Assembly: GCA_003558105.1 (NCBI GenBank)
Contig: PWMS01000040.1
Location: 1-37,531 of the forward strand
Reading direction: 5' to 3'
Length of the DNA: 37,531 bases
From: Mollicutes bacterium
GTDB taxonomy: Bacteria > Bacillota_I > Bacilli_A > Izemoplasmatales > Izemoplasmataceae
Under the pieces are notes generated by a model. It was not told the origin of the DNA. It ran no database searches and saw nothing but the letters and a program-made list of their open reading frames with translations. The position numbers and the translations under genes were made by a program. Of this stretch, positions 1 through 37,531 are shown piece after piece. Numbering within the stretch: the stretch's first letter is position 1; each line of letters opens with the position of its first letter.

Positions 1-534
1 CGTATCCATGACCCCATCTAAATTAGCGGTAATCGATAAAACCGCGATATCTACATCGCTTAAATCGATACTTGCGGGAGGATAGGCGGCCAACAAAATC
101 AAAGCGGCCATTTTATCGGCATCGCTTGCAACCACATATGTAGCACTCGCCCCGCCCAAAGAATGACCAGCAATATACCAAGGCAATCCATCAGTCTCAT
201 AGTAATCCAAGAACGCATCTCGGTTTAAAATGGCTAAATTGAAAGGCATCTTAGGAATGATGACATGGATGCCCGCCTCGGCGAGTAAAGACGCTTGATA
301 AAGATAACTTTCTGCTTCTACTAAGCCACCGGGATAATAGATTAAATGGGCCACCGGATTTGGGCTGTTCACTTCGATGTAATCACGGGTGCTGTCATAA
401 TCCAATAAAATCTCATCATACATGGCTTCATCTACGCGGTTGGTCATGCGGTAAAATGAGATGCCTACCACCACCAAAACAAGCAAAAGCACCCCTAAGA
501 CAATTATGACAGCCTTTTTTATCGTTTTTTTCAT
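1..534 (-). CDS. alpha/beta hydrolase, N-terminal part (runs off the window)
   Basis: An open frame of 178 codons starts with ATG at 534 and is still open at base 1, so only the N-terminal part is present. It begins with a Lys-rich stretch and one hydrophobic segment (about residues 7-28), a signal anchor placing the catalytic part outside the membrane. A YYPGG segment (oxyanion-hole region) and GHSLGG, the nucleophile elbow with Ser as nucleophile, identify an alpha/beta hydrolase. The catalytic Asp and His would lie beyond the window edge. It is divergent from the lipoprotein gene at 693. The substrate cannot be inferred; carboxylesterase or dienelactone-hydrolase-like enzymes are possible. 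Confidence 0.85.
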   Translation of the reverse strand, partial: MKKTIKKAVIIVLGVLLLVLVVVGISFYRMTNRVDEAMYDEILLDYDSTRDYIEVNSPNPVAHLIYYPGGLVEAESYLYQASLLAEAGIHVIIPKMPFNLAILNRDAFLDYYETDGLPWYIAGHSLGGASATYVVASDADKMAALILLAAYPPASIDLSDVDIAVLSITANLDGVMDT

Positions 535-632
535 CGGCTTCACCTAATTATTCAAACATACACTAATTGTAAAGAATCATCGAAAGCTTGTCCAATGATT
601 TGTTGTAGTTTAGGTATATAAGACTGAATGAT

Positions 633-661
633 TTGAAAGTACGCTTGGTTTATGGTATTAT
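633..661 (+). promoter_or_regulatory. sigma-A-type promoter of the barnase-like lipoprotein
   Basis: TTGAAA (633-638) and TATTAT (656-661) are separated by 17 bases, each hexamer one base off consensus. They lie 31 bases before the ATG at 693. GAGGTG at 681-686 is the ribosome binding site. Confidence 0.5.
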
Positions 662-692
662 TCAATGATATATTAAAAACGAGGTGAATCCT

Positions 693-1706
693 ATGTTAAA
701 AAAATTATTGATGTTGCTAACGTTGATTTTAAGTATAACCATCATGACAGGTTGTGCTTTGTTTGACAATACCGTAGAACTACCCGATTTATTGTTTATG
801 GACAAAGAAGAAATTCGGGACCGATTAGATGAAGAAGATTTAGATGTGTATTTCTTCGTCGATGATACAGTTGAGCGTGATCGTCCCCATGTCTTTATTC
901 GATATATGGATAAATCGGTTGGCGAAGAAGTTGAACGTGGTCAAGTCATCTCCGTTATTGTTTCGAGCGGTTTAGAAGAGGACGATGAGGATTTAGAAGA
1001 TGCGCCGAGAGTACCGATCGATCCAGAAGGTAGCTTTACCGCTTATGAAGATGTCGCCCTTTATCTTGATACCTTCAAAACCCCACCGGGTAATTACGGC
1101 GATGATGATCTAATCGTCTTTGATCCCGATGAGCACGAAGCCATCCCAGGCGGCGATCGTGATTATTTTGCCCTTGAAGTCGATGATGATATCGCTGATG
1201 CCTACATTGTCTATAGCGATGATGGCTTGGTTTATTACACTACCAATGCCTTTGATTCCTTTGAACAGCTATTTGGCAACGAAGAACACCCACCCCTAGA
1301 CAAAGATGCCCATTATACCGACCAAGATGATGTCGCGTTATACATTCGTACTTTTGGCAAACTGCCGCCAAATTATTTTATAAGATACGAAAATGATGTT
1401 AATCTATACCGAAATGTTTATGGTTACGTCCCCGACTTCTATGATGATCATGAATATTTTGGTGATTTGACTGGACTAAGAGAAGAATACGGCGAAGATT
1501 CTTACTTTGGTTATTGGCACTTTTCCAACCACGCTGGTCAACTACCAGGCTACACGATGTTCTATATTGCTGATATTAATATCTGGGGCGCAGGATGGTC
1601 ACGAGGTAACGACCGATTTGTCTTCTCTCCTGATGAAAAAATTGTTTATTATACCCCTGATCACTTTAACACTTACGAACTAATTTATGGCGATGCCCGA
1701 GATTAA
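693..1706 (+). CDS. lipoprotein with PASTA domain and two degenerate barnase-like domains
   Basis: Predicted secreted lipoprotein of 337 aa, very rich in Asp/Glu. I use ATG at 693 (GAGGTG six bases upstream), not the in-frame GTG at 684. A signal peptide ends in MTGC, with the lipidated Cys at 21. Residues about 28-93 resemble a PASTA domain. Two related repeats follow (about 114-195 and 207-333), resembling the extracellular RNase barnase as I recall its sequence. Repeat 2 has DVALYIRTFGKLPPNY, FSNHAGQLPG, ADIN, NDRFVFS and TPDHFNTY in barnase order. Against barnase, the general base Glu73 aligns with Ile292 and Lys27 with Arg231, while Arg83, Arg87 and His102 align with Arg304, Arg308 and His324. 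Repeat 1 is shorter and its His102 position is Ala186. Catalysis is therefore doubtful; ligand binding at the cell surface is an inference. No barstar-like gene lies beside it. Confidence 0.8.
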   Translation: MLKKLLMLLTLILSITIMTGCALFDNTVELPDLLFMDKEEIRDRLDEEDLDVYFFVDDTVERDRPHVFIRYMDKSVGEEVERGQVISVIVSSGLEEDDEDLEDAPRVPIDPEGSFTAYEDVALYLDTFKTPPGNYGDDDLIVFDPDEHEAIPGGDRDYFALEVDDDIADAYIVYSDDGLVYYTTNAFDSFEQLFGNEEHPPLDKDAHYTDQDDVALYIRTFGKLPPNYFIRYENDVNLYRNVYGYVPDFYDDHEYFGDLTGLREEYGEDSYFGYWHFSNHAGQLPGYTMFYIADINIWGAGWSRGNDRFVFSPDEKIVYYTPDHFNTYELIYGDARD

Positions 1707-1720
1707 ATTTAACCCCTACA

Positions 1721-1756
1721 AAAAAGACCTTCACGACAATGTGAAGGTCTTTTTAA
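1721..1756. terminator. bidirectional terminator between lipoprotein and S9 peptidase
   Basis: A 14-base perfect stem (1721-1734 with 1741-1754) with a six-base loop. An A-run opens it and a T-run closes it, so it can end both the + strand lipoprotein transcript and the convergent peptidase transcript. Confidence 0.85.
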
Positions 1757-1764
1757 ATTGATAT

Positions 1765-3747
1765 TTAAGCGTTATATTTATTGAACCATTCGGTTATTTC
1801 ATTCAGCCGTTTAAGCCTTGCGTGTGGCTTACCGCCCCTTGATAAACCGTGGTTTTCACCTTTAAACCAGACCAATTTCGTATCCAAGCCTTCGGTTTTC
1901 AAAACCGCATACAGTTGTTGGGCTTGTTCCATCGGACAACGATGGTCTTTATCAGAATGGATAAAAAGCAACGGGGTTTTAATATTGAGCGCATACTTGA
2001 TGGGCGATTGTTCATAGAGTTTATTCAAATCTCTTAAAGGATGGCCATCCGTTTGATCACTTGCAAAGAAGTAACCAATGTCGCTGGTCCCGTAAAAAGA
2101 TAGCCAATTGGATATCGAACGTTGCGTCGCAGCCGCTTTAAAACGATCGGTATGTGAGACCATCCAATTGGTCATAAACCCACCGTAAGACCCACCGGTC
2201 ACAAAGAGACGTTTTTGATCAATCGCAGGATATTTCTTCAGCACACGGTCGGTAAAATCCATGAGGTCATCATAATCAATGGTGCCGTACTTACCACGGA
2301 TATCGGCAAAGTCATCGCCTTTACCATCGGAGCCTCTGGGATTGGCAAAGAACACCAAATAGCCTTCATTGGCCCAATACTGCATCTCGTGGTAATAGAT
2401 TTGACCGTAAATGGTTTTAGGGCCACCGTGGATATCTAAAATCGCAGGATAGCTTTGTTTAGGGTCATAATCTTTCGGCAACAACACAAAGCCTTTAACT
2501 TCATGATTATCTTTTTTAACCACCACTTTTTTAGGTTTGGCCACGTAGTGGTTGCTTAAGACGCGGCTGTTTAAGCGCGTCATCATCGAGATGTTATTTT
2601 TATCAAAATCATAGCGATATAACTCTTCTAAACGCTGTTTATGCATCGCAATCATAAAGATATCATCTTTTAGCAACAACACACCGTTAATGGCACCATC
2701 CATGGTGTAAACCGTCTTTATATTACCGTTTAGATCAACGGTCTTTAGGTCATTGTGATCATCGATAGTTGCCACAAAATAAAACTGGTCGTCTTTAACA
2801 AATGTCGATTCTGAGCCCAATAATCGAGCATCAGTGCCCATGGTATTGCCAAATGACTGTCTATATTTAGCCAAAAGGTTTAAAGCACCATCTTGAAGTA
2901 AATAAAAATCAGGATTTTGATTTAAGCCATGGTCTTTAAAATCTTTAGCCACGACCAACAATTCATCGCCCACTTCTACCATCTTAACGATATCATAATC
3001 GGTTTTATCATAAAGCGTTTGATGGGTCTTTGTTTCGATATCGTAAGCATAGATTTTTGAGGTCATCGACATAACTTTTTCATCGGTTTTACCTGTATAA
3101 TATAGGGTTTTTTTATCCTCTGAAAGAAGATAATGGCCCATAGAGAACGATTGATCAAAAACCGGGGTTACCTTATTAGCCACGATATCGTAGAAGAACA
3201 ATTGCTTTTTCTTATTCGCGGTAAAATCCATCCCATTAAAATAATACGGAATCTCATCGATATCTTCATAAGCGCTATCTTTTTTCTTCTCTTTCAAATA
3301 AGCCTTGCGTGCGTCTTCATCGCCTTCATACAATATATGATCTTCTTTGAGCATAGTCGCAGAGATCAGCAGCGTATGTTCATCGATCAAAGCTTCAAGT
3401 TTGGCAGGAAAGGGCATGTCAAAAGCTTTATCCAAGCTTTTTGTCGAAAGGTCATAGCTATAGTAGCTTTGCTGTGAAGCTTCTTTTAACGCCTTTTCTT
3501 CTTTCTTGTTTTTTTGATAATTAAGCAATAAACGATCTTCATTTAGAAATAAAAAGTCTTGGTTTTTCTTGAGTTTCATCAGCTTATCTACCCTTGAAGT
3601 ATCACCGATATAAAGGGTATGGTGGTATGCATTCTTGTCTAGATTCGCTTGGGCCGCAAGAAACGCAAATCTTGTTTCTTCAGGGGATGATTTTAAATTA
3701 CCTAAAAAACGAAAATTTAAAAAAGCATCCATAGATATTCTTTTCAT
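1765..3747 (-). CDS. S9 family prolyl-oligopeptidase-type serine peptidase
   Basis: Cytoplasmic peptidase of 660 aa, in the size range of acylaminoacyl-peptidase/dipeptidyl-peptidase-like S9C enzymes. The N-terminal ~400 residues should form a beta-propeller that restricts access to short peptides. The C-terminal alpha/beta hydrolase has DIHGGP, GGSYGG (nucleophile Ser520), HSDKDHRCP (Asp601) and ENHG (His633). There is no signal peptide. I use ATG at 3747 because GAAGAGG lies six bases upstream; a TTG two codons earlier (3753) is less likely. It lies 50 bases after the alcohol dehydrogenase gene on the same strand with no terminator between, so the two may be cotranscribed. Likely role: breakdown of peptides for amino acids. 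Confidence 0.9.
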   Translation of the reverse strand: MKRISMDAFLNFRFLGNLKSSPEETRFAFLAAQANLDKNAYHHTLYIGDTSRVDKLMKLKKNQDFLFLNEDRLLLNYQKNKKEEKALKEASQQSYYSYDLSTKSLDKAFDMPFPAKLEALIDEHTLLISATMLKEDHILYEGDEDARKAYLKEKKKDSAYEDIDEIPYYFNGMDFTANKKKQLFFYDIVANKVTPVFDQSFSMGHYLLSEDKKTLYYTGKTDEKVMSMTSKIYAYDIETKTHQTLYDKTDYDIVKMVEVGDELLVVAKDFKDHGLNQNPDFYLLQDGALNLLAKYRQSFGNTMGTDARLLGSESTFVKDDQFYFVATIDDHNDLKTVDLNGNIKTVYTMDGAINGVLLLKDDIFMIAMHKQRLEELYRYDFDKNNISMMTRLNSRVLSNHYVAKPKKVVVKKDNHEVKGFVLLPKDYDPKQSYPAILDIHGGPKTIYGQIYYHEMQYWANEGYLVFFANPRGSDGKGDDFADIRGKYGTIDYDDLMDFTDRVLKKYPAIDQKRLFVTGGSYGGFMTNWMVSHTDRFKAAATQRSISNWLSFYGTSDIGYFFASDQTDGHPLRDLNKLYEQSPIKYALNIKTPLLFIHSDKDHRCPMEQAQQLYAVLKTEGLDTKLVWFKGENHGLSRGGKPHARLKRLNEITEWFNKYNA

Positions 3748-3797
3748 AATCAACCTCTTCTTTGTTGTTTTATAACGTTTAACTATTTAATTAAGCT

Positions 3798-4973
3798 TTA
3801 TTCCCAAGCTAGGGTATAAATATTTTTTGCATCTTCAATGGTAAGCTTTTTAAAAGATCCAAAGCTTTCGCCCATGTTTTTCTTCAATGTTTCTAATAAC
3901 TTAGGTAAATCTGCTTCTTTGGCATCGGTTTCACTTAAACTTGTCGGCATACCAATCATCGCAAAGAAGTCTTTCAACCGTTCAATCCCTTCTAAGGCGA
4001 CACCGACTTTATCAAAATGATTTTGTGGCACGCCAAAGACCTGGGTCGCCAGACGATAATAGCGTTCGAGATCCTCATCTAAGGTATAAGCCATATAAGC
4101 AGGGAACATAATCGCAAGCCCGGCTCCATGCGTCATATCGTAAAGAGCGCTTAACTCATGTTCTAAGCCGTGTGTAACCCAATCTTCTTGTCTTCCGACC
4201 CCTAAGAAGCCGTTATGGGCAATGGTTCCGGCCCAACAAATCGTTGCACGTGCTTCATAATCGTTGGGGTCTTGCATAATTTTATTGGCCGCCTCCATAA
4301 TAGAAACGAGGGTTGCCTCACACAAGCGGTCCGTTAAAATCACATCTTGGGTTTTGGATAAATAACGTTCAAATATATGCGCCATCATATCGACAATACC
4401 CGCAGCGGTATGCCACATCGGTAGTGAATACGTCAACTCTGGGTTAATGATAGAAAACTTAGGACGCAACAAATTGGAGCCTGTACCGCGTTTTAACCCT
4501 TCACTTTCTTTTGTGATAACGGTCGCAGATGACCCCTCAGAACCCGCCGCAGGAATGGTTAAGATAACCCCAACGGGTAAAGCGTCTTTGATGATGGCTT
4601 TTCTATCATAAAAATCCCAAAAATCACCGTCGTATTTGACCCCGGCCGCAATCGCTTTCGCCGAATCGATCGCAGAACCGCCACCAACGGCTAATACAAA
4701 GTCACATGCTTCTTCTTTACAAAGCTTAATCCCTTCATAAACAAGGGTATCAACCGGATTGGGTTTGGCACCACCCAAAGCGACATAATCAATCTTTTCC
4801 TTCTCTAAGGATTTAATCACGGTGTCATAAAGTCCACTCTTCTTAATCGAACCCCCACCGTAGTGAAGAAAAACCTTTTTGGCGCCATACTTTTTAAGTA
4901 ACGCCCCCACGTTGGCTTCTGTATCTTTGCCAAAGACAAACTCTGTGGGACTGTAAAAATTAAAATTTTCCAT
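3798..4973 (-). CDS. iron-containing alcohol dehydrogenase (butanol dehydrogenase/YqhD type)
   Basis: Group III metal-dependent alcohol dehydrogenase of 391 aa, reducing aldehydes to alcohols with NAD(P)H. The N-terminal dinucleotide-binding part has GGAKPNP (about 67-73) and GGGSAIDSAK (about 97-106). The metal site of the family is complete: Asp195 and His199 in VDMMAH, His268 in THGLEH, and His282 in DMTHG. A strong ribosome binding site (GGAGGT, seven bases before ATG 4973) fixes the start. Overall similarity is to NADPH-dependent butanol dehydrogenases, and the likely job is disposal of reducing power during fermentation or aldehyde detoxification. Substrate range cannot be read from the sequence. 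Confidence 0.92.
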   Translation of the reverse strand: MENFNFYSPTEFVFGKDTEANVGALLKKYGAKKVFLHYGGGSIKKSGLYDTVIKSLEKEKIDYVALGGAKPNPVDTLVYEGIKLCKEEACDFVLAVGGGSAIDSAKAIAAGVKYDGDFWDFYDRKAIIKDALPVGVILTIPAAGSEGSSATVITKESEGLKRGTGSNLLRPKFSIINPELTYSLPMWHTAAGIVDMMAHIFERYLSKTQDVILTDRLCEATLVSIMEAANKIMQDPNDYEARATICWAGTIAHNGFLGVGRQEDWVTHGLEHELSALYDMTHGAGLAIMFPAYMAYTLDEDLERYYRLATQVFGVPQNHFDKVGVALEGIERLKDFFAMIGMPTSLSETDAKEADLPKLLETLKKNMGESFGSFKKLTIEDAKNIYTLAWE

Positions 4974-4993
4974 AAAATCGACCTCCTATTTTT

Positions 4994-4999
4994 ATTATA
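4994..4999 (-). promoter_or_regulatory. possible -10 box for the alcohol dehydrogenase gene
   Basis: A perfect TATAAT on the minus strand about 20 bases before the start codon. I find no convincing -35 box at 16-18 bases (TTGGCA lies 21 bases upstream), so this is tentative. Confidence 0.35.
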
Positions 5000-5045
5000 A
5001 CATCTATCATAAGCTTTGCATGCCAATATCCTACATGCACAAAAA

Positions 5046-5069
5046 AAGTGCCTTTTTAAAAAGGCACTT
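5046..5069. terminator. terminator after the DUF805 gene
   Basis: A perfect inverted repeat, AAGTGCCTTTTT with AAAAAGGCACTT, preceded by an A-run that reads as a T-run on the minus strand. It lies just beyond the DUF805 stop at 5081. Confidence 0.8.
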
Positions 5070-5080
5070 AAATACATGGT

Positions 5081-5416
5081 TTAACTTTCTTGGCTTGGTT
5101 GAACAAAGAAAACAATAAGCATAATCCAACCAATAATAGGTAAAAACCAAAGTAATAACCACCATCCGCTTCTACCGATATCATGCAAACGACGAATGGA
5201 GATGGCAATCGCTGGTACAATCAACAATAACGAATAAATCATACCAACAATAGAGGCGATCAGACCAATAGCGGTTACTCTAGTTAAAAGTGAAAGCACC
5301 ACAATAATGATTAAATGCATTAACCAAGGATACCAAAACGCTGGACGCGTAGAGCGAGAAGAAAAATCAGACCAATTCTCCCACATCCTACGATAGTGCA
5401 TTTGCATCTCTTCCAA
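5081..5416 (-). CDS. DUF805 family small membrane protein
   Basis: A 111-aa membrane protein of the DUF805 (YhaH-like) family. It has an N-terminal cytoplasmic FxxRxTRPAFW segment, three to four hydrophobic helices (about 29-48, 50-70, 83-105) and the hallmark SIRRLHDIGRSGWW between the second and third. The first codon is TTG at 5416: AGGGAGG lies seven bases upstream, whereas the ATG at 5407 would be too far from it. Expressed alone from its own promoter and ended by its own terminator. The family has no established biochemical function. Confidence 0.88.
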   Translation of the reverse strand: MEEMQMHYRRMWENWSDFSSRSTRPAFWYPWLMHLIIIVVLSLLTRVTAIGLIASIVGMIYSLLLIVPAIAISIRRLHDIGRSGWWLLLWFLPIIGWIMLIVFFVQPSQES

Positions 5417-5456
5417 GATAAAGCCTCCCTTAAAAAAATAATACGATGATGGTTTT

Positions 5457-5485
5457 ATTATAGCAACCTAAATCGCTATTGACAA
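5457..5485 (-). promoter_or_regulatory. promoter of the DUF805 gene
   Basis: On the minus strand TTGTCA (complement of 5480-5485), a 17-base spacer, and a perfect TATAAT (complement of 5457-5462), about 40 bases before the TTG start. Confidence 0.7.
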
Positions 5486-5505
5486 GTTTAAAACTTGGCT
5501 TAAGC

Positions 5506-6399
5506 TTAACTTGAGACAACTTTATTTCTTCCTGTTTGTTTAGCTTGATACATATTTTGATCGGCGGTTTTAAGTAAAGACGCTTTTGTGCCGTCATCTT
5601 GATAATAAGCACACCCAATTGAAATCGTCACAGCGATGCTGGTTGAAGCGTCAATCTCCATTGAAGCCTCAGCGATGAGCAGTCGCAATCGCTCAGCCAT
5701 CAGTCGCATCTCTTGAGGATTAACCCCACGCAATAAAGCGATAAACTCCTCCCCACCATAACGGCCAACATAATCACTAGAGCGAACGTTTAACGCCAGG
5801 GTTTGGGCTACCGCCGATAACACTTTATCCCCTGCATCATGGCCGTATTGATCGTTGACACGTTTAAAATGATCAATATCAATAAACAATAACCCTAGCG
5901 TCGTTCCAAAGGTCTTGAATTCATCGATCGCAAGCTCCAATTGATAATCCATAAAGCGGCGATTGTAAATCAGGGTTAAAGGATCTTGTAATAATTCTTT
6001 TTTTAAGTTCTTATTTTCTTCAGCCATGTTTTTCCGCCGGTGGGTTTCACTAAATAATTCTAAAGCCATCCGCTGCTTGGTCGTATCGTCCATAAACGGT
6101 ATCGTCCGCACAAACACAGGCACACGGTAGCCCTTTTTGTGATGCAAGGCCACATAGGCTTCATTGATATCACCGGTTTCAATACTGCTTTTTAGCGGAC
6201 AGCCCTGATGACAAAGCAAAGTCCCATCATGGCTCATATGACGTAAAATATTGTCATAACAATATTTACCAATAACCTCATTTTGAGAATACCCCGTAAT
6301 CCTTTCAGCTTCTTGGTTCCAATGTACAATCTTGCGGTTATCATCAACAATATAAGCACCTTCAAAAAGATGCGGTAAAATCTTCTTATAATCCATCAT
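5506..6399 (-). CDS. PAS-GGDEF diguanylate cyclase
   Basis: Soluble 297-aa enzyme predicted to make cyclic di-GMP from two GTP. Residues about 5-115 are a PAS sensor domain (GAYIVDDNRKIVHWN ... ITGY). A Cys/His-rich turn in it (CYDNILRH, LCHQGCPL) could bind a metal or act as a redox switch; the ligand is unknown. A short coiled linker (AEENKNLKKELLQDPLT) leads to the GGDEF domain, whose active-site loop reads YGGEEF with the preceding DIDHFKRVND metal-binding motif intact. RSSD, five residues before GGEEF, is the product-inhibition I-site. So it is predicted active and feedback-inhibited. Two adjacent ATGs (6399, 6396) are both possible starts behind a GGGGG stretch. No EAL or HD-GYP phosphodiesterase is in the window. 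Confidence 0.93.
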   Translation of the reverse strand: MMDYKKILPHLFEGAYIVDDNRKIVHWNQEAERITGYSQNEVIGKYCYDNILRHMSHDGTLLCHQGCPLKSSIETGDINEAYVALHHKKGYRVPVFVRTIPFMDDTTKQRMALELFSETHRRKNMAEENKNLKKELLQDPLTLIYNRRFMDYQLELAIDEFKTFGTTLGLLFIDIDHFKRVNDQYGHDAGDKVLSAVAQTLALNVRSSDYVGRYGGEEFIALLRGVNPQEMRLMAERLRLLIAEASMEIDASTSIAVTISIGCAYYQDDGTKASLLKTADQNMYQAKQTGRNKVVSS

Positions 6400-6585
6400 A
6401 TGCCCCCAATAAACTTAGTTTACATCATAAATACCTAATCCACTCAATACCATTTTACCACGATTTCATACAATAAAGAATAACCACCACTTGCCAAAGA
6501 AAGCCAAACCCTTTAAAATAGGTTTATATATTGAAAATTATGATATACCGTTTCGTTTTTTCAGGCATCTAGTACCATCATGCAT

Positions 6586-6700
6586 ATTCATATAGTTTCG
6601 ATAATACGGTTCGAACGTCTCTACCTCAAAACCTTAAATTTTGAGACTATGAATGACTTTTTTTGTCATTGATAGACGTTCGAAAGAACGTCTATTTTTA
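6586..6700 (+). promoter_or_regulatory. guanine (purine-class) riboswitch with intrinsic terminator, controls guaA-guaB
   Basis: All parts of a purine aptamer are present. P1 pairs ATTCATA (6586-6592) with TATGAAT (6648-6654). P2 pairs TTCGA (6597-6601) with TCGAA (6611-6615). Its loop retains GG (6608-6609) and the P3 loop retains CC (6632-6633) for the loop-loop contact. The joining segment GTCTCTACC matches the family core and P3 is TCAAAA/TTTTGA. The base equivalent to position 74 is C6647, which specifies guanine or hypoxanthine rather than adenine; the position-51 equivalent is U, arguing against the 2'-deoxyguanosine variant. A terminator hairpin (6672-6695) follows just before the ribosome binding site. 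Guanine binding should terminate transcription. Confidence 0.92.
6672..6699 (+). terminator. riboswitch-controlled terminator before guaA
   Basis: A ten-base perfect stem (6672-6681 with 6686-6695) with a GAAA loop, then a T-run. It ends 13 bases before the guaA ATG. Its 5' arm is also fully complementary to aptamer bases 6610-6620, giving a mutually exclusive antiterminator. Confidence 0.9.
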
Positions 6701-6712
6701 TAGGAGGAGCCT

Positions 6713-8248
6713 ATGCATTACGATAAAATCATTGTCCTTGATCTCGGCAGTCAAACCAATCAGTTGATTTCAAGGCGCATTCGAGATTTAGGGGTCTATA
6801 GTGAGTTATACCCTCACACTATCAAAGCCGCGGACATCAAAGCCTTAACCCATATTAAAGGAATCATCTTAAGCGGTGGACCCGGGAGTATCTATGATAA
6901 AAATGCTTTAAACATCGATCCTGAAATTTTTAAATTATCGGTGCCGATCTTAGGGATTTGTTATGGGATGCAGTTGCTTGCACACCACCTTGGTGGTACG
7001 ATTGAAAAAACCCCGAAAAGAGAATACGGTGGGGCCTTCATAGAAAAAGTCCACGACAGTCCTTTATTAAAAGGTCTAGACAAACAAGAACAAGTATGGA
7101 TGTCACATGGCGATCATGTCACAAGTCTCAAAGAAGCTTATACCATCACAGCAAAAAGTCCCGCTTGTGAAATCGCCGCATTTGAAAACCTAAACAACAC
7201 CCTTTTCGGCGTACAATTCCATCCTGAAGTCCAGCATACTTTAAAAGGCGAAACCCTGCTTAAAAACTTTGTCTTTGATATCTGTAAGGCCAAAGCCAAC
7301 TGGACGATGGATAACTATCTAGATAATCAAATAAAAACCATCCAAACCGCCACAAACGGTAAAAACGTCATCTTAGGCTTAAGCGGTGGGGTTGATTCTA
7401 GTGTGACCGCGGTTTTAATCGATCGCGCCATCAAAGAACGCTTAACGTGTATCTTTGTTGATCATGGATTACTGCGTGAAAACGAAGCAAAATCAGTCAT
7501 GGAAACCTTTGCTAAACACCTTGATTTAAACGTGAGAAAAATTGATGCAAAAACAACCTTTCTAAAAGCCTTAAAAGGCGTCAAAGACCCTGAGAAAAAA
7601 CGTAAAATCATCGGCAAAACCTTTATCGATGTCTTTGAAAAAGCCGCCAAAACCATCGATAACGTCGCCTATCTCGCGCAAGGTACCCTTTATACCGATA
7701 CCATCGAATCTGGTACCGCCACCGCCGCAACGATTAAATCACACCACAATGTTGGTGGCTTACCTAAGAAGATGAAACTTGACTTAATCGAACCCTTAAA
7801 CAAACTCTTTAAAGATGAAGTGAGGAAACTCGGAAAAGCATTGGACATGCCTAAAGACATGATTCAAAGACAACCGTTCCCAGGCCCTGGATTAGCGATT
7901 CGCATCATTGGTACAGTCGATGAAACAAAATTAGCCTTGGTACGTCAAAGCGATCATATCTTGCATGAAGTCTTTGAAGCTTATAACCTACAAAAATCAG
8001 TATGGCAATATTTCACCGTCTTAACCCCCATTAAAACCGTTGGGGTGATGGGCGACAAGCGCACCTATGAACATGTCTTGGTCATCCGCGCCGTGACGTC
8101 CTTAGACGGTATGACCGCCGAATGGGCGAAAATACCACACGACGTCCTAGATACCTTATCCAGACGAATCGTCAATGAAATCAGCGGCATTAACCGTGTC
8201 GTCTACGATATCACCTCTAAACCCCCAAGTACCATCGAATGGGAATAA
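6713..8248 (+). CDS. guaA: GMP synthase (glutamine-hydrolysing)
   Basis: Converts XMP, glutamine and ATP to GMP, the last step of guanine nucleotide synthesis. At 511 aa it is a full-length single-chain enzyme. The N-terminal class I glutamine amidotransferase (about 1-190) has nucleophile Cys83 in GICYGMQLL and FGVQFHPEV with the catalytic His and Glu. The ATP pyrophosphatase domain starts at LGLSGGVDSS, the PP-loop, and the C-terminal dimerisation domain includes RQPFPGPGLAIR and the end TSKPPSTIEWE. AGGAGG lies five bases before ATG 6713. It heads a two-gene operon with guaB under the guanine riboswitch. Confidence 0.98.
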   Translation: MHYDKIIVLDLGSQTNQLISRRIRDLGVYSELYPHTIKAADIKALTHIKGIILSGGPGSIYDKNALNIDPEIFKLSVPILGICYGMQLLAHHLGGTIEKTPKREYGGAFIEKVHDSPLLKGLDKQEQVWMSHGDHVTSLKEAYTITAKSPACEIAAFENLNNTLFGVQFHPEVQHTLKGETLLKNFVFDICKAKANWTMDNYLDNQIKTIQTATNGKNVILGLSGGVDSSVTAVLIDRAIKERLTCIFVDHGLLRENEAKSVMETFAKHLDLNVRKIDAKTTFLKALKGVKDPEKKRKIIGKTFIDVFEKAAKTIDNVAYLAQGTLYTDTIESGTATAATIKSHHNVGGLPKKMKLDLIEPLNKLFKDEVRKLGKALDMPKDMIQRQPFPGPGLAIRIIGTVDETKLALVRQSDHILHEVFEAYNLQKSVWQYFTVLTPIKTVGVMGDKRTYEHVLVIRAVTSLDGMTAEWAKIPHDVLDTLSRRIVNEISGINRVVYDITSKPPSTIEWE

Positions 8249-8267
8249 ATATAAAAGGATGTGCCAA

Positions 8268-9725
8268 ATGAAAGTATTAAAAGAAGCCCTAACGTATGAT
8301 GATGTCTTATTGGTTCCTCATTACTCAAATATCTTACCAAAGGAAACCATCTTAAAAACCAAACTCACAAAACATATTGAACTCAATATCCCGATTCTCT
8401 CCAGTGCCATGGATACCGTCACCGAAAGTCCGATGGCCATCGCTATAGCCAGGCAAGGGGGCCTTGGTTTTATCCACAAAAACCTCGCCATCGAAGCGCA
8501 AGCCAAGATGGTCCAACAAGTGAAATTAAGTGAAGCGGGCATGATAAAAGAACCGATTACCCTAAAACAAGACCAAACCTTGCAAGAAGCCGAAAATTTG
8601 ATGGCCCATTATAAAATTTCAGGTTTCCCCGTCATTGAAGATGACGGGACACTGATCGGTATTATCACCAACCGCGATATCCGTTTTCAAGATGATTTTA
8701 GCTTAAACGTTAAGACGGTGATGACCAAAAAACGTCTTATCACCGCGCCGGTTGGCACAACTCTCGACGCCGCCAAAAAGATTCTTCTTAAAAACCGTAT
8801 TGAAAAACTTCCGATTATTGATAAGAACCATAAACTTAAAGGTTTGATCACCATCAAGGATATTGAAAAGATAAAAACGTATCCAAATGCGGCCAAAGAT
8901 GAAGATGGACGCTTACGAGCTGGGGCTGCGATCGGGGTTTCTGAGGATTCCTTAGAGCGGGTGAAGGCTTTGGTTAATGCCGGGGTTGATATCATCACCG
9001 TCGATTCTGCCCACGGCCATTCTGAAGGCGTGATTAACATGGTTAAAACCATCAAACAACAATACCCCACCTTGGATATCATCGCCGGCAACATCGTTAC
9101 AAAAGACGCCGCAAAAGCCTTAATCGAGGCTGGGGCTGACGGCTTAAAAGTTGGCGTTGGACCTGGCTCAATTTGTACCACGCGCGTAATCGCGGGCGTT
9201 GGCGTCCCACAAATCACCGCGATTCTCGATGTTTATGCTTACGCGAAAGACAAAGGCATTCCTGTGATTGCCGATGGGGGTATTAAATACAGTGGTGATA
9301 TCGCTAAAGCCTTAGCGGCCGGGGCTGATACCGTCATGCTCGGCAGCTTACTCGCAGGCTGTGAAGAATCACCAGGTGAAGAAATTCTTTATCAAAGTCG
9401 AAAATACAAAGTCTATCAAGGCATGGGGTCTATCGCCGCGATGAGACGCGGCTCAAACGACCGCTACTTCCAAAGCGAACAAACAGAATCAAAAAAATTG
9501 GTCCCTGAAGGCATCGAAGGTCGGGTCCCCTACAAAGGCAAAGTTGAAGATGTTATCTACCAATTGATCGGGGGCCTGCGTTCCAGTATGGGCTATTGTG
9601 GCGCCAAAACTTTAACCGATTTTAAAAAAAGCGCCAAACTCGTTAAAATCACCCAAGCGGGCTATATAGAATCCCATCCACACCACATCGAGCTGACGCA
9701 AGAAGCGCCGAATTATCACAAATAA
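8268..9725 (+). CDS. guaB: IMP dehydrogenase
   Basis: Oxidises IMP to XMP with NAD+, the committed step toward GMP and the substrate supplier for GuaA next to it. The 485-aa protein starts at ATG 8268 (AAAGGAT upstream). The frame stays open back to 8175, but that stretch lies inside guaA and lacks family similarity. The TIM barrel is interrupted by a CBS pair (about 95-205: [29 protein letters not shown]). [11 protein letters not shown] carries the catalytic Cys303, and the flap region includes [10 protein letters not shown]. It follows guaA by 19 bases and ends at a strong terminator, so both enzymes share the guanine signal. Confidence 0.98.
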
Positions 9726-9731
9726 ACTAAA

Positions 9732-9775
9732 AAAAAGATATAACGTCAAAATCATACGACGTTATATCTTTTTCA
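9732..9775. terminator. bidirectional terminator between guaB and the flavoprotein gene
   Basis: A 16-base stem (9732-9747 with 9758-9773) built on GATATAACGTC/GACGTTATATC, flanked by A-run and T-run. It serves the convergent genes on both strands. Confidence 0.88.
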
Positions 9776-9781
9776 TATCTC

Positions 9782-11179
9782 TTATGATGCTTCAAAAGCC
9801 GCACTTTCACCGGCGATAGCACCGAATACCAAACAATCGGTAATCGCCATAGAGCCTAGGCGACTTTGACCGTGAATCCCGCCCGCTGCTTCGCCTGCCG
9901 CATACAATTTCTTGATGGGCTGGTTGTGCTGATCCAAGACGCGGGCTTTGGCATCGATTTTTAAGCCGCCCATGGTGTGGTGCGTTTTAGGTTGAATGCG
10001 CATCGCATAAAAAGGCGGTGTTGCGATGGGCGTTGTCTGATCGCTTATCGGTTTAACAAAATCAAGGTCTCTGCCTTCTTTGACAAAGCCGTTAAAGCGT
10101 TCAATCGTTTTTAAAAAGGCAGCGTTTGTGATCTTTTCTCCTTTAGCGAGTGAAGCCAAATCATCATAGCGTCTCACAACATTCTTTTCAAGCGCTTTTT
10201 TGATATCGCGCGGACTTTGGTCAAGCGCCGTTTGATCCGCGATTGCTATAACAGGATAATTTTGTATTAAAATCGCTTCAGCCACTTTTCGGCGGTCGGA
10301 TAGTTCATTGACAAACCGCTGAGCTGTTTTTGTATTGATTAAGATGCCTTTTGGTAAAGCAATATAATCAGCGAACAACGGTCCATCGCCAAACCCGTGT
10401 TCTTCTGGTGAGGTCCAAGGCGCTAGTTGAATATGATCCATCCCTTTAAACTGTGCCCCGGCTTTCTCAGCCAATCGTAATATTTCCGCAGTAGCGCTTG
10501 GTTTATTTGTCGTATCAATAGTCTCATCTAAACGCGTATCGTAACGCTTTCGAAAAGCGACATCGGCGGAAAAACCCCCCGTAGCTATCACAATCCCCTT
10601 ATTGGCGATAAAAAGACTTTCTGTCGTAGGTAAAGGTTGATTGAAACGATAAGGCGCTTTACACTTAACACCCGCCAAATCACCATCCTCATAATAAAAA
10701 TCGCTAACATAGTGCGCTTTGCGAATATCGATATCAAGGTTATGACATAAGGCCTCCATACGAACAATAAAAGGGCGGCCACTCGGGGGGCCCTGAGGTG
10801 AATGCGACCGTGGCTTAGCATGCCCACCAAACAATTCCACGTCATCTCGGAAGGGGACTTTCAATACATCCTTCGCCCAATCAAACGCAGCCAAAGCATG
10901 CGTGCTTAAGGTTTCAACCAAAATTGGGTCACTTTCTTTTCCGCCACTTTTTAAAATATCTTCTTTCATTAACAACGCGGAATCTTCGATGCCTAATGTT
11001 GTTTGAAAAGACGTCCCCGCAGCCGCCATACCGCCATCGCTAATAACTGAATTACCACCGAGGGTTTTCATTTTTTCTAAAACCAAAACCTTAGCACCAG
11101 ATTCAGCCGCTTTAATCGCCGCTCGCAAACCGGCAAAACCCGATCCAATCACAATCACATCAAAAATTTCTTTTTTCAT
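9782..11179 (-). CDS. FAD-dependent oxidoreductase, fumarate reductase/flavocytochrome c flavin-domain family
   Basis: Soluble 465-aa flavoprotein without signal peptide, haem or FMN domain. The N-terminus binds FAD through VIGSGFAGLRAAIKAAESG and LEKMKTLGGNS, and the C-terminus through YAAGEAAGG. Family active-site segments are present: NELSDRRKVAEAI (proton-shuttle Arg region), HHTMGGL, and HGQSRLGSMAITDC with the substrate-binding Arg. The segment that usually reads IQxHPT reads IQLAPWTSP, so the His that contacts fumarate appears to be missing; a different acceptor (another enoate, urocanate-like or a quinone-type compound) is possible. It lies alone, convergent to guaB and downstream of the methyltransferase. 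AAAGG eight bases upstream supports the ATG at 11179. Confidence 0.85.
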   Translation of the reverse strand: MKKEIFDVIVIGSGFAGLRAAIKAAESGAKVLVLEKMKTLGGNSVISDGGMAAAGTSFQTTLGIEDSALLMKEDILKSGGKESDPILVETLSTHALAAFDWAKDVLKVPFRDDVELFGGHAKPRSHSPQGPPSGRPFIVRMEALCHNLDIDIRKAHYVSDFYYEDGDLAGVKCKAPYRFNQPLPTTESLFIANKGIVIATGGFSADVAFRKRYDTRLDETIDTTNKPSATAEILRLAEKAGAQFKGMDHIQLAPWTSPEEHGFGDGPLFADYIALPKGILINTKTAQRFVNELSDRRKVAEAILIQNYPVIAIADQTALDQSPRDIKKALEKNVVRRYDDLASLAKGEKITNAAFLKTIERFNGFVKEGRDLDFVKPISDQTTPIATPPFYAMRIQPKTHHTMGGLKIDAKARVLDQHNQPIKKLYAAGEAAGGIHGQSRLGSMAITDCLVFGAIAGESAAFEAS

Positions 11180-11248
11180 ATTAAACCTTTATCGTTTGAC
11201 ATTATACTTTTATCATAGCACAAAGTCTTTAAGACTAAGAAAAAACAT

Positions 11249-11890
11249 CTACAAGAATTTATTTTTTTTTAACTGCATCATACCTGAACAATGACTAACT
11301 TGATAAAAAATGACTTGATAGGCATCCTTAAGATAATCTTTATAGTAATCTACCACCGGATAATATTCGGCATCGTCCCATATTTTTTGATACTGTATTT
11401 TGAGTTTTCTCATGGCTTTATCGGTGCTTGTCATCACATCACCAACTAAAATCATACCCCCATCATTAAGATGATTAGACAGCTTTAAAAGAAGTTCCAC
11501 TTGTTTTTGCAAGGGCATATGATGGATGCTGTAGTTAAAGATGATAGCATCAAAACTTTCAGTTTTTAACTGCGAGATAAAGCTTTGAAAATCGCTGTGA
11601 GCCAATGTCGCTTTAGGCATCAAATCACGCGATTTTTTTAACATCTCTTTTGAGAAGTCTATTCCTGTTATCGATTTGTTCTTATCGTATAAAGGCGAAC
11701 TGATCTGTCCCGTTCCAATCCCCATATCACAGATTGATGTGATGGTATCATCCTGCAACGTAGCGATGATCCAGGCTTTGATCAGACTATAACCAGAAAA
11801 CGGATAGCTATTATCTTGTTCGGATGTTTTGATTGATTGATTGTAAGCCTTAGCCCATGTATTAAAATATTCAGCGTTATTTTTATGCAT
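11249..11890 (-). CDS. class I SAM-dependent methyltransferase
   Basis: A 213-aa Rossmann-fold methyltransferase. Motif I is ICDMGIGTGQ (residues about 58-67), followed by the acidic strand end ITGIDFSKEML, then HSDFQSF and FDAIIFNYSIHHM, the usual order for Methyltransf_11/25-type small-molecule enzymes. GGAGG nine bases before ATG 11890 fixes the start. No partner gene reveals the substrate: upstream is ornithine aminotransferase with its own terminator and downstream is a flavoprotein. Small-molecule rather than nucleic-acid methylation is inferred from the lack of a recognition domain. Confidence 0.85.
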   Translation of the reverse strand: MHKNNAEYFNTWAKAYNQSIKTSEQDNSYPFSGYSLIKAWIIATLQDDTITSICDMGIGTGQISSPLYDKNKSITGIDFSKEMLKKSRDLMPKATLAHSDFQSFISQLKTESFDAIIFNYSIHHMPLQKQVELLLKLSNHLNDGGMILVGDVMTSTDKAMRKLKIQYQKIWDDAEYYPVVDYYKDYLKDAYQVIFYQVSHCSGMMQLKKNKFL

Positions 11891-11917
11891 TTTTTATTGC
11901 CTCCTAAGCCTATAAAA

Positions 11918-11953
11918 AAGCCGTGATGCAAGGGTATTTTAACATCACAGCTT
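11918..11953 (-). terminator. terminator after rocD
   Basis: On the minus strand AGCTGTGATG pairs with CATCACGGCT across a 14-base loop and is followed by TTTTTTAT. It separates rocD from the methyltransferase. Confidence 0.75.
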
Positions 11954-11965
11954 ATAAGAGGCAAG

Positions 11966-13171
11966 TTAATGATTGGTAAAGATATCTTTAAGGATGGCTA
12001 ATGCCCAGTCGATTTCTTCTTTTTTAACGACGAGCGGTGGAGCGAGACGAATGGTATGAACATGGGTCTCTTTGGCTAAGATGCCCTTTTCTTTCATCAA
12101 TTCGGTGTATTGACGGGCACCACCAGCCTCGTCTTTGAGTTCGATGGCGATAAACAAGCCTTTCCCGCGTACCTCTTTAAAGATCGGTGCATCAATCGCT
12201 TGAATGCCTTTTAAGAAGTAGGCACCCAATTCGAGGGATTTCTCGGATAATTTTTCATCGAGTAAAACATTTAGGGCTTCTTCGCCTGCGGCACAAGCCA
12301 AGGGATTGCCGCCGAAGGTACTGCCGTGTGAACCGGGGGTGATAACATCCATAATCTTCTTGCTGGTCAAAGCCGCAGAAACAGGAATAACCCCACCACT
12401 CAAAGCCTTCCCGACCAAGAGAATATCGGGTCTAATGCCTTCATGTTCGAAACAGAATGTCTTACCGGTTCGTCCAAAGCCTGTTTGGATTTCATCGAGC
12501 ATCAGTAAAATATTGTGTTGATCACAAATCTCTCTAACTTTACGTAAATAACCCTCATCTGGAATGATGACCCCAGCTTCACCTTGGATAGGTTCGACTA
12601 AAAAGGCAATGGTATTTTTGTTAATCGCTTTTTCTAGCGCTTCGGTATCGTTGAAGGGCACATGTTTAAAGCCTGGGGTGTAAGGCCCGTAACCTTGGGT
12701 CGCATTGTCATCGTTAGAAAAACTAACAATCGTCGTGGTCCGTCCGTGGAAATTTTGATGGGCGGTAATGATTTCCGCTTGATTATCCGGTATATCTTTA
12801 GTCGCATAACTATAGCGTCTTGCAATCTTAATGCCCGTTTCTACCGCTTCAGCGCCGGTATTCATCGGAAGCGCCATATCAAAGCCAGAAACTTCGCAAA
12901 GTCTTTTCAAAAAACGGCCTAAACGGTCATTATAAAATGCCCGTGAGGTTAAGGTTAAGGTGTGGAGTTGATCTTCCACAGCTTTGAGAATACGCGGATG
13001 TAAATGCCCATGATTTACCGCAGAATATGCCGAGAGACAATCAAGATATTTATTGCCTTCAGGATCCCATACCCAAGCACCTTCAGCCTTGTTTATAACC
13101 ACGGGGATAGGCTTATAGTTTTTCGCACCGTATTGTGCTTCTAATTCCATACATTGTTTCGTCGTTAACAT
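11966..13171 (-). CDS. rocD: ornithine aminotransferase
   Basis: PLP-dependent class III aminotransferase of 401 aa, the length of bacterial ornithine delta-aminotransferases. It transfers the delta-amino group of ornithine to 2-oxoglutarate, giving glutamate-5-semialdehyde, which leads to proline or glutamate. Seen: NKYLDCLSAYSAVNHGHLHP near the N-terminus, MNTGAEAVETGIK for cofactor phosphate, LLMLDEIQTGFGRTGK with the PLP-contact Asp, and LLVGKALSGG with the Schiff-base Lys255. AGAGGTG seven bases upstream supports ATG 13171. With the betaine/proline transporter nearby it may feed osmoprotective proline, but no proC is in the window, so this is inference. Confidence 0.93.
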   Translation of the reverse strand: MLTTKQCMELEAQYGAKNYKPIPVVINKAEGAWVWDPEGNKYLDCLSAYSAVNHGHLHPRILKAVEDQLHTLTLTSRAFYNDRLGRFLKRLCEVSGFDMALPMNTGAEAVETGIKIARRYSYATKDIPDNQAEIITAHQNFHGRTTTIVSFSNDDNATQGYGPYTPGFKHVPFNDTEALEKAINKNTIAFLVEPIQGEAGVIIPDEGYLRKVREICDQHNILLMLDEIQTGFGRTGKTFCFEHEGIRPDILLVGKALSGGVIPVSAALTSKKIMDVITPGSHGSTFGGNPLACAAGEEALNVLLDEKLSEKSLELGAYFLKGIQAIDAPIFKEVRGKGLFIAIELKDEAGGARQYTELMKEKGILAKETHVHTIRLAPPLVVKKEEIDWALAILKDIFTNH

Positions 13172-13527
13172 CTAAAACACCTCTTATATTTTAATAGTCT
13201 TAATTTCCTTTATTGCATCTGATAGGAATCTTGAATACGCTCATTTTGCAGGTACATACCATGCCTAAAACGTCTTTGGATGTTTGATAAAGAAAGCGCA
13301 TACATTCCCAACATCATTTATTGTATGTGATACATATCGATTTGTAAAGGGCTATCTAAGAATTCTTGTATATTAAGTGAAAAATAAAAAAACCGGATAA
13401 TTATCCGGTTTTAATTTGAAAATTTCTTTTTAAAAATATTTTCTTACAACGATATAGCCAAGGAAAAACAGTAAAAGAGATTTTTTACCGAAAAACTTTG
13501 ATTATGCGTTTGTAACTTGACACAAAC
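13172..13527. other. intergenic region, 356 bases, no gene
   Basis: Holds the upstream region of rocD on the minus strand and the terminator of the zinc-ribbon gene at 13390-13413. I see no start codon with a ribosome binding site and no RNA gene. AT-rich, without an obvious repeat. Confidence 0.6.
13390..13413 (-). terminator. terminator after the zinc-ribbon cassette
   Basis: A perfect palindrome, AAAACCGGATAA/TTATCCGGTTTT, followed on the minus strand by a T-rich tract. It lies about 115 bases beyond the stop of the 222-aa zinc-ribbon gene, leaving a long 3' untranslated end. Confidence 0.75.
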
Positions 13528-14196
13528 TTAGCTTTCTAACCCCGTACCACAGCCACCACAAAACCTTGTGCCAACCGCATTTTCCGCGCCGCATTTAGGA
13601 CATTTAAGTAAATCTAATGATGCGCCACAGTTATTACAAAACTTTCCTTCTCCAGCTGGTTTATTACAAGCCGGACAAAGTGTTTGTTTACTTTCAATCT
13701 CGCCATCAAAAACCTGTGTTTTTGAGGCTTTGGCATAAACATCATCAATCGCCTTTTTAGATTTAGCTGCGGCTACCTCAATATTTACCCTTGGTGCGCA
13801 AGATATACAAAGCCCTTCTTGTTCATTCCAATCGTTTTCACACATCCACTTTGTACATTTTGGACAGCGATGAAAGTGTTTTTTAGCCTCATTTTGAGCC
13901 AATTCAAAAGCCGATTCATGCTCTTTGTGCCATTTAGGTGATTTACCATGATGGGTGCCAGTAATAGCGTCCCCACCGCGGCGAACAGAATAGCCCGCAC
14001 GGTACTTCCCAGTCATAAATGTGGCCGCGGATACCAATCCGGTGAACATCCGCATAATGCCTTTTTTCTTTGCATATTTAGATGTAATGAACGATGTCTT
14101 ATAGCCTTCCTTACAAAGATCACAAAAAAATGTGAATTGAAACCCTGAATCCGTTGAATTATCCGCAAAATTATCACTAAACGGTTTTAATGTCAT
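13528..14196 (-). CDS. zinc-ribbon protein (222 aa), unknown function
   Basis: I do not recognise a characterised family. Cysteine pairs occur at 25/28 (CDLC), 111/114 (CPKC), 130/133 (CISC), 174/177 (CPAC), 187/190 (CNNC), 199/202 (CPKC) and 213/216 (CGGC). The last four form a C-terminal double zinc ribbon, and 111-133 form another. Between 45 and 80 lies a basic Gly-rich stretch with a hydrophobic patch (MFTGLVSAATFMTG) that could sit on a membrane or a partner. TAAGGAGG seven bases before ATG 14196 is a strong ribosome binding site. It is last in a same-strand run with the 110-aa zinc-ribbon gene (11 bases away) and the 433-aa gene. A role as an adaptor or in protein quality control is conceivable but not shown. 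Confidence 0.75.
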   Translation of the reverse strand: MTLKPFSDNFADNSTDSGFQFTFFCDLCKEGYKTSFITSKYAKKKGIMRMFTGLVSAATFMTGKYRAGYSVRRGGDAITGTHHGKSPKWHKEHESAFELAQNEAKKHFHRCPKCTKWMCENDWNEQEGLCISCAPRVNIEVAAAKSKKAIDDVYAKASKTQVFDGEIESKQTLCPACNKPAGEGKFCNNCGASLDLLKCPKCGAENAVGTRFCGGCGTGLES

Positions 14197-14207
14197 ACTT
14201 TTCCTCC

Positions 14208-14540
14208 TTATCTTTCAAGTGGTTTCCCACACTTGATACAATTTTCACTGATTGGGGGTTGCTTGGTTTTACATCTTCTACGGGGACAAACGACGAGTAA
14301 CCGTTTATCGCAGTGCTCGCAATAGCTGTCAAAAAAGGTTTCTTTACCGCAAAAGGGACACTCGATATTGAGTTTTAAACCACACACATTACATCGTTGC
14401 CATGACTTTCGAATCGGGGTCCGACATCTAGGACAACGAATCGGGGTTGCAGGGTTATCTTTACCACAAATCGGACAAACGTTGGAATCTTTGTCAATGA
14501 GTGCCTCACAATAGCGGCACGGGTGCTTATATCCAGGCAT
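14208..14540 (-). CDS. small protein made of four consecutive zinc ribbons
   Basis: Nearly the whole 110-aa chain is zinc-binding: Cys pairs at 8/11 with 22/25, 36/39 with 50/53, 61/64 with 74/77, and 85/90 with 101/104. That gives four treble-clef-like ribbons in tandem; the last uses a CX4C knuckle (CPRRRC). There is no room for a catalytic domain, so a binding or scaffolding role is likely (inference). AGGAGG seven bases before ATG 14540 fixes the start. It lies between the 222-aa zinc-ribbon protein and the 433-aa protein on the same strand, which suggests that the three act together. Confidence 0.78.
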   Translation of the reverse strand: MPGYKHPCRYCEALIDKDSNVCPICGKDNPATPIRCPRCRTPIRKSWQRCNVCGLKLNIECPFCGKETFFDSYCEHCDKRLLVVCPRRRCKTKQPPISENCIKCGKPLER

Positions 14541-14591
14541 AGCTCTACCTCCTTAATATCCGCATGTCATAAAAAAGCCAACCGTTTTTGA

Positions 14592-15893
14592 TTATTTTTC
14601 CCATTTTTCTTTGTCAACTTTACTTTGAACATTGAACTTAAGTAAAGCCAACACATCTTTTTGCCACTGCGCTAAACTTCCATGAATGACTCTACCGATA
14701 AACGCATCTCTTAAATCACGCAATTCTGGAATTAACGCGATGGATGTTTTATATTTTTCATAGCGGGGATCGTTTAACTTCTCTTCACTTAAATAGATAG
14801 GTTCTCGCCTGAAGTTTATCGCCAACATACACCGGTTAATACGATCTAAAAACCAATCGGCTTGTTGGTCTAAAACGTCTTTAGATTGCTTTTTTGCGTA
14901 AGTTTTTCTCGACATCATCTTAAAGAAATACGTCGCTTGACTTTTACCTTCTGTGTTCATGGCTTCCATCGCAATGACATTGCCGGGTATTTTGTTATCT
15001 TGATGATAGATAGGAAATAAAAACCAAAGATATTCTCCCGTCATATCACCTAAAAGACCACGTTTGATACCCATGCACATTTTCTTTGATTCTGCGAAAT
15101 CTTTTAAAAAATCGTAGTCTTCTTTAACGCCAATTAGCTCTAATTTTTCTTCTAATTCTTGCCATAATATCGGTGAGATGTCATCTAGGGTTGTCTTCTT
15201 AGCTGCTTTTCCATCCTTTAAATGTTGTGAGGCTTCGCGAATGATTAAAGGTGAAACACCCGGAAGCAACGCTTTTAAAAGTGTCTGTGCTCTTAGTAAA
15301 ACCTCGTTATGCATCTTTGAAAAGGCACGGGTAAAAGCCTCAAACTTCTTCCCTAATTTTGCGATGACGTAGGTTTCATTGGTATCGGTATTGATATTGA
15401 TTTCATAGTCGCTTGTGAAAATCTCTTCCATATCACAATAAAGTATTCGAATCGGTGCTTTTAATGACGAAAAGATAATCAAGGCACTCTCATATAACCG
15501 CAGTTCGCATGCTGGGATCACTTCTGTTTCTTGTTGGTCTTTAATCACTTTGATGTCTGCATTAACCCCAGATTTAATCAACGTCTCTTCGGCCAACATG
15601 TCTTTGAGGATGATGGTGTTGCGAATCTTGAGACATTGTCTAAAAAAATCATCATGCTTGTAACCCAAATCATGAATGATCAAAGTACTACCATCCATCA
15701 AGGTAATATAGATATGATAATCCTCTTCAGTTACATCCATCATATCTCTAAGGGTTATATAAATCGGTTGGCCAAACTGTGATGATACCGTCAAACGTTC
15801 CTGATCGAAACTCACTTTGCATGATGATGCCTCTAATAAGGTATTATCGCTTGCTTTAAGTTTGTAACTGGCTTTTATATTGTCCATTATCAT
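14592..15893 (-). CDS. 433-aa protein with two PH-like N-terminal domains, unknown function
   Basis: I do not recognise the family by name. Residues about 8-95 and 105-205 are similar beta-rich units ending in a helix; each has a ...VSFDQERLTVSS / ...LRLYESALIIFSS strand pattern and a following D-M-x-(D/E) turn (LRDMMDV, YCDMEEI). This suggests tandem PH-like domains (inference from pattern). The C-terminal half is mixed helix/strand, with FLFP-like and MSRKTYAK segments and Arg-rich helices. No Cys cluster, signal peptide or membrane segment. The start at 15893 (ATG ATA ATG) has only a weak upstream AAAGGAT, so the second ATG at 15887 is equally possible. It is first in the zinc-ribbon cassette; a long leader with an unusual inverted repeat lies upstream. 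Confidence 0.7.
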   Translation of the reverse strand: MIMDNIKASYKLKASDNTLLEASSCKVSFDQERLTVSSQFGQPIYITLRDMMDVTEEDYHIYITLMDGSTLIIHDLGYKHDDFFRQCLKIRNTIILKDMLAEETLIKSGVNADIKVIKDQQETEVIPACELRLYESALIIFSSLKAPIRILYCDMEEIFTSDYEININTDTNETYVIAKLGKKFEAFTRAFSKMHNEVLLRAQTLLKALLPGVSPLIIREASQHLKDGKAAKKTTLDDISPILWQELEEKLELIGVKEDYDFLKDFAESKKMCMGIKRGLLGDMTGEYLWFLFPIYHQDNKIPGNVIAMEAMNTEGKSQATYFFKMMSRKTYAKKQSKDVLDQQADWFLDRINRCMLAINFRREPIYLSEEKLNDPRYEKYKTSIALIPELRDLRDAFIGRVIHGSLAQWQKDVLALLKFNVQSKVDKEKWEK

Positions 15894-16397
15894 TAGGATA
15901 TACCGCTATCCTTTATCCCCCCCTTCTTCTATATTGGCTTACCCTTATTTAAAAATATAAAAAACCTTTAAACGTTCTTACACACATATGCAATATATTA
16001 TTAAGCACATGAGGTAGGCGTTTAAAGGTTATACAGAACGACCGGTATCGTAAATCAATATGTTCTTTTGATAATCTTATAAATTCATTATACACCATAA
16101 ATTATAAATAATGAAAAAAATTATAAAAAGTGCAAAGGCGAATTGATAATTATACGTTCACTTATTATATATAACCATACGAACTTAAACCAAGGCAGAC
16201 ACAGAAATCATCTCATTGATAAATGAATTATGCGCTTTCTAACAACCCCTAAGATAGGATTTAACCGTATTGACCAAAATATAGGGTTTAAAGAATAGAA
16301 TTTATGTAAAAACCTATCCGTGGATATTAGGTTGTTTATGTCTATCTAGCCCTTAAAAAAGACGTTTTTCATGATTTTTCAACCATAAACAAATCGT
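15894..16397. other. intergenic region with a wide inverted repeat, no recognised gene
   Basis: About 500 AT-rich bases between divergent operons. AACCTTTAAACG (15963-15974) and CGTTTAAAGGTT (16019-16030) are a perfect 12-base inverted repeat 44 bases apart; read on the minus strand it is followed by a T-rich tract. A TATAAT on the minus strand lies at 16087-16092. A second imperfect hairpin (AACCTA...TAGGTT, 16310-16332) lies nearer the opu promoter. No ORF with a convincing ribosome binding site was found. Confidence 0.5.
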
Positions 16398-16425
16398 TTG
16401 CATTATATTTTGTATATGTTATGAT
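16398..16425 (+). promoter_or_regulatory. promoter of the osmoprotectant transporter operon
   Basis: TTGCAT (16398-16403), 16-base spacer, TATGAT (16420-16425). Start of transcription would be near 16432, at the base of the hairpin listed next. Confidence 0.6.
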
Positions 16426-16432
16426 ACGTCTT

Positions 16433-16472
16433 AGATGGATAAAGTTACTAAAATAACTTACCATCTTTTTTT
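16433..16472 (+). terminator. terminator-like hairpin in the opu leader
   Basis: AGATGG (16433-16438) pairs with CCATCT (16461-16466) and AAGTTA (16442-16447) with TAACTT (16454-16459), followed by seven T. It has terminator form but sits at the predicted transcription start of the transporter operon, so it may be an attenuator, a 5' stabilising hairpin, or the end of an upstream transcript. Confidence 0.6.
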
Positions 16473-16510
16473 GTGACAAATTTTGGATTGAAAACAATTG
16501 GAGGTACATC

Positions 16511-17713
16511 ATGAAACACCTGGAAATAAAAAACCTCTATAAAATCTTCGGTAAAACACCCCATAAGGCATTAGAAATGTCAATGAATGGTGTCTCAAAG
16601 GAAGAAATTCTTGAAAAAACCGGTAATACCGTCGGTGTCAAAGACGTATCATTTCATGTTGAAGAGGGCGAAACCTTTGTGGTTATGGGTCTTTCTGGTA
16701 GTGGTAAATCAACGCTGATCCGTTGCTTAAACCGCCTTCATGAATCGACCCACGGTGAGATTTTACTAGAAGGTAAAAACATTTTAGATGCAAACAAAGA
16801 AGAATTACGAAACATTCGACGTAAAAAAATGGGTATGGTCTTTCAAAATTTTGGTTTATTCCCCCACAAAACCATTATTCAAAATATAGATTATGGTTTA
16901 GAAATTCAAGGGATTGAACTAAAAGATAGACGAAAAAGCGCGCAAGAGGTCTTAGAACTCGTCGGCCTTAAAGGTTATGAAAACATGTATCCAAGTGAAT
17001 TGAGTGGCGGCATGCAACAACGTGTCGGACTGGCTAGAGCGTTGGTCATCGATCCTGATATTCTACTCATGGATGAAGCCTTTAGTGCCTTAGACCCACT
17101 CATCAAGAAAAACATGCAAGATGAACTGATTGCCTTACAAGAAAAAATGCAAAAAACGATTGTATTTATTACCCACGACTTAGATGAAGCCTTAAAACTT
17201 GGAGACCGGATTGCGGTCATGTATGAAGGGAAAATCGTACAGATTGGTACCCCTGAAGAGATCTTGACTACGCCGGCTAACGATTATGTCCGTGACTTCG
17301 TTGAAAACGTCAACCGCGCACGTGTTATTCGCGCAGAATCCATTATGAAAAAACCTTTAACGGTGGTCAACACCAAAGAAGGGCCGAAAGCCGCCCTTAG
17401 AAAAATGGACAAAGAAGGCATCTCAAGTGTCTTTGTGGTCAATAAAGAACGCATCTTACAAGGCGTTGTTTCTGTCGATGATGCTTCTAAGCTTGTCGAT
17501 GAAGGTAACAATGACTTGAAACTAGCCATTAAACCCGTTGAATTTGAGACAGCCCCCGATACCTTAATCGCGGATTTATTACCGATGGCAACGAAAGCCA
17601 ACTATCCGATTGCGGTTGTGGATGAGAAAAAACGACTGCTCGGTGTGGTGGTTAGAGTATCGGTAATCGCTGGTATCAAAGGCATCGAGGAAGGAGATGA
17701 GGACAATGCTTAG
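16511..17713 (+). CDS. opuAA: glycine betaine/proline ABC transporter, ATP-binding subunit with CBS pair
   Basis: ATPase of a QAT-type osmoprotectant importer, 400 aa, the length of OpuAA/ProV proteins. Walker A is GLSGSGKST, the signature LSGGMQQRVGLARAL, Walker B ILLMDEAFSALDP and the switch His is in FITHDLDEA. The N-terminal EEILEKTGNTVGVKDVSF segment is typical of the ProV/OpuAA family rather than generic ABC proteins. Residues about 275-395 form a CBS pair (MKKPLTVVNTKEGP; KANYPIAVVDE), which in OpuA-type transporters senses ionic strength or cyclic di-AMP. GGAGG before ATG 16511. It overlaps the permease gene, so the two are translationally coupled. Confidence 0.95.
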   Translation: MKHLEIKNLYKIFGKTPHKALEMSMNGVSKEEILEKTGNTVGVKDVSFHVEEGETFVVMGLSGSGKSTLIRCLNRLHESTHGEILLEGKNILDANKEELRNIRRKKMGMVFQNFGLFPHKTIIQNIDYGLEIQGIELKDRRKSAQEVLELVGLKGYENMYPSELSGGMQQRVGLARALVIDPDILLMDEAFSALDPLIKKNMQDELIALQEKMQKTIVFITHDLDEALKLGDRIAVMYEGKIVQIGTPEEILTTPANDYVRDFVENVNRARVIRAESIMKKPLTVVNTKEGPKAALRKMDKEGISSVFVVNKERILQGVVSVDDASKLVDEGNNDLKLAIKPVEFETAPDTLIADLLPMATKANYPIAVVDEKKRLLGVVVRVSVIAGIKGIEEGDEDNA

Positions 17714-18566
17714 CAGTATTTTACCCATCCCTCATATTCCGATTGGCACATGGTTCGATGCCCTCATTGATTTTTTAAGTGATAATTTCGGCTTTATATT
17801 TGATGGCTTTGAGTTTGTTATCTCCATCTTAACCGATGCTATCTTTGCCTCTTTGACATTGATGCCCGATGTGGTTTATATTGTCCTCTTTACCTTAGGC
17901 GCTTATTGGCTCAGCAAAAAGATTGGGCTGGCGGTCTTTATGGTACTTGCCCTACTCTTTGTCGTATCGATGGGGTATTGGGAAGATATGCTTTATACCT
18001 TCTCCTTAGTGATTACCGCAGCGTTCATTGCGCTAATTATCGGGATTCCGATTGGGATATTGGCCTCAAGAAACGATCGACTCCATGATTACCTCATCCG
18101 GCCCGTCCTTGACTTTATGCAGACATTGCCAGCTTTCGTCTACTTAATCCCCGCGGTTTCATTGTACGGGATTGGAGAGACACCAGGGGTATTTGCGACC
18201 ATTATCTTTGCGATGCCCCCAGCGGTTAGATTGACTAACCTTGGGATTAGGCAAGTCTCCAGTGAAGTTATCGAAGCGGGACGTTCCTTAGGCTCAACCG
18301 ATAAGCAAATGTTATTAAAAGTCCAATTGCCAATTGCCATGCCAAGCATCATGGCCGGTATCAACCAAACGATTATGCTAGCCTTATCAATGGTCGTTAT
18401 CGGAGCGATGCTCGGTGGTCGAGGACTTGGTACCATCGTTTATGGTGCCGTCGGCACGAACAATATCCCTGTTGGTTTTGAATCAGGGGTAGCCGTGGTT
18501 TTACTCGCAGTCATCTTAGACCGCACAACACAAGCCATTGGCGATAAAACATCTGAAAAGAGATAG
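17706..18566 (+). CDS. opuAB: glycine betaine/proline ABC transporter, permease subunit
   Basis: Integral membrane subunit of the importer, 286 aa from ATG 17706; the upstream ATG at 17697 sits directly on the AAGGAG and is less likely. The N-terminus IPIGTWFDALIDFL is characteristic of OpuAB/ProW. About six to seven hydrophobic segments follow. The ATPase-docking EAA loop reads EAGRSLGSTDKQMLLKVQLP, followed by AMPSIMAGINQTIML. It ends in charged KTSEKR on the cytoplasmic side. Here the binding protein is a separate lipoprotein encoded next, unlike transporters with a fused binding domain. Confidence 0.94.
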   Translation: MLSSILPIPHIPIGTWFDALIDFLSDNFGFIFDGFEFVISILTDAIFASLTLMPDVVYIVLFTLGAYWLSKKIGLAVFMVLALLFVVSMGYWEDMLYTFSLVITAAFIALIIGIPIGILASRNDRLHDYLIRPVLDFMQTLPAFVYLIPAVSLYGIGETPGVFATIIFAMPPAVRLTNLGIRQVSSEVIEAGRSLGSTDKQMLLKVQLPIAMPSIMAGINQTIMLALSMVVIGAMLGGRGLGTIVYGAVGTNNIPVGFESGVAVVLLAVILDRTTQAIGDKTSEKR

Positions 18567-18623
18567 TGCATCTCTTTAAGATATAAAGACAAAATTATAA
18601 AAATTCTATAGGAGGAATATTTA

Positions 18624-19478
18624 ATGTTTAAAAAATTATTTGCACTTATGATCGCAATCACATTTGCGTTCACCTTAGCTGCATGTGACACTGACACAGA
18701 AACTGTTGAGCTTGGTTATGTTAACTGGGCTGAAGGTGTGGCAATGAACTATTTAGCCCACGCTATCTTAGAAGATGAACTCGGCTATGAAGTCGAATCA
18801 AGAATGGCCGATGCTGGACCGATCTATGGTTCACTCGCGAGTGGCAATACCGATGCATTCTTAGATGCTTGGTATCCATTTACCCACCAAACCTACCGTG
18901 AGGAATATGGCGATTTAATCGTCGACCTTGGGTACAACTTTGAAGGCGCTAAAATCGGCTTAGTCGTTCCAGACTATGTGACGATTGACAGCATCGCAGA
19001 AATGAATGCCTATGCCGATGAGTTCGATGGCCAAATTGTTGGTATCGACCCTGGTGCTGGTATCATGGCAGCGGCTAACGATGCCATAGATGCTTATGAC
19101 CTAACCGACATCGAATTACAAACATCCAGTGGTCCCGTTATGGTCCAAGCCCTAGCTGAAGCAATTGAAAATGAAGAATGGGTCGTTGTGACCGGTTGGG
19201 AACCACACTTCAAATTTGCCGATTACAACCTTAAATTCTTAGACGATCCTGAAGGCAGCTTCGGCGAATCTGAGAATATCCATACCGTTGCTAGAGCTGG
19301 CTTAGCTGACGATATGCCTGAAGTCGCAGAATTCTTTGAAAACTTCTACCTTGATAGTGAACAACTCGGTAACTTAATGGGTATGATGAATGAATATGGT
19401 GATGATTACACCGAATTAGAAATTGCCAGAATGTGGATGGATGAAAATCAAGATTTAGTCCAAACCTGGTTACCATAA
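18624..19478 (+). CDS. opuAC: glycine betaine/proline-binding lipoprotein of the ABC transporter
   Basis: Extracellular substrate-binding lipoprotein of 284 aa. The signal peptide ends in LAAC, with lipidated Cys at about 21. Trp residues in VNWAEG, DAWYPFTHQ and TGWEPHFKF match the aromatic cage that holds the trimethylammonium group in OpuAC/ProX-type proteins. The mature chain is notably acidic, fitting exposure to a salty medium (inference). AGGAGG eight bases before ATG 18624. It follows the permease by 57 bases and closes the operon before a strong terminator. Betaine is the likely ligand; proline betaine or related compounds cannot be excluded. Confidence 0.94.
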   Translation: MFKKLFALMIAITFAFTLAACDTDTETVELGYVNWAEGVAMNYLAHAILEDELGYEVESRMADAGPIYGSLASGNTDAFLDAWYPFTHQTYREEYGDLIVDLGYNFEGAKIGLVVPDYVTIDSIAEMNAYADEFDGQIVGIDPGAGIMAAANDAIDAYDLTDIELQTSSGPVMVQALAEAIENEEWVVVTGWEPHFKFADYNLKFLDDPEGSFGESENIHTVARAGLADDMPEVAEFFENFYLDSEQLGNLMGMMNEYGDDYTELEIARMWMDENQDLVQTWLP

Positions 19479-19491
19479 GCTAACACAATCA

Positions 19492-19521
19492 AAAGACGGA
19501 TAAAAATTATCCGTCTTTTTT
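19492..19521 (+). terminator. terminator of the osmoprotectant transporter operon
   Basis: Twelve-base perfect stem AAAGACGGATAA/TTATCCGTCTTT (19492-19503 with 19507-19518), three-base loop, T-run. Confidence 0.92.
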
Positions 19522-19624
19522 TATGCTTTTATGATAGCGTTGTCACACCCTATATCACTATAATATAAAGAGATTCAGTCTACATAACCCTTTAGCCCGT
19601 TTTATATAATCTGCAGCAAAAAGG

Positions 19625-19653
19625 TTGTATTTACATTTTTATAGTGTTACAAT
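19625..19653 (+). promoter_or_regulatory. promoter of the histidine operon
   Basis: TTGTAT (19625-19630), 17-base spacer, TACAAT (19648-19653). It lies about 35 bases before the first leader peptide start. Confidence 0.6.
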
Positions 19654-19687
19654 GAAAAAAAATCGAAAGCCTATGGAGGCCTCGACT

Positions 19688-19738
19688 ATGAACAAAAATT
19701 ATTTAGTACATGTCCATCATTATAAAACCAAGGTTTGA
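19688..19738 (+). CDS. hisL: first his operon leader peptide (16 aa, His-rich)
   Basis: ATG at 19688 with GGAGG eight bases upstream opens a frame encoding MNKNYLVHVHHYKTKV and stopping at TGA. His codons occupy positions 8, 10 and 11, and Tyr positions 5 and 12, far above chance for so short a frame. The segment AGGTTTG at 19731-19737, overlapping the end and stop codon, can pair with CAAGCCT (19764-19770). Stalling on the His codons would leave that segment free, and reaching the stop would cover it. This is the design of leader-peptide attenuators such as enterobacterial hisL, but the peptide sequence is unrelated and I infer the role from arrangement. Confidence 0.8.
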   Translation: MNKNYLVHVHHYKTKV

Positions 19739-19852
19739 TCAAAGAACGCACGTTCTTTAGATACAAGCCTGTTTACGTATATGTAAAAATGGACTTGTAT
19801 CTACCACTAAATCATCATTAGCTGGATAGATAAGTCTATCCAGCTTTTTTTA
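19739..19852 (+). promoter_or_regulatory. first his attenuator: competing hairpins and terminator
   Basis: A small hairpin AAAGAAC/GTTCTTT (19741-19758) follows the leader stop. AGATACAAG (19759-19767) can pair with CTTGTATCT (19794-19802). The overlapping TATCTACCA (19799-19807) can instead pair with TGGATAGATA (19823-19832, one bulged base), which is part of the terminator 5' arm. Thus pairing of 19731-19737 with 19764-19770 frees the antiterminator; otherwise the terminator forms. Confidence 0.72.
19820..19851 (+). terminator. terminator of the first his attenuator
   Basis: Eleven-base perfect stem AGCTGGATAGA/TCTATCCAGCT (19820-19830 with 19835-19845), loop TAAG, then seven T. It lies inside the his leader with no gene ending just before it. 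Confidence 0.92.
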
Positions 19853-19870
19853 TACCCAGGAGGTAACAAC

Positions 19871-19930
19871 ATGAAACCCTTAACCCTTATGAACAACACT
19901 TATACCCATCATTATCATTATAAAATATAG
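19871..19930 (+). CDS. second his operon leader peptide (19 aa, His-rich)
   Basis: ATG at 19871 behind a perfect AGGAGG with seven-base spacing encodes MKPLTLMNNTYTHHYHYKI and stops at TAG. Three of the last seven residues are His and two are Tyr. It begins 20 bases after the first terminator's T-run. AGGTTTG (19929-19935) overlaps the stop and is identical to the segment at the end of leader one, as is its partner CAAGCCT (19958-19964). The module thus looks like a duplicate of the first that has diverged in its N-terminal codons. Confidence 0.8.
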   Translation: MKPLTLMNNTYTHHYHYKI

Positions 19931-20038
19931 GTTTGCTATTTAACATACTGTTAGATACAAGCCTTTATCGATGTGGATAAGTGCTTGTATCAACCGATGA
20001 TAATCAATCGAGTGGTGCACGCCGCTCGATTTTTTTTA
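19931..20038 (+). promoter_or_regulatory. second his attenuator, a diverged copy of the first
   Basis: TTAGATACAAGCCT is shared with module one (there at 19757-19770, here at 19951-19964). GATACAAGC (19954-19962) pairs with GCTTGTATC (19983-19991). A terminator follows at 20007-20037. The antiterminator pairing is less clear than in module one: only a short CGAT/ATCG match is obvious between 19995-19998 and the terminator 5' arm. Confidence 0.65.
20007..20037 (+). terminator. terminator of the second his attenuator
   Basis: ATCGAGTGG (20007-20015) pairs with CCGCTCGAT (20022-20030), including one G-U, then eight T. It ends about 20 bases before the hisZ start. Confidence 0.88.
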
Positions 20039-20058
20039 TACAAAAAAAGGAGGACATT

Positions 20059-21003
20059 ATGACATTCCCAACCCTAAACGATGCTTTAAATTATCACCAA
20101 CAAAAATTCGAAGTCATCAAAAGACTCGAAACCATCATCACCGAACAAGGCTATCAGATGATTGAACCAGCCTATTTTGAAAATTACGACCACTTCATTA
20201 AGATGCATCAACGCATCGAAAAAACCTCAATGGTAAAACTCATCGATGCCGAGGGTAATATTCGGGTTTTAAGACCGGATATCACCACTAGTATCATGAA
20301 AGACTTGATTCCTAAGTGGCATAATGGCTTAAAGCTGAAACTGTTTTACAACACCACAGTTTTTGTCAATACCAAAGCGGGCATCAAAGAACAAAAACAA
20401 TTTGGCGTTGAATACCTCGGCCCGCAAACACCGACCACCGACAGCGAGCTTATCGCGATAATCTTAGAGATATTCAACGATTTTAATCTAGCCTTCATCT
20501 TAGAAGTCTCCCATGCAGATTTCTTACATCAACTCATCGATAACCTCGCTTTAGATCATGAACAGATCGATACCTTAAAAGATATCATCTATCACAAAAA
20601 CCGCTATGCACTCAATAAATTTATTGATAAGAACCTCAATCAAAACCCTTCCCAACAAGTCCTTGCGACCCTTTTTGATTTACAGGGTACACTTGAGGTA
20701 ATAGATGACAAATTAGCTAACATCGATTTACCTGAAAATATAAAAACAACCCTAGCGCAACTAGCCAACTATCAAAGTCAGTTTAAAAACGATGCGGTAA
20801 CCTTCGATCTAAGCATGTTAAGTCAATACGACTATTACAGTGGTTTAATATTTAAAGGTTATCTGGCCAATGTGCCAAGTGCGGTATTAAATGGTGGCAG
20901 ATACAATACGCAAGCGATGGGGTATAAAAAAAGCGTGCCGGCCATCGGATTCTCATTTTCCCTTGCCGCATTGCTTCAGGAGGTTATGAAGAACAATGGA
21001 TAA
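20059..21003 (+). CDS. hisZ: ATP phosphoribosyltransferase regulatory subunit
   Basis: HisZ is a histidyl-tRNA-synthetase-like protein that lacks tRNA charging and forms a complex with short HisG, giving activity and histidine feedback. The 314-aa chain starts at ATG 20059 (AAGGAGG upstream); the frame is open back to 19981 but that part lies in the attenuator. HisRS-like class II elements are seen: RVLRPDITTSIMKDL near motif 2, QFGVEYLGP, FDLSMLSQYDYYSGLIFKGY and LNGGRYN, while the anticodon-binding C-terminus is absent. First structural gene of the operon, overlapping hisG by eight bases. Confidence 0.95.
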   Translation: MTFPTLNDALNYHQQKFEVIKRLETIITEQGYQMIEPAYFENYDHFIKMHQRIEKTSMVKLIDAEGNIRVLRPDITTSIMKDLIPKWHNGLKLKLFYNTTVFVNTKAGIKEQKQFGVEYLGPQTPTTDSELIAIILEIFNDFNLAFILEVSHADFLHQLIDNLALDHEQIDTLKDIIYHKNRYALNKFIDKNLNQNPSQQVLATLFDLQGTLEVIDDKLANIDLPENIKTTLAQLANYQSQFKNDAVTFDLSMLSQYDYYSGLIFKGYLANVPSAVLNGGRYNTQAMGYKKSVPAIGFSFSLAALLQEVMKNNG

Positions 21004-21628
21004 TAAATTAGTGATGGCCCTACCAACAGGTCGATTAGGCGATAGCGCGATTGCACGCTTACATGCAATCGGCCTAGCAAAAAAGATATCCCCAAAATCG
21101 AGAAAACTCGTCTTTGATGACGATGAAAACATTCGATATATCCTGGTCAAACCCATCGATGTCATCACCTATGTAGAAAACGGCATCGCCGATATCGGCA
21201 TCATCGGCAGCGATGTCATCTTAGAACAAGAAGCCGATGTCTATGAAATTATGGATTTAGGGTTTGGACTCTGTAAATTTTCGATAGCAGGCTTAAAAGA
21301 TCAGACTTTGTACAAACCCGATGAAGTAATCAAAGTCGCCACAAAGTATCCTAATGTCGCAAAAAAGTACTTTCAAAACAAACAACAAAAAATCGACATC
21401 ATTAAAATCAATGGCTCTGTGGAACTCGCCCCCTTGCTTGGGTTATCGAATGTGATTGTCGATATTGTGGAAACCGGCAATACGCTTAAAGCCAATGGTC
21501 TAGTCGTCATTGAAGATATGTTTGAAATCAGTGCTAAGACCATCGTCAACCGCAGTAGCTATCGTTTTAAATACCAAAAAATCACCGGATTAACAAAGCG
21601 TTTAGAAGCATCCATGGAGGTTAAATAA
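20996..21628 (+). CDS. hisG: ATP phosphoribosyltransferase, short form
   Basis: Catalyses the first step of histidine synthesis, joining ATP and PRPP. At 210 aa it is the short form without the C-terminal regulatory domain, which explains the need for HisZ encoded just before it. Seen: MALPTGRLGD at the N-terminus, GIADIGIIGSDV, and the PRPP-binding GNTLKANGLVVIE near residue 160. The ATG at 20996 lies within the last codons of hisZ; AGGAGG upstream. hisG ends exactly one base before the hisD ATG. Confidence 0.97.
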   Translation: MDNKLVMALPTGRLGDSAIARLHAIGLAKKISPKSRKLVFDDDENIRYILVKPIDVITYVENGIADIGIIGSDVILEQEADVYEIMDLGFGLCKFSIAGLKDQTLYKPDEVIKVATKYPNVAKKYFQNKQQKIDIIKINGSVELAPLLGLSNVIVDIVETGNTLKANGLVVIEDMFEISAKTIVNRSSYRFKYQKITGLTKRLEASMEVK

Positions 21629-22930
21629 ATGATAAAAATACTCAATATGAAAGAAGATACACTCGAGATTGATGCTTTGTTTAAACGCAATCAATTCGAT
21701 TATCAAGCGGTTAACCAAAACGTTGAAGCGATCATTAAAAACGTTTTAGAAAACCAAGATGACGCTTTGAGGAGCTATTCAAAAAAATTTGACAACGTCG
21801 AATTGACCGACTTCAAGGTATCCGTTCAAGAAATTGATAACGCCTTTGAAACCCTTGACAAAACGCTGATCAATGACTTAAAAAAAGCGATCGACAATAT
21901 CACCCGCTATCATGAAAAACAAGGTTATCAAAGCTTTCAATACGAAAAAGACGACGGCACCATTTTAGGTCAAAAAGTCACCCCTATAAAAACTGTGGGT
22001 CTTTATGTCCCCGGGGGTACCGCAAGTTATCCTTCGACGGTCTTGATGAATGCGATTCCCGCGCGCATTGCTGGGGTCAAAAACATTGTTATGATTACCC
22101 CACCCAAAAAGGATGGTACCATCCAACCCTCAATTTTAGTCGCCGCCAAACTCGCAGGCGTCGATACCATCTATAAACTAGGAGGTGCGCACGGGATTGC
22201 GGCTTTAGCTTATGGTACAAAAACCATTCCAAAAGTCGATAAAATTGTCGGTCCAGGCAATATTTATGTATCCATCGCCAAAAAATATCTTTACGGCAAA
22301 GTCGGCATTGATATGATTGCGGGACCGAGCGAAATTTTAATTATTGCGGATGAACAGGCCAATCCCGATTACATCGCAGCCGATTTGATGAGCCAAGCGG
22401 AACACGACACCTTAGCCAGCGCTATTCTCATCACCCCCTCTTCTGCCTTGGCAAAAAGGGTTAAAAAGGCATTATCCGCGCAGATTAAAACCTTAAGCCG
22501 TAGCGACATCATCAAACAAGCCTTAAACGATTACGGGGCCATTATTCTTAGCGAAGATTTAAAAAGTGCGGTTAATTTTTCCAACACCATCGCCCCTGAA
22601 CATCTAGAAATTTTAACCAAAGACCCCTTCAGCCTTTTAAACGATATTACAAACGCCGGTTCCATCTTCTTAGGCGAAAATACCCCTGAGCCTGTGGGGG
22701 ATTATATCGCTGGACCCAACCATACCTTACCGACCAGTGGCACCGCCCGGTTTTCTTCGCCGCTTTCAACCACGGATTTTCAAAAGAAATCTGCCTATAG
22801 TTTCTATTCCCTAAACGCCTTAAAAAACGATGCTGAGGCGATTATCAACATCGCCGATGAAGAAGGATTAACCGCCCACAGTAACGCGATTAAAGTGCGT
22901 CTAAGAAAGAAGGATGAACATGCTACCTAA
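21629..22930 (+). CDS. hisD: histidinol dehydrogenase
   Basis: Oxidises histidinol to histidine in two NAD+-dependent steps, the last two reactions of the pathway. The 433-aa protein has the family landmarks GLYVPGGTASYPSTVLMNA, GGAHGIAALAYGT, VGPGNIYV, GPSEILIIAD, SQAEHD (Zn and catalytic region) and APEHLEI. GGAGG eight bases before the ATG, which abuts the hisG stop. Start and length agree with the family. Confidence 0.98.
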   Translation: MIKILNMKEDTLEIDALFKRNQFDYQAVNQNVEAIIKNVLENQDDALRSYSKKFDNVELTDFKVSVQEIDNAFETLDKTLINDLKKAIDNITRYHEKQGYQSFQYEKDDGTILGQKVTPIKTVGLYVPGGTASYPSTVLMNAIPARIAGVKNIVMITPPKKDGTIQPSILVAAKLAGVDTIYKLGGAHGIAALAYGTKTIPKVDKIVGPGNIYVSIAKKYLYGKVGIDMIAGPSEILIIADEQANPDYIAADLMSQAEHDTLASAILITPSSALAKRVKKALSAQIKTLSRSDIIKQALNDYGAIILSEDLKSAVNFSNTIAPEHLEILTKDPFSLLNDITNAGSIFLGENTPEPVGDYIAGPNHTLPTSGTARFSSPLSTTDFQKKSAYSFYSLNALKNDAEAIINIADEEGLTAHSNAIKVRLRKKDEHAT

Positions 22931-23960
22931 AAAAAGTGTCCAAGCCTTAAACACTTATCAAACCAAAAACATCGACTACAAGGTCAAACTGGATGCCAAC
23001 GAAGCAACCAGCGATGTTTTAAAAGACTTTAAAGACAAGCTGCCCACGTCCTATTTTCGCTACCCAGACAATCATGCGCAAACCTTAAGACAAAAAGCCG
23101 CGAGCTACTACAACACAAAAGCCGAAAACATCATCGCCGGCAATGGTTCAAGTGAGATGTTGGAATTAATACTAAAAACCTACTTAGAAAAAGACGATGT
23201 CGTGCTTGGCTTTGAACCGAGTTTTACCATGTTTCGCGTCTTTACAGAAATCTATACAGGACAATATATGCCCGTTGAAGCCAACGAGCCATTTGCGTTT
23301 GATACAGAAGCTATGATCCAAGCAGCGCAAACCTACCAACCCAAAATCATCATCCTGTGTACCCCCAACAACCCCACCGGCAATATCCTTAGTGAAACAG
23401 CCATCAAGACGATCATCGAAAGTACCAACGCGTTGGTGTTGGTCGATGAGGCCTATATAGAATTTTATAACAAGCAAGCTTCCATGATTCGCTTCCTTAA
23501 GACTTATCCCCGACTCATCATCTTAAGAAGCTTATCAAAAGCCTTTGGGCTCGCGGGGATTCGCTTAGGTTTTCTTTTTTCTAATCCCGATATCATAAAA
23601 ACCCTAAACACCGTCAAATCACCTTATAACCTCAACATCCTAACCCAATCGCTTGGCATTCATGCCTTGGATGAATCTGGACGCGTTGAAGCGTATCTAA
23701 GCTTTATTAAAAAGGAGCGGGCCAAGATGTCAAAGGCACTTGAGAACCTAAATATCAGAGTCTTTCCCTCATATGCCAACTTCGTATTCTTTAAAAGTCA
23801 TCAAACCCATCTCTTTGACAAACTTTTAGACCAAGGCATTTTAATCCGAGACTTTAAAGGACCGCTTGCGTCTTATTTCCGTGTCAGTATTGGAACAACT
23901 GAAGATAACGAACAATTTATCAACGCCTTAAAGGAGGTTACCCCCGATGCGAGAGACTAA
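22920..23960 (+). CDS. hisC: histidinol-phosphate aminotransferase
   Basis: PLP-dependent class I/II aminotransferase of 346 aa converting imidazole acetol phosphate and glutamate to histidinol phosphate. CTPNNPTGN, VDEAYIEF and RSLSKAFGLAGIRLGF with the Schiff-base Lys are seen. I use ATG 22920, six bases after AAAGG, rather than ATG 22914, which touches it. It overlaps hisD by 11 bases and hisB by 14. HisC-like enzymes in Gram-positive bacteria may also transaminate prephenate or phenylpyruvate; that would matter here because no separate aromatic aminotransferase is in the window (inference). Confidence 0.96.
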   Translation: MLPKKSVQALNTYQTKNIDYKVKLDANEATSDVLKDFKDKLPTSYFRYPDNHAQTLRQKAASYYNTKAENIIAGNGSSEMLELILKTYLEKDDVVLGFEPSFTMFRVFTEIYTGQYMPVEANEPFAFDTEAMIQAAQTYQPKIIILCTPNNPTGNILSETAIKTIIESTNALVLVDEAYIEFYNKQASMIRFLKTYPRLIILRSLSKAFGLAGIRLGFLFSNPDIIKTLNTVKSPYNLNILTQSLGIHALDESGRVEAYLSFIKKERAKMSKALENLNIRVFPSYANFVFFKSHQTHLFDKLLDQGILIRDFKGPLASYFRVSIGTTEDNEQFINALKEVTPDARD

Positions 23961-24525
23961 ACTAAACCGCAACACCAAAGAAACCCAAATTCAACTATAT
24001 CTAAATATCGATGGCACGCGCCAAATCGATGTTGATACAAAAATTCCATTTTTTGACCATATGTTAACGTTGATGGCCTTTCATGGTAACTTTGATTTAA
24101 ACATCCAATGCGATGGCGATATCGACGTCGATGATCATCATACCATTGAAGATGTTGGGTTGGTGCTTGGGGATGCCATCAAAGAAATCATCAACACCAA
24201 AAAAGGCTTAAGACGCTATAGCTCCATCTTTATGCCGATGGATGAGAGCCTAACACGCATCGTTTTAGATATTTCTAACCGTCCATACTTAGGTTATCGC
24301 ATGCGCCTAAACCGCGAAAAAGTTGGGACGATGGATACACAAAACGTACAAGAGTTTTTCAAAGCCCTGATCGCAAATGCGCGTTTGACCCTCCATATCG
24401 ACTTGCTTTATGGTGAGAATGATCATCACAAAATTGAAGCTGTCTTTAAAGCTTTCGGTAAAGCTTTAAAAGAAGCTACAACCATCGAGGGTAAGTCGGT
24501 GAATTCCAGCAAGGGTGTGTTATAG
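23947..24525 (+). CDS. hisB: imidazoleglycerol-phosphate dehydratase
   Basis: Mn-dependent dehydratase of 192 aa, monofunctional (no phosphatase domain), converting IGP to imidazole acetol phosphate. The metal-binding motifs DDHHTIEDVGLVLGDA (about 60-75) and NDHHKIEAVFKAFGKAL (about 157-174) are intact, as is FFDHML near the N-terminus. AGGAGG lies inside the end of hisC. The stop of hisB directly precedes the hisH ATG. The separate histidinol phosphatase at the end of the operon supplies the activity missing from this short form. Confidence 0.98.
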   Translation: MRETKLNRNTKETQIQLYLNIDGTRQIDVDTKIPFFDHMLTLMAFHGNFDLNIQCDGDIDVDDHHTIEDVGLVLGDAIKEIINTKKGLRRYSSIFMPMDESLTRIVLDISNRPYLGYRMRLNREKVGTMDTQNVQEFFKALIANARLTLHIDLLYGENDHHKIEAVFKAFGKALKEATTIEGKSVNSSKGVL

Positions 24526-25131
24526 ATGAATGTGATTCTCGATTATGATGTGGGGAACCTCGATTCTGTCAAACGCGGTTTTGAACGCGTCGGGATTAAA
24601 AGTGTAATCTCAAAAGACCCCATTATCATTCAAGCGGCCACCGCTTTAATATTGCCAGGGGTCGGCGCTTTCAATGAAGCGATGAAATCTTTAAGACAAT
24701 CTGGCTTGATTCCTTATATATTTGAACACATCAAGCAAAACAAACCGCTCCTAGGGATATGTCTAGGAATGCAGCTGCTTTATGAGGCCAGTGAAGAAAA
24801 CGGCTACACCGAAGGTCTAGGGTTATTAAAAGGGACGATAAAACCCCTGAATATACGTTTAAAAGTCCCTCACATGGGGTGGAATCAACTCATCTTTCAA
24901 AAGCCTGATCATACCTTATTAAAATACATTCAAGAACATGATTACGTCTATTTTGTGCATGCTTATTACGCCGCAACGAATCTAGATGACGTCATCGCTT
25001 ACGCCGATTATGAAACAAAGATACCCGCCATCGTCGCCAAGGGCCCTATTTATGCGACCCAGTTTCATCCCGAAAAAAGCGCGGCGGTCGGCCTAAAAAT
25101 TTTACAAGCATTCAAAGAGGTGATTTCATGA
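24526..25131 (+). CDS. hisH: imidazole glycerol phosphate synthase, glutamine amidotransferase subunit
   Basis: A 201-aa class I amidotransferase delivering ammonia from glutamine to HisF. Nucleophile Cys is in LLGICLGMQLLYE (about residue 80), and the His-Glu pair in ATQFHPEKS (about 182-184). The oxyanion region is LPGVGAF and the HisF-facing PHMGWNQL is present. It abuts hisB (TAG followed by ATG) and overlaps hisA by four bases (ATGA). Confidence 0.97.
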   Translation: MNVILDYDVGNLDSVKRGFERVGIKSVISKDPIIIQAATALILPGVGAFNEAMKSLRQSGLIPYIFEHIKQNKPLLGICLGMQLLYEASEENGYTEGLGLLKGTIKPLNIRLKVPHMGWNQLIFQKPDHTLLKYIQEHDYVYFVHAYYAATNLDDVIAYADYETKIPAIVAKGPIYATQFHPEKSAAVGLKILQAFKEVIS

Positions 25132-25856
25132 AACTATACCCGGCCATCGATTTAAAACACAACCGCTGTGTCCGTTTAAGCCAAGGTAAGTTCGAACATG
25201 AAAAAGTCTATGACCAAGACCCTTTCAAGGTCGCAAAAAGATGGTTAGATGAAGGTGCCACTTTCTTACACATCATCGATTTAGACGGGGCCAAAGACAA
25301 CGACATGATAAACTTACCCGCCATTAAAAACATCAATACCTTATCGATTCCCATGCAAGTCGGTGGGGGCATACGCTCACTAAAGCGAATCGAGACGCTT
25401 CTAAAAGAAGGCATCAACCGCGTGATTATTGGGACCATGGCCCTCGATAATATGGCCATGTTAAAAACAGCCTTAAAACGATTCCCCGGGCAAATCATCG
25501 TATCGATCGATGCTAAAAAAGGCAAGGTCTTAAGCCATGGCTGGCAAAAAGATACCAATATATCCGCACTAAACCTTGCCTCAACCTTAGAGAATATCGG
25601 CATCAAAACCATCATTTATACCGATATTGAAAAAGATGGGATGCTTAAAGGTCCTAATCTAGAAGCCTATAAAACCTTGGTTGAAAAGACCAACCTTGAA
25701 ATTATCGCAGCTGGGGGTATCACTACCCTAGACGATCTAAAATCTTTAGAGGCCATTGGGGTCTTTGGGGCGATAATTGGTAAAGCGCTATATGAAGAAA
25801 AAATTGATTTAAAGGAGGCATTACAATGCTTGCAAGACGCATCATCCCGTGCCTAG
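25128..25856 (+). CDS. hisA: ProFAR isomerase (HisA)
   Basis: TIM-barrel isomerase of 242 aa converting ProFAR to PRFAR. Catalytic Asp at the end of strand 1 is in [14 protein letters not shown] (residue 7), the second acid in [10 protein letters not shown]. Phosphate-binding loops are QVGGGIRSL and [11 protein letters not shown]. Four-base overlap with hisH and a 31-base overlap with hisF, the largest overlap in the operon. No sign of the dual HisA/TrpF enzyme type could be judged from sequence alone. Confidence 0.96.
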
Positions 25857-26584
25857 ATGTCCGAGATGGCAGAGTCGTCAAAGGGCAAAGATTTCAAGCC
25901 ATAAAAGACGTAGAAGACCCCGCAAAACTCGGAAAAATCTATAGCGAAGAAGGCGCCGATGAATTGGTCTTCTACGACATCACAGCCTCAAGTGAACAAC
26001 GTGAGATATCCTTAGAATTTATCGAAAAAGTCGCCGCTACCTTACAAATTCCCTTCTGTGTTGGAGGCGGCATCAAAACCATTCAAGATTTTGGACGCAT
26101 CTTAAGAAAAGGCGCTGACAAAGTCTCTATTAATTCCGCGGCGATCTTAAATCCACAGCTAATCAAACAAGCAGCCGAGGTTTATGGTTCACAGTGCGTG
26201 GTACTTTCCATCGACGTGAAACAAGACCCCGATCAAAGCTACCGTGTCTATCTTAACGGCGGCAGACAAAAAACCGATCTTGAAGCTATCGCGTGGGCCA
26301 AAAAAGGCGTCGCCTTAGGCGCAGGCGAACTCGTCATCAACAGCATGGATCAAGACGGTATGAAAAACGGCTATGATATCGCACTCTTAAAACAGATTAC
26401 CGATGTAGTCAATGTCCCTGTGATAGCCTCAGGCGGCGCAGGCAAACTTTCTCACTTTAAAGACGTCATTCAAAAAGCCAACGTCGATGGCATCTTAGCC
26501 GCCTCTGTTTTCCACTACGGCGAGATCAAAATTAACGATTTAAAAGATTACTTATCGAAACAAGACATAACCATGAGAATTTAA
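25826..26584 (+). CDS. hisF: imidazole glycerol phosphate synthase, cyclase subunit
   Basis: TIM-barrel cyclase of 252 aa that uses ammonia from HisH to make IGP and AICAR. Catalytic Asp11 is in [15 protein letters not shown], and the second Asp is in VLSIDVKQD (about 130). CVGGGIKT and ASGGAGKL bind phosphates. AGGAGG for this gene lies inside the 3' end of hisA. Its by-product AICAR feeds purine synthesis, a link with the guaA-guaB operon upstream. Confidence 0.98.
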
Positions 26585-26595
26585 GGAGGCACATC

Positions 26596-27231
26596 ATGCA
26601 AAAAACGATAGAAACATTCGATTTAAAACAACTCACCTTCAACCAAGATAATCTCATCCCCGTCATCGTACAAGACATCCGTTCAAAAGCGGTATTGATG
26701 ATGGCTTATATGAATAAAGAAGCCTTACAAAAAACCCTAGACACCAAAGAAGCTACCTATTTCAGCCGATCAAGACAAACGCTATGGAAAAAAGGACAAA
26801 CCAGTGGCAACACCCAAAGCGTTGAAGCTTTAAGCTATGATTGTGACGCCGATGCGGTATTAATGCAAGTCAAACAACGCGGTGTTGCGTGTCACACCAA
26901 CAAAATGAGCTGTTTTCACAATCCCATCTTCAACGAAGATAAAACCCTTGATTCCAATATTTTATTTTCTTTATATAATCTTATTAAAGAAAGAAAAAAC
27001 CGGCCTAAAGCTGGTTCTTATACCGAATACCTCTTTCAAGAAGGCCTTGATAAAATCTTAAAGAAAGTCGGCGAAGAAAGCAGTGAAGTCATCATCGCCG
27101 CCAAAAACCAATCCCCCGAAGAAATGACAAATGAAATCAGCGATTTACTATACCATCTCATCGTTTTAATGGTCAATGAAAACCTTGAATTCGACGAGGT
27201 CTTAAATGAATTAAACGAAAGGCGGAAATAA
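26596..27231 (+). CDS. hisIE: bifunctional phosphoribosyl-AMP cyclohydrolase/phosphoribosyl-ATP pyrophosphatase
   Basis: A 211-aa fusion performing steps two and three of the pathway. The N-terminal HisI part (about 1-115) has YMNKEAL, SRSRQTLWKKG and the Zn/Mg site DCDADAVLMQVKQRG followed by ACHTNKMSCF. The C-terminal HisE part (about 120-211) is an all-helical MazG-like domain with KVGEESSEVIIAAKN and NEISDLLYHLIVLM. AAGGAGG precedes ATG 26596, 11 bases after hisF. Fusion order is the usual I-E. Confidence 0.98.
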   Translation: MQKTIETFDLKQLTFNQDNLIPVIVQDIRSKAVLMMAYMNKEALQKTLDTKEATYFSRSRQTLWKKGQTSGNTQSVEALSYDCDADAVLMQVKQRGVACHTNKMSCFHNPIFNEDKTLDSNILFSLYNLIKERKNRPKAGSYTEYLFQEGLDKILKKVGEESSEVIIAAKNQSPEEMTNEISDLLYHLIVLMVNENLEFDEVLNELNERRK

Positions 27232-27232
27232 C

Positions 27233-28039
27233 ATGAAACGCCCGCTCATCGACCAACATGTTCATACCAATGCTTCGCCAGATGCCAATCGGGATGCGAC
27301 CATGACAGCGTATATCGATAAGGCTAAGAAAATGGGTATACCCGGCGTTGTCTTCACCGATCACGTCGATATGGATACCCCCGTCGAACTTTTCAAAACC
27401 TTCCCCGATTATCAAACCTATAGCAAAAATATCAAACCCCTTAATACCCCCGATTTTTTCGTCCGTATGGGGGTGGAAATAGGCTATCAACCCCACATTC
27501 AAGAAAAAATAGAAACATTCATTCAAAGCCATCCCTTTGATTTTGTGATCTGTTCGATTCATCTCGGGGATAAACTCGATTTTTATAACGGCGATTTCTT
27601 TATCGGTAAAACCCAACAAGAAGCCTATCAACGTTATTTTGAGTTGGTGTTAGAATCGGTAGAAAACTTTCAGGATTACGAGGTTTTTGGCCATCTTGAT
27701 TATATTATTCGCTATGGCGATTTTGAAGATAAAGCCTTTGATATCGATGATTATCAACCCTTGATCGATACCATTTTAAGCACCATTATCAAAAATGGTA
27801 AAGGCATCGAAGTCAATACCTCTGGGATTCGCTACAACCTCGGTGTGATGCATCCAAACCTTGCCATTTTAAAACGTTATAAAGCCCTTGGGGGTAAAAT
27901 CATCACCCTTGGGTCAGATGCGCATAAGGTTGATGATTTTTACAGCGATTTCGAACACGCCATCGCTTTGATTTTAAAAGCTGGATTCCGTTATATCACT
28001 GAATTTAAAGCCCGACAACCCTATTTCATTGAACTATAA
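27233..28039 (+). CDS. hisK: histidinol-phosphatase, PHP family
   Basis: Metal-dependent PHP phosphoesterase of 268 aa, removing phosphate from histidinol phosphate. DQHVHTNASPDAN provides the first HxH ligands, FTDHVD the next, HLGDKLDFY and GHLDYIIRYGD the middle ligands, and LGSDAHKVDDF the last Asp-His pair. Length and motifs agree with HisK/HisJ histidinol phosphatases of Gram-positive bacteria. It starts two bases after the hisIE stop and completes the pathway: every step from PRPP to histidine is encoded from 20059 to here. I see no terminator after it. Confidence 0.95.
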   Translation: MKRPLIDQHVHTNASPDANRDATMTAYIDKAKKMGIPGVVFTDHVDMDTPVELFKTFPDYQTYSKNIKPLNTPDFFVRMGVEIGYQPHIQEKIETFIQSHPFDFVICSIHLGDKLDFYNGDFFIGKTQQEAYQRYFELVLESVENFQDYEVFGHLDYIIRYGDFEDKAFDIDDYQPLIDTILSTIIKNGKGIEVNTSGIRYNLGVMHPNLAILKRYKALGGKIITLGSDAHKVDDFYSDFEHAIALILKAGFRYITEFKARQPYFIEL

Positions 28040-28080
28040 AATTACAAGAACGCTTTCAACAATATATAATTGACTTTTAT

Positions 28081-28109
28081 TTGTTATTTAACCCTCCCTA
28101 TGATACGAT
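28081..28109 (+). promoter_or_regulatory. possible promoter of the aromatic operon
   Basis: TTGTTA (28081-28086), 17-base spacer, TACGAT (28104-28109). A TATGAT at 28099-28104 is an alternative -10. Placed 27 bases before the leader peptide start. Confidence 0.4.
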
Positions 28110-28135
28110 AAAAGCAATTAGTTAGGTGATGCTAT

Positions 28136-28180
28136 ATGTTTAAATTAACCTTAGTTGTCTATTATTACGCATATCGATAA
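28136..28180 (+). CDS. aromatic operon leader peptide with Tyr run (14 aa)
   Basis: ATG 28136, with AGGTG seven bases upstream, encodes MFKLTLVVYYYAYR and a TAA stop. Four of 14 codons are Tyr (TAT TAT TAC, then TAT) and one is Phe. The bases right at and after the stop (AAAAGGAT, 28179-28186) can pair with two downstream segments, one of them in the terminator. Located just upstream of DAHP synthase and prephenate dehydrogenase, it fits a ribosome-stalling sensor of charged tRNA-Tyr. I do not know a described homologue. Confidence 0.78.
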   Translation: MFKLTLVVYYYAYR

Positions 28181-28278
28181 AAGGATTGCCGCGCGCACTC
28201 CTTTTTGACTCATGCGAAAAGGCAGGCGACCTAACAAAGATATTTTATCCTTGGGAGAGACGCCCAAGGATTTTTTTA
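28181..28278 (+). promoter_or_regulatory. aromatic operon attenuator
   Basis: AAGGAT (28181-28186) is complementary to ATCCTT (28247-28252) in the terminator 5' arm, a possible antiterminator. Competing helices are AAAAGGA (28179-28185) with TCCTTTT (28199-28205), and CCTTTT (28200-28205) with AAAAGG (28217-28222). GTTAGGT (28121-28127), at the leader ribosome binding site, is complementary to ACCTAAC (28229-28235). Confidence 0.65.
28247..28277 (+). terminator. terminator in the aromatic operon leader
   Basis: ATCCTTGGG (28247-28255) pairs with CCCAAGGAT (28263-28271), seven-base loop, then seven T. It stands 40 bases before the DAHP synthase start. Confidence 0.92.
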
Positions 28279-28317
28279 TTATCAAAAATAAGCTATAATA
28301 CAAGGAGAGAGAAACTT

Positions 28318-29337
28318 ATGATTATTCAATTAAAGCAACAAGCAACACAAAAAGAATACAAAAAAATTGTAAACTATTTAAAAGAAAGAAACTTCAAAAT
28401 TAAAGATGTCCGCAGTGAAAACGTCATTGTTTTTGGCGTCATCGGGGATACCTCAGCGATTGACCCGCACGATCTTTATGCTTTTGAAGGCGTCGATAAA
28501 ATCACCCGTGTATCCACCCCTTTTAAAAATGCCTCACGGGCTTTTAAGGCTGAAGATACCATCATCAAAATCAATGGCATCACCACCATCGGTAAAGATC
28601 AATTTACTATGATTGCCGGGCCTTGTTCTATCGAATCTGAAACCCAACTGCGCACCACCGCCAAACACTTAAAAGCAAAAGGAACCCACATCTTGCGTGG
28701 TGGGGCTTACAAACCAAGAACCTCACCTTATGCCTTTCAAGGCATGGCGTTGGACGGGTTAAAACTCTTGCGTAAAATCTCCGATGAATTTGAGATGGCC
28801 GCGATTAGCGAAATTCCCAGTGCCGATTTAATCGATACCTTCGAACAGTATGTCGATATCATTCAAGTGGGCGCTAGAAATATGCAAAACTTCCATCTTT
28901 TAAAAGCCCTCAGTAAATCATCTAAACCCATCATGTTAAAACGGGGCCTCTCGGCTACGATTGAAGAGTGGTTAATGAGTGCTGAATACATCATGGCCGG
29001 TGGCAATCCTAATGTAATCTTGTGTGAACGTGGGATTAGAACCTTTGAAAAATACACCCGAAACACCTTAGATATCAGTTCTGTCTTAGCGGTTCAAGAA
29101 CTCTCCCATCTGCCCGTCATTATCGACCCATCTCACGCCGCAGGGCGTTGGCAGATGATCGATAAGTTATCGCTTGCTGCCTTAGCGGTAGGTGCGAGTG
29201 GTTTAATGATCGAAGTCCACCCCAACCCTGAAGAAGCTCTAAGCGATGGCGCCCAATCGTTAAAAATCCCTAAATTTAATGAACTGATGGATCATATTGA
29301 AACGCTCACCCCCATGTTTGGAAAGACCTTAAAATGA
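28318..29337 (+). CDS. aroF: 3-deoxy-7-phosphoheptulonate (DAHP) synthase, type I-beta with regulatory domain
   Basis: Condenses erythrose 4-phosphate and phosphoenolpyruvate, the first step of the shikimate pathway. The 339-aa protein starts at ATG 28318 (AAGGAGAG upstream); the frame open back to 28186 lies in the attenuator. Residues about 1-70 form a ferredoxin-like domain of the type that binds Phe/Tyr for feedback inhibition in the Thermotoga enzyme. The barrel has AGPCSIES, LRGGAYKPRTSPYAFQG, GARNMQNFHLL, KRGLSATIEEW, CERGIRTFE, DPSHAAGR and EVHPNPEEALSDG. No chorismate mutase domain. It overlaps tyrA by four bases. Confidence 0.95.
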   Translation: MIIQLKQQATQKEYKKIVNYLKERNFKIKDVRSENVIVFGVIGDTSAIDPHDLYAFEGVDKITRVSTPFKNASRAFKAEDTIIKINGITTIGKDQFTMIAGPCSIESETQLRTTAKHLKAKGTHILRGGAYKPRTSPYAFQGMALDGLKLLRKISDEFEMAAISEIPSADLIDTFEQYVDIIQVGARNMQNFHLLKALSKSSKPIMLKRGLSATIEEWLMSAEYIMAGGNPNVILCERGIRTFEKYTRNTLDISSVLAVQELSHLPVIIDPSHAAGRWQMIDKLSLAALAVGASGLMIEVHPNPEEALSDGAQSLKIPKFNELMDHIETLTPMFGKTLK

Positions 29338-30158
29338 AAATCTTTATCGTAGGATTAGGCCTAATCGGGGCTTCTTACGCCGAGGGTTTAAAGGAAAAAG
29401 GCCACCGTGTTTATGGGTATGATCAAGATAAGACCACCATGGCCAAAGCCAAAGTTCAAAACATCATTGAAAAAGACACAAGCATAAACGATATCGAAAC
29501 GGCCGATCTTGTGATTATCGCACTTTATCCTGAGGCGACCATCGCTTTTTTGAAAGCACACCAACATCGTTTTAATAGAAGCCAAACCCTAAGCGATGTC
29601 TGCGGGATTAAAACTTGGCTTTTAACTGAGATTGAACGTTTCCTTCCAGCTCAGCTAAACTACACCTCGCATCATCCGATGGCGGGTAAAGAAACACCAG
29701 GCTTTGATGCAAAAGATAAAACCCTCTTTAAGGATGCCAACTTCCTAATCGTCAAAACCGCAAAAACCCACAAAAGAGACCTCGAACGATTAGAACATAT
29801 TGCAAACGATCTCAACTTTGGGCAAATCTCGCTTCTAACCCCCCAAAAACACGATGCGTTGATTGCCTATACCAGTCAACTAACCCACGTGATGGCCAGT
29901 AGTTTAATCCTGAGTTCAAAGGATGATGATGCCATCAAAGCAACCGGCAATTCTTTTAGAGATTTAACCCGTATCGCTAAAATCCATCCCCCTTTGTGGA
30001 GCGAGCTTTTCTTAAACAATAAAACACCTTTATTACAAGCTATCTCGCAATTTAAACAAGCCTTAAGCGAAATCGAAAGCCTACTTGAGCGTGACGATGA
30101 AGCCGGCTTGAAACAATTTTTAAAAAACGCAAAGAAACGACGTGAATCTTATGATTAA
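29334..30158 (+). CDS. tyrA: prephenate dehydrogenase
   Basis: NAD(P)-dependent decarboxylating dehydrogenase leading from prephenate to 4-hydroxyphenylpyruvate, the tyrosine branch. The 274-aa protein has an N-terminal Rossmann fold (IVGLGLIGASYAEGL), the active-site HHPMAGKE and YTSQLTHVMASSL, and a helical dimerisation domain with GNSFRDLTRIAKIHPPLW. It lacks an ACT domain, so feedback by Tyr would fall to DAHP synthase and to the leader peptide (inference). ATGA overlap with the preceding gene and eight-base overlap with aroB. Confidence 0.95.
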   Translation: MKIFIVGLGLIGASYAEGLKEKGHRVYGYDQDKTTMAKAKVQNIIEKDTSINDIETADLVIIALYPEATIAFLKAHQHRFNRSQTLSDVCGIKTWLLTEIERFLPAQLNYTSHHPMAGKETPGFDAKDKTLFKDANFLIVKTAKTHKRDLERLEHIANDLNFGQISLLTPQKHDALIAYTSQLTHVMASSLILSSKDDDAIKATGNSFRDLTRIAKIHPPLWSELFLNNKTPLLQAISQFKQALSEIESLLERDDEAGLKQFLKNAKKRRESYD

Positions 30159-31161
30159 AAAAACCATGCCCACCTACAACATTACCCTCACCAACCAAAA
30201 CCTAGAATATTTGCATGATGTCTTAAAAAAAACCTATCAGCAAAAGCCTCTTTTTATCATCACCGATAAAAATGTCTATGATTTTTACCAACAAGACCTA
30301 AAACAAACACTAAGTTCTTTCACCTGTCATTTTATCGTGGTCGAACCAGGCGAGAGGTCTAAAAGTTTAAAGACCTATCACAGCGTTATCAACAGCCTGA
30401 TGGAAAAAGGCATCAAACGCGATCATTTTATCCTCGCCTTTGGCGGTGGGGTGGTTGGTGATTTGGCTGGATTTGTGGCCGCAACGCTTTTTCGCGGAAT
30501 GCGCTATGCGCAAGTTCCCACAAGTCTTTTAGCCCAAGTTGACAGTTCGATTGGTGGTAAAGTCGCACTTGACTTAGAAGCAGGCAAAAACTTAGTTGGG
30601 GCTTTTTACGACCCTTGTTTCGTCTTTATCGATACCCACTTTTTAAAAACGCTACCCAAACGAGAAAAAAACAACGGTCTAGCAGAAATCATCAAAGCTG
30701 GATTGATTAAAGATAAAGCGTTGTTTGACCGCCTGGTTAAAGACCCTACCATAGATGAAACGCTGATGGCTAAAGCCTTAGATGTCAAGCGGGATTTGGT
30801 CTTAAAAGATCCTTACGATCAAGCAGACCGTATGCTTTTGAACTTTGGACATACCTTTGGACATGCGATAGAAAAAGCACACCAGTATGAAACCTACAAA
30901 CACGGTGAAGCGATCAGTTATGGGATGTTGATGGCGCTTCAAACAGGCATGAACTTAGGCATCACACCAAAAGATATCTATCCGATATTAAAACAACTAC
31001 TGCTTGATTTTGAGCTAATCACTGAGCCTTTACTCGAAGCCAAAGACTACCTAAAATACATAAAAAACGATAAGAAAAACTTATCGGATGGTATCCGCTT
31101 TATACTATTAGAAGCCATCGGTAAGGCGACATGGCAAACTTTAAGGGCGTGTGATCTTTGA
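30151..31161 (+). CDS. aroB: 3-dehydroquinate synthase
   Basis: NAD- and metal-dependent cyclisation of DAHP to 3-dehydroquinate, 336 aa. AFGGGVVGDLAGFVAATLFRGM binds NAD and substrate, QVPTSLLAQVDSSIGGKVALD follows, and the metal ligands are in the Glu of GLAEIIKAG and the His residues of LNFGHTFGHAIE and YKHGEA. ATG 30151 overlaps the tyrA end; an in-frame GTG at 30142 is an alternative. No strong ribosome binding site is visible, so coupled translation is likely. Confidence 0.96.
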   Translation: MIKKTMPTYNITLTNQNLEYLHDVLKKTYQQKPLFIITDKNVYDFYQQDLKQTLSSFTCHFIVVEPGERSKSLKTYHSVINSLMEKGIKRDHFILAFGGGVVGDLAGFVAATLFRGMRYAQVPTSLLAQVDSSIGGKVALDLEAGKNLVGAFYDPCFVFIDTHFLKTLPKREKNNGLAEIIKAGLIKDKALFDRLVKDPTIDETLMAKALDVKRDLVLKDPYDQADRMLLNFGHTFGHAIEKAHQYETYKHGEAISYGMLMALQTGMNLGITPKDIYPILKQLLLDFELITEPLLEAKDYLKYIKNDKKNLSDGIRFILLEAIGKATWQTLRACDL

Positions 31162-32435
31162 TGAATGTCACCCTAAGTCAAAGTCAACTACAAGGTAGTT
31201 TAGCGGTAGTCTCTTCAAAGTCCCTATCACACCGCGCCTTGATTGCGGCCGGTTTGGCCCAAGGAATAAGTACCATCCATAATCTTTTGGATTGTGATGA
31301 TTTAACCGCCACAAAAAACGCTTTAAAAGCCCTAGGTGTGCGTATTGAAAAAAAGACCATTTATGGCGGAACATGGCGCGTTAAAAATAGTACCATCGAT
31401 GCCAAAGAATCCGGCTCAACGTTGCGTTTTATGATTCCTATAGCCTTGCTTTTAGATAAGCCTATAACCTTTATGGGGCGTAAAAGACTTGTAAAAAGAC
31501 CTTTAGATGTCTATCAAGATATCTTTAAAACAAAAGTTAAATACCAACCCTTAAGTAAAAATTCACTGCCCTTAAAAGTACAAGGCCCTTTGCAAAGTGA
31601 TCATTTCACCATCCCTGGCAACGTCAGTTCACAGTTTATCTCTGGGTTATTGTTTGCCTTACCTTTACTCAATGGTGATTCCGTCTTGAATCTTTCAACC
31701 CCCCTAGAATCAAAGGGGTATGTCGATTTAACTTTGGATACGTTAAAATCATTCGGAATCGATATCAAGGTAAAAGATAATTGTTTTATGATTCCTGGTA
31801 AACAAACGTATAAACCTCAAGATGTCACCATTGAAGGCGATTTTTCACAAGCGGCCTTCTTTATGGTTGCGGCGCTTTTAAATGGCGATGTTAAACTTAA
31901 GAACTTAAACCCCAACTCAAAACAAGGCGACAAAGCCATCGTTGACATCATTAAAAAAATGGGTGGAGACATCTCATACGACGAAGCACAAGCGTGGTAT
32001 CATATCAAGGCCTCTAAAACCAAGGGCACAGATATTGATTTGGCTCAAATTCCTGATTTAGGTCCCATATTAATGATACTCGCAGCGCTTAGTAAGGGCG
32101 TCACAACCTTTACATCAATTGATCGTCTTCGCATAAAAGAATCCGACCGAGCCGCTTCGATGATCGATATTTTAACCACCTTAGGGGTTAAAACAACCTT
32201 AAACAAGGATACCTTAACAATCCAAGGAACCAAACAATTTCAAGGCCATCAGACTTTCAAAAGTTACGATGATCACCGAATCGTCATGGCCTTAAGCATC
32301 GCTGCCTTAAAAGCCGATGGACCCATTACCATAAAACAAGCCGACGCGATTAACAAATCTTACCCAAAATTTTTCGATGACTATCAAGCTTTAGGTGGCA
32401 TCATCCAAAAAGATACAATGAGAAAGGATGTTTGA
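31161..32435 (+). CDS. aroA: 5-enolpyruvylshikimate-3-phosphate synthase
   Basis: Joins shikimate 3-phosphate and PEP to EPSP, 424 aa. The N-terminal substrate Lys lies in SSKSLSHRALIAAGLAQG, and KESGSTLRFMIPIALL carries the PEP-site loop. Also seen: NVSSQFISGLLFALP, EGDFSQAAFFMVAAL, RIKESDRAASM and DDHRIVMALSIAAL. ATG 31161 shares a base with the aroB stop (TGATG); a TTG at 31158 is in frame but unnecessary. Shikimate kinase, which makes its substrate, is not in this window. Confidence 0.97.
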   Translation: MNVTLSQSQLQGSLAVVSSKSLSHRALIAAGLAQGISTIHNLLDCDDLTATKNALKALGVRIEKKTIYGGTWRVKNSTIDAKESGSTLRFMIPIALLLDKPITFMGRKRLVKRPLDVYQDIFKTKVKYQPLSKNSLPLKVQGPLQSDHFTIPGNVSSQFISGLLFALPLLNGDSVLNLSTPLESKGYVDLTLDTLKSFGIDIKVKDNCFMIPGKQTYKPQDVTIEGDFSQAAFFMVAALLNGDVKLKNLNPNSKQGDKAIVDIIKKMGGDISYDEAQAWYHIKASKTKGTDIDLAQIPDLGPILMILAALSKGVTTFTSIDRLRIKESDRAASMIDILTTLGVKTTLNKDTLTIQGTKQFQGHQTFKSYDDHRIVMALSIAALKADGPITIKQADAINKSYPKFFDDYQALGGIIQKDTMRKDV

Positions 32436-32437
32436 CT

Positions 32438-33439
32438 ATGAATACGTATGGCTCATTATTCAAAGTAACCTTATACGGTGAATCCCATCAAAAAGCCATT
32501 GGTGTCGTCATTGATGGCGTCCCTCCCGGCATTAAAATTGATGAATCCATCATTCAAGCAGACTTATTGAAGCGTAAAGCAGGCGCTGTAGGGACAACCA
32601 CAAGAATTGAGGAAGATGCCTACGAGATTACCTCGGGCCTTTTCAATCAACATACCACCGGTTCTCCCATCCATATCATGATTGAAAACAAGGATGTGCG
32701 GTCTAAAGATTATAGCGCATTAAAAAAACATCCGAGACCCGGACACGCCGATTATGTGGCCCATGTCAAATACCAAGGGTATAACGATTATCGCGGCGGG
32801 GGACGCTTTTCAGGTCGCCTCACAGCAGCGTTGGTATGTGCCGGTGCGATTGCCAAACAAATACTGCCCTTTAAAATTACCCATGAATTAATTCAAGTAG
32901 GCACCTTAACCAATCTAGAAAAGCTCGATGAATATTTGGAAAAAATTGCAGAGGAAGGCGATTCAATCGGCGGGATTATCCAACTTAAAACCTCACCGCT
33001 CCCAATGGGATTAGGCGAACCCTTTTTCCAAAAATTGGATGCGGAAGTCGCAAAAATACTCTTTTCTATTCCCGCGGTCAAAGGCGTCGATATCGGCACA
33101 GGTTTTAGCGGCATCACGCTTAAGGGTAGTGAATTTAATGATCCCATCCTCGATGCCAGTGGTAAAACCAAAAGCAATCATAGTGGCGGTGTTAGTGGGG
33201 GTCTTTCCAACGGCAACCCCTTAAAAATCCGTGTCATGGTCAAACCCACTTCCAGTATCAAAAAGGCACAAGAAACCTATCACAAAGAAGAAAACCAAAC
33301 AAAAACCCTTGAGATTAAAGGACGCCATGATGTCTGTATTGCACGCCGCATTGGGATTGTTTTAGAGAATGCCTTAGCGCTTGCGCTAGTGGATTTATAC
33401 TTGCTTAATCAAACCTATAAAACGTTTTCAAAAGAATAA
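32438..33439 (+). CDS. aroC: chorismate synthase
   Basis: FMN-dependent elimination of phosphate from EPSP to chorismate, the branch point for Tyr, Phe and Trp. The 333-aa protein is somewhat short for the family (usually about 350-390) and ends just after ENALALALVDLYLL. Signatures seen: LYGESHQKAIGVVIDGVPPG, RPGHADYVAHVKY, RGGGRFSGRLTA, GGVSGGLSNG and GRHDVCIARR. AAAGG in the end of aroA serves ATG 32438; the in-frame TTG at 32432 is less likely. Last gene of the aromatic operon. Confidence 0.96.
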   Translation: MNTYGSLFKVTLYGESHQKAIGVVIDGVPPGIKIDESIIQADLLKRKAGAVGTTTRIEEDAYEITSGLFNQHTTGSPIHIMIENKDVRSKDYSALKKHPRPGHADYVAHVKYQGYNDYRGGGRFSGRLTAALVCAGAIAKQILPFKITHELIQVGTLTNLEKLDEYLEKIAEEGDSIGGIIQLKTSPLPMGLGEPFFQKLDAEVAKILFSIPAVKGVDIGTGFSGITLKGSEFNDPILDASGKTKSNHSGGVSGGLSNGNPLKIRVMVKPTSSIKKAQETYHKEENQTKTLEIKGRHDVCIARRIGIVLENALALALVDLYLLNQTYKTFSKE

Positions 33440-33442
33440 CCA

Positions 33443-33471
33443 TTGCATTTAACCCTAGCATCATTTACTAT
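33443..33471 (+). promoter_or_regulatory. promoter of the trpB T-box transcript
   Basis: TTGCAT (33443-33448), 17-base spacer, TACTAT (33466-33471). It starts four bases after the aroC stop and about 40 bases before T-box stem I. Confidence 0.5.
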
Positions 33472-33504
33472 AAGATAAATTGATGAGTAGAATTAGTATG
33501 TTTT

Positions 33505-33730
33505 AACATCGTTTTAAGAGAGCCGATGGTGGTGTGAATCGGTAACGCTTGTTTTAACTGAATGGATCTACGAGAGGACATCTGAAAAAAGTAAGATGTC
33601 ACGGGTGCTTCCGTTACAAAGCTAAGGTATGATTGTACCTGAATTAAGCGCTTTTTATAAGCGAAATATGAGGTGGCACCACGGCGAAAACAACCGTCCT
33701 CTACACAGTTTTTGTGTAGGGGATTTTTTT
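33505..33730 (+). promoter_or_regulatory. tryptophan T-box riboswitch upstream of trpB
   Basis: Stem I begins with AGAGAGCCGATGG and GGTGTGAAT apical elements. The specifier is read as TGG (Trp) at 33563-33565 within CTGAATGGATC. The T-box sequence is AGGTGGCACCACGG (33671-33684); its UGGC bulge (33674-33677) would pair with an ACCA-type end whose discriminator base is G, as expected for bacterial tRNA-Trp. A terminator at 33697-33729 completes it. Uncharged tRNA-Trp should prevent termination and turn trpB on. Confidence 0.92.
33697..33729 (+). terminator. T-box terminator before trpB
   Basis: Eleven-base stem (33697-33707 with 33713-33723, one G-U), five-base loop, then seven T. Confidence 0.92.
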
Positions 33731-33780
33731 ATTTCCTCATGGTTTAGGTATCGATCAAATAAAAATAAGGAGAAAGAAAG

Positions 33781-34962
33781 ATGCAAACACAATTTGGTCG
33801 TTTTGGTGGTCAATTCGTACCACCGCAAGTTATCACAGCATTAAACGAATTAGAAACTGCTTTTGAGGCCGCAAAAAAAGATCCCAGTTTTGAGGAAGAA
33901 TTCAAGTATTATCTTAAACAGTATGTCGGTAGAGAAAATCCCCTTTATTACGCAAAAAACTTAAGTGAATCCTTAGGTGGCGCAAAAATCTATTTAAAAA
34001 GAGAGGATTTAAACCACACAGGTGCCCACAAGATTAACAACACCATCGGACAAATTTTACTCGCGAAAAGAATGGGTAAAAAAAAGGTTATCGCAGAGAC
34101 GGGCGCAGGGCAACATGGGGTTGCGACTGCGACTGCGGCAGCCTTATTTGGGATGGAATGTGAAATTTTTCAAGGGTCAATCGATATGGAAAGACAGCGA
34201 TTAAATGTCTATCGAATGGAAATGCTAGGTGCGAAAGTCACCGGTGTCTCACAAGGGACAGCGACTCTATCCGATGCCGTGGATGTCGCCATTAATGCTT
34301 GGGTTGAACGTTTGGATGATACCTTCTATCTACTCGGCAGCGCCGTTGGTCCACACCCTTTCCCCTCTATGGTACGTTATTTTCAACGGGTTATCGGTGA
34401 AGAGGCTAAAGCACAAATTTTAGCGCAAGAAAACCGGCTGCCTGATTATCTAATCGCTTGTGTTGGTGGTGGATCAAACGCCATTGGGTTATTTCAAACC
34501 TTCTTAGCCGATCAAGATGTTAACATCATCGGCGTCGAAGCCGCTGGTAAAGGCATCCAGACCAATCAACATGCAGCGACAATGACCTTGGGCAAAGAAA
34601 GCGTCATCCATGGGATGAACACTAAAGTTGTTTTGAATGCGCAAGGAGACATCAGTCCTGTTTATAGCATATCAGCAGGCTTAGATTACCCTGGGGTCGG
34701 CCCAGAACATGCCCACTTGCAAGAAACCGGACGCGTCAACTATGTACACGCCTCAGACAAAGAAGCGGTTGAAGCGATGTACCTACTTTCCGCAAAAGAA
34801 GGCATTATTCCTGCGATAGAAACGGCACATGCCATCGCAGAAGCCGTGAAACTCGCCCCAACCTTGTCCAACGATAAAATTATCATCATCAACCTCTCAG
34901 GGCGTGGGGATAAAGATGTCGAAGCAATGTACAACTTACAAGAAAGTCCTCAAAAAGACTGA
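33781..34962 (+). CDS. trpB: tryptophan synthase beta subunit (stand-alone)
   Basis: PLP enzyme of 393 aa joining indole and serine to tryptophan. Type 1 features: [14 protein letters not shown] with the PLP Lys, ETGAGQHG with the catalytic Glu, [17 protein letters not shown] in the communication region, [10 protein letters not shown] for cofactor phosphate, and SGRGDKD at the end. GGAGAAAG precedes ATG 33781. No trpA or other trp gene adjoins it; it is the only gene under its T-box and is followed by a terminator. Either trpA lies elsewhere or the enzyme salvages external indole (inference). Confidence 0.96.
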
Positions 34963-34987
34963 AAAATAGTCAAACTTTTATAAAAAT

Positions 34988-35018
34988 AGCATATCTAATT
35001 AAAATGATATGCTTTTTT
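34988..35018 (+). terminator. terminator of trpB
   Basis: AGCATATC (34988-34995) pairs with GATATGCT (35006-35013), ten-base loop, T-run. Confidence 0.82.
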
Positions 35019-35019
35019 A

Positions 35020-35054
35020 TTTACATTAACCCCCATAAAGTGTAATATTACACT
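35020..35054 (+). promoter_or_regulatory. promoter with palindromic operator for the HTH gene
   Basis: TTTACA (35020-35025), 17-base spacer, TAATAT (35043-35048). The -10 box lies inside a perfect 16-base palindrome, AGTGTAATATTACACT (35039-35054), just before the AGGAGG. A protein bound there would block initiation, fitting autoregulation by the HTH protein. Confidence 0.7.
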
Positions 35055-35068
35055 ATAGGAGGACGTCT

Positions 35069-35533
35069 ATGGAAAAACAAACATTAATTCGCGTTGTTTC
35101 TGAGAAGATGCGCCTTTTAAGAAATGAATACCATTTTTCACAAGAAAAGATGGCAGAAACGATTGGCGTTTCCAAAAAAACCCTAATCCAAATTGAAAAA
35201 GAACGAACGCTGGCTTCTTGGTCAACCATCATCAGTGTTTGTGCTTTGTTTCGTAAAAGCGAAATCTTACAGATGACACTTGGTGATGATCCCTTGCCTA
35301 TCGTTGAAGCCATCAGTTTTGAAAAGATGTTGTTGCCAAAAAAAATGACCGGTGGGGGGAAAATGTTTTGGAAAACCATCGAACAAGAAGGTAAATTCAA
35401 AATTCAAAAAAATTTACTCTCCAACCACTACCGTCTTATCGATGGTAATGGCTTTCGTTGGATTAGTACTTTTGATAAAGATTATGTTTTTAAGCAATTC
35501 AATACCTTGATTAGGAGAGATGAACATGCGTAA
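35069..35533 (+). CDS. XRE-type helix-turn-helix transcriptional regulator
   Basis: A 154-aa DNA-binding protein. Residues about 7-65 are a Cro/CI-type HTH (LRNEYHFSQEKMAETIGVSKKTLIQIE). The C-terminal ~80 residues (from about FEKMLLPKKM, through GGGKMFWKTIEQEGKF and HYRLIDGNGFRW) form a small domain that I do not recognise beyond its recurrence in such regulators. GGAGGACG seven bases before ATG 35069. Its last codons overlap the DUF2157 start, so it probably controls its own operon, with the palindrome at 35039-35054 as likely operator. Confidence 0.88.
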   Translation: MEKQTLIRVVSEKMRLLRNEYHFSQEKMAETIGVSKKTLIQIEKERTLASWSTIISVCALFRKSEILQMTLGDDPLPIVEAISFEKMLLPKKMTGGGKMFWKTIEQEGKFKIQKNLLSNHYRLIDGNGFRWISTFDKDYVFKQFNTLIRRDEHA

Positions 35534-36596
35534 GAAAATCAGTAGAAGACAATACCGGTTTTTAGAGGAGACGCTCAATGATTCTGTTGATCGTGGTATT
35601 ATTGAAAAGACAAAGAAAAAAGATATATTGGCTTATTATGACGTCCAAGAAGGGCTTGATTTTATTAAAGTCCTAGTGACAATTGGCGCCATCTTAATCG
35701 GTCTAGGTATCTTGTTGATCATCGTCAGCAACTGGGCGGCATTGCCTGCTTTCGGTCAGCTAGCTATTCTTGCGGCCTTGTTAAGTACGACCATGGGCGC
35801 CAGTTTATATCTTAAAGAGAATAAACCGATGACGGCCCATGCCTTACTTTATTTAGCGTTATTGATTTTTGGCGCCAGTCTATTTTTAATCAACCAAGGG
35901 TTTAATTTCAATATTGCGACCAATACCTTGTTTTTTGTATGGACACTAGGCGCGGTTTTGCTATCTTCGATGCACAAAGATATTTTGTTGTTCCTAGCCT
36001 CTCATGTACTCGCATTAATCTTTGTTTTAAACAGTTTAAATGACTTTATTTTCATTCAGCTCATTGCCTTACTCGTCATCTTCTTTGGGGGTAATTATTA
36101 TTATAATTACCGGAAAATCCTTACCTTTGCGACCTTGGCTTTGATGATGGTCTATATTATTTACACCTTGAATTATTTTGATGTCACATCCCCGCTTATT
36201 TCCCTGATTATCTTCACCATTGGTATCCTTTTATACCACCTGAAACACGAATTAAATTATGTGATTTTTCAATTGGTCGGTCTTTTAAATATCGGGATTG
36301 CGGGCTTTATCTTAACTTTTCCTGAACAATGGCAGCAATTCAATTTTATAGATACGGGTTCATCCTTTAGTATTCCCTTTAGTATTGCTTTGATTATTTA
36401 TTCCCTTGCCTTGGTCTCAAGACGACAAATCGTTCCACTTGTGACCATCAGTGCTTTGATTTTACGTTATTATTTCGATACGTTATTTGACTTTTTACCA
36501 AGAGCGTTATTTTTCATTATCGGTGGCATCATCATTTTAGGTCTTGGTTACTTTATTGAGAAATACCGCAAAAAAGGCGGGGGTTCCATTGTTTAA
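35526..36596 (+). CDS. DUF2157 multi-spanning membrane protein
   Basis: A 356-aa protein. The soluble N-terminus (SRRQYRFLEETLNDSVDRG ... ILAYYDV) followed by FIKVLVTIGAILIGLGILLIIVSNW is the DUF2157 signature, and about nine to ten further hydrophobic helices follow. Start ATG 35526 lies eight bases after AGGAG, overlapping the regulator gene; the ATG at 35520 is possible but closer to the site. It overlaps the next gene by eight bases. DUF2157 proteins commonly travel with GDYXXLXY proteins, as here; no function is established. Confidence 0.85.
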   Translation: MRKKISRRQYRFLEETLNDSVDRGIIEKTKKKDILAYYDVQEGLDFIKVLVTIGAILIGLGILLIIVSNWAALPAFGQLAILAALLSTTMGASLYLKENKPMTAHALLYLALLIFGASLFLINQGFNFNIATNTLFFVWTLGAVLLSSMHKDILLFLASHVLALIFVLNSLNDFIFIQLIALLVIFFGGNYYYNYRKILTFATLALMMVYIIYTLNYFDVTSPLISLIIFTIGILLYHLKHELNYVIFQLVGLLNIGIAGFILTFPEQWQQFNFIDTGSSFSIPFSIALIIYSLALVSRRQIVPLVTISALILRYYFDTLFDFLPRALFFIIGGIIILGLGYFIEKYRKKGGGSIV

Positions 36597-37194
36597 ATTT
36601 TGGAAAAACAACCTGATAAAATACGGGGTATCTTTAGGTGTTTTGATGCTTCTTATTCTTGCGCTTTCCCTCCCCGCTTTAACGATCAGAACCTTAGGTG
36701 AAAACGTCATTTTAGAAGGCGAGTATCGCTATGCACAAAAACGTATGGACGGTGGTGTAGTGGATTATGATTTAGCAATTCAAACCGTTGAATTCGACGA
36801 TATTTCATCTTCAATCCAATCCTTAATCATTGAACAAAGTAACGAAATGAATGTTTTGGGCGCCGAATTAGATTTTGCAGGCGCCTTATACTTACATCTA
36901 GAAATAAATGATGAGAACCGCGTTACTTCAATATATCTAGATAAGATTGTTCCAGATGATAAAAATCTTTATCTAACGGTTCAAAAAGCCTTCTTAGACT
37001 ATGATAATAATAGAGATACCCCTGAAGACACGCCGGTGGTTAGTGGTCTTAGAGTAGAATTTGACTTAAAAGATTACCACATGTCGTCTGAAGCTATTGA
37101 TGCCTTAAACGATGATTTTGATGATCGTCAAATCTTGGTTTACACCCGTATTTATAAAGGTCAGATTCAAGTCATGGAAATCAAAAAACCTTAA
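36589..37194 (+). CDS. GDYXXLXY-like membrane-anchored protein
   Basis: A 201-aa protein with one N-terminal membrane helix (about 10-31) and an extracytoplasmic remainder. The C-terminal part (VEFDLKDYHMSSEAIDAL, then LVYTRIYKGQIQVMEI) resembles the closing strands of GDYXXLXY-domain proteins, but the name-giving motif is diverged (GEYRY...). The likely start is TTG 36589 behind a GGCGGGGG stretch; a TTG at 36544 lies inside the membrane part of DUF2157. Position right after DUF2157 is the main support for the family call. Function unknown. Confidence 0.65.
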   Translation: MFKFWKNNLIKYGVSLGVLMLLILALSLPALTIRTLGENVILEGEYRYAQKRMDGGVVDYDLAIQTVEFDDISSSIQSLIIEQSNEMNVLGAELDFAGALYLHLEINDENRVTSIYLDKIVPDDKNLYLTVQKAFLDYDNNRDTPEDTPVVSGLRVEFDLKDYHMSSEAIDALNDDFDDRQILVYTRIYKGQIQVMEIKKP

Positions 37195-37222
37195 CAAAAC
37201 GATGCCTTTATGTTTAAAGGGA

Positions 37223-37228
37223 TATAAT
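37223..37228 (+). promoter_or_regulatory. possible -10 box before the last gene
   Basis: A perfect TATAAT 42 bases before the ATG at 37271; no good -35 box at the usual distance. Confidence 0.3.
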
Positions 37229-37270
37229 CTTGGTGCATGAAATCTTACGTCAATCACTCAGGAGGACATC

Positions 37271-37531
37271 ATGAGCTTTCCCATAGCCTTTATTATAACT
37301 ATTGCCTATTTTTTCGTTATATTGTTTGTTGTTTCAGTAATCCTGAAATCATTTTTTCATGTCCCACAAGAGATGGTTAGAAAATTTCAACACATCGGTT
37401 ATGCTTTCTCAATATTTTTGTTTTTAGAGCTTTATGATCCTTGGTATCAAGCTTTGTTCGCTATTGGTATATTTATGCTGAGTATATTTATGGGCCTTTG
37501 GTTATTTGAAAAGAGTCCCCTTTACAAAAAA
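37271..37531 (+). CDS. dolichol/phytol-kinase-like membrane protein, N-terminal part (runs off the window)
   Basis: ATG 37271 behind GGAGG (37261-37265, spacing five) opens a frame still open at the window end after 87 codons. There is one hydrophobic segment at about 4-29, then PQEMVRKFQHIGYAFSIF. The E-x-x-RK-x-x-H pattern is the recurring motif of CTP-dependent polyprenol/phytol kinases and related cytidylyltransferase-like membrane enzymes. Further membrane segments follow. With less than half the protein present, the assignment rests on that motif. Confidence 0.5.
   Translation, partial: MSFPIAFIITIAYFFVILFVVSVILKSFFHVPQEMVRKFQHIGYAFSIFLFLELYDPWYQALFAIGIFMLSIFMGLWLFEKSPLYKK

Follow-up and report, generated by a model that had tools for sequence, protein, structure and literature searches.

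Results

A PASTA lipoprotein with two barnase-like domains

The window, by which we mean the whole stretch of 37,531 nucleotides that was analysed, carries near its start a complete gene for a PASTA lipoprotein with two tandem barnase-like domains (Table 1), an architecture proposed in the original prediction and confirmed here by the open reading frame, by Pfam and phmmer matches, by the predicted fold and by the relatives of the protein. The ATG start codon stands behind a GAGGTGA-like ribosome site, in a start region common to 10 relatives, and the N-terminus has the signal peptide and terminal cysteine of a bacterial lipoprotein; the signal peptide was judged by eye, and Cys21 belongs to what we take to be a lipobox. 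Modelled by AlphaFold from 11 sequences, the mature protein (316 aa) had a mean pLDDT of 80.5; the protein numbering used here equals the model numbering plus 21.

The hairpin that follows the gene is strong (-19.9 kcal/mol, z -6.9, with 0 of 200 shuffles as good), and it bounds the gene downstream as a separate unit. A promoter scan returned one 10/12 match, at 633-661, and with 7 sites against 5.1 expected it gave no evidence of a promoter. No operon partner was found, the window's neighbour genes not being conserved at ten other loci. Searches for a phage or plasmid origin gave nothing among 50,697 phage records and, among 72,556 plasmid records, two weak matches that each fall short of covering 80% of the query. 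Further along the window, a full run of histidine genes, shikimate genes and a gene for the beta subunit of tryptophan synthase, though none for the alpha subunit, were recognised by eye (19981-28039, 28186-33439 and 33781-34962), a gene content that is unusual for a wall-less lineage.

Table 1. Features of the PASTA lipoprotein gene and of the sequence that follows it, with the barnase equivalents of domain 2 residues.
Feature	Position	Strand	Residues	Basis or conservation
Complete gene, PASTA lipoprotein with two barnase-like domains	693..1706	+	337 aa	Open reading frame
Lipoprotein signal peptide, last residue Cys21 (codon 753-755)	693..755	+	to Cys21	Cys in 11/11 orthologs
PASTA domain	774..968	+	28-92	Pfam and fold match
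Barnase-like domain 1, shortened	1032..1277	+	114-195	Alignment, secondary structure
Barnase-like domain 2	1308..1688	+	206-332	phmmer, fold match
Equivalent of barnase Lys27	1383..1385	+	Arg231	Arg in 11/11
Equivalent of barnase Asp54	1515..1517	+	Trp275	Trp in 11/11
Equivalent of general base Glu73	1566..1568	+	Ile292	Ile 9/11, Met 2/11
Equivalent of barnase Arg83	1602..1604	+	Arg304	11/11
Equivalent of barnase Arg87	1614..1616	+	Arg308	11/11
Equivalent of general acid His102	1662..1664	+	His324	11/11
Terminator-like hairpin, 14 pairs, A run 5', T run 3'	1721..1754	+

The PASTA domain and its company

Residues 28-92 match PASTA both in sequence, with 22.8 bits (E 9e-5) in hmmscan against a Pfam cut-off of 23.2 and 26.4 bits, above the cut-off, in a six-frame search with PF03793, and in fold, their model superposing on the PASTA fold of PknB with Z 10.6 and an rmsd of 1.2 over 66 aligned residues. 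The fold is alike throughout the PASTA domains of the PrkC and PknB kinases and of PBP2x (Z 8.3-10.6, rmsd 1.2-2.7, 58-69 aligned), but unlike those proteins this one has no kinase or transpeptidase. The original prediction had noted that PASTA usually binds muropeptides in kinases and penicillin-binding proteins and had called its union with an RNase fold unusual, and neither view seems to fit this order. The penicillin-binding transpeptidase PF00905 was detected in 0 of 41 genomes (controls were positive in 10 of 14), which makes muropeptide binding in the bacterium's own wall unlikely, and nuclease company is normal here, since all 13 of the other PASTA-type lipoproteins of the order that were examined carry a Staphylococcal-nuclease (SNase) domain.

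Pfam recognised that domain in 12 of the 13 (3/3 and 9/10), while in the thirteenth (L023, G050:C62), where the sequence stretch ends early, it lies in the same frame; the PASTA part was recognised by Pfam (E up to 0.01) in 2/3 and 6/10 and, in the remaining ones, through a match to the N-terminal part of the window's protein. These lipoproteins (L012-L017, L020-L025 and L042) likewise have a lipoprotein signal and at least one PASTA-type domain followed by a nuclease-type fold, which in them is that of Staphylococcal nuclease, whereas the protein encoded at 693-1706 bears two barnase folds and gave no match to PF00565 at E up to 10. That its sister PASTA lipoproteins carry a nuclease domain makes a role with nucleic acids likely. 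PASTA-type lipoproteins with SNase domains are common in this wall-less order, and the window's own genome (G000) has two SNase matches, one of them in a lipoprotein as judged by eye. Cultured relatives are wall-less and degrade DNA or both DNA and RNA, according to parts of two reports (PMC8397711, PMC10470597), the degradation of both appearing in the second (PMC10470597). It seems more likely that PASTA acts here as a stalk, or was inherited as a module from ancestors that had a wall.

Fold and site of domain 2

A ribonuclease profile search, which had been suggested as a check, failed for the window's protein (17.1 bits, E 0.008, against a Pfam Ribonuclease cut-off of 24) and succeeded for its relatives L047 and L051, which pass the cut-off. 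With phmmer against the PDB, barnase was matched at E 4.6e-6 over residues 212-329, and the model of residues 206-332 superposed on barnase and binase with Z 11.2 and an rmsd of 2.4 over 106 aligned residues, in agreement with Foldseek (best E 9e-5); an inserted loop was modelled weakly (pLDDT 49-77). By its predicted structure, domain 2 thus has the barnase fold (PF00545), as anticipated from the sequence.

An alignment of 36 rows, barnase included, shows that the replacement of Glu73 by Ile292 had been read correctly, and the position is Ile or Met in every ortholog; none of the 22 domains, that is both domains of the 11 orthologs, has Glu73. Also in 11/11 domains 2, the guanine-reading Glu60 has become Ala, Ser or Gly, and Asp75 is kept. 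The general acid His102 and Arg87 are found together in domain 2 only, and the four named basic columns of domain 2 all fall among its 31 invariant columns of 132, with a chance of 0.003. A differently placed Glu, which might have restored the site, is absent from the invariant columns of domain 2, whose sole invariant acid is Asp294 (equivalent to Asp75). The residue at the Arg59 position, His280 in the window, is not a general substitute base, as the column holds His in 8 of the 11 domains and Tyr, Trp and Phe in one each (the row of G002 has an adjacent gap). The earlier statement that the repeats lack catalytic residues therefore stands for domain 1 and fails for half of the domain 2 site, where His102, Arg83, Arg87 and a basic residue at 27 are kept.

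In part of one account, Glu73, Arg87 and His102 are counted among the strictly conserved residues of the PF00545 ribonuclease family (PMC5522418). Barnase and binase, which are microbial guanyl RNases, have in common with domain 2 the fold, Arg83, Arg87, His102, Asp75 and the basic residue at 27, and like the tandem protein they are secreted. Unlike them, domain 2 has Glu73, Arg59, Glu60 and Asp54 replaced in all 11 copies and is joined to a domain 1 whose site is lost, in a lipid-anchored tandem behind PASTA and without an adjoining barstar. As read from the alignment, domain 2 appears to be a patterned rebuilding in which the anion site was kept and the base removed.

Domain 1

Domain 1 of the window's copy lacks about 28 residues between helix 1 and the sheet, and AlphaFold models it (pLDDT about 84-94) as one helix and five strands with no second or third helix. 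It had no structural match among the matches listed, which belong to domain 2 and to PASTA. It aligns to the full-length domain 1 of its relatives, with 55% identity to that of L047, whose model superposes on barnase with Z about 20 and an rmsd of 0.9-1.4 over 108-110 aligned residues (about 40% identity); the barnase-like fold expected of the first repeat is thus found by way of L047, the alignment to which is the sole ground for assigning it to the window's domain 1. A profile of domain 1 matches that of domain 2 and the single barnases with E 2e-38.

The window's domain 1 has no equivalents of Glu73, Arg59, Arg83, Arg87 or His102. Glu73 corresponds to Ala160 and His102 to Ala186, so the catalytic His is indeed missing from the first repeat, as had been noticed at the outset. 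Among the 11 copies, Glu73 and His102 are absent from all, Arg83 is present in six and Arg87 in four, and the domain is shortened in three (G000, G003 and G004). Its net charge lies between -17 and -32 over a length of about 81-113 residues, which is more acidic than domain 2 or most single barnases. A domain of this charge might imitate nucleic acid or bind into a basic groove.

Alternatively, the pair might be a protein-binding or adhesion module that involves no nucleic acid. A protein, for instance an acidic barstar-like helix or the domain 1 of a neighbour, would then sit in the groove of domain 2 or against domain 1's acidic face. The new Trp at 54 and the aromatic residue at 59 would suit protein contact, as would the extreme acidity of domain 1, and in part of one report barnase is described as using the same basic set to bind acidic positions of barstar (PMC8837141). 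No candidate partner lies beside the gene, however, whose gene neighbourhood in the window is not shared by the 10 other loci, and the PASTA relatives are nucleases, so that we regard this explanation as decidedly improbable.

Distribution, selection and habitat

A survey of relatives for the same architecture, as had been advised, recovered the full tandem protein in 11 of the 90 genomes searched in the order: in five of the six genomes of the window's genus (it is absent from G001) and in all six of a second genus. The frames are open and free of stops in all 11 copies, each domain forms one clade with 100/100 support, and dN/dS was 0.045 and 0.170 for domain 1 and 0.122 and 0.146 for domain 2 in the two closest of 55 pairs, saturation being expected for the others. 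Both domains are under purifying selection. The number of full-length copies, the single clade of each domain and the low dN/dS indicate that the resemblance to barnase is not due to chance, which the fold match also rules out.

The same pattern bears on the possibility that the protein is a relic, descended from a secreted RNase and now being lost. The gene is missing from one genome of the window's genus, and domain 1 has been shortened in three of the copies and its site is gone, as a decaying protein would have it. Selection at a dN/dS of 0.05-0.17 in both domains, frames open in every copy and an invariant basic set in domain 2 nevertheless make such a course very unlikely.

The ten other tandem copies come from records named 'Mollicutes bacterium' with the sample codes T1Sed10, T3Sed10, CSSed10 and B1Sed10. 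In parts of one study, codes of that kind are borne by soda-lake sediment datasets, from a pH around ten, and Mollicutes of the NB1-n group are likened to Candidatus Izimaplasma (PMC6146748). To judge from the sample codes of its relatives, the window's bacterium probably comes from a soda lake too.

Single barnases and their barstars

Six single barnase lipoproteins occur in the same two genera (L032, L033, L034, L037, L038 and L039). Lys27, Glu60, Arg83, Arg87 and His102 are present in all six and Arg59 in four, and Glu73 in only two; L033, L034, L038 and L039 have Gln, Ser, Thr and Ser in its place and pair with barstars in L059, L056, L086 and L058, respectively. Thr stands at position 73 in three longer lipoproteins whose barnase is C-terminal (L031, L035 and L041); in L031 the barnase lies behind Listeria-Bacteroides repeat domains, and the genomes of all three have barstar matches on other contigs. 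Glu73 is present in 12/12 barnase domains looked at outside the two genera, of which L069 and L075 are weak alignments and L073 is a 44-aa piece, against 2/9 single or C-terminal copies inside them (Fisher p 0.0003, relatedness ignored). In other members of the order, L070, L071, L072 and L074 have barnase-like domains with Glu73, followed by segments that look by eye hydrophobic and membrane-like.

A barstar lies 13-28 bases away, domain to domain, from all six single barnases and from that of G015, and in four cases the barnase beside it is without Glu73. Because these Glu73-less enzymes keep an adjoining barstar, the loss of Glu73 by itself is no proof of a dead enzyme. When the barstars are numbered by their DxxxD motif, a numbering that is in part an assumption, Trp38-Asp39 is found in 3/3 partners of Glu73 enzymes (G015, G034 and G040), and the partners of Glu73-less enzymes have Trp38 in 0/4 and Glu39 in 3/4 (G002, G003 and G020), G044 keeping Asp. 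A barstar that changes in step with the loss of Glu73 looks like co-adaptation, which we treat only as a lead, since the pairs number seven and some are closely related. Extra barstar-like genes occur away from any barnase found, at G020:C7:47926-48180 and G044:C8:5291-5548 (L089).

The tandem gene has no adjoining barstar in any of its 11 genomes. Five of these genomes (G000, G004, G005, G028 and G046) gave no barstar at all, and in the other six the barstars lie on contigs other than that of the tandem gene. Absence of a barstar is weak evidence, because several Bacillus species have active barnase homologues without one, as stated in part of a report (PMC8837141), and because the genome G000 is 83% complete. 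Like the tandem protein, the single barnases of the barstar pairs have a barnase fold and a lipid anchor, and four of six lack Glu73; they differ in having one domain, no PASTA, Lys27 and Glu60 kept, and the barstar directly downstream. Judged by these residues, domain 2 of the tandem protein is set apart by its added loss of Arg59, Glu60 and Asp54 and by the missing neighbour.

Discussion

Drawing on the observed architecture, predicted fold, residue pattern, conservation and distribution, we favour the explanation that the protein encoded at 693-1706 is a pseudo-RNase at the cell surface, with nucleic acid or another polyanion as its ligand, and we would give this an even chance of being right. 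The lipid attached at Cys21 would anchor the protein to the outside of a cell that has no wall, with PASTA as a stalk or adaptor and the two barnase folds pointing outward. In barnase, the basic set formed by residue 27, Arg83, Arg87 and His102 holds the phosphate of the substrate. The groove of domain 2 could likewise hold a phosphate or other anion by Arg231, Arg304, Arg308 and His324, with Trp275 and residue 280 as new contacts; that this set is kept while Glu73, Asp54, Arg59 and Glu60 are replaced suggests an anion that is bound and cut inefficiently. Domain 1, very acidic and with its site wholly lost, may have been retained as a partner in structure or interaction. The protein would probably serve to capture extracellular RNA, nucleotides or some other polyanion, perhaps keeping nucleic acid at the surface close to the nucleases that these bacteria secrete to feed.

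The idea of an RNase fold reused as a surface binding module, already put forward in the original prediction, is therefore still the best reading of the domain pair, given the absence of Glu73 from every domain, although two of its supports have weakened: loss of Glu73 alone does not establish a dead enzyme, and in this order PASTA is a usual neighbour of nuclease folds. Several points count against a pseudo-RNase. Single copies without Glu73 remain paired with barstars, so activity may be possible without that residue; His102, Arg83 and Arg87, which an enzyme needs, are invariant in domain 2; and domain 2 is net acidic (-6 to -15).

The main rival starts from the first two of these points and holds that domain 2 is still an RNase, one without a general base, in which hydroxide replaces Glu73 at a pH of about ten, the value given for the lakes in part of one study (PMC6146748). 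The confinement of Glu73 loss to the two genera, where His102, Arg83 and Arg87 stayed, would be explained by it, as would the barstars that remain beside four Glu73-less copies and whose contact helix changed with them (Trp38 in none of the four, Glu39 in three). The tandem domain 2, however, has lost Arg59 and Glu60 in all 11 copies and gained a bulky Trp at 54, unlike the barstar-paired copies, which keep Glu60 in six of six and Arg59 in four, and no copy has an adjoining barstar. His102, moreover, would hardly be protonated at pH 10. For domain 2 we hold a base-free RNase to be rather unlikely, though less so than the protein-binding module.

A wider proposal joins the two patterns: two soda-lake genera may have remodelled barnase, with the loss of the general base at the centre of the change. 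Singles that lack Glu73 would still be toxic enough to require barstars, which co-changed (Trp38 lost, Asp39 turned into Glu), since pH 10 would supply the base, and the tandem PASTA branch would have given up the reading of guanine and turned into a receptor of nucleic acid at the surface. We put it forward tentatively, as a doubtful one. A literature search among open-licence papers found no published account of a lipoprotein that combines PASTA with tandem barnase domains.

Few enzymes have been studied as well as barnase, whose Glu73 part of one account calls strictly conserved (PMC5522418). Copies that keep the fold and the phosphate site and have lost the base, some of them beside a barstar, offer a natural test of the need for a general base at high pH. 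The tandem protein also points to a role for PASTA outside the cell wall, and it may show how, in bacteria feeding on nucleic acids, a toxin-type RNase could be converted into a binding protein of the cell surface.

Follow-up and report, generated by a model that had tools for sequence, protein, structure and literature searches.

Two ribosome-mediated attenuators, which would be copies of one ancestral element, appear to be arranged in series between a single promoter and the his operon in the 37,531-nucleotide stretch of DNA analysed here (the window), which comes from the 1.56-Mb, 83% complete genome of an uncultured member of the class Bacilli. The reading that these tandem elements control the hisZ operon according to the supply of histidine, with an additional off state in which leader codons pair with a downstream segment, is given a probability of about 80%. 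Positions 19625-20058 contain, in this order, a promoter with an extended −10 box, a leader followed by hairpins and a terminator, the same arrangement for a second time and then hisZGDCBHAFIEJ (table 1). Two short His-rich ORFs with ribosome binding sites had been recognized upstream of hisZ in an earlier note on this DNA and were confirmed as MNKNYLVHVHHYKTKV (16 residues) and MKPLTLMNNTYTHHYHYKI (19 residues), both with a Shine-Dalgarno (SD) sequence, as was the T-run terminator that it had placed after each of them; a terminator scan gave five sites, with 0.6 expected in shuffles. The sequence TTAGATACAAGCCT, which it had described as common to the two modules, is an exact 14-mer repeat and is accompanied by several weaker ones, 186-201 bases apart, and AGGTTTG is indeed found at both leader stop codons. 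TG-N-TATAAT-like boxes are also present just 5' of leader 1 in relatives.

Table 1. Features of the his leader region and of neighbouring elements (positions in the window).
Feature	Position	Strand	Description
promoter	19625-19653	+	−35 TTGTAT 19625-19630, 17-nt spacer, extended −10 TGT-TACAAT ending at 19653
leader 1	19675-19738	+	SD GGAGG 19675-19679; ORF MNKNYLVHVHHYKTKV 19688-19738, ATG 19688, TGA 19736-19738; counterparts in relatives
segment A1 (within leader 1)	19704-19717	+	pairs with D1, one mismatch; duplex −14.0 kcal/mol; group-wide covariation
segment B1 (AGGTTTG)	19731-19737	+	overlaps leader 1 stop; pairs with C1
segment C1 (TTAGATACAAGCCT)	19757-19770	+	partner B1 or D1
conserved T-then-G, module 1	19774-19783		candidate pause site
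segment D1 (ATGGACTTGTATCTACC)	19789-19805	+	partner C1, A1 or E1
terminator 1	19820-19852	+	E1 19820-19830, 4-nt loop, F1 19835-19845, T-run; 11 bp, −16.4 kcal/mol
leader 2	19858-19930	+	SD AGGAGG 19858-19863; ORF MKPLTLMNNTYTHHYHYKI 19871-19930, ATG 19871, TAG 19928-19930; counterparts in eight other genomes
segment A2 (within leader 2)	19897-19910	+	pairs with 5' flank of D2 (19970-19983); inverted repeat; duplex −14.8 kcal/mol
segment B2 (AGGTTTG)	19929-19935	+	overlaps leader 2 stop; pairs with C2
segment C2 (TTAGATACAAGCCT)	19951-19964	+	identical to C1; partner B2 or D2
conserved T-then-G, module 2	19968-19977		candidate pause site
segment D2 (ATAAGTGCTTGTATCAACC)	19977-19995	+	partner C2, A2 or E2
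terminator 2	20006-20037	+	E2 20006-20016, loop, F2 20021-20031, T-run; 11 bp, −15.3 kcal/mol
his operon hisZ-G-D-C-B-H-A-F-IE-J	20059-28039	+	NCBIfam matches for all ten genes; hisZ ATG 20059, SD AAGGAGG 20047-20053
Tyr-rich leader ORF (MFKLTLVVYYYAYR, YYYAY)	28136-28180		before aroF-tyrA-aroBAC
terminator after Tyr-rich leader	28247-28271		

The competing hairpins that had been proposed for each module are present, but the picture had to be corrected to one of six pairing segments (A-F), one of which, A, is found inside the leader coding sequence, immediately before the His codons. Segment C (in its general form GATACAAGCCT) is able to pair with B or D, and segment D (in general CTTGTATCTA) with C, with A or with E, the 5' arm of the terminator. 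In the proposed mechanism, a ribosome that has completed the leader and sits on its stop codon would cover B, with formation of C:D and E:F and the end of transcription, while scarcity of charged His-tRNA would make the ribosome wait on the His codons, with formation of B:C and D:E in place of the terminator, so that RNA polymerase continues. If the leader is not translated, A would pair with D, enclosing B:C, E:F would still be possible and transcription would also end; a ribosome stalled on the His codons would cover A and lift this block. Since RNA polymerase must pass both gates, the expected readthrough is the product of two His-dependent probabilities.

The helices were evaluated by comparing the duplex energy of each segment with the partner of its own module and with partners swapped from other modules. 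Across 46 modules, the preference for the own partner in B:C, C:D, D:E and E:F was equalled by none of 2000 permutations (relatedness ignored). An E. coli-like A:B helix, tested in the same way, showed no preference and was dropped. The assignment of B:C plus D:E to the antiterminating form and of C:D plus E:F to the terminating form, an arrangement shared with the his attenuator of enterobacteria, is supported by this comparison, and the mutually exclusive helices were found both to covary and to switch in constrained folding, in which the ribosome footprint was held single-stranded at the stage when E, but not F, has been transcribed. For a ribosome on the stop codon, the probability of D:C was 0.98 in module 1 and 0.93 in module 2, and for one on the His codons that of D:E was 0.72 and 0.53, respectively. 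At the earlier stage, when E has yet to be transcribed, C:D is preferred to B:C at equilibrium, including when the ribosome is on the His codons, and the switch would therefore need B:C to be formed first, as during transcription. In 37 modules, a conserved T (83%) and G (62%) occupy the positions 20 and 21 bases downstream from where C begins, which places them 10-11 bases beyond the B:C helix. Hairpin-stabilized RNA polymerase pauses use spacing of this size, and a pause at the conserved T-G, which is possible, would let the ribosome catch up. It was also observed that D of module 1 (19794-19809) and C of module 2 (19946-19961) are 88% complementary over 16 nt, and this might have an effect in transcripts that read through.

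The A:D helix, in which leader codons would pair with D around B:C, is new here, covaries and held in genomes unseen until then. Its mean duplex energy in first or single modules is −12.6 kcal/mol versus −6.7 kcal/mol for a control stretch farther upstream. When pairing was counted with D anchored on its stem core, 77% of the counted cells were paired in the fixed register versus 31-45% on sliding by 1-3 bases, and shuffled rows matched the observed pairing in 5 of 2000 cases and the two-sided changes in 1 of 2000 (relatedness ignored). In twelve sequences of family f12, new to the analysis yet related to a few already used, the values were 73% versus 33-43%, with 12 of 4000 permutations reaching the observed level (relatedness ignored). 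A:D is missing in five of the 28 first or single modules, and there is no A:D signal in family f15. The single mismatch of A1:D1 in the window (CAT where relatives have CAA) is due to an extra His codon in leader 1, and the second modules of the window and of its nearest relatives do contain A.

The conserved Val-Gln-Val/Ala residues before the His run could alternatively be kept for the sake of the peptide, through a nascent-peptide effect, with A:D as a by-product. Some nascent peptides do act on the ribosome, and the three residues vary rather little among first and single modules. However, the Val/Ala codon is among the covarying positions, its changes (GTC, GCA) being matched by changes in D (GGAC, GTGC), so that what is conserved seems to be the pairing and not the identity of the peptide; moreover, the pairing often extends into the His codons, and module 2 of the window has other residues here (TYTHHYHY), with a different stretch of its leader pairing with the D flank. 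A peptide effect is considered unlikely on these grounds. The A:D helix predicts termination for an untranslated leader, through a topology unlike that of the E. coli A:B pairing. In the folding model without a ribosome and with E made, D is shared in module 1 between A (0.38) and E (0.56), and is mostly with E in module 2 (0.69, with 0.05 for A), so that for the window itself the prediction of an off state in the absence of translation is not a firm one. In the ribosome-free state A or C occupies D in 15 of the 28 first or single modules versus one of the nine second modules, and the off state is better supported by these predictions for the former as a group than for the latter.

The distribution of the element was approached by looking for HisZ in 61 genomes and inspecting the upstream regions, which revealed short His-rich ORFs at the expected place in most hisZ-bearing members of the family. 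A covariance model (R1) was built from 22 modules of the window and its relatives; it scores the window modules, both part of the training set, with E values of 7.8e-22 and 1.4e-19, but also matches elements before hisZ in genomes outside that set. With R1 the element was found in 20 of 49 genomes of the window's family. Single elements were detected in one further family of the same order and in several more across the class; in these R1 searches of order and class, no genome outside the window's family gave two modules. Two weak class-level matches (L248 and L249) are without a His leader and look like chance. A loose DNA-pattern search of genome contigs gave, among the matches inspected, two true elements, one in Mollicutes bacterium CSSed10_211m (PWKX01000036), of the same genus as the window, and one in Acholeplasmatales DLM2.Bin112 (RECF01000064), of the same family; HisZ sequence patterns run against genome contigs found no relatives, and a plasmid search found distant HisZ only. 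All 46 modules examined have a His-rich ORF with an SD and a His run, ending with its stop codon near B. R1 itself includes the His codons, so that the independent evidence consists of frame, start, stop and SD. The ORFs, whose translation is predicted, stand ahead of the operon that corresponds to their codons. Their His codons are CAT in 146 of 175 cases versus 70 of 118 in the genes of the window. In one relative (L185), approximately 700 bases, possibly a group II intron, separate the attenuator from hisZ (after position 1055). R1 describes an RNA family that has no counterpart in Rfam 15 and would be a marker of control by histidine, and at least once by tyrosine, in numerous Bacilli that have not been cultured.

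In the comparison of genomes to which the earlier note had pointed, nine from three genera (G000-G004, G007, G022, G032 and G067) have two His ORFs in tandem, with covarying stems, ahead of hisZ, and many more have a single element. Retention of both modules argues against the proposal that a single module is in control of the operon while its duplicate is carried along as a passenger. The second modules, moreover, keep SD, His run and terminator, and when taken alone the nine of them preserve the preference for the own partner in B:C, C:D, D:E and E:F (equalled by 4, 0, 0 and 0 of 2000 permutations, respectively; relatedness ignored). On the other hand, one module suffices in 11 of the 20 element-bearing genomes of the family, and some second modules are low-scoring (E = 3.1e-7 and 2.4e-7) and on long branches. 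A passenger role is judged quite improbable. The prediction of the earlier note, that two gates in series would strengthen repression multiplicatively and make the response steeper, is reasonable as arithmetic: for independent gates the readthrough probabilities would be multiplied and the log-sensitivities summed. We infer that such independence, along with termination and the response to histidine, would apply in cells. Race models of attenuation have already explained how more control codons give a steeper response (PMC1183508).

With respect to the origin of the doubling, the duplication suggested by the earlier note gained support in that the modules align over their length and the AU test does not reject a topology with every second module in one clade (p = 0.353). 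There may thus have been just one ancient duplication, but the tree is weak. Within this overall weak tree the second module of the window groups with strong support with those of another genus, g8, and the window HisZ (20059-21003) is 56% and 50% identical to HisZ of g8 versus 36-40% to those of its own genus. Transfer of the operon together with its leader is a possible event that would explain the g8 affinity of both.

It could also be argued that the leaders sense histidine and tyrosine jointly, given the Tyr codons in or beside the His runs and the aro/tyr operon next to them. Across the 46 modules Tyr is the commonest residue that breaks the runs, accounting for seven of the nine non-His residues inside them versus 3.6% of the residues encoded by the window genes; it directly follows the run in seven modules outside f15, and aroF-tyrA-aroBAC lies directly downstream of the his operon. 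However, TAT and TAC are one base away from CAT and CAC, the run is free of Tyr in many homologues, and the aro operon has a candidate leader and terminator of its own (table 1), so that joint sensing retains a slight chance. The Tyr-rich leader before aroF-tyrA-aroBAC is a candidate tyrosine attenuator; YYY leaders are found at the same place in several relatives, and the one in the window gives no match to R1. A match to R1 was instead obtained (E = 6.1e-6) at L250 (G479:C33:2623-2778), where a leader with Tyr codons, MKNLNLHNQTYFYYYAFR (YFYYY), precedes an aroB-like gene and, judged from its sequence, has the scaffold of the His leaders with Tyr codons in exchange for those of His. Whether the leader scaffold of the Bacilli is in general duplicable and codon-exchangeable, with A:D as the default off state unlocked by a stalled ribosome, two copies for histidine and codons swapped to those of tyrosine, is an evenly balanced question.

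Control of the element as a T-box, a riboswitch or a protein-dependent leader is scarcely credible, in spite of the T-boxes reported for the his operons of some relatives (PMC9413887), of the T-box elsewhere in the window and of conserved bases in the loop after C that pairing does not explain, since the leader has no match to any Rfam covariance model (RF00514, His_leader, gave none at the gathering score nor up to E = 1 over 19480-20070, and the T-box model RF00230 none over the leader) and the His-rich ORF ends at B in every module. The T-box of the window (33474-33704) precedes trpB, and a purine riboswitch is found at 6568-6669; the genome therefore uses T-boxes alongside leader peptides.

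In the comparison with known systems, the earlier note had taken two His attenuators in a genome of Gram-positive type as unusual. Leader-peptide attenuation of his genes is not, because single His-leader attenuators are already known in Erysipelotrichales, Peptostreptococcaceae and the Bacillus cereus group, as described by Ashniev et al. 2022 (PMC9413887) and by Naville and Gautheret 2010 (PMC2965389). What stands is the doubling, as no duplicated leader-peptide attenuators in series for one amino acid, nor the A:D design, were found in the openly accessible literature searched. The published Firmicutes leaders resemble the window element in the Gram-positive background, the His-rich leader upstream of his genes, the terminator plus antiterminator and the lack of an RF00514 match, and the element agrees with the definition of Ashniev et al. 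2022 (His-rich leader, his operon, terminator and antiterminator). They are, however, reported as single, and the main texts of the two articles contain neither a doubled element nor an A:D helix. R1, which was built without the alignments published in 2022, also detects single elements in a different order of the same class. In Staphylococcus aureus (PMC5794164), an experimentally studied ilv leader peptide provides a further case of attenuation of an amino acid operon in the class Bacilli, but for branched-chain amino acids and not for histidine.

Tandem attenuators for different signals are known from Salmonella mgtCBR, called singular by its authors (PMC3641672), in which two leader ORFs in series each act as an attenuator as proposed here. 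The mgtCBR leaders, however, respond to ATP and proline and have no intrinsic terminators, whereas both window leaders are His-rich copies on one scaffold with intrinsic terminators. Two attenuators in tandem for a single amino acid would offer a natural test of how serial gates shape a response, with a leak that multiplies and log-sensitivities that add, and the one-gate and two-gate forms of related genomes could be compared with a simple reporter. The enterobacterial his attenuator of E. coli and Salmonella (PMC10989985) is present in single copy, and the window element has no sequence match to its model RF00514. Nonetheless, the two share the leader His codons and the B:C plus D:E and C:D plus E:F forms. 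They would differ in how termination is ensured, since the terminating form in E. coli uses A:B, whereas in the window element A is predicted to pair with D around B:C. If true, A:D pairing would solve in another way the old problem of keeping an attenuator off while its leader is untranslated.
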